A DNA stretch of 61,093 bases from Bacteroidaceae bacterium. Lineage in GTDB: Bacteria; Bacteroidota; Bacteroidia; Bacteroidales; Bacteroidaceae. The stretch is taken from NCBI GenBank assembly GCA_024401305.1, contig JAKSLI010000014.1:1-61093 (forward strand). Direction: 5' to 3'. Made by a program: the position numbers and the translations under genes. Below are positions 1 to 61,093 of the stretch, in pieces. How positions within the stretch are numbered: position 1 is the stretch's first letter; each line of letters begins with the position of its first letter. The notes beneath the pieces are model-generated. The model worked only from the letters and a program-made list of their open reading frames with translations. It did no database searches and was not told where the DNA came from.

Positions 1-532
1 AGTCCCAAGGACGTGGACCGAAGCCGATAACCTTGAGGTTCTTAACACCGATAACTACGCGAGCGATGTCACGGAAGTCAGCGAGTTCCTTAACAGCCTC
101 TTCTGGAGTTACGTTTGGATATTCTGGGATGTAAACCTTGAGGCGACGGAGACCTACGCTGTAAGAGAAGTTGAGCACACCGCAGAGAGCGTCACCACGG
201 TCGTTAGCAAGGTTAGCCTTGCCTTCTTCCTTAGCAGCAAGCACCATTGAAGGGCCATCAAACTTCTGGCAGAACATTGTAGTTGGACCTTCTGGACCGA
301 AGTTACCAAGGAACATACAAACAGCATTGATGCCGTTCTCCTTAGCCCAGTCAAGAGCCTTCATTGTGTCAACGTCGTTCTCGATTACAACAGGGCAATC
401 GTAAACTTCAGGAAGACCAGCCTTGCCTACAGCCTCCATGAGAGCTGCGAGACGAGCCTTAGTAAGAGAGATTGGAAAACAGTCGCGGCTAACGCCAACG
501 ATACCGAGTTTTACAGTTGGTTGATTAATCAT
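1..532 (-). CDS. L-fucose isomerase-like protein (partial, 3' end cut by window)
   Basis: The reading frame is open from an ATG at 530-532 on the minus strand to the window edge (about 177 codons), so the C-terminus is missing. It begins MINQPTVKLGIVGVSRDCFP and continues with a Rossmann-like segment (INAVCMFLGNFGPEGPTTMF). This resembles the N-terminal domain of the FucI/AraA-type ketol isomerase-like proteins of Bacteroidales, which interconvert aldoses and ketoses in the cytoplasm. The catalytic metal-binding residues would lie outside the window, so neither substrate nor activity can be read. A -7 box lies at 623-630. The assignment to the family is fairly sure; the name fucose isomerase is by resemblance. 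Confidence 0.7.
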   Translation of the reverse strand, partial: MINQPTVKLGIVGVSRDCFPISLTKARLAALMEAVGKAGLPEVYDCPVVIENDVDTMKALDWAKENGINAVCMFLGNFGPEGPTTMFCQKFDGPSMVLAAKEEGKANLANDRGDALCGVLNFSYSVGLRRLKVYIPEYPNVTPEEAVKELADFRDIARVVIGVKNLKVIGFGPRPWD

Positions 533-622
533 ACTGGTTAATAGATTTTTTAGTTTTATTTGTATGGTATTTTGCTTTTCAATGAATATTTGCAGGATTT
601 CCACCTTGCATAATAATCGCTG

Positions 623-650
623 CAAATGTATAAATAATTATTGAAACAAA
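623..650 (-). promoter_or_regulatory. Bacteroidota-type promoter for the fucose-isomerase-like gene
   Basis: On the minus strand 630-623 reads TACATTTG, matching the -7 consensus TAnnTTTG. A TTTG (CAAA at 647-650 on plus) lies 16 bases upstream, somewhat short of the usual 19-21. The start codon is about 90 bases downstream. Confidence 0.5.
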
Positions 651-719
651 GAAGGATTGCGCGAAAAAATTTGTTAATAAAACAAAATACGGTGTTAATC
701 TGCATCAAATTGCCATTTT

Positions 720-753
720 TTTGTTCCATTTGAAAGACTTTTTTATAATTTTG
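720..753 (+). promoter_or_regulatory. Bacteroidota-type promoter for the DUF4380 gene
   Basis: TTTG at 720-723 and TAATTTTG at 746-753 fit the -33 and -7 elements with a 22-base spacer. The chosen start at 817 leaves a leader of about 60 bases. This argues against the longer frame that would start at 721, inside the promoter. Confidence 0.6.
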
Positions 754-816
754 CACATCATAAAAATCAACTTTCCAGTTCTTTTTGCAAACTTAACCCT
801 TCTATACCATAGTACT

Positions 817-1713
817 ATGAATAAGTTCCTTTCCAGTTTCCTATTGCTGTCAGCAGCAGTCTCTTCGTCGTTTGCCCAGAAGACGGTCAAGCAGGATGGC
901 AACCAGTATGTCTTGCAGTCGGACAAGTGCGTTCTCGTCGTAAGCAGCGAGATTGGTGGCAAGGTCGTGTCGCTGAAGTGTGGCGACAAGGAATTGATTG
1001 CCCAGCACCAGAAGCGTTTCGAGCAGGTTCGTTTCGAGAATCCAAATGATTTCGGTTCTACATTCTGGCCAAGTCCCCAGAGCACATGGAACTGGCCTCC
1101 TATTGCTACCTACGACAGCAAGCCATACACAGCTGTTGTCCAAGGCAATTCCGTAAAACTTACAAGCGAGAAGGACGCGAAATATCCATACGTCTTCGAG
1201 AAAATCTACCAGCCGCTCGGCAAGGGTTCGTACCAGATTGAGTACATCATCCGCAACGCAAGCGATGAGGCTGTAGAGGTTGCTCCTTGGGAAATAACAC
1301 GCGTTCCAAGTGGCGGTTTCCTCTTCTTTGATGCTCCTGCCATACGTCCTGTTATGGAGATGACCTACACGACCGAAATGGGATGGCAGTGGATTCAGTT
1401 CATAGCAAAGCGCCAGAACCGCAAGATCTTTGCTGATGCCAAGGGATGGCTCGCATTTGCCAACGACGGACTTCTCTTCGTAAAGCAATTCCCGGACATC
1501 GCTTCTGCCGACGCAGCTCCAGGCGAGGAAGAAGTGGAAATCTACTTCAATCAGGGTAGCACATACACAGAGATTGAAAACCAGGGCAAGTATGTGAAGC
1601 TTCAGCCGGGCGAATCCACTTCATGGAAGGTGAAGTGGACAGTCATGCCTGTCGATAAGGACGCAAGCAAGACCGCTCTCAAGGCTCTCACGGAAACAGT
1701 TATTAGAAAATAG
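817..1713 (+). CDS. Secreted DUF4380-like protein
   Basis: 298 residues. The frame is open from 721, but the ATG at 817 gives a clean signal peptide (MNKFLSSFLLLSAAVSSSFAQ, cut near residue 21) and lies downstream of the promoter, so it is the likely start. The mature part resembles the galactose-mutarotase-like beta-sandwich of DUF4380 proteins: an early beta region with GGKVVSLKCGDKEL, a PNDFGSTFWPSPQSTWNWPP block near residue 90, and a conserved-looking PWEITRVPSGG. Such proteins are often found beside carbohydrate genes and may bind or epimerise sugars, but no reaction is established here. It stands alone, convergent with maeB, and is followed by the large inverted repeat at 1780-1989. 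Confidence 0.75.
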   Translation: MNKFLSSFLLLSAAVSSSFAQKTVKQDGNQYVLQSDKCVLVVSSEIGGKVVSLKCGDKELIAQHQKRFEQVRFENPNDFGSTFWPSPQSTWNWPPIATYDSKPYTAVVQGNSVKLTSEKDAKYPYVFEKIYQPLGKGSYQIEYIIRNASDEAVEVAPWEITRVPSGGFLFFDAPAIRPVMEMTYTTEMGWQWIQFIAKRQNRKIFADAKGWLAFANDGLLFVKQFPDIASADAAPGEEEVEIYFNQGSTYTEIENQGKYVKLQPGESTSWKVKWTVMPVDKDASKTALKALTETVIRK

Positions 1714-1779
1714 GAAACTATTTATGATTAGGCACAATTATGTTTTTGGGGGACAGAATGATATAAAAGATTTATAAAT

Positions 1780-1989
1780 GATTTATGTTAGATTTTAGGT
1801 AAGATTCAAGGAGCAACGCGACGCCTCAAAATTAATACTCTCAATCCATTTACGCGAGATTTATAACAAGATTTACGCGAGATTTAAATCCTAACGAAGA
1901 TATCTTTCCATAAATCATGCATAAATATTTTTAGAACGAGATTTTAAAAGGCGCTTCGCTTGAATCTCACCTTAAATCTAACAGAAATC
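1780..1989. repeat. Large imperfect inverted repeat with GATTTA words
   Basis: Arms 1780-1810 and 1959-1989 are inverted copies of 31 bases with about three mismatches, extended inwards by short ACGCCT/AGGCG matches at 1821-1826 and 1949-1953. Between them the 15-base word TTTACGCGAGATTTA occurs twice (1849-1863 and 1872-1886, period 23). It fills most of the 386-base gap between the convergent DUF4380 and maeB genes. No ORF, IS gene or tRNA is visible in it. Its role is unknown; folding in RNA from either strand would give a long hairpin. Confidence 0.7.
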
Positions 1990-2039
1990 TTACCATAAAT
2001 CCTTATAATTTGTATATAATCCCATAAACAATGAATCAA

Positions 2040-2076
2040 AAAAGGACGGACTCCCATTTCAGGAATCCGTCCTTTT
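2040..2076 (-). terminator. Intrinsic terminator of maeB
   Basis: An 11-base perfect stem (AAAAGGACGGA at 2040-2050 with TCCGTCCTTTT at 2066-2076) with a 15-base loop. On the minus strand it starts 24 bases after the maeB stop and ends in a run of Ts. It can act on both strands because of the A and T flanks. Confidence 0.85.
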
Positions 2077-2099
2077 ATCTGTCTATCTTTTGTTTTCCA

Positions 2100-4394
2100 T
2101 TACTTGCTGTTATTCTTTTTCTTCTTTGAAACGTATGCGTCGATGGCAGCTACGGCAGCTGTTGTTACGACGTCGCGAACCGAAGAACCGAAGTCAGTGA
2201 AGTGGATAGGCTTGTTGAGACCCATCTGGATAGGGCCAATGATTTCTGCGTCATCGTCGATAGCCTGAAGGAGCTTGTAGCCGCTGTTTGCAGAAGAAAG
2301 GTTAGGGAAGATGAGAGTGTTTACCTTCTTCCCGTTAAGGCGTGTGAAAGGATAACGCTCGTCACGCATCTTCTGGTTGAGAGCGAAGTTTACCTGCATC
2401 TCACCGTCGATGGCGAGGTTTGGATATTCCTCCTGAAGTTCCGCTACAGCCTCATGTATTGTTGCTGCGCTACCGTCCTTTGAGGTACCGAAGTTAGAGT
2501 AGCTGAGCATGGCGATTACAGGTTCGTCGTTGAAGAAGCGAACCGTATGAGCTGCGAGGTGGGCGATGTCCTTGACGGTCTCCTTGTTAGGGTGACGGTT
2601 GATGAGAGTATCGGCGATGTAGAAGATACCCTTGCGAGTGTTGAGGATGTGCATTGTACCGAAGTGGTTGAATGCTGGCTGGATGCCGATAACCTCCTTG
2701 GCAACCTTGATGGTATTTGAATACTTGGTGTAAAGACCTGTGATGAATGCGTCTGCGTCGCCAGTCTCTACCATCATCATGCCGAAGTAGTTGCGCTCGA
2801 ACATCTTGTCGTTAGCCTCAGGGAATGTATAGCCCTCACGCTGACGCTTCTCGGCGAGGATCTTTGCATACTTCTCGCGACGCTCTGCCTCACGGTCGTG
2901 ACGGAGGTTCACCACCTCTACGCCTTCAAGAGAAAGGTCGAGTTCGGCAGCAAGCTTTGCGATACGCTCGTCGTTGCCGAGAACGATTGGCTGACAGATG
3001 CCTTCTGCCTTTGCCTGAACAGCAGCCTTGAGCATTGTTGGGTCGATACCTTCCGCGAAGACAACGCGCTGTGGGTGCTTGCGGGCACGATCATAGAGCT
3101 GCTGAGTAAGCTTTGTCTCCTGACCGAGGAGCTGACGAAGACCATTCTTGTATGCATCCCAATCCTTGATAGGGTTACGGGCAACACCAGAATCCATGGC
3201 AGCCTTTGCAACGGCAGCAGAAACCTCTGTGATGAGGCGTGGGTCAACTGGTTTTGGAATAAAGTAAGCAGGACCGAACTTGAGGTCGTCGTTGTTGTAA
3301 ACGTCGTTCACTACATCTGGAACTGGCTGCTTTGCGAGGTCTGCGATAGCGTGAACGGCTGCGAGCTTCATCTCCTCGTTGATGGCTGTTGCGTTGACGT
3401 CAAGCGCACCGCGGAAGATGTAAGGGAAACCGATTACGTTGTTTATCTGGTTTGGATAGTCCGAACGACCTGTTGACATCAACACGTCAGGACGAGAAGC
3501 CATAGCGTCCTCGTAGCTGATTTCAGGTACAGGGTTTGCAAGGGCGAACACGATTGGGTCCTTTGCCATTGAGCGAACCATGTCTTGAGAGAGAACGTTG
3601 CCCTTAGAGAGACCTACAAAAACGTCTGCGTCCTTAACGGCTTCTGCGAGAGTATGAGCGTCGTGACGGTCTGTAGCGAAGAACTTCTTCTGCTCGTTGA
3701 GACCTTCGCGGTCAGAAGTGATTACACCCTTTGAGTCAAGCATGAGGATGTTTTCCTTCTGTGCGCCGAGAGCCATGTAGAGCTTCGTACAAGAGATGGC
3801 AGCAGCACCTGCGCCGTTTACCACGATCTTCACCTTCTTGATGTCCTTGCCGTTAACCTCAAGGGCGTTCTTCAAGCCGGCAGCCGAGATGATGGCAGTA
3901 CCGTGCTGGTCGTCGTGCATTACAGGGATGTCGAGAGTACGCTTGAGGCGCTCTTCGATGTAGAAACATTCAGGAGCCTTGATGTCCTCGAGGTTGATGC
4001 CACCGAAGGTTGGGGCGATCTTCTCTACAGCCTCGCAGAACTTCTCAGGGTCTTTCTCGGCAACCTCGATGTCAAACACGTCGATGCCACCATATATCTT
4101 GAAGAGCAAGCCCTTACCTTCCATTACAGGCTTTCCGCTCATAGCGCCTATGTCGCCGAGACCGAGCACGGCAGTACCGTTACTGATAACGGCCACGAGG
4201 TTTCCTTTTGCAGTGTATTTGTAAGCAGTGGAAGGGTCAGCCTCAATCTCTTTACAAGGGAATGCCACGCCTGGCGAATAAGCCAGCGAGAGGTCAGTTT
4301 GTGTGCGGTAAGCTTTGGTTGGTTTTACCTCAATCTTACCAGGGCGTCCACTCTCGTGGTATTCGAGAGCAGCCTCTTTCGTAATCTTTACCAT
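2100..4394 (-). CDS. maeB: NADP-dependent malic enzyme with C-terminal phosphotransacetylase-like domain
   Basis: 764 residues, the normal length for MaeB. Residues about 1-430 are the malic enzyme part ([15 protein letters not shown] near the start, [14 protein letters not shown], the [15 protein letters not shown] block, and a [12 protein letters not shown] nucleotide-binding turn). It decarboxylates malate to pyruvate with reduction of NAD(P). Residues about 435-760 resemble phosphate acetyltransferase ([48 protein letters not shown]). In MaeB of other bacteria this domain is regulatory and binds acetyl-CoA rather than catalysing. A separate pta lies at 20436, which supports a regulatory role here. 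Monocistronic, with a -7 box at 4441-4448 and a terminator at 2040-2076. Confidence 0.95.
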
Positions 4395-4440
4395 AGTCTA
4401 TTGAAGATGTTTTGTGTTGTTAATCTAGTTTAATCTTGCG

Positions 4441-4448
4441 CAAAATTA
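4441..4448 (-). promoter_or_regulatory. -7 box of maeB
   Basis: The minus strand reads TAATTTTG across 4448-4441, matching TAnnTTTG, about 46 bases upstream of the ATG. No good TTTG is seen at the expected -33 distance. Confidence 0.5.
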
Positions 4449-4714
4449 AACAAAAAAATCCGTTCCGATAGACTAATTGCCGCTTTATGTGGAAATCTAT
4501 TGTGCAAGGTCAATGCAATATCAGGGAAAAGTAAACTTGGCATTTTCTACTGTGAGGGAATCTGAGAACTGTAGAAATAGCCCAAATAGGTCAAGTGGAG
4601 AAGAATTAGTTGATGTTCTCATGCAAGATTGTATAGGTTCGCGTGTTATATTAGCAAACAATATTTATAAACCTGCGTGCCGCAACTACTTGTGCCGTCC
4701 TTTACAACATTAAA
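4449..4714. other. Divergent intergenic stretch, no convincing gene
   Basis: Together with the maeB leader this makes a 320-base gap between divergent maeB and the sigma factor gene. A 78-codon frame (4477-4713) has no recognisable product and is probably chance. It should contain the sigma-gene promoter, but no clear TAnnTTTG is seen; the nearest is TATATTAG at 4648-4655. This would fit a promoter read by the ECF factor itself. Confidence 0.4.
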
Positions 4715-5224
4715 TTGACTGAAAAAGAATGTCATAAAATATACACGAAATATTGTGGCCGACTGACCGCAGTATGCTCTCGTTATCTCTCGAATGAGGA
4801 AGATGTGAAGGATGTCCTACAGGATAGTTTTCTGAAGATATTCCGCAACATCGATGACTTCACGGCGAGAACGGACGGCTCCTTGGAAGCATGGATGAAG
4901 AGGATAGTGGTGAACGAATCGTTGAATTTCCTGAGAAAGCGGAAACATCTGGTTTTTATGGACAATATCAACGATATAAGTTCGGAAGATGTTGCAGAGA
5001 CAGACATCGGTGGTGTGCCGTTTGATGTTATTCTTAATTTGATTCGCCAACTGCCAGACGGCTTCAGGACTGTTTTCAACCTCTTTGTGTTCGAGCAGCG
5101 AAGCCATAAGGAAATAGCGGAATTGCTTGGAATAAAAGAAAATACTTCCGCCTCGCAGTTCTTTAGAGCGAAGAAAATGTTGATAGAAAAAGTAGAAAAA
5201 TATAAACTCCAAACAGATGAATAA
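4715..5224 (+). CDS. ECF-type RNA polymerase sigma factor
   Basis: 169 residues. The start is TTG at 4715; the frame upstream closes at a TAG (4652), and no ATG lies at the natural N-terminus (MTEKECHKIYTKYCGRL). Region 2 (YLSNEEDVKDVLQDSFLKIFRNIDDF, about residues 28-53) contains the DVLQDSFLKIF core-binding signature. Region 4 (about residues 110-160) has LPDGFRTVFNLFVFEQRSHKEIAELLGI with a helix-turn-helix. It should direct RNA polymerase to a small regulon. The stop overlaps the next gene's ATG by 8 bases, so translation is coupled to its probable anti-sigma partner. Confidence 0.9.
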   Translation: MTEKECHKIYTKYCGRLTAVCSRYLSNEEDVKDVLQDSFLKIFRNIDDFTARTDGSLEAWMKRIVVNESLNFLRKRKHLVFMDNINDISSEDVAETDIGGVPFDVILNLIRQLPDGFRTVFNLFVFEQRSHKEIAELLGIKENTSASQFFRAKKMLIEKVEKYKLQTDE

Positions 5225-6572
5225 CGACTGGATAAATAAACTCAGAGAAGAAGAGCAGCATTTTGAGATGCAGGCTCCGAAAGGGCTGTGGGAAAATATC
5301 CAGCGTAATCTTACGAAGGATGTTGATTCTGCAGACAATTCCAATGCAGAAAAAGGTGGTAGTGCAAAAGGAAATCTTTGGCTAAAGCGAATCTTTATAG
5401 CTGCGGCTGCTTGTGCTCTTGCATTGGTTTGCTTCAAACTGACAGTGGGTAAAACAGACGCATTGAAAGAAACGGAAATTGCCAAGGCAGAGAAAACCAT
5501 CGATGCTCGCATAAAAGAAATTGGCGACCAAACAGAGACGGTAGAAGAACAATCTGTAACTGCCCAAATAGCTGATACAGAAACCTTTGTGGCGAAGGCA
5601 GAAACCAACAGAGTGAAGACCGTTACGCCTGAGCTTCCTGAAAAAGCTATGGGTGTTGCAAATGAACCTTCTCATGTCAATGCAATAGTAACTGACGGAA
5701 ACAAGGAAACGGTACAAACTAATAATTCCGGAGAAACTGTAGCTACCAACTCAGAATACGCCTCTCCATCTACTCCAGAATCCACTTCCAAACCGACTCC
5801 AAAATCGGAGAGTGTTTTGCTTGCCAATGCAGAACCAACAAAAAAATCCACGCAGTCAGTTCCTCTTCCGCGCAAGAACTCTCTCGGCGGAATTTCCCTC
5901 TCTACGCAAACGGCATTTGCCATGGGCAACAATCCGTCAAGCTCATACGTCGTGTACAATTTTAATTACAGGGCAGCACCTGCTGTAAGCACCCCAGATG
6001 CACCACATACCACGTTCAAACACGACAAGGTACCAGTAGGATTCAGCTATAAGGACAAACATAAGATGCTGTTCTCGCTGGGCTTGCTCCTGAATGTTCC
6101 TGTGTCGGAAAGAATGAGCTTCGATTGCGGAGTAGCATTAACGAAGACCGAAAAGGAAAGCAATATTCTCAACGGTAGTTTAACTCATGTGGTGAAAACT
6201 GATTATGATTACATAGGCGTTCCTGTAGCCTTGAAGTATGACGTTGTAAAGACCAAGAACCTTTCTGTATATGGCAAGGCTGGCGGAAAAATAGACTTCA
6301 ACTACGCTGCCGACGAAACTTCCGAAACATGGGAGAAAGGACAGCCGGAATCATCAAAAATGAGTTACGACATAGACAAGACGAAGAATCCGCAGTTCTC
6401 CTTGTCGGCTGCTATTGGAGCACAATGGCTTTTGGCAAAGCATCTCGCTCTCTATCTTGAACCAGGCTATGTTTACTATATAAACAATGGTTCCAGTGAT
6501 GTTTATTTTAACGAAAAACCTCATAATTTCAATATAAACTTTGGCGTTCGCGTGCCAATAATAAATCATTAA
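5217..6572 (+). CDS. Anti-sigma-like protein with C-terminal outer-membrane beta-barrel domain
   Basis: 451 residues. Residues 1-55 are hydrophilic and cytoplasmic-looking (MNNDWINKLREEEQHFEMQ). One membrane segment follows (IFIAAAACALALVCF, about residues 61-75). Residues about 80-230 are a low-complexity Thr/Ser/Pro/Glu-rich linker. Residues about 230-451 look like an 8-stranded outer-membrane beta-barrel, with alternating strands, GLLLNVPVSERMSFDCGVAL and a final strand NFNINFGVRVPI. The layout suggests one chain spanning both membranes: the N-terminus holds the sigma factor and the barrel senses the envelope. The 8-base overlap with the sigma gene supports the partnership. No binding residues are proven. 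Confidence 0.75.
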   Translation: MNNDWINKLREEEQHFEMQAPKGLWENIQRNLTKDVDSADNSNAEKGGSAKGNLWLKRIFIAAAACALALVCFKLTVGKTDALKETEIAKAEKTIDARIKEIGDQTETVEEQSVTAQIADTETFVAKAETNRVKTVTPELPEKAMGVANEPSHVNAIVTDGNKETVQTNNSGETVATNSEYASPSTPESTSKPTPKSESVLLANAEPTKKSTQSVPLPRKNSLGGISLSTQTAFAMGNNPSSSYVVYNFNYRAAPAVSTPDAPHTTFKHDKVPVGFSYKDKHKMLFSLGLLLNVPVSERMSFDCGVALTKTEKESNILNGSLTHVVKTDYDYIGVPVALKYDVVKTKNLSVYGKAGGKIDFNYAADETSETWEKGQPESSKMSYDIDKTKNPQFSLSAAIGAQWLLAKHLALYLEPGYVYYINNGSSDVYFNEKPHNFNINFGVRVPIINH

Positions 6573-6575
6573 AAT

Positions 6576-7064
6576 ATGAAACATTTATATTTCTTTCTTG
6601 CATTGATTTCTGCAATCACTTTCTGCTCATGTAGTGATGGCGATGACGAAAGTTACATGTTGGAAGATGGTACTCCAGATTTCCTTTTTGGTAATGCTCC
6701 TTTCCATTGGATAACAACTCCAGAGTATATTCCCACCGGTAAATATACTCGTACCTATAGGGAATTTCAGATTTCAGAAGAGGGCGGCACGTATGTGTTT
6801 GAGTGTACAAACTATAAAGATTTCACCTTTAAAAAGAATGAATGGGCAGACGTTTCTGAACCATACGAACTTCGCTTCATGCATCTTCATGCAACGATTA
6901 GCGGCAATATCCTTACGGTTGAGATTTCTCCGTTGACTGATGAGGATAAATCTTCATATCACTATAACAAGTTTTATCCGTTTACTGTTGAGAATGACAA
7001 TGCGTTTTTCGTATTCTCATTTAACCATAAATATGATAAGCCTGGTTCTGTGTGGACTGAATAG
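6576..7064 (+). CDS. Hypothetical lipoprotein
   Basis: 162 residues, three bases after the anti-sigma/barrel gene, so probably the third gene of the sigma operon. It has a lipoprotein signal peptide (MKHLYFFLALISAITFCSCSDG) with the lipid-bearing Cys at residue 18 or 20. The mature domain is beta-rich with many aromatic residues (FQISEEGGTYVFECTNY), somewhat like the BACON-type folds common in Bacteroidales surface proteins. I do not recognise a family. Its place suggests an envelope protein made with, and perhaps controlled by, the sigma factor. Confidence 0.7.
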   Translation: MKHLYFFLALISAITFCSCSDGDDESYMLEDGTPDFLFGNAPFHWITTPEYIPTGKYTRTYREFQISEEGGTYVFECTNYKDFTFKKNEWADVSEPYELRFMHLHATISGNILTVEISPLTDEDKSSYHYNKFYPFTVENDNAFFVFSFNHKYDKPGSVWTE

Positions 7065-7133
7065 AATTTGGGAGAAGAACAATCTTCTTCATTTGAAGAA
7101 CAATAAAACAAGCAAAAATACGTTTAATATTTT

Positions 7134-7168
7134 GTAGGGCGAAGCGGAAAGTCAAATCCTCGCCCTAC
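7134..7168. terminator. Hairpin between two lipoprotein genes
   Basis: A perfect 9-base stem (GTAGGGCGA at 7134-7142 with TCGCCCTAC at 7160-7168), 17-base loop, with no strong T-run after it. It may end or attenuate the sigma operon before the gene at 7194. Confidence 0.45.
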
Positions 7169-7193
7169 ATCTTGAATATTACTACTAATCATT

Positions 7194-7634
7194 ATGACCA
7201 AAAGACTTTACAAGACTTTCAACTATCTGCTTTCTGCCATTCTCGGTATGCTTGGCTTCCAGTCATGTGATGAGGTTATTCCAGGTGGTGGCATGGAATG
7301 TATGTACGGCACTCCGTCGGCACATTTCGTTGTTGGTGGAAAGGTTGTTGATGAAGACAATAAGCCTGTGGCAGACGAGAATATTCTGATTCGTCCTGCT
7401 GGCATGAACTATGGCGTCAGAAAGCAACTGACGACCGATGCCGACGGCAACTACAAATGGGATGAAACCGGTTTCCCGATGAACAAACTGAAGGTCGTAG
7501 TCATTGATCCGGATAGCATCTACGAGAATGATTCCACAGAAATCACTCTCAAGCAGACAGAGAAAGGTGATGGCGATTGGTATGACGGCAAGTACGAAGG
7601 CAAGGCGGACTTCAAGTTGAAGAAAAGGAAGTAG
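7194..7634 (+). CDS. Putative lipoprotein of the radical SAM-associated type
   Basis: 146 residues. The signal peptide ends in a lipobox-like LGFQSCDE (Cys at about residue 25). After it comes GGGMECMYGTPSAHFVVGGKVVDEDNKPV, a block I recognise from the Bacteroidales 'radical SAM-associated putative lipoprotein' family, followed by a carboxypeptidase-regulatory-like beta domain (TTDADGNYKWDETGFP). In that family the gene usually sits beside a radical SAM/SPASM enzyme thought to act on it. No such enzyme lies next to it here; the next gene is a PAP2 phosphatase. The substrate site and function are unknown. The family call rests on memory of the motif. Confidence 0.65.
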   Translation: MTKRLYKTFNYLLSAILGMLGFQSCDEVIPGGGMECMYGTPSAHFVVGGKVVDEDNKPVADENILIRPAGMNYGVRKQLTTDADGNYKWDETGFPMNKLKVVVIDPDSIYENDSTEITLKQTEKGDGDWYDGKYEGKADFKLKKRK

Positions 7635-7639
7635 TTGGA

Positions 7640-7660
7640 AAGTTTAAAGTTTAAAGGGTG
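7640..7660. repeat. Heptad array
   Basis: Two exact AAGTTTA units and a diverged AAGGGTG, with 7-base phasing that may continue to 7680, starting 5 bases after the lipoprotein stop. One of several 7-base-period arrays in this window. Confidence 0.6.
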
Positions 7661-7693
7661 TTTAAGGTGTATTGTTTAAAGTTTTGCGTTGTA

Positions 7694-8251
7694 ATGAAAT
7701 TAAGGTTAAGAATAGTTCTATTTCTACTTACAATAAGCGTTGGAATAAAGGCGCAGAGGAGCGATGCGCTGGACGACGCGTTGCGCCTTGTTCCACTTGC
7801 CACAACCTACACGCTGAAAGCGAGTGGGGTAGAGGGTGCAAGCAGTTGGAAACGCTTGGGTGTCAACACGATGGCGAGTCTCGTGATATGCTACGGCACA
7901 ACACAGGCTCTGAAGCATACGATAAGCAAGGACAGACCTGACGGCAGCGACAATCGTTCGTTTCCTTCCGGCCATTCTTCCATCGCCTTCGCCGCCGCCC
8001 ATCAGCTTCACAAGGAATATGGCAAGGTGTCGCCGTGGATTTCCGTGGGCGGTTATGCGGTTGCGGTGTTTACTGCCGTTGATAGGGTGAGACGCGACCG
8101 CCATGACTGGCTTGATGTGACTGCCGGTGCTGCCATCGGCATCGCTTCTACGGAACTGGGCTATTGGATAGGTGACAAGATAACAGGGGAGAAAAGCCGC
8201 TATCAGATTAGTGTTGCGCCGAATGGTTTGGCGGTAGTCGTCAAGCTATAA
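7694..8251 (+). CDS. PAP2-family phosphatase (secreted)
   Basis: 185 residues. The ATG at 7694 begins a signal peptide (MKLRLRIVLFLLTISVGIKAQ); a longer frame from 7658 is less likely because it adds residues before this peptide. All three motifs of the PAP2/acid phosphatase superfamily are seen: K-x6-RP (KHTISKDRP), PSGH, and R-x5-H-x3-D (RVRRDRHDWLD). These form the vanadium-haloperoxidase-like site that removes phosphate from lipid phosphates or small phosphate esters. It is shorter than integral-membrane PAP2 proteins and has few strongly hydrophobic spans, so a periplasmic or membrane-associated enzyme is likely. The natural substrate is unknown. Confidence 0.85.
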   Translation: MKLRLRIVLFLLTISVGIKAQRSDALDDALRLVPLATTYTLKASGVEGASSWKRLGVNTMASLVICYGTTQALKHTISKDRPDGSDNRSFPSGHSSIAFAAAHQLHKEYGKVSPWISVGGYAVAVFTAVDRVRRDRHDWLDVTAGAAIGIASTELGYWIGDKITGEKSRYQISVAPNGLAVVVKL

Positions 8252-8262
8252 TAGGTTTAATC

Positions 8263-8379
8263 TATCAATAAATTAAACTTATAAGACTTATGCCCATTAG
8301 CGGAAATAAGTCAGATAAGTCAGATTTATTGATACCTTCTCAGCGAATATGTTTATCAATAAATTAAACTTATAAGACT
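8263..8379. repeat. Stem-loop plus 26-base direct repeat
   Basis: The 26-base sequence at 8263-8288 recurs exactly at 8354-8379. The first copy also begins a 29-base arm (8263-8291) that pairs with 8306-8334 at about 24 of 29 positions, starting with TATCAATAAAT. A 9-base word AAGTCAGAT repeats twice inside the right arm. It fills the gap between the PAP2 and DUF5686 genes; no ORF is visible. Confidence 0.75.
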
Positions 8380-8447
8380 GATATAAAATTGTTTTGAGCA
8401 TATACTTTGCTAATAATCCTTAATTTTTAAGCATTTAGTGAGAAAAC

Positions 8448-8481
8448 TTTATGAGATATAGAGAGTTTTTTTGTAATTTTG
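8448..8481 (+). promoter_or_regulatory. Bacteroidota-type promoter of the DUF5686 gene
   Basis: -7 box TAATTTTG at 8474-8481, with a weak -33 (TTTA at 8448-8451) 22 bases upstream. The leader is about 40 bases to the ATG at 8524. Confidence 0.6.
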
Positions 8482-8523
8482 CAGCCGAATTATAAGTGGT
8501 AATATTTTGAAATAGGTATTGAA

Positions 8524-10872
8524 ATGAGGATAATTAAACTTTTGATTATATTTTTTGCGTTTGCATCAACCGCCATGGCTCAGGGTCTGAACGACGATTT
8601 TGATTCGGACTCTACGAAGTGGTTCAACAAGAACCACAACCTGAAGGAGACTGTGGTGAAGGGCAAACGACAGCATTATAGTCGTAAGGAGAACCCGGCG
8701 GTGATCCTTATGCGCAAGGTTATCGAACACAAGAAGCAGACAAGGCTCGAAAACCGCGACTACTATCAGTATAACAAGTATCAGAAGCTTACGCTTGCTG
8801 CCAACAACATCTCCGACCAGAAGCTTCAGGAGAAGCCTTTCACGAAGCACAAGTGGCTTAAGGACCAAGTGGAATATTGCGAGGCAAACGGTGCTAACAT
8901 ACTTCCGCTTTCCGTGGATGAAACTGTTACGCAGATGCTTTACCGCAAGAGTCCGAAGAGCGAGAAGAACATCATCATCGGTCAGCAGTCGTCGGGCGTG
9001 AACGACCTTATACAAACTGGCGACATCCTGAACACGGTGCTCAAGGACGTGTTTACGGACGTGAACATCTACGACGACCAGATTCGCCTTCTCCAGTATC
9101 CGTTTACATCGCCAATAGGCAAGGGTGCGATAAGCTTCTACCGCTATTACATCTCTGACACCCTGAAGGTTGACAACGACAGCGTTATTCATCTGCGTTT
9201 CTTCCCAAACAATCAGCAGGACTTCGGATTCATGGGCGACATCTATGTGATGAAGGATTCCACTTACCAGGTGAAGAGCTGCAAGTTGAAGATTCCGAAG
9301 AAGAGCGATGTGAACTTCGTCGATAACATGGAAATAGAGCAGGAGTTCACCATGCTTCCTGACTCTTCATGGGTGCTTTCGAAGGACGAGATGCTTGCCG
9401 AACTCCATTTCAACAAACTCATTGCCGACTTTGTCGTATTGCGATCAACGCGACTTACCGACTACTCCTTCTCGGAACCGCCAAAGCAGCTCTTCAAGGG
9501 AAAGACGAAGGAGGTGAAGGAGGCCAGTGCCGAGATGCGTGATGAGAATTTCTGGAAGCAATACCGAAAGGTGGAACTCACGAAGAGCGAGTCGGGCATG
9601 GACAATTTCATCAAGGGCATTGAGAACATCCAGGGTTTCAAATACATCGTGTTCGGAGCAAAGGCACTCATCGAGAACTTCGTGGAAACGGGCAATCCGA
9701 GCATCATAGACATCGGTCCGGTGAACACGATGATAAGCAATAACTTCGTCGATGGCTACCGCTTGCGCGTCTCCGGACATACGACAGCAAACCTCAACAA
9801 GCATTGGTTTGGCGATGGCTACATAGCTCGAGGCATCGACACGCACAAGACTTACTACAAGTGCATTCTCACATATTCCCTCAACGAGAAGGACTATCTG
9901 CCACGAGAGTTTCCAAAGCGCACGATTTCCATTGAGTCAACTTACGACATCATGTCGCCGACGGACAAGTACATGCATACCGACAAGGATAACATGTTTA
10001 CTGCGTTCAAGTGGGCTCGTGTGGATAAGATGATGTTCTACAATCGCCAGCGTGCCACATTCGAGTATGAGACGGACTATGGACTGAAGGCTACCGCCGA
10101 GCTCAAGACCGAGGAGAACACGCCTGCCGGAATGATGTTCTTCGAGCGTTTGGACGGTACGATGATGAACTCAATGCGCACGACGGAACTTCGCGCAGAA
10201 CTTCACATAGCTCCTGGTCAGACTTACATCAATACGAAGCAGCGTCGCCTAACCATCAATCTCGACAAGCCTGAGTTTACAATCTCGCATACCGTGGGAT
10301 TGAAGAATTTCCTTGGTGGCGACTACAGCTACAACTATTCCGAGGCACGCTTCTTCAAGCGCTTCTGGATGGCTAGCTGGGGCAAGATTGACTGTATGCT
10401 TCGTGGTGGCATTCAATGGAATAAGGTGCCATACCTGCTGCTTTGTATGCCGGAGACAAACCTCTCTTACATCACGCAGGACTATACTTTCGGCATCATC
10501 AACAACATGGAGTTCCTGAACGACCGTTTCGGAAGTGCCATCATAAACTGGGATTTGAACGGAAAGATCTTCAACCGCATTCCGCTGCTGAAGAAGCTCA
10601 AGTGGCGTGAGTTTGCTTCAATCCGTTGCCTTTGGGGCGGACTTTCGGACAAGAACAATCCGTATCTTGCTTCTCCGTCAGACCAGACTCTCATGGCTTT
10701 CCCTGAGGGTTCTTACATCATGGATACGAAGAGACCTTACATCGAGTGTGCTTTCGGTGTGCATAATATCCTGAAACTTGTTCATGTGGAGTGGGTTCAC
10801 CGTTGCAATTACAACTATCTCCCGACATCAAAGAAGAACGGCATCCGCTTCATGATACGAATGACGTTCTAA
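8524..10872 (+). CDS. DUF5686-family outer-membrane protein
   Basis: 782 residues with a signal peptide (MRIIKLLIIFFAFASTAMAQ). The first part (about 40-330) has the features I associate with DUF5686: ENPAVILMRKVIEHKK, RDYYQYNKYQKL, PLSVDETVTQMLYRKSPK. The remainder is rich in alternating hydrophobic strands ending in an aromatic last residue (GIRFMIRMTF), as in outer-membrane barrels. Many relatives begin with a carboxypeptidase-regulatory domain; that domain is absent or reduced here. The biochemical role of the family is not established. It is monocistronic, with a promoter just upstream and a strong hairpin just downstream. Confidence 0.85.
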   Translation: MRIIKLLIIFFAFASTAMAQGLNDDFDSDSTKWFNKNHNLKETVVKGKRQHYSRKENPAVILMRKVIEHKKQTRLENRDYYQYNKYQKLTLAANNISDQKLQEKPFTKHKWLKDQVEYCEANGANILPLSVDETVTQMLYRKSPKSEKNIIIGQQSSGVNDLIQTGDILNTVLKDVFTDVNIYDDQIRLLQYPFTSPIGKGAISFYRYYISDTLKVDNDSVIHLRFFPNNQQDFGFMGDIYVMKDSTYQVKSCKLKIPKKSDVNFVDNMEIEQEFTMLPDSSWVLSKDEMLAELHFNKLIADFVVLRSTRLTDYSFSEPPKQLFKGKTKEVKEASAEMRDENFWKQYRKVELTKSESGMDNFIKGIENIQGFKYIVFGAKALIENFVETGNPSIIDIGPVNTMISNNFVDGYRLRVSGHTTANLNKHWFGDGYIARGIDTHKTYYKCILTYSLNEKDYLPREFPKRTISIESTYDIMSPTDKYMHTDKDNMFTAFKWARVDKMMFYNRQRATFEYETDYGLKATAELKTEENTPAGMMFFERLDGTMMNSMRTTELRAELHIAPGQTYINTKQRRLTINLDKPEFTISHTVGLKNFLGGDYSYNYSEARFFKRFWMASWGKIDCMLRGGIQWNKVPYLLLCMPETNLSYITQDYTFGIINNMEFLNDRFGSAIINWDLNGKIFNRIPLLKKLKWREFASIRCLWGGLSDKNNPYLASPSDQTLMAFPEGSYIMDTKRPYIECAFGVHNILKLVHVEWVHRCNYNYLPTSKKNGIRFMIRMTF

Positions 10873-10882
10873 GAAAAAAGTT

Positions 10883-10915
10883 CAACATGAGCAAGTTTCT
10901 AACTTGCTCATGTTG
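10883..10915 (+). terminator. Strong hairpin after the DUF5686 gene
   Basis: A perfect 15-base stem (10883-10897 with 10901-10915) and a 3-base loop, starting 10 bases after the stop codon. An A-run lies before it but there is only a weak T-run after it. Confidence 0.7.
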
Positions 10916-10918
10916 AGG

Positions 10919-11026
10919 CTACAAACTACAGAGTACAAACTACAGGCTGCCATGCGGCTTGTAAATTTTGCACCAGAAAACAGTGCGCAGCCCAAAAGCC
11001 TGTACTCTGTAGCCTGTACTCTGTAG
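10919..11026. repeat. Inverted pair of heptad arrays
   Basis: Left array 10919-10946: CTACAAA, CTACAGA, GTACAAA, CTACAGG. Right array 10999-11026: CCTGTAC, TCTGTAG, CCTGTAC, TCTGTAG. The two arrays are imperfect inverted copies around a 52-base centre, so they can fold into one long hairpin. Confidence 0.75.
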
Positions 11027-11090
11027 CCTCAAGTTGAGCTTGCGAAACTTGAATATATTTATAATTCAACCTAAGTTTCAGAAACAAATA

Positions 11091-11302
11091 AGCACAAATT
11101 GGCACAAATTATTTCACTAATGACAATAAATATTAAATTATATTTGTGGAATAAATTTGTTATTATTTGCTCTAATTTGTTTCCTTAAATATCCATTTTA
11201 TATTTATAATTAAACCAAATTGACCACATAAAGTTTATTTTGAACACGAATAGCACGAATTACACCAATCTTTTATTCGTTAAATTCGAGAAATTCGTGT
11301 TC
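11091..11302. repeat. Repeat-rich non-coding stretch (9-10 base periods)
   Basis: The 540-base gap after DUF5686 holds no gene. Besides the hairpin and heptads it contains AGCACAAATT/GGCACAAATT (11091-11110). It also has three 9-base units at 11244-11270 (ACACGAATA, GCACGAATT, ACACCAATC) and an inverted repeat GAACACGAAT/ATTCGTGTTC (11242-11251 and 11293-11302). The stretch 11303-11414 shows nothing further. Confidence 0.6.
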
Positions 11303-11414
11303 GGTATAAAAATAATTGTGTTCATTTGCTAAAAATTATCTGCGTGAATTTGGTTGAACCGAAGGAAGGCGGTCCGTTGGAGAAAGCCAATCTGCGGTTA
11401 ATAAGACTTGTGCC

Positions 11415-11858
11415 TTATAGCAGTAGCATTATAAGGATCGCGGTAGGGATTCTTCCTTCTACATTCAAGAGAGGGTTTGAGTATCTGGAATCGCCTTGTC
11501 GCAAGTATTTCCCGTCGAAATTGTACAGTGGGTTAGAATACCTGCTGTCGCCCTGTCTGATGTTTCTTCCGTCCCAATTGTAGAGTGGATTGGAATAATG
11601 CGAATCGCTGGCACGAAGATATTTCCCGTCCCAGTTATAAAGTGGCGTGGAATACCTGCTGTCGCCGGAACGGATGTATTTTCCGTCGAAGTTCAATATT
11701 GGCTCGGAATAACGCGAGTTGCCTTGTCGCAAATATCTGCCGTCGTAGTTGTAGAGTGGGGTGGAGTATCTGCTGTCGCCCTCCCTGATATAAGTTTGTG
11801 CGTATGAACACAAACTTATAAAGAGGGAAAGGAACAATATGGATGCAATTTTGCGCAT
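11415..11858 (-). CDS. Secreted protein of six 19-residue repeats
   Basis: 147 residues: a signal peptide (MRKIASILFLSLFISLCSYAQ) followed by six nearly identical 19-residue units of the form Y-I/L-R-x-G-D-S-R-Y-S-x-P-L-Y-N-x-D-G-K/R (residues about 22-135), then a short hydrophobic tail (RIPTAILIMLLL). The repeat is beta-like and recalls small multi-bladed or 'beta flower' proteins of Bacteroidales, some of which also end in a hydrophobic tail; this is memory, not a match. The start lies 4 bases after the stop of the GH43-GH8 gene, so the two are almost certainly one operon. A role at xylan or the cell surface is inferred only from that. A frameshift in the last repeat is possible but not needed. 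Confidence 0.7.
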   Translation of the reverse strand: MRKIASILFLSLFISLCSYAQTYIREGDSRYSTPLYNYDGRYLRQGNSRYSEPILNFDGKYIRSGDSRYSTPLYNWDGKYLRASDSHYSNPLYNWDGRNIRQGDSRYSNPLYNFDGKYLRQGDSRYSNPLLNVEGRIPTAILIMLLL

Positions 11859-11862
11859 GAAA

Positions 11863-14409
11863 TTAGTTTTTAGGTGCGATAGCGCGATAGTTGCCAGAGA
11901 GGTGCATCATGGCGAAGAGGCGGAGGAATCCGTCGTAGTAAGCGTCGAAGTAACCGTCCTCGAATGGCTCGTGCTTAGCATTCCAGAACTTGTTGATGAA
12001 GAGCTTTGCCGTCTCAGTGTCGTTTGTGGCAAGTGAGATAGCAGCAAGAGTACCCATAAGACCGATAGAGTGACGGAGCTTGCGGTATTCAGGCTTGTTT
12101 CCGCCGAGAAGAATGTCCTTCACCTGAGTGCCGTCAACATTGTACTGGTCAACGTATGTGTCGATGCCCTGTGAGAGGAAGAAGTTCTGAATCTTCTGAG
12201 CGTACTGCTGCTGCCATTCCTGGTCAGCACATGCCCATGAGTAGTCGAGGGCGATGTTCATTGGCACGCGCCAAGAGTCGTAGCGGAAAGCATCGCCGAG
12301 GATGCGGCCTGTGTGCATGAGAGAACCGTCGAAGTTGTTGTAGTCTGGGTTCAAGCCTGTCTTCTCGTGCATACTCTTGTGGAGATATTCGCGCGAAGCC
12401 TTTGCACATTCCTTCCAGAAAGATGAGCGACCGTCGTTGGCATACTTTGCCCAAATCTCGTAGAATGCAGGAAGATGGTAGGAAGGGTCTGTGAACGCGC
12501 CGCCGTGAGGATCTGGAGTGAAGGTGATGAGTTTTTCCTGAACATTGATGAAAGGAGCCACGTTGTCCATGCCCTGCTTTGCCATTGAGCAGTTGAGAAT
12601 GCGCTGTGCCTCTGCAAGATAGTTGATTTCGCCATCGTTGCCCCAAAGGTTTGAAGCGAAGATGAGAGATGTTACGTAGTAAAGCTCGCCGTCAGACGCA
12701 GGACCGTCGGAGTTGCGAGTGCCGTCAGTCTTGCATGACCATGCGAAGTAGCCCTCACGCTCGCCGCTCTGGTGCTGCATGTATTTCTTGCACCAACGCC
12801 AGAGTCGGTCGAAGATGTCCTTCTTTCCGAACTGAACGGCAGTCATCATGCCGTAAGACATGCCTTCCGTGCGCACATCGTTGTTCTTTACGTCAGAGAC
12901 ATAGCCCATGTCGTCGCCAACCTCGAAATATACCTTGTTAGGACCTTCGAAAAGGTTGTAGAAACATTCCTTGAGCTTAGCGTCAATGTCGCTCTGCTTG
13001 TAGCCGAGTTCAGCGAGGATATTGCGATATTTGCCTGTAGCCATACCGCCTTTGTTCCAAGGAGCAGCGTCGAATGTGATCCAGTCGATCTCTGCCTTGC
13101 CGGATGCAGTTCCTTCCACGATGATGTTGTTGATTGATGAAACATTAGCCTTGATAGCCTGACGAATATACTGCCAGTCAGCAGAAGGTTTGACCTTTAT
13201 TGTAGCGAGGACAGTGCGCTTGCCGCCCTTTGACTCTACTGAAATCTTCACTGTAGCGCTGCCAGTGGATTTAACCTTGATGACAGCTTCCTTTACAGGT
13301 GTGTTGCCGAAGTCAACAGTGTTGTAGGTTACAACGCCCTTGCCCTTCTCGAAGATGGTCTTCCAACCCTCGAAGTAGTTGAGAGTGTCGATATAGTCGA
13401 TGCTTGCCTTGCCTGAGATTGTGCTGTAGCGGTCAATCTGAATCTGTGAGCGAGCGTCGGTAACACCGATACCGCGGAAAGTAGGCTTGACCTTCTGGAT
13501 TGTGCCGTCAGGATTGAAGAAGAGGCTGTCGGCGCGTACAGAGCGGTTCTTGTCGTGATGTGGAGAGTAGTCGTTGTGATGGTAGAAGAGGTAGTCCTGA
13601 CCCTTGTAGTTCACGATAGAGTGGTGGTTGGTCCAGCAGCCCGTAGGCGACTTGTCCATGATCTTGCCCTTGAACTCGAAAGGTCCGAGTGGGTCATCGC
13701 CCATACAGTAGGCGAGGGTCTCTGTGCTACCGTCTTCCTCAACCCATGGGAAAGTGAGGTAGATTTTGCCATTGCGCTCGAATACGAAAGGACCTTCGAC
13801 GAAGCCCTTTGGAATGCCCTGCATCACCTTTGCGCTGTCAGCAAGTTCCATCATGTTGTCCTTCATCTTGGCAGCGAAGATTCTACCGCCAGCCCAGTAC
13901 ATATAGACATCGCCATTAGGACGGATGAGAACGGAAGGGTCGATGCCGCGAGCACCCTGGATAGGACGCCACATCGGGCGGTAAGGACCTTCAGGCTTGT
14001 TTGCGATGGCAACGCCAATGCCGAAACCGCGACCTTCCTTCGGTGCAGAAGGGAAGTAGAAGTAGTAGCGTCCGTTGCGCTCAACGCAGTCAGGCGCCCA
14101 CATTGACCAAGAGTTAGGCTGAACCCAAGGCACCTTGTTCTGATCCACGATCACGCCGTGGTCTGTCCAGTCAGTAAGATTCTCTGATGAGAACACATGA
14201 TAGTCGCCCATGGAGAACCACATGCGCTTCTTCTGGTCTTCCGTCTGAGGAAGAACATCGTGAGAAGGGAAGAGGTAGATTTTTCCGTTGAAAACTCGAG
14301 CTGTTGGGTCAGCGGAATACTGTCCGCTGATAATAGGGTTTTGCGCAGCAACATCAGTGCAGAACGAACAGCAGATAAGGGTTACAATTATAGTTAGGAT
14401 GTTTTTCAT
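11863..14409 (-). CDS. Three-domain xylan-degrading enzyme: GH43, CBM6-like, GH8
   Basis: 848 residues with a signal peptide (MKNILTIIVTLICCSFCTDVAAQ). Residues about 25-325 are a GH43 five-bladed propeller: the catalytic base Asp in QYSADPTARVFNG, a middle Asp in RGIDPSVLIRPNG, and the acid Glu in FVEGPFVFERNGK. Residues about 330-455 look like a CBM6 beta-sandwich (IDYIDTLNYFEGWKTIF, ADWQYI). Residues about 460-840 are GH8, with the acid Glu in TEGMSYGMMTA near 518 and ASDGELYY and DAFRYDSWRV further on. GH43 would remove arabinose or xylose; GH8 would cut xylan or xylo-oligosaccharides. The product is secreted or periplasmic and has no sorting tail. Upstream is a -7 box; downstream, 4 bases away, is the 19-residue-repeat gene. 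Confidence 0.92.
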   Translation of the reverse strand: MKNILTIIVTLICCSFCTDVAAQNPIISGQYSADPTARVFNGKIYLFPSHDVLPQTEDQKKRMWFSMGDYHVFSSENLTDWTDHGVIVDQNKVPWVQPNSWSMWAPDCVERNGRYYFYFPSAPKEGRGFGIGVAIANKPEGPYRPMWRPIQGARGIDPSVLIRPNGDVYMYWAGGRIFAAKMKDNMMELADSAKVMQGIPKGFVEGPFVFERNGKIYLTFPWVEEDGSTETLAYCMGDDPLGPFEFKGKIMDKSPTGCWTNHHSIVNYKGQDYLFYHHNDYSPHHDKNRSVRADSLFFNPDGTIQKVKPTFRGIGVTDARSQIQIDRYSTISGKASIDYIDTLNYFEGWKTIFEKGKGVVTYNTVDFGNTPVKEAVIKVKSTGSATVKISVESKGGKRTVLATIKVKPSADWQYIRQAIKANVSSINNIIVEGTASGKAEIDWITFDAAPWNKGGMATGKYRNILAELGYKQSDIDAKLKECFYNLFEGPNKVYFEVGDDMGYVSDVKNNDVRTEGMSYGMMTAVQFGKKDIFDRLWRWCKKYMQHQSGEREGYFAWSCKTDGTRNSDGPASDGELYYVTSLIFASNLWGNDGEINYLAEAQRILNCSMAKQGMDNVAPFINVQEKLITFTPDPHGGAFTDPSYHLPAFYEIWAKYANDGRSSFWKECAKASREYLHKSMHEKTGLNPDYNNFDGSLMHTGRILGDAFRYDSWRVPMNIALDYSWACADQEWQQQYAQKIQNFFLSQGIDTYVDQYNVDGTQVKDILLGGNKPEYRKLRHSIGLMGTLAAISLATNDTETAKLFINKFWNAKHEPFEDGYFDAYYDGFLRLFAMMHLSGNYRAIAPKN

Positions 14410-14450
14410 TATGATTGAAATGATTTGTTGATTTTAGCAGTTTTCATCCG

Positions 14451-14458
14451 CAAAGTTA
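14451..14458 (-). promoter_or_regulatory. -7 box of the GH43-GH8 gene
   Basis: The minus strand reads TAACTTTG across 14458-14451, about 41 bases upstream of the ATG. No TTTG is seen at the -33 distance, which suggests that an activator is needed. Confidence 0.55.
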
Positions 14459-14541
14459 ATAAAACTAATGAAAATGAAATATTTATCGCGTAGATTTATG
14501 TGCTTTTGTATCGTAATAAAAGATTTTTGAGTGATATTATG

Positions 14542-16080
14542 CTATTTCGCGTTCTGTTTCGTTGTTACAACAGAGTGGTCGCTGTAGGTGGTCTTCACGA
14601 TAGTAAGACCAGGTTGTGGCGATGCGATGCGAATGCCGTTGGCTGTGAAGTATTCTACGCGCTGCGGTGTGGCTGAGGATGAAATGTCGCTGATGCCGGC
14701 AGCTTCGTCAACGTATGGCTCAAGTATTACTACCAATTCTTCAAGTTCCTTTGTGGCAGTCTCATACTCGTAAGGAGATGTGGAAGCGAAATCCTTATAT
14801 TTTTCAATAGCCTCACCGAGTTTCTTGTGTATCGAAAGTCTGTAGCCTTTTACATGACCGGTGTTTGCATAAACATACAAGGCACGCTCCTTCATGCGAA
14901 GAAAACCGCCTTTGTAGATGTAGGCGTAAGAATTCTTGTCGGGATTAGCTTCGTCGCTGACATCAGTGATGCCAAGTGTGTAGTTGTAAATGAATGTCTT
15001 TCTAGCGCTGCCAGTGCGCACGTCGGTGAGTTTTATTTTGCAAGGTCCTTCGGGAAATAGTCCGTCAGGATGGGAGAAAGCGAGAGTGCCTTGTGTGACT
15101 TCTGTCTTTACGAGTTCTGTCTGCACGCCGTCATTGCTGATATGATAGCCTTTAGTAACATTGTAATTTATGTTACTGCCGAAAGTGAAGCAGATAGGCT
15201 TGTCAGTTGGGATGTCGAAAGAGTTTTCGACATATTCGGGCGTAATGTCCGGAGTGAGTGAATATTTCTTGAAGAAGTTCCAGATTTCCTGTGTTGTGTT
15301 GATGCCGCCATAGCCGGAAGCGTCTGAGTGCCAATGGCCTACGCCATCAAGGGCAAGCATCCATACTTCGATAGGATCGCCAGCCTTTGTGTACTTTATG
15401 AGATAGTCCTTGCTTCCTGACTTGTCAGCTGGATAAGGTGCAATCTTTGTTTCGGTGGTAAGTCCCATGATTTCGGCGCATCCCTTAACATAATCAGGAA
15501 TGTAAGGATAGCCTCCAGCCATGTGTCCAGGGTCGCCTCCCCATTTGAAGACATCGTCGCCAGTGCCGTGAGTGTGGATGAAAGGCACATGCTTCTTGAA
15601 CTCCGGCTTGCGATTGTCGAAACGGACGCCACTGACTGGAGCGAATGCGGCAACCTTGTCGCCAAGCTTGTCCATGCAGATGTAGGTCATCATGGAACCG
15701 AGCGAGAAGCCTGTGAGGTATATGCGAGCCTCGTCTATCTGGTAGCGCTGCTTCATGAGAGTCATGATATACTCTATGTATTTTACATCGCTATCGCCGC
15801 CAGTGTCCCACCACTTGTCGATTCCGTTCGGATAGACAACAACGAACTTCTCCTTGTCTGCAAGGTCATTCCATTTTGTTTGGTCGCGCTGATAGCCAGC
15901 GTCTTGGTTGGCACCGTGAAGTGAAATGACCAAAGGACGATTGGCAGGAATGTCGGCAGGTGCGTGAACGAGCATTGTCCTGTTCTGTCCATTGAAGTTT
16001 ACAGTTTCCAATGTCTGTGCCTTTGCTCCGGAAATGAAACAAAGTAGAAGGGAAATAAGAATAAAATGAAAACGGTTCAT
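14542..16080 (-). CDS. Secreted CE1-like esterase with type IX-like sorting tail
   Basis: 512 residues. The ATG at 16080 (MNRFHFILISLLLCF) is preferred over a TTG at 16095 because it starts the signal peptide directly. Residues about 30-270 form an alpha/beta-hydrolase of the LpqC/polyhydroxybutyrate depolymerase/feruloyl esterase type: oxyanion region LVISLHGANQ, nucleophile elbow GFSLGS, and a catalytic His probably in DGVGHWHSD. Residues about 270-430 look like a beta-sandwich followed by a helical segment. The last 40 residues (VEYFTANGIRIASPQPGLTIVK...) resemble the short C-terminal signal used by Prevotella type IX secretion. Next to the GH43-GH8 gene, an acetyl- or feruloyl-xylan esterase is the best guess. 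It has its own -7 box at 16116-16123. Confidence 0.8.
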   Translation of the reverse strand: MNRFHFILISLLLCFISGAKAQTLETVNFNGQNRTMLVHAPADIPANRPLVISLHGANQDAGYQRDQTKWNDLADKEKFVVVYPNGIDKWWDTGGDSDVKYIEYIMTLMKQRYQIDEARIYLTGFSLGSMMTYICMDKLGDKVAAFAPVSGVRFDNRKPEFKKHVPFIHTHGTGDDVFKWGGDPGHMAGGYPYIPDYVKGCAEIMGLTTETKIAPYPADKSGSKDYLIKYTKAGDPIEVWMLALDGVGHWHSDASGYGGINTTQEIWNFFKKYSLTPDITPEYVENSFDIPTDKPICFTFGSNINYNVTKGYHISNDGVQTELVKTEVTQGTLAFSHPDGLFPEGPCKIKLTDVRTGSARKTFIYNYTLGITDVSDEANPDKNSYAYIYKGGFLRMKERALYVYANTGHVKGYRLSIHKKLGEAIEKYKDFASTSPYEYETATKELEELVVILEPYVDEAAGISDISSSATPQRVEYFTANGIRIASPQPGLTIVKTTYSDHSVVTTKQNAK

Positions 16081-16115
16081 GTGAGATAAAAACAAATAAG
16101 GTTAAATTAGCGCTG

Positions 16116-16123
16116 CAAAGTTA
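16116..16123 (-). promoter_or_regulatory. -7 box of the CE1-like esterase
   Basis: The minus strand reads TAACTTTG across 16123-16116, about 35 bases before the ATG at 16080. It is the same octamer as upstream of the GH43-GH8 gene. Confidence 0.55.
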
Positions 16124-16181
16124 CTAAAATATAATTAATGTAAGATGGAAATCCTGAAATATATGGCAAAATACATGAAAA

Positions 16182-16209
16182 AGCCCTCACCGAACGAACG
16201 ATGAGGGCT
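16182..16209 (-). terminator. Intrinsic terminator of the OmpA-like gene
   Basis: An 8-base perfect stem (AGCCCTCA 16182-16189, TGAGGGCT 16202-16209) with a 12-base loop, followed by T residues on the minus strand, 24 bases after the stop. Confidence 0.8.
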
Positions 16210-16233
16210 GTATATGGGAAGTTTTTATCTATA

Positions 16234-17079
16234 TTATTTTGAACCTGCAGGAACATCCTTGCCGATGAGCTCGAGGAACTCAGAGAGCTGAGGAGTGATG
16301 ATGATCTGAGTGCGGCGGTTGCGCTGACGACCAACTTCTGTGCCGTTGTCTGCGATTGGGTTGTATTCGCCACGACCACCAGCAGTCATACGCTTAGGAG
16401 CAATTCCGTACTGGTTCTGGAGGCACTGAACAACTGAAGAAGCGCGGAGAGCTGAGAGGTCCCAGTTGTTGCGGATGTTTGTCTTTGAGATAGGTACATC
16501 GTCAGTGTTGCCTTCTACGATTACGTCATAGTCAGGATAGTCCTGGATGATCTTTGCAATCTTAGAAAGAGTCTCAGCAGCGCGATCGTTGATTTCGTAA
16601 GAACCAGACTTGTAGAGCATGTTGTCTGCGAGAGAGATGTAAACAACACCCTTCATGACCTGAACATCAACTTCCTTGAGCTCTTCCTTAGAAAGAGACT
16701 TTGTGAGGTTGTTAGTGAGTACGAGGTTGAGTGAGTCGCTCTTGCTCTTAACCTGCTGGAGATGACGGATGTATTGGTTAGACTCGTTGATCTGGTCAAC
16801 AAGCTTCTCAATATTTACATTATACTGACCTGCGTTTGAGAGAGAAGAGTTGAGTGAAGCCTGAAGCTCTGCCTTGCTGCTCTGGCAGTCCTTAAGCTGC
16901 TGCTCCAAAGCGTAAACGCGAGCATTGGCAGCAGAAAGACCTTCGCGAGCCTGCTGGTATTCCTTACTGAGCTGCTTGTTTTCATCCTGACAAGCGAGAA
17001 GTTGCTTCTTGCTAACGCAGCTTGTAGTCATCATGAGAACTGCAAGCGCAAAGAAAGAGAAAAATTTGATTTTTTTCAT
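16234..17079 (-). CDS. OmpA-family lipoprotein with coiled coil
   Basis: 281 residues. The signal peptide ends at a lipobox (MMTTSCVSKK, Cys about residue 21). Residues about 25-125 are a long coiled coil (DENKQLSKEYQQAREGLSAANARVYALEQQL). Residues about 140-270 are an OmpA C-terminal peptidoglycan-binding domain with the typical block NTDDVPISKTNIRNNWDLSALRA and a GQRNRRTQI-like motif (GRQRNRRTQIIITP). It should be anchored in the outer membrane and bind peptidoglycan, steadying the envelope. It is monocistronic, with a -7 box at 17168-17175 and a terminator at 16182-16209, and divergent from the sensor kinase. Confidence 0.92.
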   Translation of the reverse strand: MKKIKFFSFFALAVLMMTTSCVSKKQLLACQDENKQLSKEYQQAREGLSAANARVYALEQQLKDCQSSKAELQASLNSSLSNAGQYNVNIEKLVDQINESNQYIRHLQQVKSKSDSLNLVLTNNLTKSLSKEELKEVDVQVMKGVVYISLADNMLYKSGSYEINDRAAETLSKIAKIIQDYPDYDVIVEGNTDDVPISKTNIRNNWDLSALRASSVVQCLQNQYGIAPKRMTAGGRGEYNPIADNGTEVGRQRNRRTQIIITPQLSEFLELIGKDVPAGSK

Positions 17080-17167
17080 TTTGATTAGTATGAATTTGGT
17101 TTATATATTTTGCTTGAATTGTGTTTCGTGAGGTGGATTTTTTGCCTATATTTTGTATTTATGACCG

Positions 17168-17175
17168 CAAAAGTA
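17168..17175 (-). promoter_or_regulatory. -7 box of the OmpA-like gene
   Basis: The minus strand reads TACTTTTG across 17175-17168, about 88 bases upstream of the ATG. Confidence 0.5.
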
Positions 17176-17197
17176 ATTAAAAGTTTTAATAAATCCA

Positions 17198-17225
17198 TTT
17201 GTTTTTAGTTTTTTTTTTAATTTTG
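17198..17225 (+). promoter_or_regulatory. Promoter of the sensor kinase gene
   Basis: TAATTTTG at 17218-17225 with TTTG at 17198-17201; the spacer of 16 is short. About 40 bases upstream of the TTG start. Confidence 0.5.
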
Positions 17226-17265
17226 TGGCGGAAATAATACCTTATTTAGATAATTTAACGATTTT

Positions 17266-18420
17266 TTGTACTGGACAGATAGAATACGGCAGGTAAAGAT
17301 AGTTCTTGTGGTGGCGGCTGTGGTGATAGCTGTTGCTTCGCTAGTCGTGTCGCATTTCCTGGTGCGCGATTTGGCAGAAGAGGAACACCGAAGGATGGAA
17401 GTCTGGACAGCTGCCATGCGATCGTTCAACATGGCTGACGAGAACACTGACCTTGAACTCGTGCTTCAGGTGATGAACGGAAACCACACGATTCCGCTTA
17501 TCGTAGTCGATGAGAAAGGATTGCCTGTGTTGGAGCGCAACATTTCTGCGCAAGGTTACTCGGAGGCAGACAGCATATCATATATTAAGGTAAAGGCAAA
17601 TGAACTGCACAATGCTGGCAGATACATAAGAATGGATCTTGGAAACGGAGAATACAACGATGTCTGCTACGATGAATCCGTTATGCTGAAGCGACTGACC
17701 ACCTATCCTTATGTGCAACTAGGGGTGGTGATGATTTTCGTGGTCATTGCTATATTTGCGCTGCTTACATCAAAGAAGTCGGAGCAGAACAAGGTGTGGG
17801 TAGGTTTGTCGAAAGAAACGGCTCATCAACTAGGAACTCCAATTTCGTCGCTCATGGCATGGACAGAAATGTTGAAGGAAATGTATCCTGACGATGAACT
17901 CATACCAGAGATGGACAAGGATGTGAAGCGATTGCAGCTTATAGCCGAACGCTTTTCGAAGATTGGTTCGCTGCCGGAGCCTGTTCCTGCTAGTCTGAGC
18001 GAGGTGATGCAACATGTGGTGGACTACATGAATCGCCGAACATCAAACAAGGTACAAATCTCAATGCATTGTCCAGAGGAAGATATCATTGTGAAACTCA
18101 ACGCCCAACTTTATGAATGGGTAATAGAAAACCTCTGTAAGAACGCCGTTGACGCCATGGAAGGTGCCGGAAGCATCACGCTCGTGGTGTTCAGGGAAGG
18201 CGAGAAGGTAATTACGGAAGTCACCGATACCGGCAAGGGCATTGCCAAGAAAAATATCAAGAATGTGTTCCGACCAGGATTCACTACGAAGAAACGCGGC
18301 TGGGGACTAGGTCTGTCGCTCGCGAAACGCATCGTGGAGGAATATCATCACGGAAAGATCTTCGTGAAGAATTCAGAACTTGGCAAAGGCACGACATTCA
18401 GAATTGAACTGCAAAGCTGA
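17266..18420 (+). CDS. Membrane sensor histidine kinase
   Basis: 384 residues. The start is a TTG at 17266; the frame upstream closes at a TAA (17251), and the protein opens MYWTDRIRQVKIVLVVAAVVIAV, so little can be missing. Membrane segments lie at about residues 11-30 and 145-165, enclosing a periplasmic domain of about 110 residues. The H-box is KETAHQLGTPISSLMAW (His about residue 187). The ATP-binding domain has the N-box VIENLCKNAVDAMEG, G1 DTGKGIAKKN and G2 GWGLGLSLAKRIVEEYHHG. It senses an unknown envelope signal. No response regulator lies beside it, so its partner is elsewhere. It is followed by a 14-base tandem repeat and the 5'-nucleotidase. Confidence 0.92.
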   Translation: MYWTDRIRQVKIVLVVAAVVIAVASLVVSHFLVRDLAEEEHRRMEVWTAAMRSFNMADENTDLELVLQVMNGNHTIPLIVVDEKGLPVLERNISAQGYSEADSISYIKVKANELHNAGRYIRMDLGNGEYNDVCYDESVMLKRLTTYPYVQLGVVMIFVVIAIFALLTSKKSEQNKVWVGLSKETAHQLGTPISSLMAWTEMLKEMYPDDELIPEMDKDVKRLQLIAERFSKIGSLPEPVPASLSEVMQHVVDYMNRRTSNKVQISMHCPEEDIIVKLNAQLYEWVIENLCKNAVDAMEGAGSITLVVFREGEKVITEVTDTGKGIAKKNIKNVFRPGFTTKKRGWGLGLSLAKRIVEEYHHGKIFVKNSELGKGTTFRIELQS

Positions 18421-18421
18421 T

Positions 18422-18449
18422 GGCTTTTGAGTGACGGCTTTTGAGTAAC
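18422..18449. repeat. 14-base tandem (double heptad) repeat
   Basis: GGCTTTTGAGTGAC at 18422-18435 followed by GGCTTTTGAGTAAC at 18436-18449. It starts one base after the kinase stop; the phasing is a multiple of 7. Confidence 0.65.
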
Positions 18450-18480
18450 GAAAATGACAAACGACAATAAAAGTATTGCT

Positions 18481-20232
18481 ATGAAACAAATTAAACTATT
18501 AATTCTCTTTGTGTGTGTTATGTTAGGTCATAATCAGGCATTTGCACAAGAAACGGCAAATGAATGGCGTGAAGTAGTGATCAATATCGTTGAAACAAGC
18601 GATGTTCATGGAAACTTCTATCCTTACAACTTCATAGAGCGAAAGCCATGGAGTGGAAGCCTTGCGCGTGTACATTCTTTTTTAAAGGAGCAGAGGGAAA
18701 TCTATGGCAACAATCTTCTGCTTTTCGATAATGGCGACATCCTTCAAGGACAACCTACCGCTTATTATTACGATTATCTTGCAGCCGACAAACCGCATGT
18801 GGCGGCTGAGATGCTGAACTATCTTGGATGCAATCTTGGCACCCTCGGCAATCATGACTTAGAAACAGGTCATGCTGTTTACGACAATTGGATAAAGCAG
18901 TGCAAGTTTCCTGTTCTTGGCGCAAATATCGTTGATGCCAAGACTGGTGAACCTTACTTGAAACCATACGAGGTTTTCGAGCGTGACGGAGTGAAGATTG
19001 CTGTTCTTGGCTTGATTACGGAGTCCATTCCATGCTGGCTTCCAGAAGTGCTTTGGAGCGGCTTGAAGTTTGAACCTATGCTGGAAAGTGCCAAGAAATG
19101 GGTGAATGTCATCAAGACCAAGGAACAACCTGATGTGCTTATCGGTTTGTTCCATTCTGGAAGAGATGGACAGAAGCTTGGCAATACGATTGAGAATGCC
19201 TCTCAGCTTGTGGCAGAGAATGTTCGCGGCTTTGATGTTATCTTGTTTGGACATGACCACAGCCGCTTCTGCCAGGTGGTGGAAACTGATGAGTGGGATG
19301 ACATTATGATGGTAAATCCTGGAAACAATGCAAATTATGCAGCAAGCGTGAAAATCATTGTACGCAAACATCCTACAAAGAACGGTACAAAGGAAGTTCA
19401 AGCCAAGCTTGTTGACATGAACAGATACGCTGTCAGTGAGGAATTCATGGATAGGTTCGGAACTCAGTTTGATGAGGTTAACGACTTTGTAAACAGAAAG
19501 ATAGGTACAATTGATCGTACAATATATAGTCGCGAAGCTTTCTTTGGAAGCTCTGAGTTTGTTGACTTGCTACATAGCTTGCAACTTGAACTCACAGGGG
19601 CGGATGTGTCTTTCTGCGCTCCTCTTTCCGCAACAGCAAAGATTGCAGAAGGCGATATTCATGTTTCGGACATGTTCAGCCTCTACAGGTTTGAGAACAT
19701 GCTCTATACAATGAAGCTCACAGGTCAGGAAATAAAGGATTATCTTGAGATGTCTTACGACCTCTGGACAAACCAAATGACATCTCCTGGTGACCATATC
19801 CTGCTCATTGAACCGGATCCAAAGAAGCAAAATGACGAGCGCTACCGTTTCAAGAACATGACTTTCAATTTTGACTCTGCTGCTGGTATCAAATACACAG
19901 TGGATGTAACGAAGCCAAGAGGTGAGAAAATCAACATCATTTCAATGGCAAACGGTGGCAAATTCTATCTTGACAAGGTGTATAAATGTGCCATCAACTC
20001 TTATCGTGGGAATGGTGGCGGCGACCTTCTTACAAAGGGTGCTGGCATTCCTTCTGAGGAGTTGGCGAGTCGCATAATAAGTTCTACCGAGAAAGACTTG
20101 AGATATTATCTCATGAAGCATATTGAGAAGGCAAAGACACTTAAGCCTCGTGCTTTGAATCAGTGGAAATTCGTGCCTGAAAATTGGGCAGAACCAGCTC
20201 TTGACCGCGATAGAAAACTCGTGTTGAGATAA
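18481..20232 (+). CDS. Secreted 5'-nucleotidase / 2',3'-cyclic phosphodiesterase family enzyme
   Basis: 583 residues from the ATG at 18481, which opens a signal peptide (MKQIKLLILFVCVMLGHNQAFAQ); an ATG nine codons earlier is less likely. The N-terminal calcineurin-like domain shows the two-metal motifs: ETSDVHGNFYP, DNGDILQGQP, LGNHDLE and the FGHDHS block. The C-terminal domain (about residues 340-560) is the nucleotide-binding half of the UshA/CpdB family (NSYRGNGGGDLLTKG). It releases phosphate from nucleotides or cyclic nucleotides in the periplasm, so that nucleoside and phosphate can be taken up. It lies 60 bases after the sensor kinase on the same strand and may be co-transcribed. Confidence 0.92.
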   Translation: MKQIKLLILFVCVMLGHNQAFAQETANEWREVVINIVETSDVHGNFYPYNFIERKPWSGSLARVHSFLKEQREIYGNNLLLFDNGDILQGQPTAYYYDYLAADKPHVAAEMLNYLGCNLGTLGNHDLETGHAVYDNWIKQCKFPVLGANIVDAKTGEPYLKPYEVFERDGVKIAVLGLITESIPCWLPEVLWSGLKFEPMLESAKKWVNVIKTKEQPDVLIGLFHSGRDGQKLGNTIENASQLVAENVRGFDVILFGHDHSRFCQVVETDEWDDIMMVNPGNNANYAASVKIIVRKHPTKNGTKEVQAKLVDMNRYAVSEEFMDRFGTQFDEVNDFVNRKIGTIDRTIYSREAFFGSSEFVDLLHSLQLELTGADVSFCAPLSATAKIAEGDIHVSDMFSLYRFENMLYTMKLTGQEIKDYLEMSYDLWTNQMTSPGDHILLIEPDPKKQNDERYRFKNMTFNFDSAAGIKYTVDVTKPRGEKINIISMANGGKFYLDKVYKCAINSYRGNGGGDLLTKGAGIPSEELASRIISSTEKDLRYYLMKHIEKAKTLKPRALNQWKFVPENWAEPALDRDRKLVLR

Positions 20233-20326
20233 TGTGTAAAACAACCTGAAATTATATGTTATTCGTGCAATAAGTGTTTGGATTTTTTCCGTCGATACAG
20301 TTTATTCCAAAAAAAGAATGATTTTT

Positions 20327-20357
20327 TTTGCCGATTAATATATTTTTTCTAAATTTG
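20327..20357 (+). promoter_or_regulatory. Promoter of pta
   Basis: TTTG at 20327-20330, a 19-base spacer, then TAAATTTG at 20350-20357: an ideal -33/-7 pair. The leader is about 75 bases. Confidence 0.8.
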
Positions 20358-20435
20358 CCCCGTTAATGGGTGCACTTCCGTGAAAGTGTTATCCGCAAAC
20401 ATATAAAATACTTTAATAACAAAATCATAACTGCC

Positions 20436-21443
20436 ATGGGCTTAGTAGAACAAATCATTGCGCGTGCAAAGGCAAACAAGCAGCGCATCGTACTTCCTGA
20501 AGCATTGGAAGAACGCACTCTTACTGCAGCTGACAAGGTGCTTGCTGATGATATAGCAAACCTTATCCTGCTTGGTAATATCGACAAGATTCACGCTCTT
20601 GCCGACAAACTTGGTCTTAAGAATATTGACAAGGCTACTCTTATTGACCCAGAAAACAGCGATAAGGCTGAGGAATATGCAGCAGCTCTCGCTGAACTTC
20701 GCAAGAAGAAGGGTATGACTATCGAGCAGGCTCGCGAACTTGTCAAGGATCCTCTCTATTACGGATGTATGATTATCAAGATGGGCGATGCTGACGGCCA
20801 GATTTCTGGTGCTCTCTCTACAACAGGTGAGACTCTCCGTCCTGCTCTCCAGATTATCAAGTGTGCTCCTGGCATTTCTTGTGTTTCTGGTGCTATGCTC
20901 CTCATTACAGACAAACCTGAATATGGCGAGAACGGCGTACTCGTTGTCGGTGATGTTGCTGTTACTCCAATGCCAGACGCTTCTCAGCTTGCACAGATTG
21001 CCGTTTGTACAGCTCAGACAGCAAAGAGCGTTGCTGGTTTCGCTGATCCACGCGTTGCTATGCTCAGCTTCTCTACAAAGGGTTCTGCAAAGCACGAGGT
21101 TGTTGACAAGGTTGTTGAGGCTACAAAGATTGCCAAGGAACTTGCTCCAGACCTTAAGGTTGATGGTGAACTTCAGGCAGACGCAGCTCTCGTTCCATCT
21201 GTAGGCGAGAAGAAGGCTCCAGGTTCTGCTATTGCTGGTCATGCCAACACTCTCGTGTTCCCTTGCCTCGAAGTAGGTAACATCAGCTACAAGCTCGTTC
21301 AGCGTCTTGCTGGTGCTGAGGCTCTTGGTCCTATCCTTCAGGGTATCGCTCGTCCAGTGAATGACCTCTCTCGCGGCTGTTCTGTAGATGACATCTACAA
21401 GCTCGTGGCAATCACTGCTTGTCAGGCTATGGATGCGAAGTAG
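20436..21443 (+). CDS. pta: Phosphate acetyltransferase
   Basis: 335 residues from the ATG at 20436 (MGLVEQIIARAKANKQRIVLPE). The frame is open back to 20370, but that start lies almost on the promoter. It shows the short Pta signatures: GALSTTGETLRPALQIIK, VSGAMLL, FADPRVAMLSFSTKGSA, DGELQADAAL, NTLVFPCLEVGNISYKL and a C-terminal RPVNDLSRGCSV. It transfers acetyl between CoA and phosphate, the first half of the acetyl-CoA to acetate route that yields ATP. It heads the series pta-ackA-dxs-trkA-trkH. A pair of inverted palindromes separates it from ackA and could set different levels for the two genes. Confidence 0.97.
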   Translation: MGLVEQIIARAKANKQRIVLPEALEERTLTAADKVLADDIANLILLGNIDKIHALADKLGLKNIDKATLIDPENSDKAEEYAAALAELRKKKGMTIEQARELVKDPLYYGCMIIKMGDADGQISGALSTTGETLRPALQIIKCAPGISCVSGAMLLITDKPEYGENGVLVVGDVAVTPMPDASQLAQIAVCTAQTAKSVAGFADPRVAMLSFSTKGSAKHEVVDKVVEATKIAKELAPDLKVDGELQADAALVPSVGEKKAPGSAIAGHANTLVFPCLEVGNISYKLVQRLAGAEALGPILQGIARPVNDLSRGCSVDDIYKLVAITACQAMDAK

Positions 21444-21446
21444 AAG

Positions 21447-21600
21447 AGCCCCCTATCCCCTTCCTTTCAGGACGGGGAAAATAGATTATCTCAAAGTAAA
21501 GGTCTTTTCAATAAAGAATAAATAAAACAAAATAGACTCCATTTCCCTCTGGAGAATAAACATTTAGCTCCCCGTCCTAAAAGGAAGGGGATGGGGGAAG
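21447..21600. repeat. Inverted pair of C/G-run palindromes (copies A and A')
   Basis: Copy A (21447-21478) has stem TCCCCTTCCT/AGGACGGGGA. Copy A' (21566-21596) has CCCCGTCCT/AGGAAGGGG. A and the complement of A' agree over about 30 bases with two or three differences. They enclose 86 AT-rich bases. The unit fills the whole pta-ackA gap: A starts 4 bases after the pta stop and the unit ends 5 bases before the ackA ATG. Confidence 0.8.
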
Positions 21601-21605
21601 GTCTC

Positions 21606-22796
21606 ATGAAAATTCTTGTATTAAATTGCGGTTCGTCTTCAATTAAGTACGCTCTTTATAATATGGACGACAAGAGCGTGATGACAAGTGGTGGTGCTGA
21701 GCGTGTAGGCTTGGACAACGCTTTCGTAAAGGTAAAGCTCGCTAACGGCGAGAAGAAGCAGATTATGCACGACATCCCAGAACATACTGAGGGTGTTAAG
21801 TTCATTTTCTCTCTTCTTACAGACCCTGAAATCGGTGTGATCAAGGATCTCTCAGAGATTGACGCTGTAGGTCATCGTATGGTACATGGTGGTGAGAAGT
21901 TCAACCAGAGTGTTGTTCTTACTGACGAAGTTCTTGCTGCTTTCGAAGCTTGCAACGACCTTGCTCCTCTCCACAACCCAGCAAACCTCAAGGGTGTAAA
22001 CGCTGTTAAGGAACTTATGCCAGGTCTTCCACAGGTAGGTGTGTTCGATACAGCTTTCCACCAGACAATGCCTGCTAAGGCTTATCTCTATGCAGTACCT
22101 TACGAGCTCTATGAGAAGTATGGCGTTCGTCGTTATGGTTTCCACGGAACATCTCACCGCTATGTTTCAGCTCGTGCTCTTGAATTCCTTGGCATGAAGG
22201 CAGAAGGTACAAAGGTTATCACAGCTCACATCGGTAACGGTGGTTCTCTTGCAGCTGTTGTTGACGGCAAGTGTGTTGACACTTCAATGGGTCTCACTCC
22301 ACTTGAAGGTGTGATGATGGGTACTCGTTCTGGTGACATTGATGGTGGTGCTCTCACTTTCATCCAGAAGAAGCTCGGTCTTGACGCTGACGGTATGTCA
22401 AACCTCTTGAACAAGAAATCTGGTATCGCAGGTCTTTGTGGTTACACAGATATGCGCGATGTTGAGAACGCAGCTGCTGCAGGCGAAGAGAAGGCTGTCA
22501 TTGCACAGGATTCTTACTTCTATCGCATCAAGAAGTATGTAGGTGCTTACGCTGCTGCCATGGGTGGTTGCGATGTCCTCGTGTTCACAGCAGGTGTTGG
22601 TGAAAACCAGACTGGTATGCGTGAAGCAGTTTGCGAAGGCATGGAGTACATGGGCATCAAGATCGACAAGGAGAAGAATGCAAAGATTCGCGGCGAAGAG
22701 GCTGTAATCTCTACTCCTGATTCAAAGGTTAAGGTTGTCGTAATCCCTACAGATGAGGAACTTATGATTGCAACCGATACAATGGCTCTTCTCTAA
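21606..22796 (+). CDS. ackA: Acetate kinase
   Basis: 396 residues from the ATG at 21606 ([17 protein letters not shown]). A frame extension to 21591 is translated from the palindromic repeat and is not believed. All acetate/propionate kinase signatures are present: NCGSSS at the start, [53 protein letters not shown] and FTAGVGEN. It converts acetyl phosphate and ADP to acetate and ATP in the cytoplasm. It is downstream of pta across the palindrome pair and 41 bases upstream of dxs. Confidence 0.97.
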
Positions 22797-22806
22797 AAAT
22801 ATTTGA

Positions 22807-22836
22807 TTCGAAATCTCGACACTTTCGAAATCTCGA
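22807..22836. repeat. 13-base direct repeat before dxs
   Basis: TTCGAAATCTCGA occurs at 22807-22819 and 22824-22836, between the ackA stop and the dxs ATG (22838). Roughly heptad-phased with a 3-base slip. Confidence 0.55.
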
Positions 22837-22837
22837 A

Positions 22838-24742
22838 ATGAATTTACTTGAAAAAATAAACTATCCGGCAGATCTTCGACAGTTGAAAGTTGAAGACCTG
22901 CCGCAGCTATGTTCAGAACTTCGCGAAGATATCGTGAAGGAACTTTCCGTGAATCCTGGCCATCTGGCTTCAAGTCTTGGTGCCGTAGAGATTACGGTTG
23001 CCATGCATTATGTGTTCGACACTCCGAAGGATCGTATCGTCTGGGATGTTGGACATCAGGCTTATGGCCATAAGATACTTACAGGAAGAAGAGAGCAATT
23101 CTGCACAAATCGTAAGCTTGGTGGTATTCGCCCATTCCCTTCACCAAAGGAAAGCGAGTACGACACATTTACTTGTGGTCACGCCTCAAATTCCATTTCT
23201 GCTGCTCTCGGTATGGCTGTTGCCAATAACCTTCAGACAGAAAAAGAGGTTGATAAAGAAAAATCCGTCAAGCGCAATGTGGTAGCCTTTATAGGTGACG
23301 GCGCTATGAGTGGAGGCTTGGCATTTGAAGGCTTGAACAATGTTTCTTCTACTCCGAACAATTTGCTTATTATCCTCAATGACAACGACATGAGCATCGA
23401 TAATAGTGTCGGAGGAATGAAGGAGTATTTGAAGAACCTCAATACGAACGAGACATACAACAAGGTGAAATTCAAGGTCTCTAATTGGATGAAGACTAAA
23501 GGTCACCTTGATACGCATAGGAAAAACAAGATTCTTCGATTCAGCAATGCTGTCAAATCGGCTATCAGTGGACAGCAGAACATCTTTGAAGGACTCAACA
23601 TACGATATTTCGGACCTTTTGACGGACACAATGTCATAGAACTTGTCCGAGTGCTTCGCCAGTTAAAGAATATGGAAGGTCCTAGACTTCTTCATATTCA
23701 CACAAAGAAAGGCCATGGTTACGAGCCCGCAGAGGAAAACCCTTCTGTTTGGCACGCACCTGGAAAGTTTGATGCAGAGACTGGAGAACGAATTAAAGGA
23801 AAGCAGAAACTCACTAAGTATCAAGATGTTTTCGGATATACACTTCTTGAACTGGCAAAGGAAAATCCAAAGATTGTCGGCATAACTCCTGCCATGCCTT
23901 CTGGTTGCTCCATGAGCATAATGCAGAAGGAAATGCCTGATAGGGTGTTTGATGTGGGAATTGCAGAAGGCCATGCAGTTACATTCTCTGCCGGTCTTGC
24001 AAAAGAAGGATTGATTCCGTTCTGCAACATCTACAGCAGCTTCTCACAACGTGCGTACGATAATATAATACATGATGTGGCTATCCTGAATCTTCCTGTG
24101 GTTATCTGTCTTGACAGAGCAGGACTTGTTGGTGAAGACGGCTCTACTCATCATGGTGCCTATGATTTGGCATTCCTTCGTGCCATACCTAATCTTACCA
24201 TATGCGCTCCAATGAATGAGGTGGAACTTCGAAACATGATGGCTACAGGTGTTGGACACAATGGCACTTTCGTAATTCGCTATCCGCGCGGATGTGGCGC
24301 CATTGCCGATTGGTGTCAGCCGCTGGAGAAGATGGAAGTGGGGAAGGGTAGAAAACTGAAAGATGGCAATGACATTGCTGTACTCTCTCTCGGAAACATC
24401 GGCAACAATGCTGCAGAAGCCATTGCTGAGTACGAAGCTGAACATCCTGAAGTTCATATAGCTCATTACGATATGCGATTCCTCAAGCCTCTCGACACAT
24501 CTATTATAAATGAGGTGGCAAGAAAATTCAAGCGTATCATCACGATTGAAGATGGTTGCAAAAATGGCGGATTCGGTTCTGCTGTGTTGGAAAGTCTCTG
24601 TGAGACATGCTGTGAGGAAAACATCCCAATGCCAAGAGTCAACATCCTCGGCATTCCTGACACATTCGTGAATCATGGTACAGTGCCACAACTCCAAGAT
24701 ATTTGTGGCATAGATGTGAAGTCGATAAAGGCTATATTCTGA
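22838..24742 (+). CDS. dxs: 1-deoxy-D-xylulose-5-phosphate synthase
   Basis: 634 residues, full length. Thiamine-diphosphate motif [16 protein letters not shown] (about residue 150) with the ND of [25 protein letters not shown] and [14 protein letters not shown] upstream. The transketolase pyrimidine domain follows (about 320-490: [40 protein letters not shown]), then a C-terminal domain (about 500-634). It joins pyruvate and glyceraldehyde 3-phosphate as the first step of the MEP isoprenoid pathway. The position before trkA-trkH is an arrangement I associate with Bacteroidales. Confidence 0.97.
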
Positions 24743-24774
24743 TAACGCAAACGCCAATAACTTAACATTCGGAA

Positions 24775-26118
24775 GTGAATATTATCATCGCTGGTGCCCA
24801 TGAGATTGGCACACACCTCGCAAAGCTTCTATCTCGCTTGAACCACGAAGTGAAGCTCATTGATCAAGATCCTGATCAGCTTTCTCGTTTCGGCGATTAC
24901 GACTTGCTTACATACTGTGGATATCCTTCATCCATTCAAACCCTGAAAGAGGTAGAGGTGAAGAATGCTGACTTGTTCGTGGCCGTCACATTAGATGAGG
25001 ACATGAACCTGAACTCCTGCTATATGGCAAAATATATGGGAGCGAAGAAATGTGTGGCAAAGGTGAATAGCTCGGAGTATGCCGACAATGAGCATAAGCA
25101 CATGTTCAAGTATCTTGGTGTTGACTCTGTTATCTATCCAGAACAATTGGCAGCCAAACAGATAGCTTCTGGATTGAAGCTGTCTTGGGTTCGTCAGAAG
25201 GTTGATTTTGAGAACAGTGAACTCGTACTTCTCGGTATTAAGCTTCGAGAGGAAGCAAGGATTCTTGACACGCCTCTCAAGGATCTCTGTAATGCAACCA
25301 CTCCTTACCACGTTGTAGCTATCAAGCGTGGCGATGAGACTATCATACCTGGTGGTTTTGACTCTTTGAAAAAGTTCGACCTTGCCTATTTCATGACCAC
25401 GAAGCAATATATTCCTTATCTCCGCAAACAGGTGGGTAAGGAGCATTATGTGGATGTGAAAAAGGTTATGTTCCTTGGTGCGGGCGATACTGGTTTGCGT
25501 GCATTGCAGGAAGTTCCTTCTTATCTTGATGTAACTGTATTTGAGAAAGATGTGAACCGATGCAACAAGGTAAACGATCTCATAGACAACAATCGCATCT
25601 TGATGATTGAATCTGATGGTAGAGACATTCAGTCGCTTGTTGATGAAGGTCTTGCAAGCACTCATGCATTCGTTGCTTGTACAGGAAATGCTGAAACAAA
25701 TATCCTGGCATGCCTTACTGCAAAGAAATTTGGAGTGCGAAAGACAGTTGCTGTCATTGAGAATATGGATTATGCCCACATGGCAGTCAGTCTTGACATC
25801 GGAACAATTGTCAACAAGAAAGCCCTCGCAGCATCCCATATCTATCAGCAACTTCTTGACCATGGGGATGTAGCAGACATTCGTTACCTTATGACGGCAG
25901 ACGCAGACATTGCTGAATTTATCGCCAATGAAGGTTCAAAGGTAACGAAAAAGCCTGTAGCAAACCTTGGACTTCCTAAAGGTTGCACCATAGGTGGTCT
26001 TGTTCATGATGGCAAAAGCGAACTCGTTTCGGGATCTACGCAAATCGAGGCTGGCGACCGCGTCATAGTGTTCTGCCATAACAGTCAGGTATATAAAGTT
26101 GAAGGTTTCTTTAGATGA
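24775..26118 (+). CDS. trkA: Trk potassium uptake regulatory subunit TrkA
   Basis: 447 residues. The start is GTG at 24775, 32 bases after dxs, and opens with the Rossmann fold MNIIIAGAHEIGTHLAKLL. Two RCK units are visible: residues 1-220 and about 225-447, the second beginning VMFLGAGDTGLRALQEV and each ending in a TrkA-C domain (KPVANLGLPKGCTIGGL). It binds NAD(H) and gates the TrkH channel from the cytoplasm. Its TGA overlaps the trkH ATG by 4 bases, so the two are translationally coupled. Confidence 0.96.
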   Translation: MNIIIAGAHEIGTHLAKLLSRLNHEVKLIDQDPDQLSRFGDYDLLTYCGYPSSIQTLKEVEVKNADLFVAVTLDEDMNLNSCYMAKYMGAKKCVAKVNSSEYADNEHKHMFKYLGVDSVIYPEQLAAKQIASGLKLSWVRQKVDFENSELVLLGIKLREEARILDTPLKDLCNATTPYHVVAIKRGDETIIPGGFDSLKKFDLAYFMTTKQYIPYLRKQVGKEHYVDVKKVMFLGAGDTGLRALQEVPSYLDVTVFEKDVNRCNKVNDLIDNNRILMIESDGRDIQSLVDEGLASTHAFVACTGNAETNILACLTAKKFGVRKTVAVIENMDYAHMAVSLDIGTIVNKKALAASHIYQQLLDHGDVADIRYLMTADADIAEFIANEGSKVTKKPVANLGLPKGCTIGGLVHDGKSELVSGSTQIEAGDRVIVFCHNSQVYKVEGFFR

Positions 26119-27602
26119 TAAACTACAAACTCATATTGAAAATCCTCGGGGCTTTGCTTTTTGGTGAAGCCTTCTTGATGATTGTGCCATTGCTGGTAAC
26201 GCTCTTTTATAAGGACGCCCAGAATGATAATGCAGATGTGTTTGGACTTCTCTTTAGCATACTTGTTACACTTATCTCTGCCCTTCTTTGCCGATATTAC
26301 GGACAGCCTGACAAAGAGGCAATGAAGAGAAAGGAAGCTTACCTTCTAGTTTCTCTTACTTGGATCATTTTCTCCGTTTTCGGTTCGCTACCGTTCATAA
26401 TGAGCGGAATGGTAGGCACATATACAGATGCCTTTTTCGAAACAATGTCTGGTTTTACCACTACAGGTTCTACCATTATTGACAATATTGATGTCTATCC
26501 AGCAGGCCTTCTCCTGTGGCGCTCCATGACGCAGTGGATTGGAGGTTTGGGAATAGCATTCTTCACTATAGCCATTCTTCCTGGACTTGTTGTTGGTGGC
26601 AGCGTGCAAGTATTTTCTGCCGAGGCAACGGGACCTCTTCGCACAAAGATGCATCCGAAGCTTTCTACGAATGCAAAGATGATCATCTCAGTTTACACTG
26701 TGCTTTCCGTGGCTTGTGCTGCATGCTTTTACTTCGGAGGAATGCCTATGTTCGACGCATTGAATTACGCAATGTCAACGACGGCAACAGGTGGTTTTGC
26801 CACTCACGGTTCTTCCACATCTTTCTATAAATCAGCGTTTATTGATTACACCACAATCTTTTTCATGTTCTTCTCTGGCGTTAATTTCACGATGCTTTAT
26901 CTGGCTATTGTGAAAGGTCAACTCAAGAAACTGTGGAAGGATTCTGAATTTCGCTTTTATGTTTACATGGTAGGCATTGCAACATTGATTATTACGCTCT
27001 GCCTCACTTTCGGCCACTCACATTACGACATCTTCAAGGCTTTCCGCAATGCCCTTTTCCAGGTTGTTTCCTTCGTTACCACAACGGGCTCTTTCAACGA
27101 CGATACCTCAAATTGGCCTCGCTTCACATGGCTTGTTCTCGTTGTACTTATGTTTACCGGGGCATGTGCTGGTAGTACCAGCGGTGGATTGAAGTGCATT
27201 CGCGCCGTGATGATCATGAAGGTAGTGCGCAATGAACTTAAGAAACTCCTTCATCCTAAGGCTGTTCTTCCCCTTAAAGTCAATGGCAACACTGTTTCGA
27301 TGCAGCAGCAGGTCACGCTACTTGCGTTCATTGTCGTCTATCTGTTGCTATGCGTCATGACATACGCCGTATTGATGATTTTTGAAGCCGATTGGATAAA
27401 CACCATCGATGCCATAACAATTGCCATAAGCAGTGCCAGCAATGTGGGTCCTGCTCTTGGAAATCCTATCGGAAACACAAGTTCGTGGTCGCAGCTCTCC
27501 GACATTTCAAAATGGCTTTGCTCAATCCTGATGCTCATGGGACGTCTTGAAATCCTCGGTGTCTTGGTGCTCTTTACCCCTGCTTTCTGGCGCGAAAGAT
27601 AG
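26115..27602 (+). CDS. trkH: Trk potassium uptake membrane subunit TrkH
   Basis: 495 residues of an integral membrane protein with about ten or more hydrophobic segments. The four selectivity-filter loops are visible: SGFTTTGSTII, STTATGGFATHGSS, FVTTTGSFNDD and SSASNVGPALG. It moves K+ into the cell, with TrkA as its gating partner encoded just upstream (4-base overlap). It ends the pta-ackA-dxs-trkA-trkH run; no clear terminator follows before the phosphate transporter promoter. Confidence 0.96.
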   Translation: MINYKLILKILGALLFGEAFLMIVPLLVTLFYKDAQNDNADVFGLLFSILVTLISALLCRYYGQPDKEAMKRKEAYLLVSLTWIIFSVFGSLPFIMSGMVGTYTDAFFETMSGFTTTGSTIIDNIDVYPAGLLLWRSMTQWIGGLGIAFFTIAILPGLVVGGSVQVFSAEATGPLRTKMHPKLSTNAKMIISVYTVLSVACAACFYFGGMPMFDALNYAMSTTATGGFATHGSSTSFYKSAFIDYTTIFFMFFSGVNFTMLYLAIVKGQLKKLWKDSEFRFYVYMVGIATLIITLCLTFGHSHYDIFKAFRNALFQVVSFVTTTGSFNDDTSNWPRFTWLVLVVLMFTGACAGSTSGGLKCIRAVMIMKVVRNELKKLLHPKAVLPLKVNGNTVSMQQQVTLLAFIVVYLLLCVMTYAVLMIFEADWINTIDAITIAISSASNVGPALGNPIGNTSSWSQLSDISKWLCSILMLMGRLEILGVLVLFTPAFWRER

Positions 27603-27639
27603 CCTGACTGATAAATAATCTTTCATATTTCGTCAAAGA

Positions 27640-27681
27640 TGTTACAATTGTTGCTATGACGTTACATTTCTGTTATAATTA
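27640..27681 (+). promoter_or_regulatory. PHO-box-like direct repeats upstream of the phosphate transporter
   Basis: Three consecutive 11-base units at 27649-27659, 27660-27670 and 27671-27681 begin TGTTGCT, CGTTACA and TGTTATA, with one more TGTTACA at 27640-27646. Eleven-base spacing of GTTACA-like words resembles PhoB/PhoP sites, and the array ends one base before the -33 element of a phosphate transporter gene. Binding is inferred. Confidence 0.5.
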
Positions 27682-27682
27682 T

Positions 27683-27713
27683 TTTGCTGAATGTTAATAA
27701 ATGTGTATATTTG
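27683..27713 (+). promoter_or_regulatory. Promoter of the Na/Pi symporter gene
   Basis: TTTG at 27683-27686, a 19-base spacer, TATATTTG at 27706-27713. The leader is about 37 bases. Confidence 0.8.
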
Positions 27714-27753
27714 CAGCAAAATTTTTAACACTTATTGACTATTATTCATAGTT

Positions 27754-29436
27754 ATGGACACAATTGTTAACATCCTCTCTCTCCTCGGTGCCCTTGCACT
27801 TTTCCTCTTTGGTATGAAAACCATGAGTGAAGGCTTGGAAAAGTTTGCAGGTGATCGCTTGCGCAATATTCTTGCAGCGATGACAAAGAACCGCTTTATG
27901 GGTGTTGTGACAGGTATCACTGTCACTGCGTTGATACAATCGTCTTCGGCTACTACCGTGATGGTTGTATCTTTTGTTAATGCAGGACTCATGAATCTTG
28001 CGCAAGCTATCGGCGTGATCATGGGTGCCAATGTCGGTACAACAGTTACGGCTTGGATTATTTCTGCTGTCGGTTTCAAGGTTGACATTGCCGCATTTGC
28101 CATTCCGCTGCTTGCCATCGGTATGCCGCTGATTTTCGGTAGCAACTCAAAGCGCAAATCAATAGGTGAGTTCATCTTCGGTTTCGCATTCCTCTTTATG
28201 GGTTTGAGTTTTCTCCAGGAGTCTGCCAAGGCTCTTAATATAGGTTCTATGGTGGCAACGATGCTTGCTGGCGTAGCCGATGGAGGTTTCTTCACAATAA
28301 TACTTTTCGTAATCGTAGGTGCTCTTGTTACAATGCTTGTCCAGGCGTCAGCTGCTACAATGGCTATCACATTGATGCTCTTCGACATGCATATCCCAGG
28401 TTTCGGTCTTGAACAGGCAGCAGCCCTTGCAATGGGACAGAACATCGGTACTACCATTACAGCGTTCATTGCTTCCCTTACAGCCAACACTCAGGCACGC
28501 CGTGCAGCTCTCGCTCACATGTTCTTCAATGTGTTTGGCGTAGTTGTGGTATTGGTTCTCTTCTACCCATTCTGTAATGGAGTTAGCTGGTTTGTGGAAA
28601 ATATCATGATGGCAGGCGACAATGACCTCTTCAAGCTTTCTACATTCCACACCGCATTCAACATCTTTAATACAGTCCTTCTCATTGGTTTCGTGAAGCA
28701 GATTGAGACTTTCGTTTGCAAGGTTCTCCCAATGAAGGAAGATCAGGAAGACTCTCGCCTCAAGTACATCTCTGGCGGTCTCCTCTCTACTGCAGAGCTT
28801 TCCATCTGGCAGGCACGCAACGAGGTTGGTGTTATGGCAGAGCGCTGTGTACGAATGCTCCAGCTCGTTCGCGATCTTATGACAATGGACAAGGAGGCTG
28901 ATTTTGAGAAGCAGTACCAGAAGATTGAGAAGTACGAGAAGATTACTGACAACATGGAAGAGGAGATTGCCGGTTATCTGCGTAAGGTAAGCGAAGGACG
29001 CCTCTCTGCTCACTCAAAGAACCATATTGCTTGCATGCTTCGTGAGGTTGACGAACTTGAGTCAGTTGGTGATTCAATGTTCCACCTTGCTCGCACTCTT
29101 GCACGCAAGCGCAAGAACGAGCCTACAGAGTTCACTGTTAATCAGCAGGCTAACATTGAGATGATGCTCAATTTCACAAGCGATGCTCTCGACGATATGC
29201 ACGCTGTGATAACTGGTCCTGAGAATGAACCTCTCAGCATTGCCAAGAACTACAAGAACGAGGAGAAGATCAATACGCTTCGCAACCAGTGTCGCGCTGA
29301 GAACCTCGAGGCAGTAAGCCGTGGCGACTATAGCTACCGTCTTGGTACATTCTACAACGACTTCATCTCTGAATGCGAGAAGGTGGGCGACTACGCTCTC
29401 AATGTAGTTCAGGAAGAAGCAAAGGTTGGTAGATGA
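27754..29436 (+). CDS. Na+/phosphate cotransporter family protein (NptA/YjbB type) with PhoU-like tail
   Basis: 560 residues. Residues about 1-320 hold two inverted repeats of the Na/Pi family, each with a QSSSATT-like motif (ALIQSSSATTVMVVSF and LVQASAATMAITL) and GANVGTTVTAW / GQNIGTTITAF. About eight to ten membrane segments are present. Residues about 350-555 are helical and PhoU-like (EEIAGYLRKVSEGRLSAHSKNHIACMLREVDELESVGDS). It should carry phosphate across the inner membrane with Na+; some relatives act as exporters. The upstream PHO-box-like repeats support phosphate control. The stop overlaps the longest possible start of the next gene. Confidence 0.93.
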   Translation: MDTIVNILSLLGALALFLFGMKTMSEGLEKFAGDRLRNILAAMTKNRFMGVVTGITVTALIQSSSATTVMVVSFVNAGLMNLAQAIGVIMGANVGTTVTAWIISAVGFKVDIAAFAIPLLAIGMPLIFGSNSKRKSIGEFIFGFAFLFMGLSFLQESAKALNIGSMVATMLAGVADGGFFTIILFVIVGALVTMLVQASAATMAITLMLFDMHIPGFGLEQAAALAMGQNIGTTITAFIASLTANTQARRAALAHMFFNVFGVVVVLVLFYPFCNGVSWFVENIMMAGDNDLFKLSTFHTAFNIFNTVLLIGFVKQIETFVCKVLPMKEDQEDSRLKYISGGLLSTAELSIWQARNEVGVMAERCVRMLQLVRDLMTMDKEADFEKQYQKIEKYEKITDNMEEEIAGYLRKVSEGRLSAHSKNHIACMLREVDELESVGDSMFHLARTLARKRKNEPTEFTVNQQANIEMMLNFTSDALDDMHAVITGPENEPLSIAKNYKNEEKINTLRNQCRAENLEAVSRGDYSYRLGTFYNDFISECEKVGDYALNVVQEEAKVGR

Positions 29437-29462
29437 TAACACTCCTACATGAATTTCTTCGC

Positions 29463-30470
29463 ATGAAAGCGAACAAAAAGATAATGCAGAAAGCCATAGT
29501 ACTCGCTATGGCTTTTGCTGTTTCAGTGCCTATGTTCGCGCAAGGTGACAACATAAAGGTGCTGAATGCTAACAGCCAACAAAGTTTCGCAGCATCGATT
29601 CCGGCGGGTGAATACAGCGGAATTACGCACATTGTTGCAGACACCTTTGCAGTCGTAAGCGACAAGGCACCTGGAAATGGGTTCTTCCTGTGGAAAATAC
29701 AGACAGATTCCGTGTCGGGAATTATCCGAAGCGTGGAGAATCTCGGCTATCGTGGCAGCGGTTCCGGGCAGACGGACACGGAAGGCATTGCCTATAATCC
29801 GCACACGAAGACCATTTTCCTTAGCAACGAGTCGAGAAATTCCATCACAGAACTCACGCTTGATGGCAATCCAACAGGCAGAACAGTTGCTCTTCCTGAC
29901 AGCGTTAGCCGAAAGATAAGCGGTAACATGGGATTGGAGTCACTCTGCTACGACAGCGATTCTCATCGGCTTTGGACAGCTACGGAGGGAGCAATAGCCA
30001 ACTCCAATTCCTTTGTTGAAAGGGACAAAGCGGCGGTAAGGATCTTTTCCTTCAATGATTCGCTGCAGCTTGCCGCGTGGTATAATTATGCTCTTGATGC
30101 TCCTTCCACGACAAAGCCTTCACGCATCTTCACGCTTGGCGTGAGCGACCTTGCTGCAATTGGCAATGGCAAACTGCTTGTCCTTGAACGAGAGGCTAGG
30201 GTAGCGGAAAACTATGTTGGTTCTTCTACTATAACGAAGATCTATGTTGTAGATACCAGTGCTGCTGCCATTGGTGCGACACTTTCAAAAAGACTCCTTC
30301 TCTCTTTCGATACAAAACTCACTCTTCTGCGACAGGATTGGGCAAACTTCGAGGGTATCTGCGTAGTGCCTTCAGACTCCGATACGAAGACATTGGTGCT
30401 GGTTTCTGATTCGCAGAGTCAGTATAGGGGTGTGCTGAAGGATTGGCTGAAGACTATTCTTGTTGAATAG
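29463..30470 (+). CDS. Secreted phytase-like esterase-domain protein
   Basis: 335 residues from ATG 29463 (MKANKKIMQKAIVLAMAFAVSVPMFAQ is the signal peptide region; 29433 and 29484 are alternatives). The mature part looks like the 'esterase-like activity of phytase' propeller: SGITHIVADTFAVVSDKAPG, TDTEGIAYNPHTKTIFLSNE, GLESLCYDSDSHRLWTATEG and a final DWANFEGICVV. These proteins hydrolyse phosphate or ester bonds in the periplasm, though the exact substrate is unknown. It comes directly after the Na/Pi transporter, so phosphate scavenging is a reasonable guess. Its stop touches the stop of the convergent methyltransferase gene with no gap. Confidence 0.8.
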   Translation: MKANKKIMQKAIVLAMAFAVSVPMFAQGDNIKVLNANSQQSFAASIPAGEYSGITHIVADTFAVVSDKAPGNGFFLWKIQTDSVSGIIRSVENLGYRGSGSGQTDTEGIAYNPHTKTIFLSNESRNSITELTLDGNPTGRTVALPDSVSRKISGNMGLESLCYDSDSHRLWTATEGAIANSNSFVERDKAAVRIFSFNDSLQLAAWYNYALDAPSTTKPSRIFTLGVSDLAAIGNGKLLVLEREARVAENYVGSSTITKIYVVDTSAAAIGATLSKRLLLSFDTKLTLLRQDWANFEGICVVPSDSDTKTLVLVSDSQSQYRGVLKDWLKTILVE

Positions 30471-31607
30471 CTACAAATGCTTGATTCGCCATTCTTTCGG
30501 ATATCGGTTGTTAGCGCGGCTACCGATGTTCTTCACCGTACCAAGAATGAATCCTTTGTACGAAACGGCTACGATTCCTTTTGGCATCTCGGCAGACAGC
30601 GTTATGGAGTTGCCGCGGAGGTAGTTGAGAGCATCGTCGATGGAAAGTTCGCAGACAGGCATGTCTTTGTCGATAGCATCTTCCATGGTTTTTGACAGAG
30701 TGTTAAGACGGCACTTTGCCTTTTTTCTTGAACATTCCCCTTTCTTCATGAAGGCTACCATGAACTGTCCTTCGCCACAGTCTTGTCCCGGAATGAACTT
30801 GCGTGGTTCCACTATAATCTCGCCGCCCAACTCGTTGACGATGAACTCCATGTTATCCTCGTCCTCGTATCGGTTGAATGTACAAGTGGAATATACAAGC
30901 ACACCTCCTTCGCGAAGGCAAGCCCACGCATTGCTGACGATTTCGCGCTGCAGATTGGCACATTTCATCACATTGTCGAAGCTCCATTCGCCTATTGTGG
31001 CATGGTCTTTCCTGAACATTCCTTCGCCTGAGCATGGCACATCACACACGATGAGGTCGAACAAGTAGCCGGCACGAGCTATCTCGTCGGTGGAGTTGTT
31101 GGTTACGATGACTGTTGGTTCCAGCTTCTTGCTTTTGCTGATGTCAGCAAGCGCACTTTTCTCCATGTTCTCAGCTAAAATCCATGCGCGTTTCCTGACA
31201 AACTCGTTCGAAACGAGAGTGGCAGTTTCCGAAAGATAATCCTTGATAATCAGTGACTTTCCGCCGGGTGATGCGCAGAAATCGGCTGCATAGTTTATCT
31301 CAAGTCCTTCAGTAGCTTTCCTGAGCACCTCGTCAAGATACTGCGAACTGGCTTCCTGCACATAGTAGGCGCCGGCATGAAGAAGTGGGTCGAGCGTGAA
31401 CACAGGTCGCTCTTTCAGGTAATATCCCTTTGATGACCACGGAATCTCCCTGTCTATAGGCAGATGCTCAACATCTTTGCGCGTAGTATTGCCGCTGAGA
31501 CGAATGCTTACAGGCGTAGCTTCCTCAAAAGAAGCGAGATATTTCGCCCAAAGCTCGTCGCCGAAAAGCTGTTTTGTGTATGTGATGAAGTCGGAAGGGA
31601 GATTCAT
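30471..31607 (-). CDS. RsmB/RsmF-type RNA m5C methyltransferase
   Basis: 378 residues. NOL1/NOP2/Sun family: AdoMet loop AADFCASPGGKSLIIKDYL, motif IV with the release Cys in CDVPCSGEGMFRKD, and motif VI with the nucleophile Cys in YSTCTFNRYEDEDN. The C-terminal 90 residues (about 285-378) resemble the RNA-binding tail of RsmF/YebU. It methylates cytosine in 16S rRNA or possibly tRNA; the exact position cannot be read from sequence. The start lies 16 bases after the feoAB stop on the same strand, so the two are probably co-transcribed. Confidence 0.9.
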   Translation of the reverse strand: MNLPSDFITYTKQLFGDELWAKYLASFEEATPVSIRLSGNTTRKDVEHLPIDREIPWSSKGYYLKERPVFTLDPLLHAGAYYVQEASSQYLDEVLRKATEGLEINYAADFCASPGGKSLIIKDYLSETATLVSNEFVRKRAWILAENMEKSALADISKSKKLEPTVIVTNNSTDEIARAGYLFDLIVCDVPCSGEGMFRKDHATIGEWSFDNVMKCANLQREIVSNAWACLREGGVLVYSTCTFNRYEDEDNMEFIVNELGGEIIVEPRKFIPGQDCGEGQFMVAFMKKGECSRKKAKCRLNTLSKTMEDAIDKDMPVCELSIDDALNYLRGNSITLSAEMPKGIVAVSYKGFILGTVKNIGSRANNRYPKEWRIKHL

Positions 31608-31621
31608 AGTGGAGAGTGAAA
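31608..31621. repeat. Two heptad units in the feoAB-methyltransferase gap
   Basis: AGTGGAG and AGTGAAA at 31608-31621, then ACTAAAA running into the feoAB stop. The complement is TTTCACT/CTCCACT, close to the array at 56890. Confidence 0.4.
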
Positions 31622-31622
31622 A

Positions 31623-34115
31623 CTAAAATAGCAATCCAAATTGCTTTATTATTGCCGACACCACCCAAGCGAGTAGGGTAGTGTAACCTGCTGCGAAAAG
31701 TGCCCAGCGCCATGAACCTGTTTCAGCCTTGATGGCAGATATCGTGGCGATACAAGGGAAATATATCAGCACAAAGACAAGATAGCAGAAAGCTGTGAGC
31801 CCATCTATGCCGTTGGCTTCCATCTTCTTACGGAGCACTGGATAACGTTCGCTCTGGTCTATCGAGTCGTCGGCAATGGTCTCGTCGTCTGCGTAAAGAA
31901 CGCCCATCGTGGAAGCTGTAATCTCCTTTGCACTGATACCTGCGAAGAGACTGACATCGAGTTTCCAGTCAAATCCTTGTGGACGGAAAACAGGTTCTAT
32001 GACCTTGCCAACCTGTCCGATGTAGCTCTGCTCATGCTGCTCTTGCTGCGAAAGTTCCGGGTGGTGTGGGAAATAGCTTAAAGCCCAAACGATGAGAGAA
32101 CCCACGAGAATTATTCCACCCATCTTCTTCAGGTATTGCTTGCCCTTCTCCCATGTATGGCGAGTAATGGCCTTTACTGTCGGGAAACGGTATGGCGGAA
32201 GCTCCATCACGAACGGCGTGTCTTCGCCAGTGATGAGATATTTGCTGAACAGTCGGCTGACAATAACGGCTACCAATATACCGATGGCATAAAGTGCGAT
32301 GAGAACGAGCGACTGGTATTCCACGGCGAAGAATGTGCCAACAATCATTATGTATATCGGCAGACGCGCTGAGCAACTCATGAACGGAATGACCATCATC
32401 GTTAGCAGACGCGAGCGACGGCTTTCAATGGTGCGCGTTGACATTACCGCCGGCACGTTGCAGCCGAAACCCATGACAAGCGGAATGAACGATTTGCCAT
32501 GAAGTCCCATCTTGTGCATCACCTTATCCATGATGAAAGCAGCTCGCGACATGTAGCCAGAGTCTTCCATGAACGAGATGAAGGTGTAAAGAATGAGAAT
32601 CTGTGGAAGGAAAACAATCACAGCGCCCACACCTGCTATCGCTCCATCGACAATCATGTCCTGGAAGAATCCCTCCGGCAATACGCCTCTCAGCCAGTCG
32701 GAAAGCAGACCAACGCCCGAATCTATCCAATCCATCGGATACTGACCAATGGCGAATGTGGCGTAGAACATGGCGAAAAGTACAAGGAAGAAAAGTGGGA
32801 AGCCGACATAGCGATGCGTGAGAATGGCATCAAGAACATGCGTGAACTCGTAGGTGTTCGTCTTTGTGCCTTCCTCGTTGTTTGCCTCATGGAGAGCACC
32901 GTGGATGATGCCGTAGCGAGCATTCATGATGGCAGTCTCGGAATCCTCGTTGAGTTCCTTCTGGATGATCTCTGCCTGCTCGTCACGAACGCGGATAATG
33001 TCCTTGTAGTTAGGCAGTTCCTTGAGTTTGCGGTCTGCCTCTTTGTCGTTCTCAAGAAGCTTAACGGCAACATAGCGAGTGGAATATTTGAGTCGCAGGT
33101 CATTGTTCTTCTTCAGCTCAGTCTGGATGTTCTGAATGGCATCCATGATGGCCTCGCCGTAATTGAGGTGGATGTGTCGAAGAGAGTGGTCGTGAGTATG
33201 GCGATGATGAGAATGCTTACCGTCATTTATAGGGTGCGAATGAAGATGCCCTTCCTCGTTCTCGTGCTTGTCGTCATGCGCGTGAGTCTTCTTTATCTGC
33301 TTGCCTTCATAGACGCGGATGACGGTCTCGAAGAGTTCGTTTACTCCCTTTCCATCCTTGAACACAGTAGGAATCATCGGGATGCCGAGGAGTTCGCCGA
33401 GGATGTCCAAGTCGAGCTTGTCGCCACGGCTTTCAAACTCGTCAAACATATTGAGAGCTCCCACCACGCGGAGGTTCATGTCAATGAGCTGCGTAGTAAG
33501 GTAAAGGTTGCGCTCGATGTTGGAAGAGTCGATGACATTTATGATCACATCAGGCATCTTCTCCACAATCTGCTTGCGCACATAAAGTTCCTCCGGGCTA
33601 TATGCTGAGAGCGAATAAGTGCCAGGGAGGTCAACAATGTTGAAGTAATAGCCGTTGTATTCAGCATAGCCTTCCTTGGCATCCACGGTAACGCCAGAGT
33701 AGTTGCCCACGCGTTCGTGAGCGCCGGAAACGAAATTGAAGAGCGAGGTCTTTCCGCAGTTCGGATTTCCGATGAGTGCGACATTTATTGTGTGAATCTG
33801 CTTGCGTGCCTCAGCTTGGCTTTCGCTCACGCAGTCGTCGTGGGATTCTATGGTGATAGGTCCGTCAGCGAGGTCCTCCGTTACCTTCCTCTTGTCGGCA
33901 ACGACCTCTATCTGAGCAGCCTCAGCACGGCGAAGACTCACCTCGTAGCCCATGATCTTGTATTTCACGGGGTCTTGAAGCGGAGCGTTGAGCAGCACCT
34001 TGACCTCCTTGCCACGGATAAATCCCATCTCCACAATACGCTTGCGGAAACCTCCGTGGCCGAGCACTTTCACGATGTAGCCAGACTCGCCGTTGTTCAA
34101 TTCTGATAGTTTCAT
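31623..34115 (-). CDS. feoB: Ferrous iron transporter, FeoA-FeoB fusion with His-rich insert
   Basis: 830 residues. Residues 1-75 are a FeoA SH3-like domain (MKLSELNNGESGYIVKV, FRKRIVEMGFIRGKEV). Residues about 110-280 are the G domain: G1 IGNPNCGKTSLFN, NYSGVTVDAKEGY, G3 DLPGTYSLSAYSPEE, and NMFDE as the base-recognition motif. Residues about 285-330 are a His-rich stretch (over a dozen His with Asp and Glu) before the cytoplasmic linker. The membrane part (about 430-830) has the two Gate blocks with MGFGCNVPAVMSTRTIESRR and YFPCIATISAIK. It imports Fe(II). The -7 box lies 4 bases before the ATG. Divergent from the C_GCAxxG_C_C gene and probably co-transcribed with the RNA methyltransferase. 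Confidence 0.95.
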   Translation of the reverse strand: MKLSELNNGESGYIVKVLGHGGFRKRIVEMGFIRGKEVKVLLNAPLQDPVKYKIMGYEVSLRRAEAAQIEVVADKRKVTEDLADGPITIESHDDCVSESQAEARKQIHTINVALIGNPNCGKTSLFNFVSGAHERVGNYSGVTVDAKEGYAEYNGYYFNIVDLPGTYSLSAYSPEELYVRKQIVEKMPDVIINVIDSSNIERNLYLTTQLIDMNLRVVGALNMFDEFESRGDKLDLDILGELLGIPMIPTVFKDGKGVNELFETVIRVYEGKQIKKTHAHDDKHENEEGHLHSHPINDGKHSHHRHTHDHSLRHIHLNYGEAIMDAIQNIQTELKKNNDLRLKYSTRYVAVKLLENDKEADRKLKELPNYKDIIRVRDEQAEIIQKELNEDSETAIMNARYGIIHGALHEANNEEGTKTNTYEFTHVLDAILTHRYVGFPLFFLVLFAMFYATFAIGQYPMDWIDSGVGLLSDWLRGVLPEGFFQDMIVDGAIAGVGAVIVFLPQILILYTFISFMEDSGYMSRAAFIMDKVMHKMGLHGKSFIPLVMGFGCNVPAVMSTRTIESRRSRLLTMMVIPFMSCSARLPIYIMIVGTFFAVEYQSLVLIALYAIGILVAVIVSRLFSKYLITGEDTPFVMELPPYRFPTVKAITRHTWEKGKQYLKKMGGIILVGSLIVWALSYFPHHPELSQQEQHEQSYIGQVGKVIEPVFRPQGFDWKLDVSLFAGISAKEITASTMGVLYADDETIADDSIDQSERYPVLRKKMEANGIDGLTAFCYLVFVLIYFPCIATISAIKAETGSWRWALFAAGYTTLLAWVVSAIIKQFGLLF

Positions 34116-34119
34116 GCTG

Positions 34120-34127
34120 CAAAGGTA
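34120..34127 (-). promoter_or_regulatory. -7 box of feoAB, possibly leaderless
   Basis: The minus strand reads TACCTTTG across 34127-34120. The ATG is at 34115, so transcription would start at or within a base or two of the start codon. Confidence 0.55.
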
Positions 34128-34174
34128 CTTCTTTTCTTTGATATTCTGCTGAATATCACGTTTTATTCACCACT

Positions 34175-34209
34175 TTTGGGTATATTTTCCAAGTTTTTGC
34201 GTAATTTTG
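34175..34209 (+). promoter_or_regulatory. Promoter of the C_GCAxxG_C_C gene, possibly leaderless
   Basis: TAATTTTG at 34202-34209, only 4 bases before the ATG at 34214; TTTG at 34175-34178 gives a 23-base spacer. Confidence 0.55.
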
Positions 34210-34213
34210 CGGC

Positions 34214-34678
34214 ATGAATACCACGCCAGAATACAGGATGAGACGAGCAGAAGACTTGTTCATGCAAGGATTCAACTGCTCGCAGAGTGTTGTTGCCGCC
34301 TTTGCCGATGTCTATGGACTGACGGAAGAGCAGGCGCTGAGAGTCAGTGCCGGATTGGGCGGCGGAATAGGCAGGATGCGATTGACTTGCGGTGCAGTCT
34401 GCGGTCTTGCGCAGTTGGCAGGACTCGATTGCGGTTCCACGACACCAGGCGATCGCGAAGGGAAGTCGGCTTGCTACAAAGTCGTTCAGCAACTCTCGAA
34501 AGCTTTTGAGGAAGAACACGGCAGCATCTGTTGTAAGGAACTGCTGCAACTAAAAAAAGATGCGCCACTGACCTACGAAGCCAGTGAGCGCACCGCAGAA
34601 TATTACAAATCGCGTCCTTGCGTAAAGCAGATAATATCCGCAGCAAGGATATTTGCCGAATATCTGCAAGAGAAGTAA
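34214..34678 (+). CDS. C_GCAxxG_C_C family protein
   Basis: 154 residues, the usual length. The spaced cysteines that define the family are seen: GFNCSQSVVAAF, LTCGAVCGLAQLAGLDCG, KSACYKVV and GSICCKELL, with a further Cys in RPCVKQI. The family is small, soluble and presumed to bind metal or do redox work, with no proven reaction. Its neighbour feoAB is divergent and shares the promoter region, so a link to iron or redox balance is plausible but inferred. It converges on the ABC-F gene with an 17-base gap. Confidence 0.85.
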   Translation: MNTTPEYRMRRAEDLFMQGFNCSQSVVAAFADVYGLTEEQALRVSAGLGGGIGRMRLTCGAVCGLAQLAGLDCGSTTPGDREGKSACYKVVQQLSKAFEEEHGSICCKELLQLKKDAPLTYEASERTAEYYKSRPCVKQIISAARIFAEYLQEK

Positions 34679-34695
34679 CTGTTTTTATCACGAAT

Positions 34696-36333
34696 TTACT
34701 TCTTTCGTTCGAGCTCTGCAAGATTATCCAATTTCTTTTGCTCAAGGAATTCATCTACGCCGCAGAGGTGTTCCTTGACTTTCCCTCCTCCAAACTCGTA
34801 GGTCTTGGTGGTAAGTCCGCTGAGGAAGTCGCGGTCGTGGCTCACTACGATGAGTGTGCCGTCGAAGTCGCGTAAGGCTTGCTTCAGGATGTCCTTCGTC
34901 TTAAGGTCAAGATGGTTTGTCGGCTCGTCAAGAATGAGGAGGTTCACCGGCTCAAGAAGTAGTTTTATCATGCACAGGCGAACCCTCTCGCCACCGCTGA
35001 GCACCTTCACTTTCTTCTGGCTCTCTTCGCCTCCAAACATGAATGCTCCGAGAAGGTCGCGAATCTTCAGTCGCATCTCGCCAACGGCTATGTCGTCGAT
35101 GGTTTGATATATGGTCTTGCTTTCATCCAGCAGGGAAGCGCTGTTTTGGGCAAAGTAACCAATCTGGACATTATGTCCGATAGTCAGCGTGCCATCGTGC
35201 TCGATTTCCTGCATGATACACTTCACGAGCGTTGACTTACCCTCGCCATTGCGACCTACGAATGCCACCTTGTCGCCTCGCTCTATTGTTAGCGAAGCAT
35301 TCTGGAAGACAAGCTTTCCGTCGTAACTCTTGCCTACGCCATCGCAAATGACAGGGTAGTTTCCGCTGCGTGGAGATGGTGGGAACTTGAGGCGAAGAGC
35401 TGATGTGTCTTCTTCGTCAACCTCGACAAGTTCAAGTTTCTCAAGCCACTTTACCTTGCTCTGCACCTGGAATGTCTTTGAATATGTACCCTTGAAGCGC
35501 TCTATGAACTCCTTTGCCTCTGCAATGAGTTTCTGCTGATCGTCATACTGCTTCTGTTGCTGTGCGCGGCGTTCCTTGCGGAGTTCAAGGTAATGGCTGT
35601 AGGTTGCCTTGTAATCGTAGATGCGGCCAAGGGTAACTTCGATTGTTCTCGTTGTGATGTTGTCAATGAAACGGCGGTCGTGACTGATTACGACAACAGC
35701 CATCGGACTGTCCATGAGGAACTGCTCGAGCCATCCGATAGACTCGATGTCAAGATGGTTTGTAGGCTCGTCGAGCAGCAGGACATCAGGCTTCTGCAGA
35801 AGGAGTTTGGCAAGTTCGATGCGCATTCGCCATCCACCAGAGAATTCTGATGTTTGTCGCTGAAAATCAGTGCGTTCGAAGCCGAGACCGAGAAGTGCTT
35901 TCTCAACATCTTCCTCAAAATGAGTGCGATCTATGGCGTAGAATTTCTCGCTCATCATGCTTACTTTCTCAATGAGAGCCATGTATTCCTCGCTCTCGTA
36001 GTCGGTGCGGATGGTGAGTTGGTTGTTGATCTCGTTTATCTCCTCTTCCATGGCGTTGATGTGTGCGAAAGCTTTCAAGGCTTCGTCCCAAACGGTATTG
36101 CCATCTTCTGTCATGAGATGCTGCGGAAGGTAGCAGATAGTGCAATCTTTCGGAGCGGAAACGCTACCTCTTGTAGCTGTCCTGACACCGGCAAGAATCT
36201 TCAGAAGCGTTGATTTTCCTGCGCCATTCTTGCCCATGAGAGCAATCCTGTCCTTTGGATTAATAACGAACGATATGTCTTTGAAGAGGGTTGTGCCGCC
36301 AAATTCTACGGTCAATCCGTCTATTGAAACCAT
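34696..36333 (-). CDS. ABC-F family ATPase
   Basis: 545 residues with two ABC domains and no membrane segments. First domain: Walker A GKNGAGKST, signature FSGGWRMR, Walker B VLLLDEPTNHLD. The linker (about residues 240-300) is charged and helical (RRAQQQKQYDDQQKLI), as in the P-site tRNA interaction motif. Second domain: GRNGEGKST, LSGGERVR, LLILDEPTNHLD. ABC-F proteins act on the ribosome; some free stalled ribosomes and some protect from antibiotics. The length and housekeeping context suggest a translation factor of the YbiT/Uup kind rather than resistance. It starts 19 bases after the pulA stop, on the same strand. Confidence 0.92.
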   Translation of the reverse strand: MVSIDGLTVEFGGTTLFKDISFVINPKDRIALMGKNGAGKSTLLKILAGVRTATRGSVSAPKDCTICYLPQHLMTEDGNTVWDEALKAFAHINAMEEEINEINNQLTIRTDYESEEYMALIEKVSMMSEKFYAIDRTHFEEDVEKALLGLGFERTDFQRQTSEFSGGWRMRIELAKLLLQKPDVLLLDEPTNHLDIESIGWLEQFLMDSPMAVVVISHDRRFIDNITTRTIEVTLGRIYDYKATYSHYLELRKERRAQQQKQYDDQQKLIAEAKEFIERFKGTYSKTFQVQSKVKWLEKLELVEVDEEDTSALRLKFPPSPRSGNYPVICDGVGKSYDGKLVFQNASLTIERGDKVAFVGRNGEGKSTLVKCIMQEIEHDGTLTIGHNVQIGYFAQNSASLLDESKTIYQTIDDIAVGEMRLKIRDLLGAFMFGGEESQKKVKVLSGGERVRLCMIKLLLEPVNLLILDEPTNHLDLKTKDILKQALRDFDGTLIVVSHDRDFLSGLTTKTYEFGGGKVKEHLCGVDEFLEQKKLDNLAELERKK

Positions 36334-36352
36334 TTTTCAGGGTTGTTTAGGG

Positions 36353-38257
36353 TTAATGTACTATCGTTGCACTTTGAGGTTCTGCAATCAACTTGCTGTC
36401 ATGGATTGTCTGGATTCCATTTTCATCAATTATTCCTTCCTTGCAGACTATGGTGTAAGATGTTATTGGGAGTTCTATCTCCACTGCCTTCTTGTTTGCA
36501 TTGAGCACCACGATGATGTCTTTCCATTCGTCGCCGCCAGCGTTGTTCTTGAGACGGAAAGCCACTACGCCATCCTTCGCTGGAAGGAACTCAAGATGCT
36601 TGCGAACGAGATCTGCATCGCCAAGTCGGAAAGCTGGGTGGTTCTTGCGAAGGGAAATGAGACGACTGTAGTATTCAAACACCTGTGGATATTTCTTGAG
36701 GTTGTTCCAGTCGAGATGGTTCACTTCGTCAGGTGAGTTGTAGCTGTTGTGAACGCCTTTCTTGTCACGAAGCATCTCTTCACCGGCAAGCATGAAAGGC
36801 ACGCCCTGAGAAGTGAAGACTGCTGTCTGTGCGAGAAGGTCAAGACGGATGAGCTCTTCCGTGGTGATGTTTGGAATGCTTGCGCGAAGACGGTCAGTGA
36901 GGCACATGTCGTCGTGGCAGCTGACGTATGAAATCATCTGGTAAGGCTGCTTTGCCCAGAAAGCCTGGGTGTAGTTTACCTTCTTGACATCTATCTGCGG
37001 ATGCTTCACTGCGCCAGCGATACCGAACTTTATGCTCTCCTCATTGCCCGGAAGAGCACCGAGGAATGCTGTCTTCTTGTCGTCAGAGAAAGGTCCACGA
37101 AGAGCGTCGCGCATCTCGTCAGAGAAAGCTGCAATGCCGTCGAGCTTGCTTGTATTGACCTTCATTGCGAGCTGACTTTCAGGGAGTTGCGGGGATTCTG
37201 CCGCCCAACCTTCTCCGTAGATGAAAGCAGAAGGATTTATTTCCTTCACAGCCTTTTGGATTTCGTTCATTGTCTCAATGTCATGAATTCCCATCAGGTC
37301 AACGCGGAAGCAGTCGATGTGATATTCAGTTGCCCAATACTTGAAAGATTCTATCATGTATTGGCGCATGTAAGCCTTCTCGGAAGCAGTCTCGTTGCCA
37401 CAACCGCTGCCGTTGGCGAGAGTTCCGTCCTTCTTCAAGCGATAGAAATAGCCAGGGTAGGTGCGTTCGAAATTGCTGTTCTCAACATCCATCGTGTGAT
37501 TCAATACAACATCCATTATCACGCGGATGCCTGCATCATGAAGACTCTGCACCATGCGCTTGAACTCACGAATACGAACCTCCGGAAGGAAAGGGTCGGT
37601 AGAGTAAGAGCCATCAGGCACATTGTAGTTGAGAGGGTCGTAGCCCCAATTGAATTGTGGCACATCAAGGCGTGACTCGTCAATGGAAGCAAAGTCAAAG
37701 GAAGGCTGGAAATGGACTGCATTTATACCCAAATCCTTAAGGTGCTGAATTGCATTGAAATGGGTGAGAGCCAGGTACTTGCCACCATCCTTTATGTTTG
37801 CAGACTTGTCTATGGAGTAGTCGCGATGGTGCATTTCGTATATCACGAGATCGCATGGGTTCTTTGTGTAGATGAAGTTGTCCTGCTCCCAACCTACAGG
37901 ATTTGTCTTCTTCATGTCAATGACAGCCGCACGCTTTCCGTTTACGCCGACAGCCTTTGCAAACACACCAGGACATTCGCCCTTGCCAATGTCGAAAGTG
38001 TAGAACTTGCCTTCAAGGTCGCCCTTCACAATGGCAGAAAACGAGTCTGTTCCGACGCGTTTCATCTTCACGGTCTTGATAGCCTTGCCGCCTTCACCGT
38101 CCTTGTAGATGCGAATCTTAGGCTTGCTTCCATCTGGAGCCAGGAGTGTGAAGGTTGTTGCTTCACGGCTATAAACGGACTCTTTGAAATCTTGTGCTTG
38201 TGTCGGAATGAATGACATTGATAATAGTAGGGATGTGATGATGGATTTGCTTATCAT
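36353..38257 (-). CDS. pulA: Type I pullulanase (GH13)
   Basis: 634 residues with a signal peptide (MISKSIITSLLLSMSFIPTQAQ). An N-terminal beta domain (about 25-130) is followed by the GH13 barrel: the pullulanase signature NWGYDPLNYNVPDGSY, region I IMDVVLNHT, region II CFRVDLMGI (nucleophile Asp), region III YGEGW (acid Glu) and region IV VSCHDDM. It hydrolyses alpha-1,6 branch points of pullulan, amylopectin or glycogen fragments. The signal peptide puts it in the periplasm or on the surface. It lies next to susB-malQ-MFS-lacI but is split from them by an opposed small gene, so it has its own transcription unit, possibly with the ABC-F gene. No TAnnTTTG was found upstream. Confidence 0.93.
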   Translation of the reverse strand: MISKSIITSLLLSMSFIPTQAQDFKESVYSREATTFTLLAPDGSKPKIRIYKDGEGGKAIKTVKMKRVGTDSFSAIVKGDLEGKFYTFDIGKGECPGVFAKAVGVNGKRAAVIDMKKTNPVGWEQDNFIYTKNPCDLVIYEMHHRDYSIDKSANIKDGGKYLALTHFNAIQHLKDLGINAVHFQPSFDFASIDESRLDVPQFNWGYDPLNYNVPDGSYSTDPFLPEVRIREFKRMVQSLHDAGIRVIMDVVLNHTMDVENSNFERTYPGYFYRLKKDGTLANGSGCGNETASEKAYMRQYMIESFKYWATEYHIDCFRVDLMGIHDIETMNEIQKAVKEINPSAFIYGEGWAAESPQLPESQLAMKVNTSKLDGIAAFSDEMRDALRGPFSDDKKTAFLGALPGNEESIKFGIAGAVKHPQIDVKKVNYTQAFWAKQPYQMISYVSCHDDMCLTDRLRASIPNITTEELIRLDLLAQTAVFTSQGVPFMLAGEEMLRDKKGVHNSYNSPDEVNHLDWNNLKKYPQVFEYYSRLISLRKNHPAFRLGDADLVRKHLEFLPAKDGVVAFRLKNNAGGDEWKDIIVVLNANKKAVEIELPITSYTIVCKEGIIDENGIQTIHDSKLIAEPQSATIVH

Positions 38258-38334
38258 TGTGATTAATTTGTTTGGATTCTGTGCTTATTTTCAGCAGTTT
38301 ACCTGCCAAACAGTCAGTTTTTTAGTGCTTTATA

Positions 38335-38366
38335 GTTGCAAAGAGCAAAAAAAATATTATATTTGC
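38335..38366 (+). promoter_or_regulatory. Promoter of the small coiled-coil protein gene
   Basis: TATATTTG at 38359-38366 with GTTG at 38335-38338, spacer 20. The leader is about 55 bases to the ATG at 38424. Confidence 0.65.
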
Positions 38367-38423
38367 ACCTTGAAAACTATCTTTTTTCTTTTGAATTATT
38401 CACACTTTAATCATTTATATCGT

Positions 38424-38936
38424 ATGAAAAATTTCAAATTCTTACTCCTCATTGCTGCGTTGTTCGTTGCTACAACAGGCATGGCAAAGGAGATGTGGGA
38501 GGTTCAGTTTGCAACTTCTCCAGAAGCAAAGCTTAGTGACCATGCAAAGCTTATCAAGTCTGTACTCAAGGAAAACTGCAAGGGTTTCGACAAAGTAGAG
38601 ATTAAGGAAAAGTCAAAGACTCTGATCATTACTTTCGATTATGAGCGCACTACTCCTCAGGAGATGCTCAATCTTCTCAATGAGAAACTTCCTACTCTCA
38701 AGGCTTCAATGACAGAATCTGTTCAGCCAATGTCTCTCGACCTCCAGAAGGCTCAGGATAAGTTCAGCGATGCCAAGAAAGATCGTCAGAAGGCTATCGA
38801 TAAGCTCAAGGAAGCATGCGACGATTACGACAAAGCTTACAACGAACTTGAGAACCAACTCAGCAAGGCAACTAAGCGCGGCTATGTTCAGCAGAGCGAG
38901 ATTGTCAGAACTGAGATAAAGATTTCTGAAGATTAA
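38424..38936 (+). CDS. Secreted hypothetical protein with coiled coil
   Basis: 170 residues. The frame is open from 38184, but the ATG at 38424 starts a signal peptide (MKNFKFLLLIAALFVATTGMAK) and follows a good promoter, so it is chosen. Residues about 25-95 are mixed alpha/beta with a repeated charged pattern (KVEIKEKSKTLIITFDYERTTPQEML). Residues about 105-150 are a strongly charged coiled coil (LQKAQDKFSDAKKDRQKAIDKLKEA). I do not recognise a family. It lies between pulA (divergent) and susB (convergent), so there is no operon partner. Confidence 0.75.
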   Translation: MKNFKFLLLIAALFVATTGMAKEMWEVQFATSPEAKLSDHAKLIKSVLKENCKGFDKVEIKEKSKTLIITFDYERTTPQEMLNLLNEKLPTLKASMTESVQPMSLDLQKAQDKFSDAKKDRQKAIDKLKEACDDYDKAYNELENQLSKATKRGYVQQSEIVRTEIKISED

Positions 38937-38943
38937 GAGCCTT

Positions 38944-41196
<2,253 letters not shown>

Positions 41197-41213
41197 TTAG
41201 TTTCTGGTAGCGG

Positions 41214-41237
41214 GGATAAACCGATCTCGGTTTATCC
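41214..41237. repeat. Near-perfect 24-base palindrome upstream of susB
   Basis: GGATAAACCGA (41214-41224), two bases, then TCGGTTTATCC (41227-41237). It lies 24-47 bases before the susB ATG. It could be a hairpin in the malQ-susB message or a protein site. Confidence 0.6.
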
Positions 41238-41253
41238 TTTAACTATCGGTAAT

Positions 41254-41296
41254 TACTCCCCTCCCATTAGGGGGAGGGGCTAGGGGTGGGGCTTTT
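41254..41296. repeat. C/G-run palindrome, copy B
   Basis: CCCCTCCC (41258-41265) pairs with GGGAGGGG (41272-41279); the GGGGTGGGGC tail touches the malQ stop. Read on the minus strand it is GCCCCACCCC then the hairpin then GTAATT, closely matching copy E after purA. Confidence 0.75.
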
Positions 41297-43737
41297 TATC
41301 TTCCTGCAGCCTGGATCATTGATCTGAGCTCGTTGTTGTAATCAGTTTCCTCGATGAGGTCCTCGATGTTCAGGTGCATGCGGTAGCGCCAGTAGTGCTT
41401 TGGATTAGCAGGGATGTTGATGCGCTCTGCATTTGCGTCTGGCAAGCGGAGCTTTTCGCTTATGGCAAGAAGATCCTGGATGCTGAGAACGCAAAGCATA
41501 CTTGGGCACGCAAGATGACGATAGATCATGTCCTTTGCAAGCCAATCTGGCAGTGGATGTGGAGCACCGTCGTTGCGATGAAGCATGGTGTTATAGTAAG
41601 TCTGTGTACGATCGTAATCCTCATCCCACCACATTCGCATCGTTGCCATGTCGTGGCTTGATATTGTGCAGACAGAGCGGTAAGGATTGCGTGATAGATG
41701 GCCGAAGCGAACATTAGGATCCTTAGGCATTGTCTGAAGTTCAAGAGAGAGAACCTTCAGTTCGTTCATAACCCAAGGCACACAATCAGGAACCATGCCA
41801 AGGTCTTCTGCGCAGACAAGCATGCGTGTAGCGTCTATGAGCTTTGGCATCTTCTTCATGGCCTCGTCATACCAGAACTGGTTGTGGCGCTTGTAGAAGA
41901 AATCGCAGCGGAGATTCCAGTAGGCACGCTTCTCGTAGTCTGGAAGCTTGTTGTAGAACTCCGTGAGATGTCCAGAGATCATAGGATGGTAAAGTCCCTT
42001 CTTCTTATGGTCTTCAAGGAAAAGTTCCTCGTAGAATGGCATTCCGTAAGACTCGATTTCTTTCTTTGTCATAGGCAAGGCAGGGGAGAACTGGCCCTTC
42101 AATCCGCTAGCTTCTGGCATAGGAATTTCCCAAATGCGGAAGAATCCGAGAACGTGGTCAATACGATAAGCATCAAAGTATTTCTGCATATTTGTGAAGC
42201 GACGAACCCACCATAGGCAGTTGTCTTTGAGCATTTCGTCCCAATTGTAAGTTGGGAATCCCCAGTTCTGACCGTCAACAGCGAAGTCATCTGGTGGTGC
42301 TCCAGCTTGTCCGTTCATGTTGAAGTAACGAGGTTCCTGCCAAGCATCGCAGCCGAAACGGTTTACGCCGATAGGAATATCACCTTTGAGGATAACGCTC
42401 TTTGCACGTGCATGATCGTGTGCATCCATCATCTGCTCCTGAAGGACATACTGAAGGAAATAGTAATATGCCACTTCCTTGTAAGCCTTTGTGCGTGAAT
42501 TGCTTAGCGCATTGCGGTCGGCATCGTTCCATTGGTTGTGGTCAGGCCATTCGGCATAAACTGCTGTGCCGAACTTGTCGCGAAGTGTAGAATACTGGGC
42601 GTAAGGCACGAGCCAATGCTTTTCCTCCTCAAAGAACTGCTTGAACTTCTCGGTTCGCATAATCTTTGAACCTTCCTGTTCATATATTATATGTAGGTAC
42701 TCGTTCTTGGCATCGTTCACGCGTTCATAGTCAATCTGTGGCAAAGCATTGAGTTCAGCCTGAAGAGCGGCAAAGCGATTGCGTGTTTCCTCATCCTTGA
42801 TTTCAGGAAGAGCCTTGAGATTGGCATACTGAGGGTGAAGAGCGAAGATGGAAATGCTTGAATATGGATATGAATCTGTCCAGGTGTGAGTGATTGTAGA
42901 GTCGTTGATAGGGAGAATTTGAAGAACCTTCTGTCCTGTAAGTGATACCCAGTCAATCATCTTCTTCAAGTCGCCGAAGTCGCCGACACCGAAGCTGTCC
43001 TTTGAACGCAGAGAGAACACTGGCACGAGAGTACCAGCCACGCGAAGATTGTTGAAAGCGAAGAAAGCTTGGTCAAGCTCGTAGCTGACAAGTTCCCCTC
43101 GAGTCATCTCAGGCAGAGTTATGTTGCGATTATAGCCTTCTTCCCAGAAATAAGAGCGCTGGTTGTCGTCGCTGAAAGCAACAAACTTGAACTCGAAATA
43201 TCTACGCTTAAGTTTTGTCTCATCAAGTTCTATGGTCCATTCGTTATGGTCAGTCTCCTTCATTGGAGCAGCAAGCGAGATGTTCCATTCGCCAAGGCAT
43301 GTCTCATCACCGAGAATAGCCAATCGCTGACCTTTGAGAAGCTGAGGAGCACGCACCTTGATGCGCACAACCTGACCGTATTCCTTTTCGTCAACAGCGG
43401 CAGAAGAGTGAGGAGTAAGACACTCTGTGAAAGCACTGCTGTAGAGATAGCTGTCTTCTGGAATCTGTGACCAACGATCGTAGAGCTTATAGCGCTCGCA
43501 GCGAGTTCTTGTGGTAATTGTATGCGGAATCATTGCCCATTCCTTGCGTTCTATCTTGCCGTCTTTTTCTACGGTGTAGAAGTATTTGTAGGTAGTGCTT
43601 CTTGGCGATTTGATAGTATGGAGATATGTCCAATGATAGCCATCGCAACTTTCCATAGGCAGTGTCTGTCCTTCAAAGTTCAGCACAAGGCTTTCTCCGT
43701 TATAGACTTTGTAATCGAGATTGAAATATAGTTCCAT
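41296..43737 (-). CDS. malQ: 4-alpha-glucanotransferase with N-terminal starch-binding domains
   Basis: 813 residues, no signal peptide. Residues about 1-110 and 120-230 look like two CBM20 starch-binding domains (MELYFNLDYKVYNGE; GQRLAILGDETCLGEWNIS). The GH77 barrel follows (about 240-800): FGVGDFGDL, DAYRIDHVLGFFRIWEIP with the nucleophile Asp, LVCAEDLGMVPDCVP with the acid Glu, and CTISSHDMATMRMWW. The layout resembles plant DPE2-type enzymes. It moves maltosyl or glucan units between chains in the cytoplasm, turning imported maltose into longer glucans and glucose. It lies between the MFS gene and susB, with palindromic repeats at both ends. Confidence 0.95.
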   Translation of the reverse strand: MELYFNLDYKVYNGESLVLNFEGQTLPMESCDGYHWTYLHTIKSPRSTTYKYFYTVEKDGKIERKEWAMIPHTITTRTRCERYKLYDRWSQIPEDSYLYSSAFTECLTPHSSAAVDEKEYGQVVRIKVRAPQLLKGQRLAILGDETCLGEWNISLAAPMKETDHNEWTIELDETKLKRRYFEFKFVAFSDDNQRSYFWEEGYNRNITLPEMTRGELVSYELDQAFFAFNNLRVAGTLVPVFSLRSKDSFGVGDFGDLKKMIDWVSLTGQKVLQILPINDSTITHTWTDSYPYSSISIFALHPQYANLKALPEIKDEETRNRFAALQAELNALPQIDYERVNDAKNEYLHIIYEQEGSKIMRTEKFKQFFEEEKHWLVPYAQYSTLRDKFGTAVYAEWPDHNQWNDADRNALSNSRTKAYKEVAYYYFLQYVLQEQMMDAHDHARAKSVILKGDIPIGVNRFGCDAWQEPRYFNMNGQAGAPPDDFAVDGQNWGFPTYNWDEMLKDNCLWWVRRFTNMQKYFDAYRIDHVLGFFRIWEIPMPEASGLKGQFSPALPMTKKEIESYGMPFYEELFLEDHKKKGLYHPMISGHLTEFYNKLPDYEKRAYWNLRCDFFYKRHNQFWYDEAMKKMPKLIDATRMLVCAEDLGMVPDCVPWVMNELKVLSLELQTMPKDPNVRFGHLSRNPYRSVCTISSHDMATMRMWWDEDYDRTQTYYNTMLHRNDGAPHPLPDWLAKDMIYRHLACPSMLCVLSIQDLLAISEKLRLPDANAERINIPANPKHYWRYRMHLNIEDLIEETDYNNELRSMIQAAGR

Positions 43738-43742
43738 GTTTA

Positions 43743-43889
43743 GCCCCCCTCTAACTCCCCCCCTTATGGGGGAGGACCTTAAATTAGATTTGCTAATTGG
43801 GGGTAAAAGGTCTGATTATAAGGATTTACAGTTTGTAGTTGCTGATTTCTCCCCTCCCATAAGGGGGAGGGGTAGGGGGTGGGGCTTTT
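43743..43889. repeat. Inverted pair of C/G-run palindromes (copies C and D)
   Basis: Copy C (43743-43780) reads GCCCCCCTCTAACTCCCCCC on plus, then TTAT and GGGGGAGG. Copy D (43850-43889) is inverted: complement GCCCCACCCCCTACCCCTCC, then CCCTTATGGGAGGGGAG. They enclose about 70 bases. The unit fills the gap: D touches the MFS stop and C lies 5 bases before the malQ ATG. Confidence 0.8.
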
Positions 43890-45210
43890 ATTTCTCTTTA
43901 ATAGCGAATACGGCAACTGCACCACATACCAAGAGTACGCCGGCAACAATCATCATGTTTGGCTGTGAAGAACCAACAAGCGAGAGGATGCCACCGCCAG
44001 CAACAGCAGCCACGATTTGTGGAAGGCAAATAGTGCCGTTGAAGAGTCCTAGATATTGTCCCATGTGTCCGTAGCCCTGTAGTGCGTTTGTTACCATGGT
44101 GAAAGGCATTGCGAGCATTGCAGCCCATCCGCAACCTATCATGACGAATGGCAAGAACTGCACATATTTCGCAGCTTCAATGCCACCGCAAAGTTCTGCC
44201 GAGAACATTGGGATAAGGGCGAATCCAAGACCTCCGATGATAAGACTAAGCGAATAACCAACCTTTGTGTTCTTGATGCTAGGAAGTATTGCTGCCCAAA
44301 CAACAGCACCAATAGCTTGTATGGCATAGAGTACGCCTACCCAGTTTCCTGCTTCCTGGTATGCTGCAGAAGCAGCGTCTGTTGTTCCCCATACTGTTTC
44401 GGAAACAGCACCATTTACATAGCTCCACATATACATGAACGCCGCCCAGCAGAAGAACTGCACAAGACCTACCTGCCAGAATGCCTTTGGAGCATTCTTG
44501 AGAAGCGTGATGGTGTTTGCGCTGTCTTCCTTTGTCTCAGCAACAGGGTTATACTGTGCATATTCCTCAGGATTCCATTCCTTTACCTTTGCGGTTGTAT
44601 AGAAAACGCAGAGAATGAGGATTGCTGCACCAATATAGAACGACCATATTACAGAATCCGGCACAACGCCAGGAGCAGCTATATTGCTGATTCCAAGCGC
44701 AGTAAAGAGGAATGGGAAGATGTAACCGGCTACAGATCCTGCGTTGCAAAGGAACGATTGGATAGAGTAAGCCTTCTTCTTCTGCTCTTCGTTCACCATA
44801 TCGCCAACGAGCATCTTGAAAGGTTGCATCGCCATGTTGATGGATGTGTCGAGAAGCATCAGCATGATAAGGCCGAAAGCCATTACAGCGCTAAGTGCCA
44901 AACCTAAAGAACCTGCATTAGGAAGCAGGCACATAACAGCAACAGCAACGGTTGCACCGATGAAAAGATACGGAATACGACGACCGAACTTGCACCATGT
45001 CTTGTCGGATGCTGCTCCAACGATAGGTTGAACGATGATACCCATGAGCGGTGGCAGTATCCAGAAATAGCTGAGGTTGTGCGGATCAGCGCCAAGTGTG
45101 GCAAATATGCGCGAGATGTTGGCGCTTTGCAAGGCGTAAGCTATTTGAACTCCGAAGAATCCGAAGCTCAAGTTCCAAAGTTTCCAGAATGAGAGATTAG
45201 GTTTTTGCAT
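43888..45210 (-). CDS. MFS sugar transporter (SLC45/maltose type)
   Basis: 440 residues with about twelve membrane segments. It opens MQKPNLSFWKLWNLSFGFFGVQIAYALQ, typical of the Bacteroidota maltose and sucrose MFS carriers. The conserved loop after helix 2 is DKTWCKFGRRIPYLFIG, with the RR and D of the MFS motif. A cytoplasmic loop separates the halves at about residues 210-235. It should import maltose or malto-oligosaccharides across the inner membrane to feed MalQ. It starts 11 bases after the lacI stop, hence one operon. Confidence 0.9.
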   Translation of the reverse strand: MQKPNLSFWKLWNLSFGFFGVQIAYALQSANISRIFATLGADPHNLSYFWILPPLMGIIVQPIVGAASDKTWCKFGRRIPYLFIGATVAVAVMCLLPNAGSLGLALSAVMAFGLIMLMLLDTSINMAMQPFKMLVGDMVNEEQKKKAYSIQSFLCNAGSVAGYIFPFLFTALGISNIAAPGVVPDSVIWSFYIGAAILILCVFYTTAKVKEWNPEEYAQYNPVAETKEDSANTITLLKNAPKAFWQVGLVQFFCWAAFMYMWSYVNGAVSETVWGTTDAASAAYQEAGNWVGVLYAIQAIGAVVWAAILPSIKNTKVGYSLSLIIGGLGFALIPMFSAELCGGIEAAKYVQFLPFVMIGCGWAAMLAMPFTMVTNALQGYGHMGQYLGLFNGTICLPQIVAAVAGGGILSLVGSSQPNMMIVAGVLLVCGAVAVFAIKEK

Positions 45211-45221
45211 GTTGCTTTTTG

Positions 45222-46268
45222 TTAGTTTTTATTTTCGGGTAAGCGCTTTGTTGTTCCACGAACAATGAGGCGTGTTTTTACTATTCGCTTGTCAATCTTT
45301 TCTTTTGGCGTGATGCCTTCGATGTGTTTGATGAGCACATCTACAGCTTCTCTTCCGATTACAGTTCCTCGCTGTTCTACTGTTGTCAGCATTGGTTCAC
45401 ACGAAATGGCACGAATACCATTAGAGAAGCCGCAGATCTGCAAGTCGGTAGGAATCTGGAATCCCATCCTCTTTGCAGAGTATAGGATGCCAAGTGCCGT
45501 GTCATCATTTATGGCAAAGAAACCGTCTGGGCGATTCTCGTTACAGAGAATCTCTGGCGTAATGTCTTCTGCATCGGCACGATTGTCACAAACAATGTCA
45601 ATCTCAGGGTCAACCGGAAGATGATGTTTTAGAAGAGCATCGCGATAACCGTTGTAGCGATTCTTCGTGATTTCAATCTTCATAGGCGTGCGATAGAATG
45701 CTATTCGTTTGCATCCACACTTGATTAGATGCTCTACTGCAGAGAATGCACCTTGGTAATCATCCACGACAACGCGGCTCGTGTTCAAACCAGTGCAGAT
45801 GCGGTCGTAGAAAACGAGAGGAATGTTTGAGTCGATAAGTTTCTGGAAATGACCATATTCCACAGTGTCCTTTGCCTGCGAAACAATCACTCCGCACACG
45901 CGAGTCTTGCGGAAAGATTCGCAAATTTTCACCTCTCGCTCAAACATCTCGTCGCTTTGTGCCACAATAATCATGTAGCCTCGCTTGCTCGCCTCTTCCT
46001 CCATTCCGGAAAGAACAGTTGAAAAGTAGTAGTGGGCAATCTGTGGAATAATGACTCCAATGATGTTGAGCTGCTGTCCTTTTGAACTGTTTCTGAGATT
46101 AGAGGCGAGAAGGTTTGGCGTGAAATTGTGTTCGTCAGCATACTGCTGGATCTTTTCCTTTTGTTCTTTACTGATGAGTGGGCTGTTTTTCAAAGCACGC
46201 GAAACTGTTGCTACGGAAACTCCAAGTTCCCGAGCTATATCCTTCATCGTGATTGTCTTGTCAGCCAT
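45222..46268 (-). CDS. LacI-family transcriptional regulator
   Basis: 348 residues. The HTH is MKDIARELGVSVATVSRALKNS (about residues 8-30), followed by the hinge helix SNLRNSSKGQQ and a periplasmic-binding-protein-like effector domain (IIGVIIPQIAHYYFSTVLSGME, FFAINDDTALGILYSAKRMG, TTVEQ). It probably senses maltose or a related glucan and controls the MFS-malQ-susB genes downstream. A palindrome close to the LacI-family consensus lies at 46411-46424 and a -7 box at 46348-46355. The effector sugar is inferred from the neighbours. Confidence 0.93.
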   Translation of the reverse strand: MADKTITMKDIARELGVSVATVSRALKNSPLISKEQKEKIQQYADEHNFTPNLLASNLRNSSKGQQLNIIGVIIPQIAHYYFSTVLSGMEEEASKRGYMIIVAQSDEMFEREVKICESFRKTRVCGVIVSQAKDTVEYGHFQKLIDSNIPLVFYDRICTGLNTSRVVVDDYQGAFSAVEHLIKCGCKRIAFYRTPMKIEITKNRYNGYRDALLKHHLPVDPEIDIVCDNRADAEDITPEILCNENRPDGFFAINDDTALGILYSAKRMGFQIPTDLQICGFSNGIRAISCEPMLTTVEQRGTVIGREAVDVLIKHIEGITPKEKIDKRIVKTRLIVRGTTKRLPENKN

Positions 46269-46347
46269 AATAATGTTTTTTTGTTCAGGTGGTTTTGTCC
46301 GTCTTAGCAGTGCGATAAAGATCCATCCAGATTTGCTTTACTTGCTG

Positions 46348-46355
46348 CAAAGGTA
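46348..46355 (-). promoter_or_regulatory. -7 box of the lacI-MFS-malQ-susB operon
   Basis: The minus strand reads TACCTTTG across 46355-46348, about 80 bases before the lacI-type start. No exact TTTG is seen at the -33 position, which fits a need for an activator. Confidence 0.55.
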
Positions 46356-46410
46356 ATACATTATTAAATATCAAGAAAGCATAAAAGGTGGATTCTTATT
46401 GCAAGAAGTA

Positions 46411-46424
46411 TGAAATCGTTTGCA
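46411..46424. promoter_or_regulatory. Candidate LacI-family operator
   Basis: TGAAATCGTTTGCA has the central CG and matches the general LacI-family palindrome TGCAAACGTTTGCA at 12 of 14 positions. It lies about 56 bases upstream of the -7 box, where an activator would bind rather than a blocking repressor. Confidence 0.5.
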
Positions 46425-46474
46425 TAAACCCGTTAAAAAGGTAGGAATACTCCAAAATATCCTTTGGATAAAGT

Positions 46475-48772
46475 CTATGAAAACCTAAGTGTGATGCGGT
46501 TGTTACTGATGATAATGCCATTTCCATGCGAGTTTTGCCCGCTTGTATCTCTCATTATCTGGCGGCATATCAGCAGCGGAATGTTCTTTGTCGTCGGCGC
46601 AAAATGGTCAACATTATCAATGTTTTCTGCGTTGATAATGACATCCGTGTAGATACCTTCCTTATTATAAATAATGTCAAGGTTCCTGACACCGAGGAAT
46701 TTCTTTATTTGGGTTAGGAGATATGAGTAGAGGTCGGTATCTGTCGTGATGAAGAGATTGCTGCCAAGGCATTTCCTCTTTAGCTTGATACCTGTGGAAA
46801 TCTTCTGGTTTGAGAGCTGTTGGGCAAGATTGTTGTAGAGTTGCTCGTAGAAGAGTGTTAGGTTGGATATCTCCTCCTTGTCGCTATTTGCAGCCCTGAG
46901 AAGTGAAGCGATGCGATTTGGATAGTACATCGTTTCGTGCTTTATCGTGGAAAGTCCGTTGGTCAGGATGTTGTTGGAGATGTGCAATGACTCATTCTCG
47001 TATTCCAACAATCTAACCATCGATTTCTTGTCGTCAAGACACAAATCCTCCTTATATTTCAGCATCTTCCTGCGGCGTAGCCACAAGTATCTCAAATGAC
47101 AGAAAATAGAGATTGGTACAATGAAGAACAGTATGTTTGCTATTCTCCACACAACCTTCATGAAATCAAGGAACTCCGTTTGGTTTTTGCAGTATTCTTC
47201 CAAACCTGCATTCGAAGTCAGGTGACGGAAATTGTTTTCGTAAATGCTGTTGTATGTACGATAGTCTTCCCAACGCTGAAGTGCAAGCGAGGCAACGGCA
47301 GCTTCGTTGGCAGCATCGAGAGATATGTTCTCCAAGAGTAATGAGTCAGACATGGTCTGCATCAGACATATCTGTACGGAGTCGGCATAAGCAATTGTCT
47401 GCTCGTAGTTGCCGTCAATGTTTGAATAGAAGGCTGAATCTGCGTAACTTGCTGCTTTGCGAAGAAGCTCGTCATGGATTCTTTCCGTGTATCGGGTTGG
47501 ACGTGCTGATGCGTTTCCTGCCGTAAAGATGCTGATGCAAGTGAACATTAGCAAGCACAAAATCATCTTTACAAATGGCAGACGGAAGAAGAAACGAGAT
47601 CCTTTGCCAAGTTCTGACTCCACGCCCATCATGCAGCAGTTGAAGAAACTACCCACCTTCTTGTAACTGTTTATGATGCCTCGGCAATTAAGCAAACCGA
47701 ATCCATGACCGTTTACGATAGTATGACTGAAGATGTTTGCTGCCTGTTCTTCGCTCATGCCTTTGCCTGAATCCTTGACAGAAAGTTCCAGATAGTTTTC
47801 CTTCTCTTCTGCAAGAATACTGATAGTGCCGCCAGATTGTGTCGCTTTGCGGGCATTGTCGGCTAAAGTATTGAGCATGAACAGGGTAAGAATCTTGTCA
47901 GCCTTGACCTTTGTGTCGCATTTTCCCACTTCAAGCTTCAATCCTTGCATAGCGAATGTCTTTTCGTTTCGCTTCAATATCTCAAGGAGTTCGCTTATTG
48001 CGAAGGTCTCAATCTTGAATGATAGTCTGCCTTGCTCTAGTTGAATCCAATCGGTGAGAAGTGCGTTGTATTGGTCTATTTGTGAAAGGATTTCGAGTGC
48101 ATAGTCGTTGTCCTTTATGTCGATAGCCTTGCGCAAACGAGCTATGAGAGGCGAAACTGTGTTTATAAGGAAGAGTTTCGTGCGCTTATCGACATTCTGC
48201 TCTTTGTTCGTGCGTAACTTATGCTGTAGCAAAGCGAGTTGCTCGTCGAGTTCCTCTGCTTGCTCGTCGTATTTCTTTTTATTTAATACATCCTCTCCAG
48301 TCTTTTCGTCAGTGGTGAATTTCTTTCTGTAATGGACATAACCAATGATGCAAGCCAAAACAGCCAATGCAAGAAGTGTCATCTTGATGCTTAGCCATTG
48401 CGATCTTTTCAGCAAATCGTCAGCTTCCTTCTCCAATATCCTGTCGTGTCTCGCTAACTCCTTGATGTCCAAATACATGTTTCTGTGATAGTCGCTTTGC
48501 TGCTTGTCGCCAAGAGCTGACATTACGAGGCTATATTGCTCGTGGATATCGGCAGAAAGTTGTGGGTTGACAAGAATCTTTCCTTTATTGAGTTCTGCTT
48601 TGTTTATGTAGAACAATGCCGAGTCGTAACTCCCTTTCTCGAACATCTCTCTCGATTTCATGAGCATTTCCTTGTTGTGAGCGAAATCGTTCGCAGCGGA
48701 AAAGTCATTACCCTGTGCCCAACAAAATGTTGAACACAGGGTAATTATCAATATAGAGATGAGATGTCTCAT
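46475..48772 (-). CDS. Two-part membrane sensor protein (DUF5112/DUF5113-like, kinase-type)
   Basis: 765 residues. Part one has a signal peptide (MRHLISILIITLCSTFCWAQ), a helical periplasmic segment, a membrane span near 130-150 and a kinase-type ATPase domain with LNTLADNARKATQSGG, DSGKGMSEEQAANIF and GHGFGLLNCRGI (about 300-400). At the usual phospho-acceptor helix I see LINTVSPLIARLRKAI, with no His. Part two (about 405-765) has a second hydrophobic segment (MILCLLMFTCISIFTAG), a TPR-like periplasmic region, a third span, and the block ISNNILTNGLSTIKHETMYYPNRI, which contains a His and resembles DUF5113. No response regulator is adjacent. The gene follows eda by 36 bases. Its signal is unknown. 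Confidence 0.75.
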   Translation of the reverse strand: MRHLISILIITLCSTFCWAQGNDFSAANDFAHNKEMLMKSREMFEKGSYDSALFYINKAELNKGKILVNPQLSADIHEQYSLVMSALGDKQQSDYHRNMYLDIKELARHDRILEKEADDLLKRSQWLSIKMTLLALAVLACIIGYVHYRKKFTTDEKTGEDVLNKKKYDEQAEELDEQLALLQHKLRTNKEQNVDKRTKLFLINTVSPLIARLRKAIDIKDNDYALEILSQIDQYNALLTDWIQLEQGRLSFKIETFAISELLEILKRNEKTFAMQGLKLEVGKCDTKVKADKILTLFMLNTLADNARKATQSGGTISILAEEKENYLELSVKDSGKGMSEEQAANIFSHTIVNGHGFGLLNCRGIINSYKKVGSFFNCCMMGVESELGKGSRFFFRLPFVKMILCLLMFTCISIFTAGNASARPTRYTERIHDELLRKAASYADSAFYSNIDGNYEQTIAYADSVQICLMQTMSDSLLLENISLDAANEAAVASLALQRWEDYRTYNSIYENNFRHLTSNAGLEEYCKNQTEFLDFMKVVWRIANILFFIVPISIFCHLRYLWLRRRKMLKYKEDLCLDDKKSMVRLLEYENESLHISNNILTNGLSTIKHETMYYPNRIASLLRAANSDKEEISNLTLFYEQLYNNLAQQLSNQKISTGIKLKRKCLGSNLFITTDTDLYSYLLTQIKKFLGVRNLDIIYNKEGIYTDVIINAENIDNVDHFAPTTKNIPLLICRQIMRDTSGQNSHGNGIIISNNRITLRFS

Positions 48773-48779
48773 TTTGAAA

Positions 48780-48807
48780 ATGCGTAATGCTTAATTCGTA
48801 ATGCGTA
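48780..48807. repeat. Heptad array between eda and the sensor gene
   Basis: Four units (ATGCGTA, ATGCTTA, ATTCGTA, ATGCGTA) fill 28 of the 36 bases between the two genes, ending one base before the eda stop codon. Confidence 0.7.
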
Positions 48808-48808
48808 A

Positions 48809-49477
48809 TTAACCGCGAATCTTTGCAATAACATCGAGGCATTCCTTGCACTTGTCAGTAACATACTGCCAGTCTTCTGCCTTAACCTTATCGCCAGGGA
48901 AGAGCTTAGAACCCATACCTACGCAGAATACACCTGCCTTGAACCACTTAGTGAGGTTCTCCTCTTCAGGAGCAACACCACCAGTAACCATGATCTTTGA
49001 CCATGGCATTGGAGCCATAAGACCCTTAACGAGGTTTGGACCAACTACATCGCCAGGGAATACCTTTGTGAAGTCGCAACCAACTTCCTGAGCCTTACCA
49101 ATCTCTGATGGAGTAAGACAACCAGGGCAGTAAGTTACGCAACGACGGTTGCAGACAACAGCTACATCTGGGTTGAAGAGAGGACCAACAACGAAGTTAG
49201 CACCCATCTGGATGTACATGGCAGCTGTAGGAGCGTCAACAACAGAACCGATACCGAGAGCCATATCTGGGCATTCTGTAGCAACGAACTTAGAGAGTTC
49301 TGCGAATACTTCCTGAGCGAAATCGCCACGGTTAGTGAACTCAAATGCGCGAACGCCACCTTCGTAGCAAGCCTTAACGACCTTCTTTGCTACCTCAGCG
49401 TCCTTATGATAGAATACTGGAACCATTGGTGCGGCAGCAATCTTTGCCATCACCTGGAATTTATCGAATTTTGCCAT
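48809..49477 (-). CDS. eda: KDPG/KHG aldolase
   Basis: 222 residues. Class I aldolase of the Eda family: MVPVFYHKDAEVAKKVVKACYEGG, then AFEFTNRGDF with the catalytic Glu, GIGSVVDAPTAAMYIQMGANFVVGP, and the Schiff-base Lys in DFTKVFPGD. The end has KIMVTGGVAPEEENLTKWFKAG. It splits 2-keto-3-deoxy-6-phosphogluconate into pyruvate and glyceraldehyde 3-phosphate. With the KDG kinase upstream (50055-51077) it makes the lower part of hexuronate breakdown, as used for pectin or alginate sugars. A DUF559 nuclease gene and palindromic repeats lie between the two. Confidence 0.93.
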   Translation of the reverse strand: MAKFDKFQVMAKIAAAPMVPVFYHKDAEVAKKVVKACYEGGVRAFEFTNRGDFAQEVFAELSKFVATECPDMALGIGSVVDAPTAAMYIQMGANFVVGPLFNPDVAVVCNRRCVTYCPGCLTPSEIGKAQEVGCDFTKVFPGDVVGPNLVKGLMAPMPWSKIMVTGGVAPEEENLTKWFKAGVFCVGMGSKLFPGDKVKAEDWQYVTDKCKECLDVIAKIRG

Positions 49478-49482
49478 AAGAG

Positions 49483-49521
49483 AGCCCCCTAACCCCCGAA
49501 GGGGGAATTTTTAATACTCTT
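49483..49521. repeat. C/G-run palindrome, copy F
   Basis: GCCCCCTAACCCCCGAAGGG and on to GGAATTTTTAAT: stem CCCCC/GGGGG with loop GAA, 5 bases upstream of the eda ATG. A second hairpin follows (ACTCTT 49516-49521 with AAGAGT 49527-49532, then eight Ts), which looks like a plus-strand terminator although no plus-strand gene is present. Confidence 0.75.
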
Positions 49522-49588
49522 GGGGGAAGAGTTTTTTTTGTTTCATACACAAAAAACGTTATGCTTTTATTGTGTAGAGAACGTGTTT

Positions 49589-49978
49589 TTATTTTAGTTG
49601 TTTTACAACATGATTGAAGATTTCATCAAGAACAGAAGGTAAATCGGAAAAGACTTTTTCGTTAGTGAATCTAATAACTCTATAGCCTATTCTTTCTAGA
49701 TCTTCTGTTCTTAAGTAATCTTTTATCTGTTGTTTTTCTTGCGAGTGATAGCCACCGTCAATCTCTATAATTGTTTTCGCTTTTATGCAAATGAAATCCG
49801 CGATATAACATCCAATGATGTGCTGTCGCCTGAAGTGAAGTCCCCATGGATTTCCAACGAGGTAGTTCCAAAGTAAATCTTCCGCTTCTGTCTGATGATC
49901 CTTGTTTTCTTTTGCAAATTTCTTCAACAATCCATGATACAATGGGTTTGCTGTCTTGAATTTATATTCATTATACAT
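49589..49978 (-). CDS. DUF559-family endonuclease-like protein
   Basis: 129 residues from the ATG at 49978 (a TTG three codons earlier is an alternative). The fold type is that of Vsr-like PD-(D/E)xK nucleases: TEAEDLLWNYLVGNPWGLHFRRQH, then IADFICIKAKTIIEIDGGYH with the acidic D...E-x-D set, and a C-terminal DLERIGYRVIRFTNEKVF. DUF559 proteins are presumed to cut DNA, but no reaction is proven. It interrupts the kdgK-eda pair, has no link to uronate metabolism, and is enclosed by inverted palindromes. Together these suggest that it came in with the repeats. Confidence 0.85.
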   Translation of the reverse strand: MYNEYKFKTANPLYHGLLKKFAKENKDHQTEAEDLLWNYLVGNPWGLHFRRQHIIGCYIADFICIKAKTIIEIDGGYHSQEKQQIKDYLRTEDLERIGYRVIRFTNEKVFSDLPSVLDEIFNHVVKQLK

Positions 49979-50001
49979 AGACTGCAAGTATTATGGTGTT
50001 C

Positions 50002-50009
50002 CAAAATTA
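50002..50009 (-). promoter_or_regulatory. -7 box of the DUF559 gene
   Basis: The minus strand reads TAATTTTG across 50009-50002, 24 bases before the ATG at 49978, inside the repeat-bounded unit. No TTTG is seen at the -33 position. Confidence 0.5.
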
Positions 50010-50021
50010 GCGAAAAGACAA

Positions 50022-50057
50022 TTAAAAGCTCCCCCCTTCGGGGGATGGGGGGCTTTA
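50022..50057. repeat. C/G-run palindrome, copy G
   Basis: Plus strand: AAAAGCTCCCCCCTTCGGGG then GATGGGGGGCTTT. The complement is AAAGCCCCCCATCCCCCGAA then GGGGGG, matching copy F in order and loop. Its edge overlaps the kdgK stop codon (50055-50057). Confidence 0.75.
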
Positions 50058-51077
50058 TCTTTGTACGCGGCCATTTGCACTACCACCTGCGAGAGCTTCA
50101 ACTTCCTCTACGCTTACGAGGTTGAAGTCGCCGTTTACGGTGTGCTTGAGAGCTGATGCTGCTACTGCGAATTCGAGAGCTTCGCCCTGAGTAGCCTTTG
50201 TGAGAAGACCGTGGATGAGACCACCTGAGAATGAGTCACCACCACCTACGCGGTCGATGATTGGATTGATTTCGTAGCGCTTGCTCTGGTAGAACTCTTC
50301 GCCGTTGTAGATGAGAGCCTTCCAACCGTTGAATGTTGCAGAGAATGACTCACGGAGAGTAGAAACAACATACTTGAAGCCGAACTCTTCCTTCATCTGC
50401 TTGAAGATTCCTTCGTAGCCAGCAGCGTTTGTCTCACCACCTTCTACGTCTGCGTCTGGCTTGAAACCGAGGCAGAGCTCTGCATCCTCTTCGTTACCGA
50501 TGCAAACATCAACATACTGCATCAATGGACGCATGATAGAGATAGCCTTCTCAGAAGTCCAGAGCTTCTTGCGGAAGTTGAGGTCAACAGAAACTGTTAC
50601 ACCGTGACGCTTTGCAGCCTCACAAGCGAGCTTAGTGAGTTCAGCAGCCTTGTCTGAAACGGCTGGAGTGATACCTGACCAGTGGAACCAGTCAGCACCT
50701 TCCATGATAGCATCGAAGTCGAAATCTGATGGATCAGCCTCAGCGATAGCAGAGTTAGCGCGGTCGTAGATAACCTTTGAAGGGCGCATAGAAGCACCTG
50801 TCTCGCAATAGTAAAGACCTACACGATCGCCACCGCGAGCAACGAAGTCAGTGTTAACGCCATAACGACGGAGAGCGTTTACTGCAATCTGACCGATCTC
50901 GTGCTTTGGGAGCTTAGATACGAAATAAGCATCGTGACCATAATTAGCAACAGAAACAGCAACGTTAGCTTCGCCACCACCAGGGATTACGCGAAGAACA
51001 TCAGTCTGGATGAAACGGTCCTGACCGTTAGGAGAGAGGCGAAGCATGATTTCGCCAAGTGTAACTACTTTAGCCAT
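50055..51077 (-). CDS. kdgK: 2-keto-3-deoxygluconate kinase (PfkB family)
   Basis: 340 residues. The ribokinase fold opens MAKVVTLGEIMLRLSPNG, with GGGEANVAVSVANYG as the sugar-contact region. The ATP and catalytic-base signature is DRVGGGDSFSGGLIHGLL (about residue 280), with Asp as the base. It phosphorylates 2-keto-3-deoxygluconate, whose product KDPG is the substrate of the Eda aldolase two genes downstream. It lacks a signal peptide and so is cytoplasmic. A -7 box lies at 51127-51134. Other sugar kinases of this family look similar, but the eda neighbour favours KdgK. Confidence 0.88.
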   Translation of the reverse strand: MAKVVTLGEIMLRLSPNGQDRFIQTDVLRVIPGGGEANVAVSVANYGHDAYFVSKLPKHEIGQIAVNALRRYGVNTDFVARGGDRVGLYYCETGASMRPSKVIYDRANSAIAEADPSDFDFDAIMEGADWFHWSGITPAVSDKAAELTKLACEAAKRHGVTVSVDLNFRKKLWTSEKAISIMRPLMQYVDVCIGNEEDAELCLGFKPDADVEGGETNAAGYEGIFKQMKEEFGFKYVVSTLRESFSATFNGWKALIYNGEEFYQSKRYEINPIIDRVGGGDSFSGGLIHGLLTKATQGEALEFAVAASALKHTVNGDFNLVSVEEVEALAGGSANGRVQR

Positions 51078-51126
51078 AGTTTGATTTAGTTATTTTAAGT
51101 TATATTAATTTGCTACTTTCACTTTG

Positions 51127-51134
51127 CAAAATTA
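51127..51134 (-). promoter_or_regulatory. -7 box of kdgK
   Basis: The minus strand reads TAATTTTG across 51134-51127, 50 bases before the ATG. Confidence 0.55.
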
Positions 51135-51280
51135 ACATATTTTTATTTATTTATATAATTTCACGGAAAGAAAATACAGTTTTCGTGCTATATTGTTTAT
51201 CTATATCTTGTATTTTGGATATTTTTACCGGAAAAACATCCGAAATTGAGCCTTTGAAGCCGCAATCTGATCGCGTTTTT

Positions 51281-51515
51281 GAGTGATACTATTTTGTCAA
51301 CTCTTGCGGTGTTTTTCATATCTATCTAAGATAATGATAAAAACTCAGCGGAAAACAATAAAAAAGTCACGGAGTTTTGAGTCGTTTTCCATAGAGTTTT
51401 TACCCAAAAATCAGTGACTTTTTATGTGCCTTTGTAAATATTTGTTTATCAGATAGTTGCGAGAATGCAGAGGATGGAGTCTTATGCCGTTTGACGACTA
51501 ATACTATTTTGTCAA
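51281..51515. repeat. Direct repeats enclosing an inverted repeat, no gene
   Basis: GAGTGATACTATTTTGTCAA at 51281-51300 and GACTAATACTATTTTGTCAA at 51496-51515 agree at 18 of 20 bases. Between them AAAAAGTCAC (51361-51370) pairs with GTGACTTTTT (51414-51423). It lies in the 461-base gap between kdgK and the CobW-like gene; no ORF is visible. It may be an RNA gene or an old insertion remnant. Confidence 0.55.
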
Positions 51516-51538
51516 TCGGATAACGGGTTAGAAATGGA

Positions 51539-52849
51539 TTATAGGTCCTCGAGGCATGCGTCAAGGTCGGCAGCAATCTGCTTCTTGTCAAGGTTCTGGC
51601 CGATGAACACGATCTTCTGCATGCGGTCGCCTACAGTGTCGTCCCAATCTTTGCGCAACTGTTCTTCTCGTTCCATCATTTCCTGAAGCTCGTCTTCCGG
51701 CATTGTTGCAAACCATTGTCCTGCTTCACGGAGGGTTTTCTGTGAACCTGCCTGCTCAAAGAGGAATGACATGTCGTTCTCTTCCTTGAACCAGCAAACA
51801 CCCTTTGTGCGAATTATACCTTTCATCTTGCGATAAACGAAATCATCGAAAAGCGAGAGATTGAACGGCTTGCGGCGGTAATAGACATAAGTGCCAATGC
51901 CATATTCCTCGCCATGCTCGTGGTCATGGTCGTGATGATGGTGGCAGCAATGTCCGTGAGCATGGTCACAGTGAGAGTGGTCAAGACCGTCTTCCTCATC
52001 ATGGTGATGATGGTGCTCATGTTCATGATGATGCTCATGATCGTGGTGATGATGTTCGTGATCGTGGTGGTGATCTTCGTGTTCATGCTCATCATGTTCA
52101 GATTCGATTTCCTTAACCCAAGTGGCAGAAGTTGCAACCTCCTCAAAGTTGAACAAATTTGTGTTTATGATGCGTTCTATGTCAACATTTGCATAATCGC
52201 ACTCTATGATTTCCGCCTTTGGTTGGATGGCGCGAATGACTGCCTTGACATGAGCGAGTTCTTCTGCCGTAACCTCTGATACCTTGTTGAGTATTATGAT
52301 GTTACAGAATTCAATCTGTTCGATTACGAGGTTCTCAATGTCATTCTCGGATAGGGTAGGAGCCTGTAATGATTTGCCGGAATCAAACTCGTCTTTCATG
52401 CGCAAAACATCAACGACGGAAACGATGGCATCAAGCACAGGCCGAGGCATTGAAGGATCTGGACGCTGGCTACGCTGCATCATTGCCTGCATGTTGATTG
52501 AAGGAATAGAGCAGATTGTTTGTGCGATAGGTGCAGGCTCACAGATTCCGCTGGCTTCAATCACGATGTAATCAAAACGGTCTTCGTCCATCAGGTCATT
52601 GATTTGCTGTACCAAATCCATCTTCAGAGAGCAGCAGATGCAACCGTTCTGGAGTGCTACGAGGCTCTCGTCATCCTGGTTTACAACGCCGCCTTTCTGG
52701 ATGAGTGTTGCATCAATGTTGACTTCGCCGATATCATTTACAATGACAGCGAATTTTATGCCTTTTTCGTTTGAAAGTATATGGTTTACGAGTGTGGTTT
52801 TTCCGCTTCCAAGATAACCTGTAAGCAGAAGAATTGGTGTCTGATTCAT
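51539..52849 (-). CDS. CobW-family GTPase / metallochaperone with His-rich loop
   Basis: 436 residues from the ATG at 52849 (MNQTPILLLTGYLGSGKTTL); an earlier in-frame start at 52888 would overlap the promoter. P-loop GYLGSGKTT, the metal motif CxCC in GCICCSLKMDL, an EASG block (IEASGICEPAPIAQT) and NKVSE for base recognition. Residues about 255-320 are an extreme His/Asp/Glu-rich stretch with several Cys, then a CobW C-terminal domain (GVCWFKEEND). Such G3E GTPases insert metals, often zinc, into target proteins. No Zur box was recognised. A Fur-family gene lies at 57587. Confidence 0.9.
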   Translation of the reverse strand: MNQTPILLLTGYLGSGKTTLVNHILSNEKGIKFAVIVNDIGEVNIDATLIQKGGVVNQDDESLVALQNGCICCSLKMDLVQQINDLMDEDRFDYIVIEASGICEPAPIAQTICSIPSINMQAMMQRSQRPDPSMPRPVLDAIVSVVDVLRMKDEFDSGKSLQAPTLSENDIENLVIEQIEFCNIIILNKVSEVTAEELAHVKAVIRAIQPKAEIIECDYANVDIERIINTNLFNFEEVATSATWVKEIESEHDEHEHEDHHHDHEHHHHDHEHHHEHEHHHHHDEEDGLDHSHCDHAHGHCCHHHHDHDHEHGEEYGIGTYVYYRRKPFNLSLFDDFVYRKMKGIIRTKGVCWFKEENDMSFLFEQAGSQKTLREAGQWFATMPEDELQEMMEREEQLRKDWDDTVGDRMQKIVFIGQNLDKKQIAADLDACLEDL

Positions 52850-52885
52850 GTGGGAAAATCTATTGTGTTTGTCAATTATTTCTCG

Positions 52886-52917
52886 CAAAGTTACTTAAAA
52901 CTGATAGTTTTAGCAAA
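52886..52917 (-). promoter_or_regulatory. Promoter of the CobW-like gene
   Basis: The minus strand reads TAACTTTG across 52893-52886, with TTTG (CAAA at 52914-52917 on plus) 20 bases upstream: a full -33/-7 pair, 36 bases before the ATG. Confidence 0.75.
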
Positions 52918-52973
52918 AAATAGTGCTGTAAAACTGATTTATAAGAAAAAAAACTATGATAATCTTGATATGT

Positions 52974-53005
52974 TTTGCTATGTTTACACATTATTTATAT
53001 ATTTG
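52974..53005 (+). promoter_or_regulatory. Promoter of the unknown gene at 53026
   Basis: TTTG at 52974-52977, a 20-base spacer, TATATTTG at 52998-53005; the leader is about 17 bases. Confidence 0.75.
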
Positions 53006-53025
53006 CAGCAAATTAGGTTTAGCTT

Positions 53026-53622
53026 ATGAGTTTCTTCAAAGATTTAAAAGAACTTGTGGCTCCAACAGGCCCTCGTCCAACACCGCAAAAATACTACTTG
53101 CTGCCAGACGGTTACGCGGCGGCACAGTTTTGCATTGAAGATGATGTTTTTTACAGCATCTACATCGGATTGAATCATTGGGAAAACAAAAGTTCACTCC
53201 CGGAAGGTTCAAAGGTACACAACCGCGAGACAGCCATAAAGGCGGCAGATAAACTTGATGCCACTTTGCAACAGCGTCTGCTTGATGCAATAGCCTCTAC
53301 AAGCGCATCGAAAGGCGCTGGCTTTTTCGTGAAGATAAAGGGCGCTGTGAAGTATGATGTTGAATACACAAACGAGGAGGACTTCCTCGCTCAGAAGCGT
53401 GAACTGATGCTACAAGGCTATAAGGTTGACGATAAGGTCACTTTCTACCTTGACTCAAAAGAAGCACTTTCTGCTGACGGACATAAACTTATCATAGACA
53501 AGGAATGGGATTATTCTTGCGAATATTCCAAGCGTTCGGAAGCGAAAGAGCAGTTCCTGAAGAAGGTGTGTCATGAAATCCGTCACGACGACTTTGCTAC
53601 AGCTCCTGAAGACAGGTTCTGA
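53026..53622 (+). CDS. Hypothetical cytoplasmic protein
   Basis: 198 residues, no signal peptide or membrane span. It opens MSFFKDLKELVAPTGPRPTP, with a mixed alpha/beta pattern (KYYLLPDGYAAAQFCIEDDVFYSIYIGLN). The middle has a helical KAADKLDATLQQRLLDAIAS segment and the end is charged (HEIRHDDFATAPEDRF). I do not recognise the family and give no function. It has a strong promoter of its own, divergent from the CobW-like gene, so the two share an upstream region. The next gene starts 84 bases downstream. Confidence 0.7.
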   Translation: MSFFKDLKELVAPTGPRPTPQKYYLLPDGYAAAQFCIEDDVFYSIYIGLNHWENKSSLPEGSKVHNRETAIKAADKLDATLQQRLLDAIASTSASKGAGFFVKIKGAVKYDVEYTNEEDFLAQKRELMLQGYKVDDKVTFYLDSKEALSADGHKLIIDKEWDYSCEYSKRSEAKEQFLKKVCHEIRHDDFATAPEDRF

Positions 53623-53706
53623 AACACGCCCATAAACCGAAATAAACACTCTCTGGATAACCCTTTCTGCGGGAAATGTGAATACATTCCTGCATAACTG
53701 ACATAA

Positions 53707-54918
53707 ATGATTAGACTTTATCTTTCAATCCTGTTCTCTCTGTTTGTCACAGTCTCTTTCGCTCAGAAAAAGGAGATTGCCACTGCGCGTGACAATGTGA
53801 AGAGCGGAAAGAACCTGGATCAGGTAGAGAAGAACATGCTCAAACTTCTGAAAGATTCGGCTAACAAGGAAAATCCACGCATCTATAGACTGCTGAATGC
53901 TGCTGTCCAGAAGCAGTATGAACAACTGAACGAGAAAATGTATCTGAAGCAATCTGTCGATTCCGCGGCGTTCTTCCTTACATTGAACAGGGCGTTCCAA
54001 TATGCTTTCCTAACGGATAGTGTTCTACCAAACGAACGCAAGCACTATGGACCGTTCCTATACCGATATCTGCAGAACCTCAATGCAGGTGGAAGTTACT
54101 TCTTCCGCAAAGAGAAATACAACGAAGCATACACTCTTCTTGACACATACATTTCTTGCAAAAAGCATCCGATGTTTGCTGACAGGAAGCATGAAATACA
54201 TCGAATGAAGGCTGCCTCGTTCCGTGCGCTTTGCTGTGGCTATCGCTTGAACAACTTCGAAAAGACCGTTAAGCACAGAAAGCAAGCTCTGCTCTATAAG
54301 CCGGGCAATATGGTGGCCACGAAATATCTTGCAGAAACCTATCAGAAAGTTGATTCCACTTACTCGAAATATGTGGAGATGCTTGACTCGGGTTTCGTGA
54401 AATATCCTTGCGAAGAATACTTCTTCACTCGCCTTTTGAACCATCAGATGGCTAATCGTGAGTATGAGAAGAGCCTTCAACTCGCTGAGGATGCCATAGA
54501 CATGTGTCCTTACAATGAACTTTACCTCTATGCAAAATCCCATATTCTGCTTTCTATGGAGAAATATGACGAATGCATAGCCGCTGCTGATTCTACGCTT
54601 GCTGTGTCTGATTCAATAGCCGATTGCTATTACATCGCAGGCATTGCGAACTACTATCTTGCAGAACAGTTCCAGGAAAACTCCGTCAAGGACAAGGACG
54701 CGAAGGTAAAGATGCATGATTATTATCGCAAGTCGATGGCTTACTTGGAGAAATACCGTGAGCGTGAACCTGATAGAAAGGACAAATGGGGCTCGCCACT
54801 GTATAACATTTACCTGAACCTCAACGAAGGCCGCAAGTTCGATGAGATAAATCTGCTGCTTAGAAACATAGCTCCAACGACAGAAAAAACGCAAAAGCCA
54901 AGAAACAGAAGGCGCTGA
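53707..54918 (+). CDS. Secreted TPR-like protein
   Basis: 403 residues with a signal peptide (MIRLYLSILFSLFVTVSFAQ). The rest is alpha-helical with TPR-like pairs: NAGGSYFFRKEKYNEAYTLLDTYI, MVATKYLAETYQKV, NREYEKSLQLAEDAIDMCP, MEKYDECIAAADSTL, and a last helix pair near 340. The C-terminus is basic (TEKTQKPRNRRR). It is probably a periplasmic or surface scaffold protein; no enzyme motif is seen. It stands between the unknown gene and the dipeptidyl peptidase gene on the same strand. Confidence 0.75.
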   Translation: MIRLYLSILFSLFVTVSFAQKKEIATARDNVKSGKNLDQVEKNMLKLLKDSANKENPRIYRLLNAAVQKQYEQLNEKMYLKQSVDSAAFFLTLNRAFQYAFLTDSVLPNERKHYGPFLYRYLQNLNAGGSYFFRKEKYNEAYTLLDTYISCKKHPMFADRKHEIHRMKAASFRALCCGYRLNNFEKTVKHRKQALLYKPGNMVATKYLAETYQKVDSTYSKYVEMLDSGFVKYPCEEYFFTRLLNHQMANREYEKSLQLAEDAIDMCPYNELYLYAKSHILLSMEKYDECIAAADSTLAVSDSIADCYYIAGIANYYLAEQFQENSVKDKDAKVKMHDYYRKSMAYLEKYREREPDRKDKWGSPLYNIYLNLNEGRKFDEINLLLRNIAPTTEKTQKPRNRRR

Positions 54919-54957
54919 CAACCTCTGTTCCGAAAACTTAACTAGTTAATAGTCACC

Positions 54958-54977
54958 GTTCCCGACGATTCATCGTC
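54958..54977. repeat. GTTC-led hairpin, copy 1
   Basis: CACC, then GTTCCC and the stem GACGA (54964-54968)/TCGTC (54973-54977), 17 bases before the peptidase start. A 12-base palindrome TTAACTAGTTAA lies just upstream. Confidence 0.5.
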
Positions 54978-54993
54978 ACTAAATTAGAAAGTA

Positions 54994-56877
54994 TTGGAAA
55001 GATTTGCTGACATACAACTTCTTCGCTACAAACTGACAGGTTTTGAGAACCTCTCTTTGCAGCAGAAGCAATATATCTACCACCTCTCAAAGGCTACAGA
55101 GGCTGGTCGCGATATTCTCTTCGACCAAAACGGAGAGCACAACCTCGCCATTCGCAATCTCCTTGAATCTGTATATACCAACTATCAAGGTGACAAGGAA
55201 GATGCAAATTTCAAAGGCTTTGAAGTATATCTCCATCGCGTTTGGTTTGCTAATGGCATTCATCACCATTACGGTTGCGAGAAGTTCGTTCCGGAATTCT
55301 CTCGCGAATGGCTTGAGAAGCAGTTTTCGTCTCCTCTTCTCGACATCATCTTCAATCCTGAAGTTCTCCCAAAGCGCGTAAACAAGGCCGAAGGCGAAGA
55401 CCTCATCAAGACCTCCGCTTGCAACTATTACCAGAACATTTCCCAAGAAGAGGTTGAAGCATTCTACGGCAAGATGAAGTCTGAATTCAAGGGCAAGGAA
55501 ATGCCTTCTTTCGGACTTAACTCCACTCTCACTGCCGATGGCGAGCAGTTTTGGCGCATAAACAACGGCAAATACTCAAAGGAACTTGCTGCTATCTGTC
55601 AGCATCTCTCTGCTGCTCGTGAATTTGCTGAGAATGATAAGCAGAAGAAGCTCATAGACCTCCTTATCTCATATTACACAACTGGCGACCTCAAGACCTT
55701 TGACGAGTACAGCAAGATATGGGTTACGGAAAAGGAAGGCGAAGTGGATTTTATCAACGGCTTCATCGAAGTCTATGGCGATCCGCTTGGATATAAAGGC
55801 TCATGGGAAGGATTGGTAGAATATGTTGACCACGAAGCAACAAAGAAAACTTGCCTTATCGCAGAGAATGCACAGTGGTTTGAAGACCATTCTCCTGTTG
55901 ATTCCCGCTTCAAGAAGAAGGAAGTGAAAGGCGTTTCTGCTCGTGTCATCTGCGCAGCTATGCTTGGCGGCGACGAGTATCCTTCAACAGCCATTGGAAT
56001 AAATCTTCCGAATGCGGATTGGATTCGCGAGCAATATGGCAGCAAGAGCATCACTATCAGCAATATCATAGCTGCTTATAATGGGGCTGCGAAGGGAAGT
56101 CCGATGAAGCGCGAGTTCACTTGCGACGAGGAAATGATAGCTCTCATCGACAAATATGCTGACCAATGTGATTCACTTCATACAGACCTTCACGAATGTC
56201 TTGGTCACGGCAGCGGACAACTTCTTCCTGGTGTTGCCACTGATGCTCTCAAGAACTATTTCTCAACAATAGAAGAAGCACGCGCAGACCTCTTTGGTCT
56301 TTACTATTGTGCCGACGAAAAGATGGTGGAACTTGGCCTCCTTCCTGATATGGAAGCCTACAAGTCAATGTATTACACCTACCTCCTCAACGGCTTGCTT
56401 ACACAGACAGTTCGCATAAAGCTCGGTAGCGACATTGAGGAAGACCACATGCGAAACCGTGCTCTCATTGCTTGGTGGGCTCTTGATTTGGCAAAAGAAG
56501 CCATCGCCACCGTTCCCGAACCGTCAGCTTCGGCAATTGTCCTCTACACCCAAGACGGCAGGACCTACCTCCGCGTCAACGATTTCCCTGCTCTCCGCTC
56601 CATCTTTGCCTACCAACTTGCAGAAATCCAGCGCATAAAGAGCGAAGGCGATTATGAAGCAGCAAAGGCTCTCATCGAGAAATACGCAGTGAAGATAAAC
56701 CAAGACCTGCACAAGGAAGTGCTCACTCGTTACGAGAAACTCAACATTGCACCTTACAAAGGCTTCATAAATCCTGTGCTAAATCTCGTAACGGATGCAG
56801 AAGGCAATGTCACGGATGTTATTCCTGATTACACGGAAACCTTTGAAGACCAGATGCTTCGCTACAGCAGCAATTAG
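54994..56877 (+). CDS. Dipeptidyl peptidase III-like metallopeptidase (M49)
   Basis: 627 residues. The start is TTG at 54994; a TAG at 54985 closes the frame upstream, and the protein opens MERFADIQLLRYKLTGFENLS, which aligns by eye with the mature start of Bacteroides relatives that carry a lipoprotein signal. The zinc motif is HECLGHGSGQL (HExxGH, about residue 390) and the third ligand block is EEARADLFGLYY. It removes dipeptides from short peptides. Without a signal peptide it should be cytoplasmic, unlike some Bacteroides homologues. It precedes the AlkD-like gene by 43 bases. Confidence 0.9.
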   Translation: MERFADIQLLRYKLTGFENLSLQQKQYIYHLSKATEAGRDILFDQNGEHNLAIRNLLESVYTNYQGDKEDANFKGFEVYLHRVWFANGIHHHYGCEKFVPEFSREWLEKQFSSPLLDIIFNPEVLPKRVNKAEGEDLIKTSACNYYQNISQEEVEAFYGKMKSEFKGKEMPSFGLNSTLTADGEQFWRINNGKYSKELAAICQHLSAAREFAENDKQKKLIDLLISYYTTGDLKTFDEYSKIWVTEKEGEVDFINGFIEVYGDPLGYKGSWEGLVEYVDHEATKKTCLIAENAQWFEDHSPVDSRFKKKEVKGVSARVICAAMLGGDEYPSTAIGINLPNADWIREQYGSKSITISNIIAAYNGAAKGSPMKREFTCDEEMIALIDKYADQCDSLHTDLHECLGHGSGQLLPGVATDALKNYFSTIEEARADLFGLYYCADEKMVELGLLPDMEAYKSMYYTYLLNGLLTQTVRIKLGSDIEEDHMRNRALIAWWALDLAKEAIATVPEPSASAIVLYTQDGRTYLRVNDFPALRSIFAYQLAEIQRIKSEGDYEAAKALIEKYAVKINQDLHKEVLTRYEKLNIAPYKGFINPVLNLVTDAEGNVTDVIPDYTETFEDQMLRYSSN

Positions 56878-56889
56878 TAACAGAAATTC

Positions 56890-56910
56890 TTCACTTTTCA
56901 CTCTTCACTT
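56890..56910. repeat. Heptad array after the dipeptidyl peptidase gene
   Basis: Three units: TTCACTT, TTCACTC, TTCACTT, starting 12 bases after the stop and 10 bases before the next ATG. Confidence 0.65.
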
Positions 56911-56920
56911 ATAATGAACA

Positions 56921-57496
56921 ATGATAGCAGACCAAGTAAAGGAAATAAAGCAGCAGTTTCACCTCTATATGGACGGAGTAGCATCCTCCTCAATGAGGGA
57001 AAAGGGCGTAGAATACAAGATCAACTGGGGCTTAAAGATAAGCGATCTAAAAACTATAGCCTCCAAATACGAAAAGCAACGCGAACTCGCCGTTGAACTT
57101 TGGAAGAGCAACTCCCGCGAATGCAAGATTCTTGCCGTAATGCTAATGCCGGCAGAAGAGTTCACACCAGACTTCGCAGACCTCTGGATAGAGCAGACGT
57201 CAACAACGGAAATCGCTCAGTATCTTGCATTCTATCTCGTACAGCATACGGCAGACGCTGCAGACCTTGCTTTCAAATGGATAGCTTCTGATAATCCAAT
57301 CTATCAGGAATGTGGTTATAACACGCTCTCGGGACTGTTCACGCAAGGCAAACAGCCAAGCGTTCGTGATATGCAGGAACTCATTGACCAGGCATTGGCT
57401 ACACGCTCTCATGCCTCAATCAATTGCCTCAACAAACTAGCTTCTCTCTCAGAAGAACATGAGCAGATAGTGGATACCGCTCTCTCGCGACTATAG
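56921..57496 (+). CDS. AlkD-like DNA alkylation repair protein
   Basis: 191 residues, all helical. It resembles the HEAT-repeat DNA glycosylases of the AlkD/AlkC group: SMREKGVEYKINWGLKISDLKTIASKY near residue 25, LWKSNSRECKILAVMLMP, DLWIEQTSTTEIAQYLAFYL and a C-terminal SHASINCLNKLASLSEE. AlkD removes alkylated bases. This version is shorter than AlkD (about 230 residues) and the catalytic Asp is not certain, so activity is not assured. It lies 43 bases after the peptidase gene. Confidence 0.75.
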   Translation: MIADQVKEIKQQFHLYMDGVASSSMREKGVEYKINWGLKISDLKTIASKYEKQRELAVELWKSNSRECKILAVMLMPAEEFTPDFADLWIEQTSTTEIAQYLAFYLVQHTADAADLAFKWIASDNPIYQECGYNTLSGLFTQGKQPSVRDMQELIDQALATRSHASINCLNKLASLSEEHEQIVDTALSRL

Positions 57497-57545
57497 AGTC
57501 TCTACATATATCGGTAGGATATTCCTCTCATGGCAAGTTTGTGCA

Positions 57546-57568
57546 GTTCGCAGCCATTCTTGGCTGCG
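57546..57568. repeat. GTTC-led hairpin, copy 2
   Basis: GTTC, then stem CGCAGCC (57549-57555), loop ATTCTT, GGCTGCG (57562-57568). It lies 18 bases before the Fur-family ATG. The loop is identical to copy 3. Confidence 0.6.
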
Positions 57569-57586
57569 CCTTTACATCTCTAACTA

Positions 57587-58093
57587 ATGAAAGCAGAAAA
57601 CTTCGAAATAGCGCTCTCTCGCCTTCGCGAATACATCGCGTCTGGCAATCGCCGCAACACTCCTGAACGAGAGGAAGTGTTGAAGGCAGCTTATTCGCAG
57701 GAGTCTCGCTTCACATTCAATGAGATTCAGGAATATATCGCAGAGAATTCTAAGTATGTCATCAGCAGCACAACCATCTACAGTAGCTTGAAGCTTTTCG
57801 TTGATCTCGGTTTCATGCGTTGCATCCGTCAGAGTTCTCGTTCCTATTACGACATCTCCCTAACTGCCAACACTTGCAAGCAAGTATGCAGATACTGTGG
57901 CAAGACGACATACCTCGACAGCAAGAAGGCTGGCAAACTGATTTCCGGCATCAAGCTCAAGCGCTTCACAAGCGAAAACTTTACTCTTACCTTCGACGGC
58001 ATCTGCTCTACTTGCAAGTCCAAGTTGACGAAAGCCGCAAAGAAGGAGGCAAAAGTAAAAAATACAAAGGCAATGTCCGCAAGTTCAAAGTGA
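57587..58093 (+). CDS. Fur-family transcriptional regulator
   Basis: 168 residues. A winged helix (about 1-85: RRNTPEREEVLKAAYSQESRFTFNEIQEYIAEN, then STTIYSSLKLFVDLGFM) is followed by a C-terminal domain with two CxxC pairs (CRYCGK and CSTCK) that should hold structural zinc. It lacks the His-rich HHHDH block of classical Fur, so it may not sense iron, and it has a Lys-rich tail. The position directly before purA is typical of Bacteroidales. Target genes are unknown; feoAB (34115) or the CobW-like gene are possible but untested. Confidence 0.85.
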   Translation: MKAENFEIALSRLREYIASGNRRNTPEREEVLKAAYSQESRFTFNEIQEYIAENSKYVISSTTIYSSLKLFVDLGFMRCIRQSSRSYYDISLTANTCKQVCRYCGKTTYLDSKKAGKLISGIKLKRFTSENFTLTFDGICSTCKSKLTKAAKKEAKVKNTKAMSASSK

Positions 58094-58141
58094 CAGCTTT
58101 GAAATCCCAATAGAATAATAACTAAAACTCAATACAAGAAA

Positions 58142-59419
58142 ATGAAAACAACAGGTAAAGTAGATGTCCTTCTCGGTCTCCAATGGGGCGATGAAGGCAA
58201 AGGAAAAGTTGTTGATGTGCTCACTCCAAACTATGATGTAGTGGCACGTTTCCAGGGTGGTCCAAATGCAGGTCATACCCTTGAATTCGAAGGCAAGAAG
58301 TATGTTCTTCGCTCTATCCCTTCTGGTATCTTCCAGGGCGACAAGACAAACATCATCGGTAACGGTGTTGTCCTTGCTCCAGACCTCTTCATGGACGAGG
58401 CTAAGGATCTTGAAAAGAGCGGTTACAACATCCCAGAGCGTCTCATGCTCTCTAAGAAGATTCACCTTATCATGCCTACACACCGTGTTCTCGACGCTGC
58501 TTACGAGGCTGCAAAGGGCAAGAACAAGGTTGGTACTACTGGTAAGGGTATCGGTCCTACTTACACTGACAAGACATCTCGCAACGGTCTTCGCCTCGGC
58601 GATATCTTCGAGAACTTCGAGGAGAAGTATGCTGCTCACAAGGCTCGTCACGAGGAAATGCTTCGCGCTCTCAACTATACTGACTACGACATCACAGAAG
58701 TCGAGAAACACTGGCTTGAGGGTATCGAGTATCTCCGTTCATTCAAGATCATCGATTCAGAGCACGAAATCAACTGCCTCCTCGAGAGCGGCAAGTCTAT
58801 GCTCTGCGAAGGTGCTCAGGGCACAATGCTCGATGTTGACTTCGGTTCATATCCTTTCGTGACATCTTCAAATACTATCTGCGCTGGTGCTTGTACTGGT
58901 CTCGGTATCGGTCCTAACAAGATTGGCGAGGTTTATGGTATCATGAAGGCTTATTGCACACGCGTTGGTGCAGGTCCATTCCCTACAGAACTCTTCGACG
59001 AGACAGGCGCTACAATGCGTGCTATCGGTCATGAGTACGGTGCTGTTACAGGTCGTGAGCGTCGTTGCGGTTGGATTGACCTCGTTGCTCTACGCTATGC
59101 TATCATCGTAAATGGCGTTACTCAGCTCATTATGATGAAGAGCGACGTTCTCGATACATTCAAGACTATCAAGGCTTGCGTTGCCTACAAGCAGCATGGC
59201 GTGGAGATCGACCACATGCCTTATTCTATCGAAGATGGCATTGAACCAATCTACAAGGAACTTCCAGGTTGGGAAACAGACATGACTAAGATGACTTCTG
59301 AGGATCAGTTCCCACAGGCTTTCAAGGATTACGTGGCATTCCTCGAGGCAGAACTCAAGACTCCTATCAAGATCATCTCTATCGGTCCAGACCGCGACCA
59401 GACTATTGTAAGAAACTAA
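58142..59419 (+). CDS. purA: Adenylosuccinate synthetase
   Basis: 425 residues, full length. GTP-binding loop LQWGDEGKGKVVD at the N-terminus, then AGHT, TTGKGIGPTYTDKTSRNG, GAQGTMLDVDFGSYPFVTSSNT and TRVGAGPFPTEL. It joins IMP and aspartate with GTP in the first committed step to AMP. It starts 48 bases after the Fur-family gene and is followed by a C/G-run palindrome directly on its stop codon, then by hisS. Confidence 0.98.
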   Translation: MKTTGKVDVLLGLQWGDEGKGKVVDVLTPNYDVVARFQGGPNAGHTLEFEGKKYVLRSIPSGIFQGDKTNIIGNGVVLAPDLFMDEAKDLEKSGYNIPERLMLSKKIHLIMPTHRVLDAAYEAAKGKNKVGTTGKGIGPTYTDKTSRNGLRLGDIFENFEEKYAAHKARHEEMLRALNYTDYDITEVEKHWLEGIEYLRSFKIIDSEHEINCLLESGKSMLCEGAQGTMLDVDFGSYPFVTSSNTICAGACTGLGIGPNKIGEVYGIMKAYCTRVGAGPFPTELFDETGATMRAIGHEYGAVTGRERRCGWIDLVALRYAIIVNGVTQLIMMKSDVLDTFKTIKACVAYKQHGVEIDHMPYSIEDGIEPIYKELPGWETDMTKMTSEDQFPQAFKDYVAFLEAELKTPIKIISIGPDRDQTIVRN

Positions 59420-59420
59420 A

Positions 59421-59456
59421 AGCCCCACCCCCTCCCCCCTATGGGAGGGGGGTAAT
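59421..59456. repeat. C/G-run palindrome, copy E
   Basis: AGCCCCACCCCCTCCCCCCT, then ATGGGAGGGGGGTAATTT. Stem CCCCCTCCC (59428-59436)/GGGAGGGGG (59443-59451). It starts one base after the purA stop. Confidence 0.8.
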
Positions 59457-59501
59457 TTGCTAAAGACAATAAACTAAAAAACATAAACTATTATTGTTAC
59501 T

Positions 59502-59561
59502 GTTCCCTGTCATTCTTGACAGGGCTAAAAAGTTACCGTTCCCGGCGGTTTTGCCGTCGGG
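59502..59561. repeat. GTTC-led hairpins, copies 3 and 4
   Basis: Copy 3: GTTC with stem CCCTGTC (59505-59511), loop ATTCTT, GACAGGG (59518-59524). Copy 4: GTTC with stem CCCGGCGGT (59541-59549) and GCCGTCGGG (59553-59561), one G-T pair inside. Both are preceded by TTACYGTTC. They fill the space before the hisS ATG. Confidence 0.65.
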
Positions 59562-59570
59562 CTCTATAAT

Positions 59571-60926
59571 ATGGCAAAACCTTCTATTCCAAAGGGTACG
59601 CGCGACTTCTCTCCAGTAGAGATGGCGAAGCGTAACTATATCTTCAACACTATCCGTGAGGTTTACGCCCTTTACGGATTCCAGCAGATTGAAACCCCTT
59701 CGCTCGAAAATCTTTCCACTCTCATGGGTAAGTACGGCGAGGAGGGCGACAAGTTGCTCTTCAAAGTGCTGAATTCGGGCGACTATCTCTCAAAGATTTC
59801 AGACGAAGAACTCGCAACAAAGAACTCCCTCAAGCTTGCTGTAAAGCTCTGCGAGAAGGGGCTTCGCTACGACCTTACCGTGCCTTTCGCACGCTATGTC
59901 GTTATGCACCGCGAGGAACTCCAGCTTCCTTTCAAGCGCTATCAGATACAGCCGGTATGGCGTGCTGACCGTCCTCAGAAAGGTCGCTATCGTGAGTTCT
60001 ATCAGTGTGATGCTGACGTTGTTGGTTCAGACTCTCTCATCAATGAGGTAGAGCTCATGCAGATTGTTGATACTGTCTTCTCAAAGTTCGGTATCCGCGT
60101 ACAGATTAAGATTAACAACCGCAAGATTCTCTCTGGTATCGCAGAGTATATCGGCGCTGCTGACAAAATTGTTGACATCACTGTTGCTATCGACAAACTC
60201 GACAAGATTGGCATTGACAACGTAAACGAAGAACTCCGCAAGGACGGACTCACAGAAGAGCAGATTGAGAAGCTTCAGCCTATCATCAACCTTGCTGGCA
60301 CTAACGATGAGAAACTTGACACAATTGCTGATGTTCTTAAGGACTCTGAAATCGGCGTCAAGGGCGTTGAGGAATGTCGTTTCATTATCAACACCCTCAA
60401 GAACTGTGGCTTGAAGAACGAACTTCAGCTTGACCTCACACTCGCTCGTGGTTTGAACTACTACACAGGCGCAATCTTCGAGGTAAAGGCACTCGATGTT
60501 CAGATTGGCAGCATCACTGGTGGCGGTCGTTACGACAACCTCACAGGCATTTTCGGAATGCCAGGACTCTCAGGCGTTGGCATCTCGTTCGGTGCAGATC
60601 GCATCTACGATGTTCTCAACCAGCTCGACCTTTATCCTAAGGATTCTATCCAGGGCACTCAGGTTCTCGCTATCAATTTCGGCGAGAAGGAAGCTGCATA
60701 CGCACTTTCCATCATCAATAAGGTTCGTGCAGCGGGCATTCGTGCTGAGCTCTACCCAGATTCTGCCAAGATGAAGAAGCAGATGAACTACGCCAATGCA
60801 AAGCAGATTCCGTTCGTTATCTTCACAGGTGAAAGTGAGATGGCTGAGGGTAAGCTTACTGTCAAGGACATGAACACCGGCGAACAAAAGACAATCACTG
60901 CAGAAGAACTCATCGCAATGTTCTAA
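59571..60926 (+). CDS. hisS: Histidyl-tRNA synthetase
   Basis: 451 residues. Class II synthetase: motif 1 region [17 protein letters not shown], motif 2 [21 protein letters not shown], the His-specific [15 protein letters not shown], and motif 3 [15 protein letters not shown]. The C-terminal anticodon-binding domain spans about 355-451. It charges tRNA-His. It lies 151 bases after purA; the gap is filled by a C/G-run palindrome and two GTTC hairpins. A very strong terminator follows at 60962-61004. Confidence 0.98.
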
Positions 60927-60961
60927 TTGATAGAACTTTAGATTTTCAGTTAATATATAAA

Positions 60962-61004
60962 AAGAGGAGGCAAACGCTTTTGTTATAAGCATTTGCCTCC
61001 TCTT
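60962..61004 (+). terminator. Terminator of hisS
   Basis: An 18-base stem with one mismatch (60962-60979 with 60987-61004) and a 7-base loop, followed by ATTAAT. It starts 35 bases after the stop. Confidence 0.85.
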
Positions 61005-61035
61005 ATTAATAAAAATGTATAAGATTGTAATATTA

Positions 61036-61093
61036 AATCACTGCTGTCCCGTAAAAGAGGACAAATCGGTCTTTTAAATTATTGAAATATAGT
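61036..61093. other. Possible terminal sequence of an insertion element
   Basis: TCACTGCTGTCCCGTAAAAG leads into an imperfect inverted TGTCC/GGACA (61045-61049 and 61059-61063), then an AT-rich tail to the edge. It resembles outer ends of Bacteroidales insertion sequences, but no transposase is inside the window. Confidence 0.25.

Follow-up and report, generated by a model that had tools for sequence, protein, structure and literature searches.

Introduction

A small nuclease gene lying between two inverted palindromes, in the gap that separates kdgK from eda, raises the question of whether gene and palindromes are neighbours by accident or parts of one element able to move. The locus belongs to the window analysed here, that is, the whole stretch of 61,093 nucleotides, which comes from the 3.2-Mb draft genome (86% complete) of a Bacteroidaceae bacterium. 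In the initial annotation the arrangement had been taken for an autonomous element with gene-less derivatives, and this proposal is supported, since gene and ends behave as a unit and similar gene-less pairs are found. In fact, what the gap holds is very likely a mobile palindrome-nuclease unit, and an element with a single nuclease gene seems to have dispersed among the genomes of Bacteroidota, both between genes and in frame inside essential ones. The in-frame insertions, the likeness of the ends to BoxC/TM repeats and the kinship of the nuclease with homing endonucleases are points that go beyond that annotation.

The unit between kdgK and eda

The whole element (49483-50054, minus strand) measures 572 bp and fills the gap from the kdgK stop codon to 5 bp before the eda ATG, its extent being based on the inverted ends and on the lack of DUF559 at all but this one of the 30 same-genus eda loci analysed. 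On one side lies a KDG-kinase-like protein, all of whose NCBIfam matches fall below the cut-off, and on the other the KDPG aldolase eda, which is above it. The Vsr-like PD-(D/E)XK nuclease gene (49589-49987, minus strand) encodes 132 aa from a TTG start or 129 aa from the ATG at 49978, and its GC content is 34%, against 46% for the window. The open reading frame is as initially described, and its assignment to DUF559 was borne out by the Pfam profile PF04480 (E=7.7e-30; 103.4 bits against a curated cut-off of 20.6).

At both ends of the unit there is a C block on the outside, followed by a hairpin and then by a short AT motif, with the minus-strand DUF559 gene between the two ends. End 1 (49483-49505, plus strand) shows an outer C foot at 49485-49489 and a C5-GAA-G5 hairpin at 49493-49505; its inner motif AATTTTTAATA (49506-49516, plus strand) resembles the inner motif of many gene-less copies (AACTTTTAATAG), and a second small hairpin directly after this end occupies 49517-49531. 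End 2 (50031-50054, minus strand) is an inverted copy of end 1, with its hairpin at 50031-50044, its outer G block at 50047-50052 and its inner motif, GCTTTTAATT on the minus strand, at 50020-50029. When end 1 (AGCCCCCTAACCCCCGAAGGGGGAATTTTTAATACTC) is set against the reverse complement of end 2, which reads AGCCCCCCATCCCCCGAAGGGGGGAGCTTTTAATTGTC, the inverted similarity, which had been put at about 40 bases, is confirmed as an imperfect one over about 35-40 bases. DNA folding of the ends gave competing hairpins only, a triplex being a candidate structure. A known RNA or leader was rejected as an identity for the palindromes, since Rfam returned four weak matches, all of them under the gathering scores, and a defence system was likewise rejected, the window protein having only weak PADLOC matches (E about 3e-4).

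Palindromes around DUF559 copies

Eight DUF559 matches were located in the same genome, seven stand-alone and one inside a 985-aa frame. All seven stand-alone copies are bounded by inverted palindromes on both sides, the gap between grpE and dnaJ (gene names assigned by eye) being one of their sites, and by eye no palindromes were seen in the stretch inspected around the eighth. The comparison was extended to 135 copies, comprising these seven, 47 from relatives and 81 from the best 80 of 545 GTDB matches, a sample which is biased toward relatives of the seven proteins and does not include some partial matches; loci L008, L033, L034 and L035, whose hits were all shorter than 200 bp, were left aside as well. 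By pattern, foot-hairpin ends were present on both sides of 75 copies, on one side of 27 and on neither of 33, so that 102 of the 135 are bounded on at least one side; by source, both-sided copies amounted to 7/7 in the own genome, 20/47 in the relatives and 48/81 in GTDB. Since the 135 copies contain overlapping and near-identical records, clustering at 90% identity leaves 127, of which 73 are both-sided. The enrichment that the initial annotation had proposed looking for at the DUF559 genes of relatives was therefore found, both-sided ends arising by chance in none of 5,000 shuffled flanks and in 1 of 5,000 intervals drawn at random from the own genome.

A pattern-free inverted-repeat score exceeded the 99.5th percentile of shuffles in 103/134 copies. 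The same threshold was passed by 18% of mismatched flank pairs, taken from different copies, because all ends are somewhat alike, and this score alone is thus not specific; within a copy, the ends resemble each other more than they do those of other copies (AUC 0.87). Moreover, CCCCCNNNGGGGG occurs 118 times in the own genome and its reversed control not once, while the end pattern gave 34 calls in 458 kb of this genome (two of them double) and 0 in one shuffle. Over 60 genomes, the numbers of palindromes and of DUF559 genes were only moderately correlated (rho 0.40 with p=0.002, against 0.22 with p=0.09 for a control pattern), genome G016 having 3 DUF559 matches and no C5-G5 palindrome. As regards orientation, which could be assessed for 62 stand-alone copies, 49 of these point the same way as both neighbouring genes. 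Locus L054 carries two DUF559 copies (1444-1821 and 4896-5273) about 3.5 kb apart, with domains 96% identical; similar CCTCCCTTTAGGGAGG palindromes precede both, and the two may stem from a recent duplication.

Occupied and empty sites between genes

An empty kdgK-eda allele, also proposed as a check, is in fact the common state within the genus. Among 30 same-genus eda loci (out of 80 matches in 100 genomes), DUF559 was present in the own genome only, and no palindrome was found upstream of eda in the 28 other loci with a recognised start, the own genome being the sole carrier of 29. The gap before dnaJ gave the same picture, with DUF559 in one of 30 same-genus loci (out of 35 matches in 40 genomes), again the own genome, which is also the only one of 28 loci with a recognised start to have palindromes there. 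Gene and palindromes therefore occupy sites as one unit, and occupied and empty sites coexist.

These observations bear on one alternative, namely that the palindromes are common terminators or regulatory hairpins which surround a small gene by accident. Hairpins of G/C type between the genes of an operon do resemble terminators, and Rfam offers no better identity; nevertheless, the palindromes are missing from the same junction in the other same-genus loci analysed, their co-occurrence with DUF559 is far above chance, and 13 of 47 end calls sampled in the own genome fall within frames that stay open for 80 codons or more to either side. Terminators or regulatory hairpins are thus hardly credible as an explanation.

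The kdgK-eda gap has a second occupant: in L072, a more distant member of the Bacteroidales, it holds a DUF559 gene 42% identical to that of the window, with a palindrome on one side only, which means that the gap was used at least twice, or long ago. Judged by the homology of both neighbours, the 135 copies represent at most 86 site groups, an upper estimate since copies that could not be compared were counted separately; the largest group comprises 14 copies, some of whose records are nearly identical. The target-site duplication typical of classical IS and MITE elements was not consistently present over 74 copies, the single high cell (terminus -4, k=4, 3 against 0.37 expected) being one of 28.

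Other small genes are also seen in this gap. In the relatives L164, L167 and L175 it contains another small ORF, near inverted AT-rich repeats, which together are perhaps a second element type at the same place; the ORF presumably encodes a protein of the four-helix-bundle/23S-IVP kind, which it resembles. A short conserved ORF (MKQFEYKV...) is found there in several relatives (L157-L161, L171, L172 and others).

Copies inside genes

In 45 of the 135 copies the DUF559 domain lies in frame within a long open frame, an internal copy being defined by at least 90 open codons before the domain and at least 60 after it; a further 17 are fused to the downstream gene and three to the upstream one. The hosts, checked with Pfam for part of the set, include LeuRS, ValRS, IleRS, MetH, RecG, UvrA, a radical-SAM/TRAM protein (MiaB-like), HAM1, CCA polymerase, MazG, an ABC protein, GH31, guanylate kinase and YgbB/IspF, and in several of the scanned cases DUF559 splits a host domain. 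The palindromes are translated as linkers, such as APLNPPEGG and PPSGGLEGA. Because of these in-frame copies, terminators are already hard to hold as a full account. Inteins were rejected, no splicing (Hint) domain being listed in 28 proteins carrying or joined to DUF559 (Pfam E up to 0.001).

Two DUF559 stretches occur in one IleRS gene (L078), and two copies in one metH-type frame (L077). In L187, a gene-less palindrome (SLTPVPSPTGEGS) is translated in frame within a DegT aminotransferase gene, and the DegT aminotransferase of L185 contains the in-frame peptide ...VRQAHQP...VPELVEG, another palindromic repeat read as protein.

The leuS gene was followed in the genus of genome G054, where 22 of 25 genomes gave matches and 21 alleles could be resolved: six are occupied at one site, 14 are empty and one (L260) is a gene-less remnant, in which a degenerate palindrome stands without the nuclease gene and the frame is kept. 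Compared with the empty allele, about 33-37 bp of host sequence are missing where the insert stands. A tree built from the leuS flanks joins L249, which is occupied, and L252, which is empty, as sisters with full support, and its well-supported branches require at least three changes. The inserts have diverged roughly as far as their flanks, so that this site alone is no proof of recent transposition; slow vertical inheritance accompanied by loss would explain the pattern no less well than transposition, and so would homing. Between L249 and L252 the flanks are 85-97% identical per 75-bp window, and a recent co-conversion tract around the L249 insert was not seen in this comparison.

The main rival of nuclease-driven mobility is homing by host recombination, in which DUF559 would be a free-standing or embedded homing endonuclease cutting element-free alleles, to be copied by the host, and the palindromes would be passive or repair scars, with no role as transposon ends. 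The patchy occupancy of one identical leuS site, including the sister pair, speaks for it, as do the repeated occupation of the same junctions, by 14 copies in the largest group, and the nature of the nearest solved relative of known function, which is itself a homing endonuclease. Against it, the many distinct sites and host genes, together with the many gene-less inverted pairs, need dispersal to new places, and the ends within a copy match each other. Homing as the only process is accordingly considered unlikely, and homing and nuclease-driven transposition may be stages of one life cycle.

Gene-less pairs and cognate nucleases

The inverted pairs without a gene that had been annotated in the pta-ackA and MFS-malQ gaps were both found: one at 21449-21597, between pta and ackA (each over its cut-off), and one at 43744-43884, flanked by a transporter gene with a weak match to GPH and by a malQ-like gene whose 4-alpha-glucanotransferase match is just below the cut-off. 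Single gene-less ends lie at 41258-41291, in the gap between the malQ-like and an alpha-galactosidase-like gene and of the type of L003, and at 59423-59452, between purA and hisS. Throughout 458 kb of the own genome, ends less than 250 bp apart were arranged L-R in 13 cases, R-L in none and in the same direction in three; the set of 47 end calls used for the pairing and frame analyses includes a few double calls and the two DUF559 ends.

Gene-less pairs with similar ends thus exist, and in the own genome the nuclease type matches the end type. Among its seven copies, protein identity tracks end similarity (Mantel r=0.66, 0/2,000 permutations), the correlation being weak (r=0.135, 0/500) over 70 non-redundant both-ended copies. 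Of 47 gene-less end calls, which include a few doubles, 38 are nearer to the nuclease copies of their own genome than to equal-sized draws from other genomes. The nine exceptions include the pta-ackA pair, for which the nearest nuclease-bearing end found belongs to another genome (similarity 0.70, one end), by eye probably L114. The parallel with REP/RAYT pairs which the initial annotation had drawn, with a different nuclease family, therefore holds in detail, nuclease and end types being paired and gene-less ends matching their own copies.

The same data serve to weigh a further alternative, in which something else moves the palindromes and DUF559 is cargo, or a host-useful trimmer of foldable repeats. 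A cellular role for a DUF559 protein is conceivable, as a part in very-short-patch repair has been hypothesised for VsrA of Caulobacter (PMC12907096), and there are palindrome-rich genomes with no DUF559 match (77 and 0 in G027, 51 and 0 in G014, both genomes being incomplete). Against this, L-R pairs with an interior of 250-3,000 bp number only two in 458 kb, namely the DUF559 unit of the window and L232 654-1896, in which the left member, overlapping an end called in the opposite direction, is probably a miscall. A Y1/RAYT transposase was rejected as the mover, the 86%-complete genome having two weak PF01797 matches, neither of them bounded by palindromes (a lone palindrome lies on one side of one of them, roughly 600 bp away). 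With the cognate pairing of nuclease and end types also standing against it, this passenger or caretaker role is improbable, more so than homing.

The nuclease and a proposed mechanism

The predicted structure of the window nuclease (pLDDT 87) has a fold of the Vsr/I-Bth0305I type, according to the model, the closest solved structure of known function being the homing endonuclease I-Bth0305I (3R3P), followed by Vsr. The unit thus shares with homing elements a fold akin to that of known homing enzymes and, as the leuS alleles show, the coexistence of filled and empty versions of a single site among close relatives; it differs from the I-Bth0305I/Vsr nuclease group in that no intron was seen, palindromes are present at both ends and gene-less derivatives exist. 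Residues D64, E75, D77 and H81 are conserved in 133-135 of the 135 copies and, from what is known of the superfamily, we take them to be catalytic.

That the nuclease drives the mobility of the unit is the reading we favour, and we regard it as rather more probable than the opposite; to the same degree, the unit would be a small autonomous mobile element with a Vsr-like nuclease as its sole gene and inverted foot-plus-hairpin ends of triplex type. Under this mechanism, the nuclease would recognise and cut the ends, with the DNA folded as a hairpin or a triplex, and would also cut a loosely specified target. Host repair might then finish excision, or copying, and insertion, leaving no target duplication and possibly replacing a stretch of the host, as with the 33-37 bp in leuS. 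Gene-less pairs could be mobilised in trans, and copies would persist only where they are harmless, either in operon gaps or in frame, with the palindromes serving as Pro/Gly-rich linkers. Several observations weigh against this mechanism: the copies with a foot-hairpin end on one side or on neither, the lack of a consistent target-site duplication, the single site and flank-like divergence of the leuS copies, the weak agreement of nuclease and end similarity over the 70 copies, the moderate correlation of counts among genomes and, in E. coli, repeats that do not enclose ycjD.

Comparison with known systems

REPIN/RAYT systems combine REP doublets with an IS200-like Y1 transposase (PMC3116915, PMC3733652). 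According to these descriptions, the present elements are similar in having small inverted palindrome doublets, several types per genome, each type beside its own single-domain nuclease, and many gene-less copies. The differences are a Vsr-like PD-(D/E)XK nuclease instead of a Y1 HUH transposase, C/G triplex-type ends, commonly AG[CA]CC, instead of GTAG-tagged ones, and several related nuclease copies per genome, also inside genes. In the outer 12 nt of 177 ends, GTAG or CTAC was found in only 4 and 5, and CGTC/GACG in 0. If our reading is true, it would represent a REPIN/RAYT-like pair on another nuclease fold.

Knowledge of BoxC/TM repeats goes back to the 1990s. The structure described for BoxC/PIT/TM repeats, with a C stem, a short loop, a G stem, 2-3 nt and a second G stem (PMC4666352), is like that of the ends studied here, and BoxC/TM repeats also form inverted pairs, with a copy number varying strongly among strains (PMC4666352). 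In that survey of 2015, 3610 TMECO copies in inverted pairs were counted in 262 proteobacterial genomes (PMC4666352). The published TMECO consensus (CCCTCNCCC stems) had no exact match in the window and 20 stretches, nor in the flanks of the 135 copies, and the ends are for this reason called BoxC/TM-like and not TMECO. Furthermore, TMECO is reported to be always intergenic in K-12 (PMC4666352), whereas copies of the kind described here also occur in frame. The parts of the survey drawn on here report no link of TM repeats to mobile elements, assign no specific function to BoxC/TM repeats and propose no mechanism of spread (PMC4666352), and the words nuclease and ycjD occur 0 times in its main text. 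A link between DUF559 and palindromes was not found in the passages on DUF559 consulted in the open-licence literature, where a combined search returned PMC4666352 only.

The E. coli protein YcjD is a DUF559 protein, and BoxC/TM-like repeats lie 3' of ycjD as an L-R pair of their own which does not enclose the gene. With at least 80% of the query covered, ycjD is present in 3360 of 5426 E. coli genomes (5323 with a match of any extent). The sapF-fabI interval was rejected as a clean empty site, an efflux gene adjoining sapF in the 9 ycjD-minus loci inspected. Among copies of other phyla in a plasmid collection (8 of 38 matching records), C/G palindromes lay, by pattern, within 300 bp in 7/8; an L end upstream and an R end downstream were called in 2/8, in both cases among several palindromes, and in 5/8 the sole called palindrome was downstream and faced the opposite way, L207 having inverted ends on both sides by eye. 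The enclosing arrangement is consequently not established beyond Bacteroidota. In L207, a plasmid of Synechocystis sp. B12, the DUF559 gene adjoins, or sits inside, a split BREX PglX-type methyltransferase gene.

Taken together, these likenesses allow a wider reading, which we advance tentatively, holding it somewhat less probable than the nuclease-driven mobility of the unit itself: a class of elements would use a Vsr/I-Bth0305I-type nuclease as sole enzyme on its own triplex-forming ends, settling in the gaps of operons and also, in frame, in essential proteins, there as a "parasitic domain" that is not spliced out; the BoxC/TM-like repeats of Bacteroidota, Proteobacteria and Cyanobacteria would be its gene-less derivatives, and YcjD-type proteins the lost parents of BoxC. 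The DUF559 element thus suggests a possible agent behind the scattering of BoxC/TM-like palindromes. With a cognate nuclease, matched gene-less copies and empty sites at hand, the question of their spread can be put to the test in Bacteroidota as well as, by way of ycjD, in E. coli K-12.

As regards the in-frame copies, two further systems are comparable. Rickettsia palindromic elements are palindromes inserted in frame in protein genes and are not known to carry a nuclease gene; going by this description, the in-frame position is shared and the nuclease gene is the difference. The ShiLan domain, as described in PMC11855218, is also a mobile nuclease-coding insertion in a host gene, with no in-frame stop, no splicing domain and a patchy distribution; unlike the present elements, it encodes an HNH nuclease in another reading frame and its host is a phage methylase, and terminal palindromes are not mentioned for it in the part of that article drawn on here. 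What the DUF559 copies suggest, in this context, is that essential enzymes can carry a non-spliced selfish nuclease domain.
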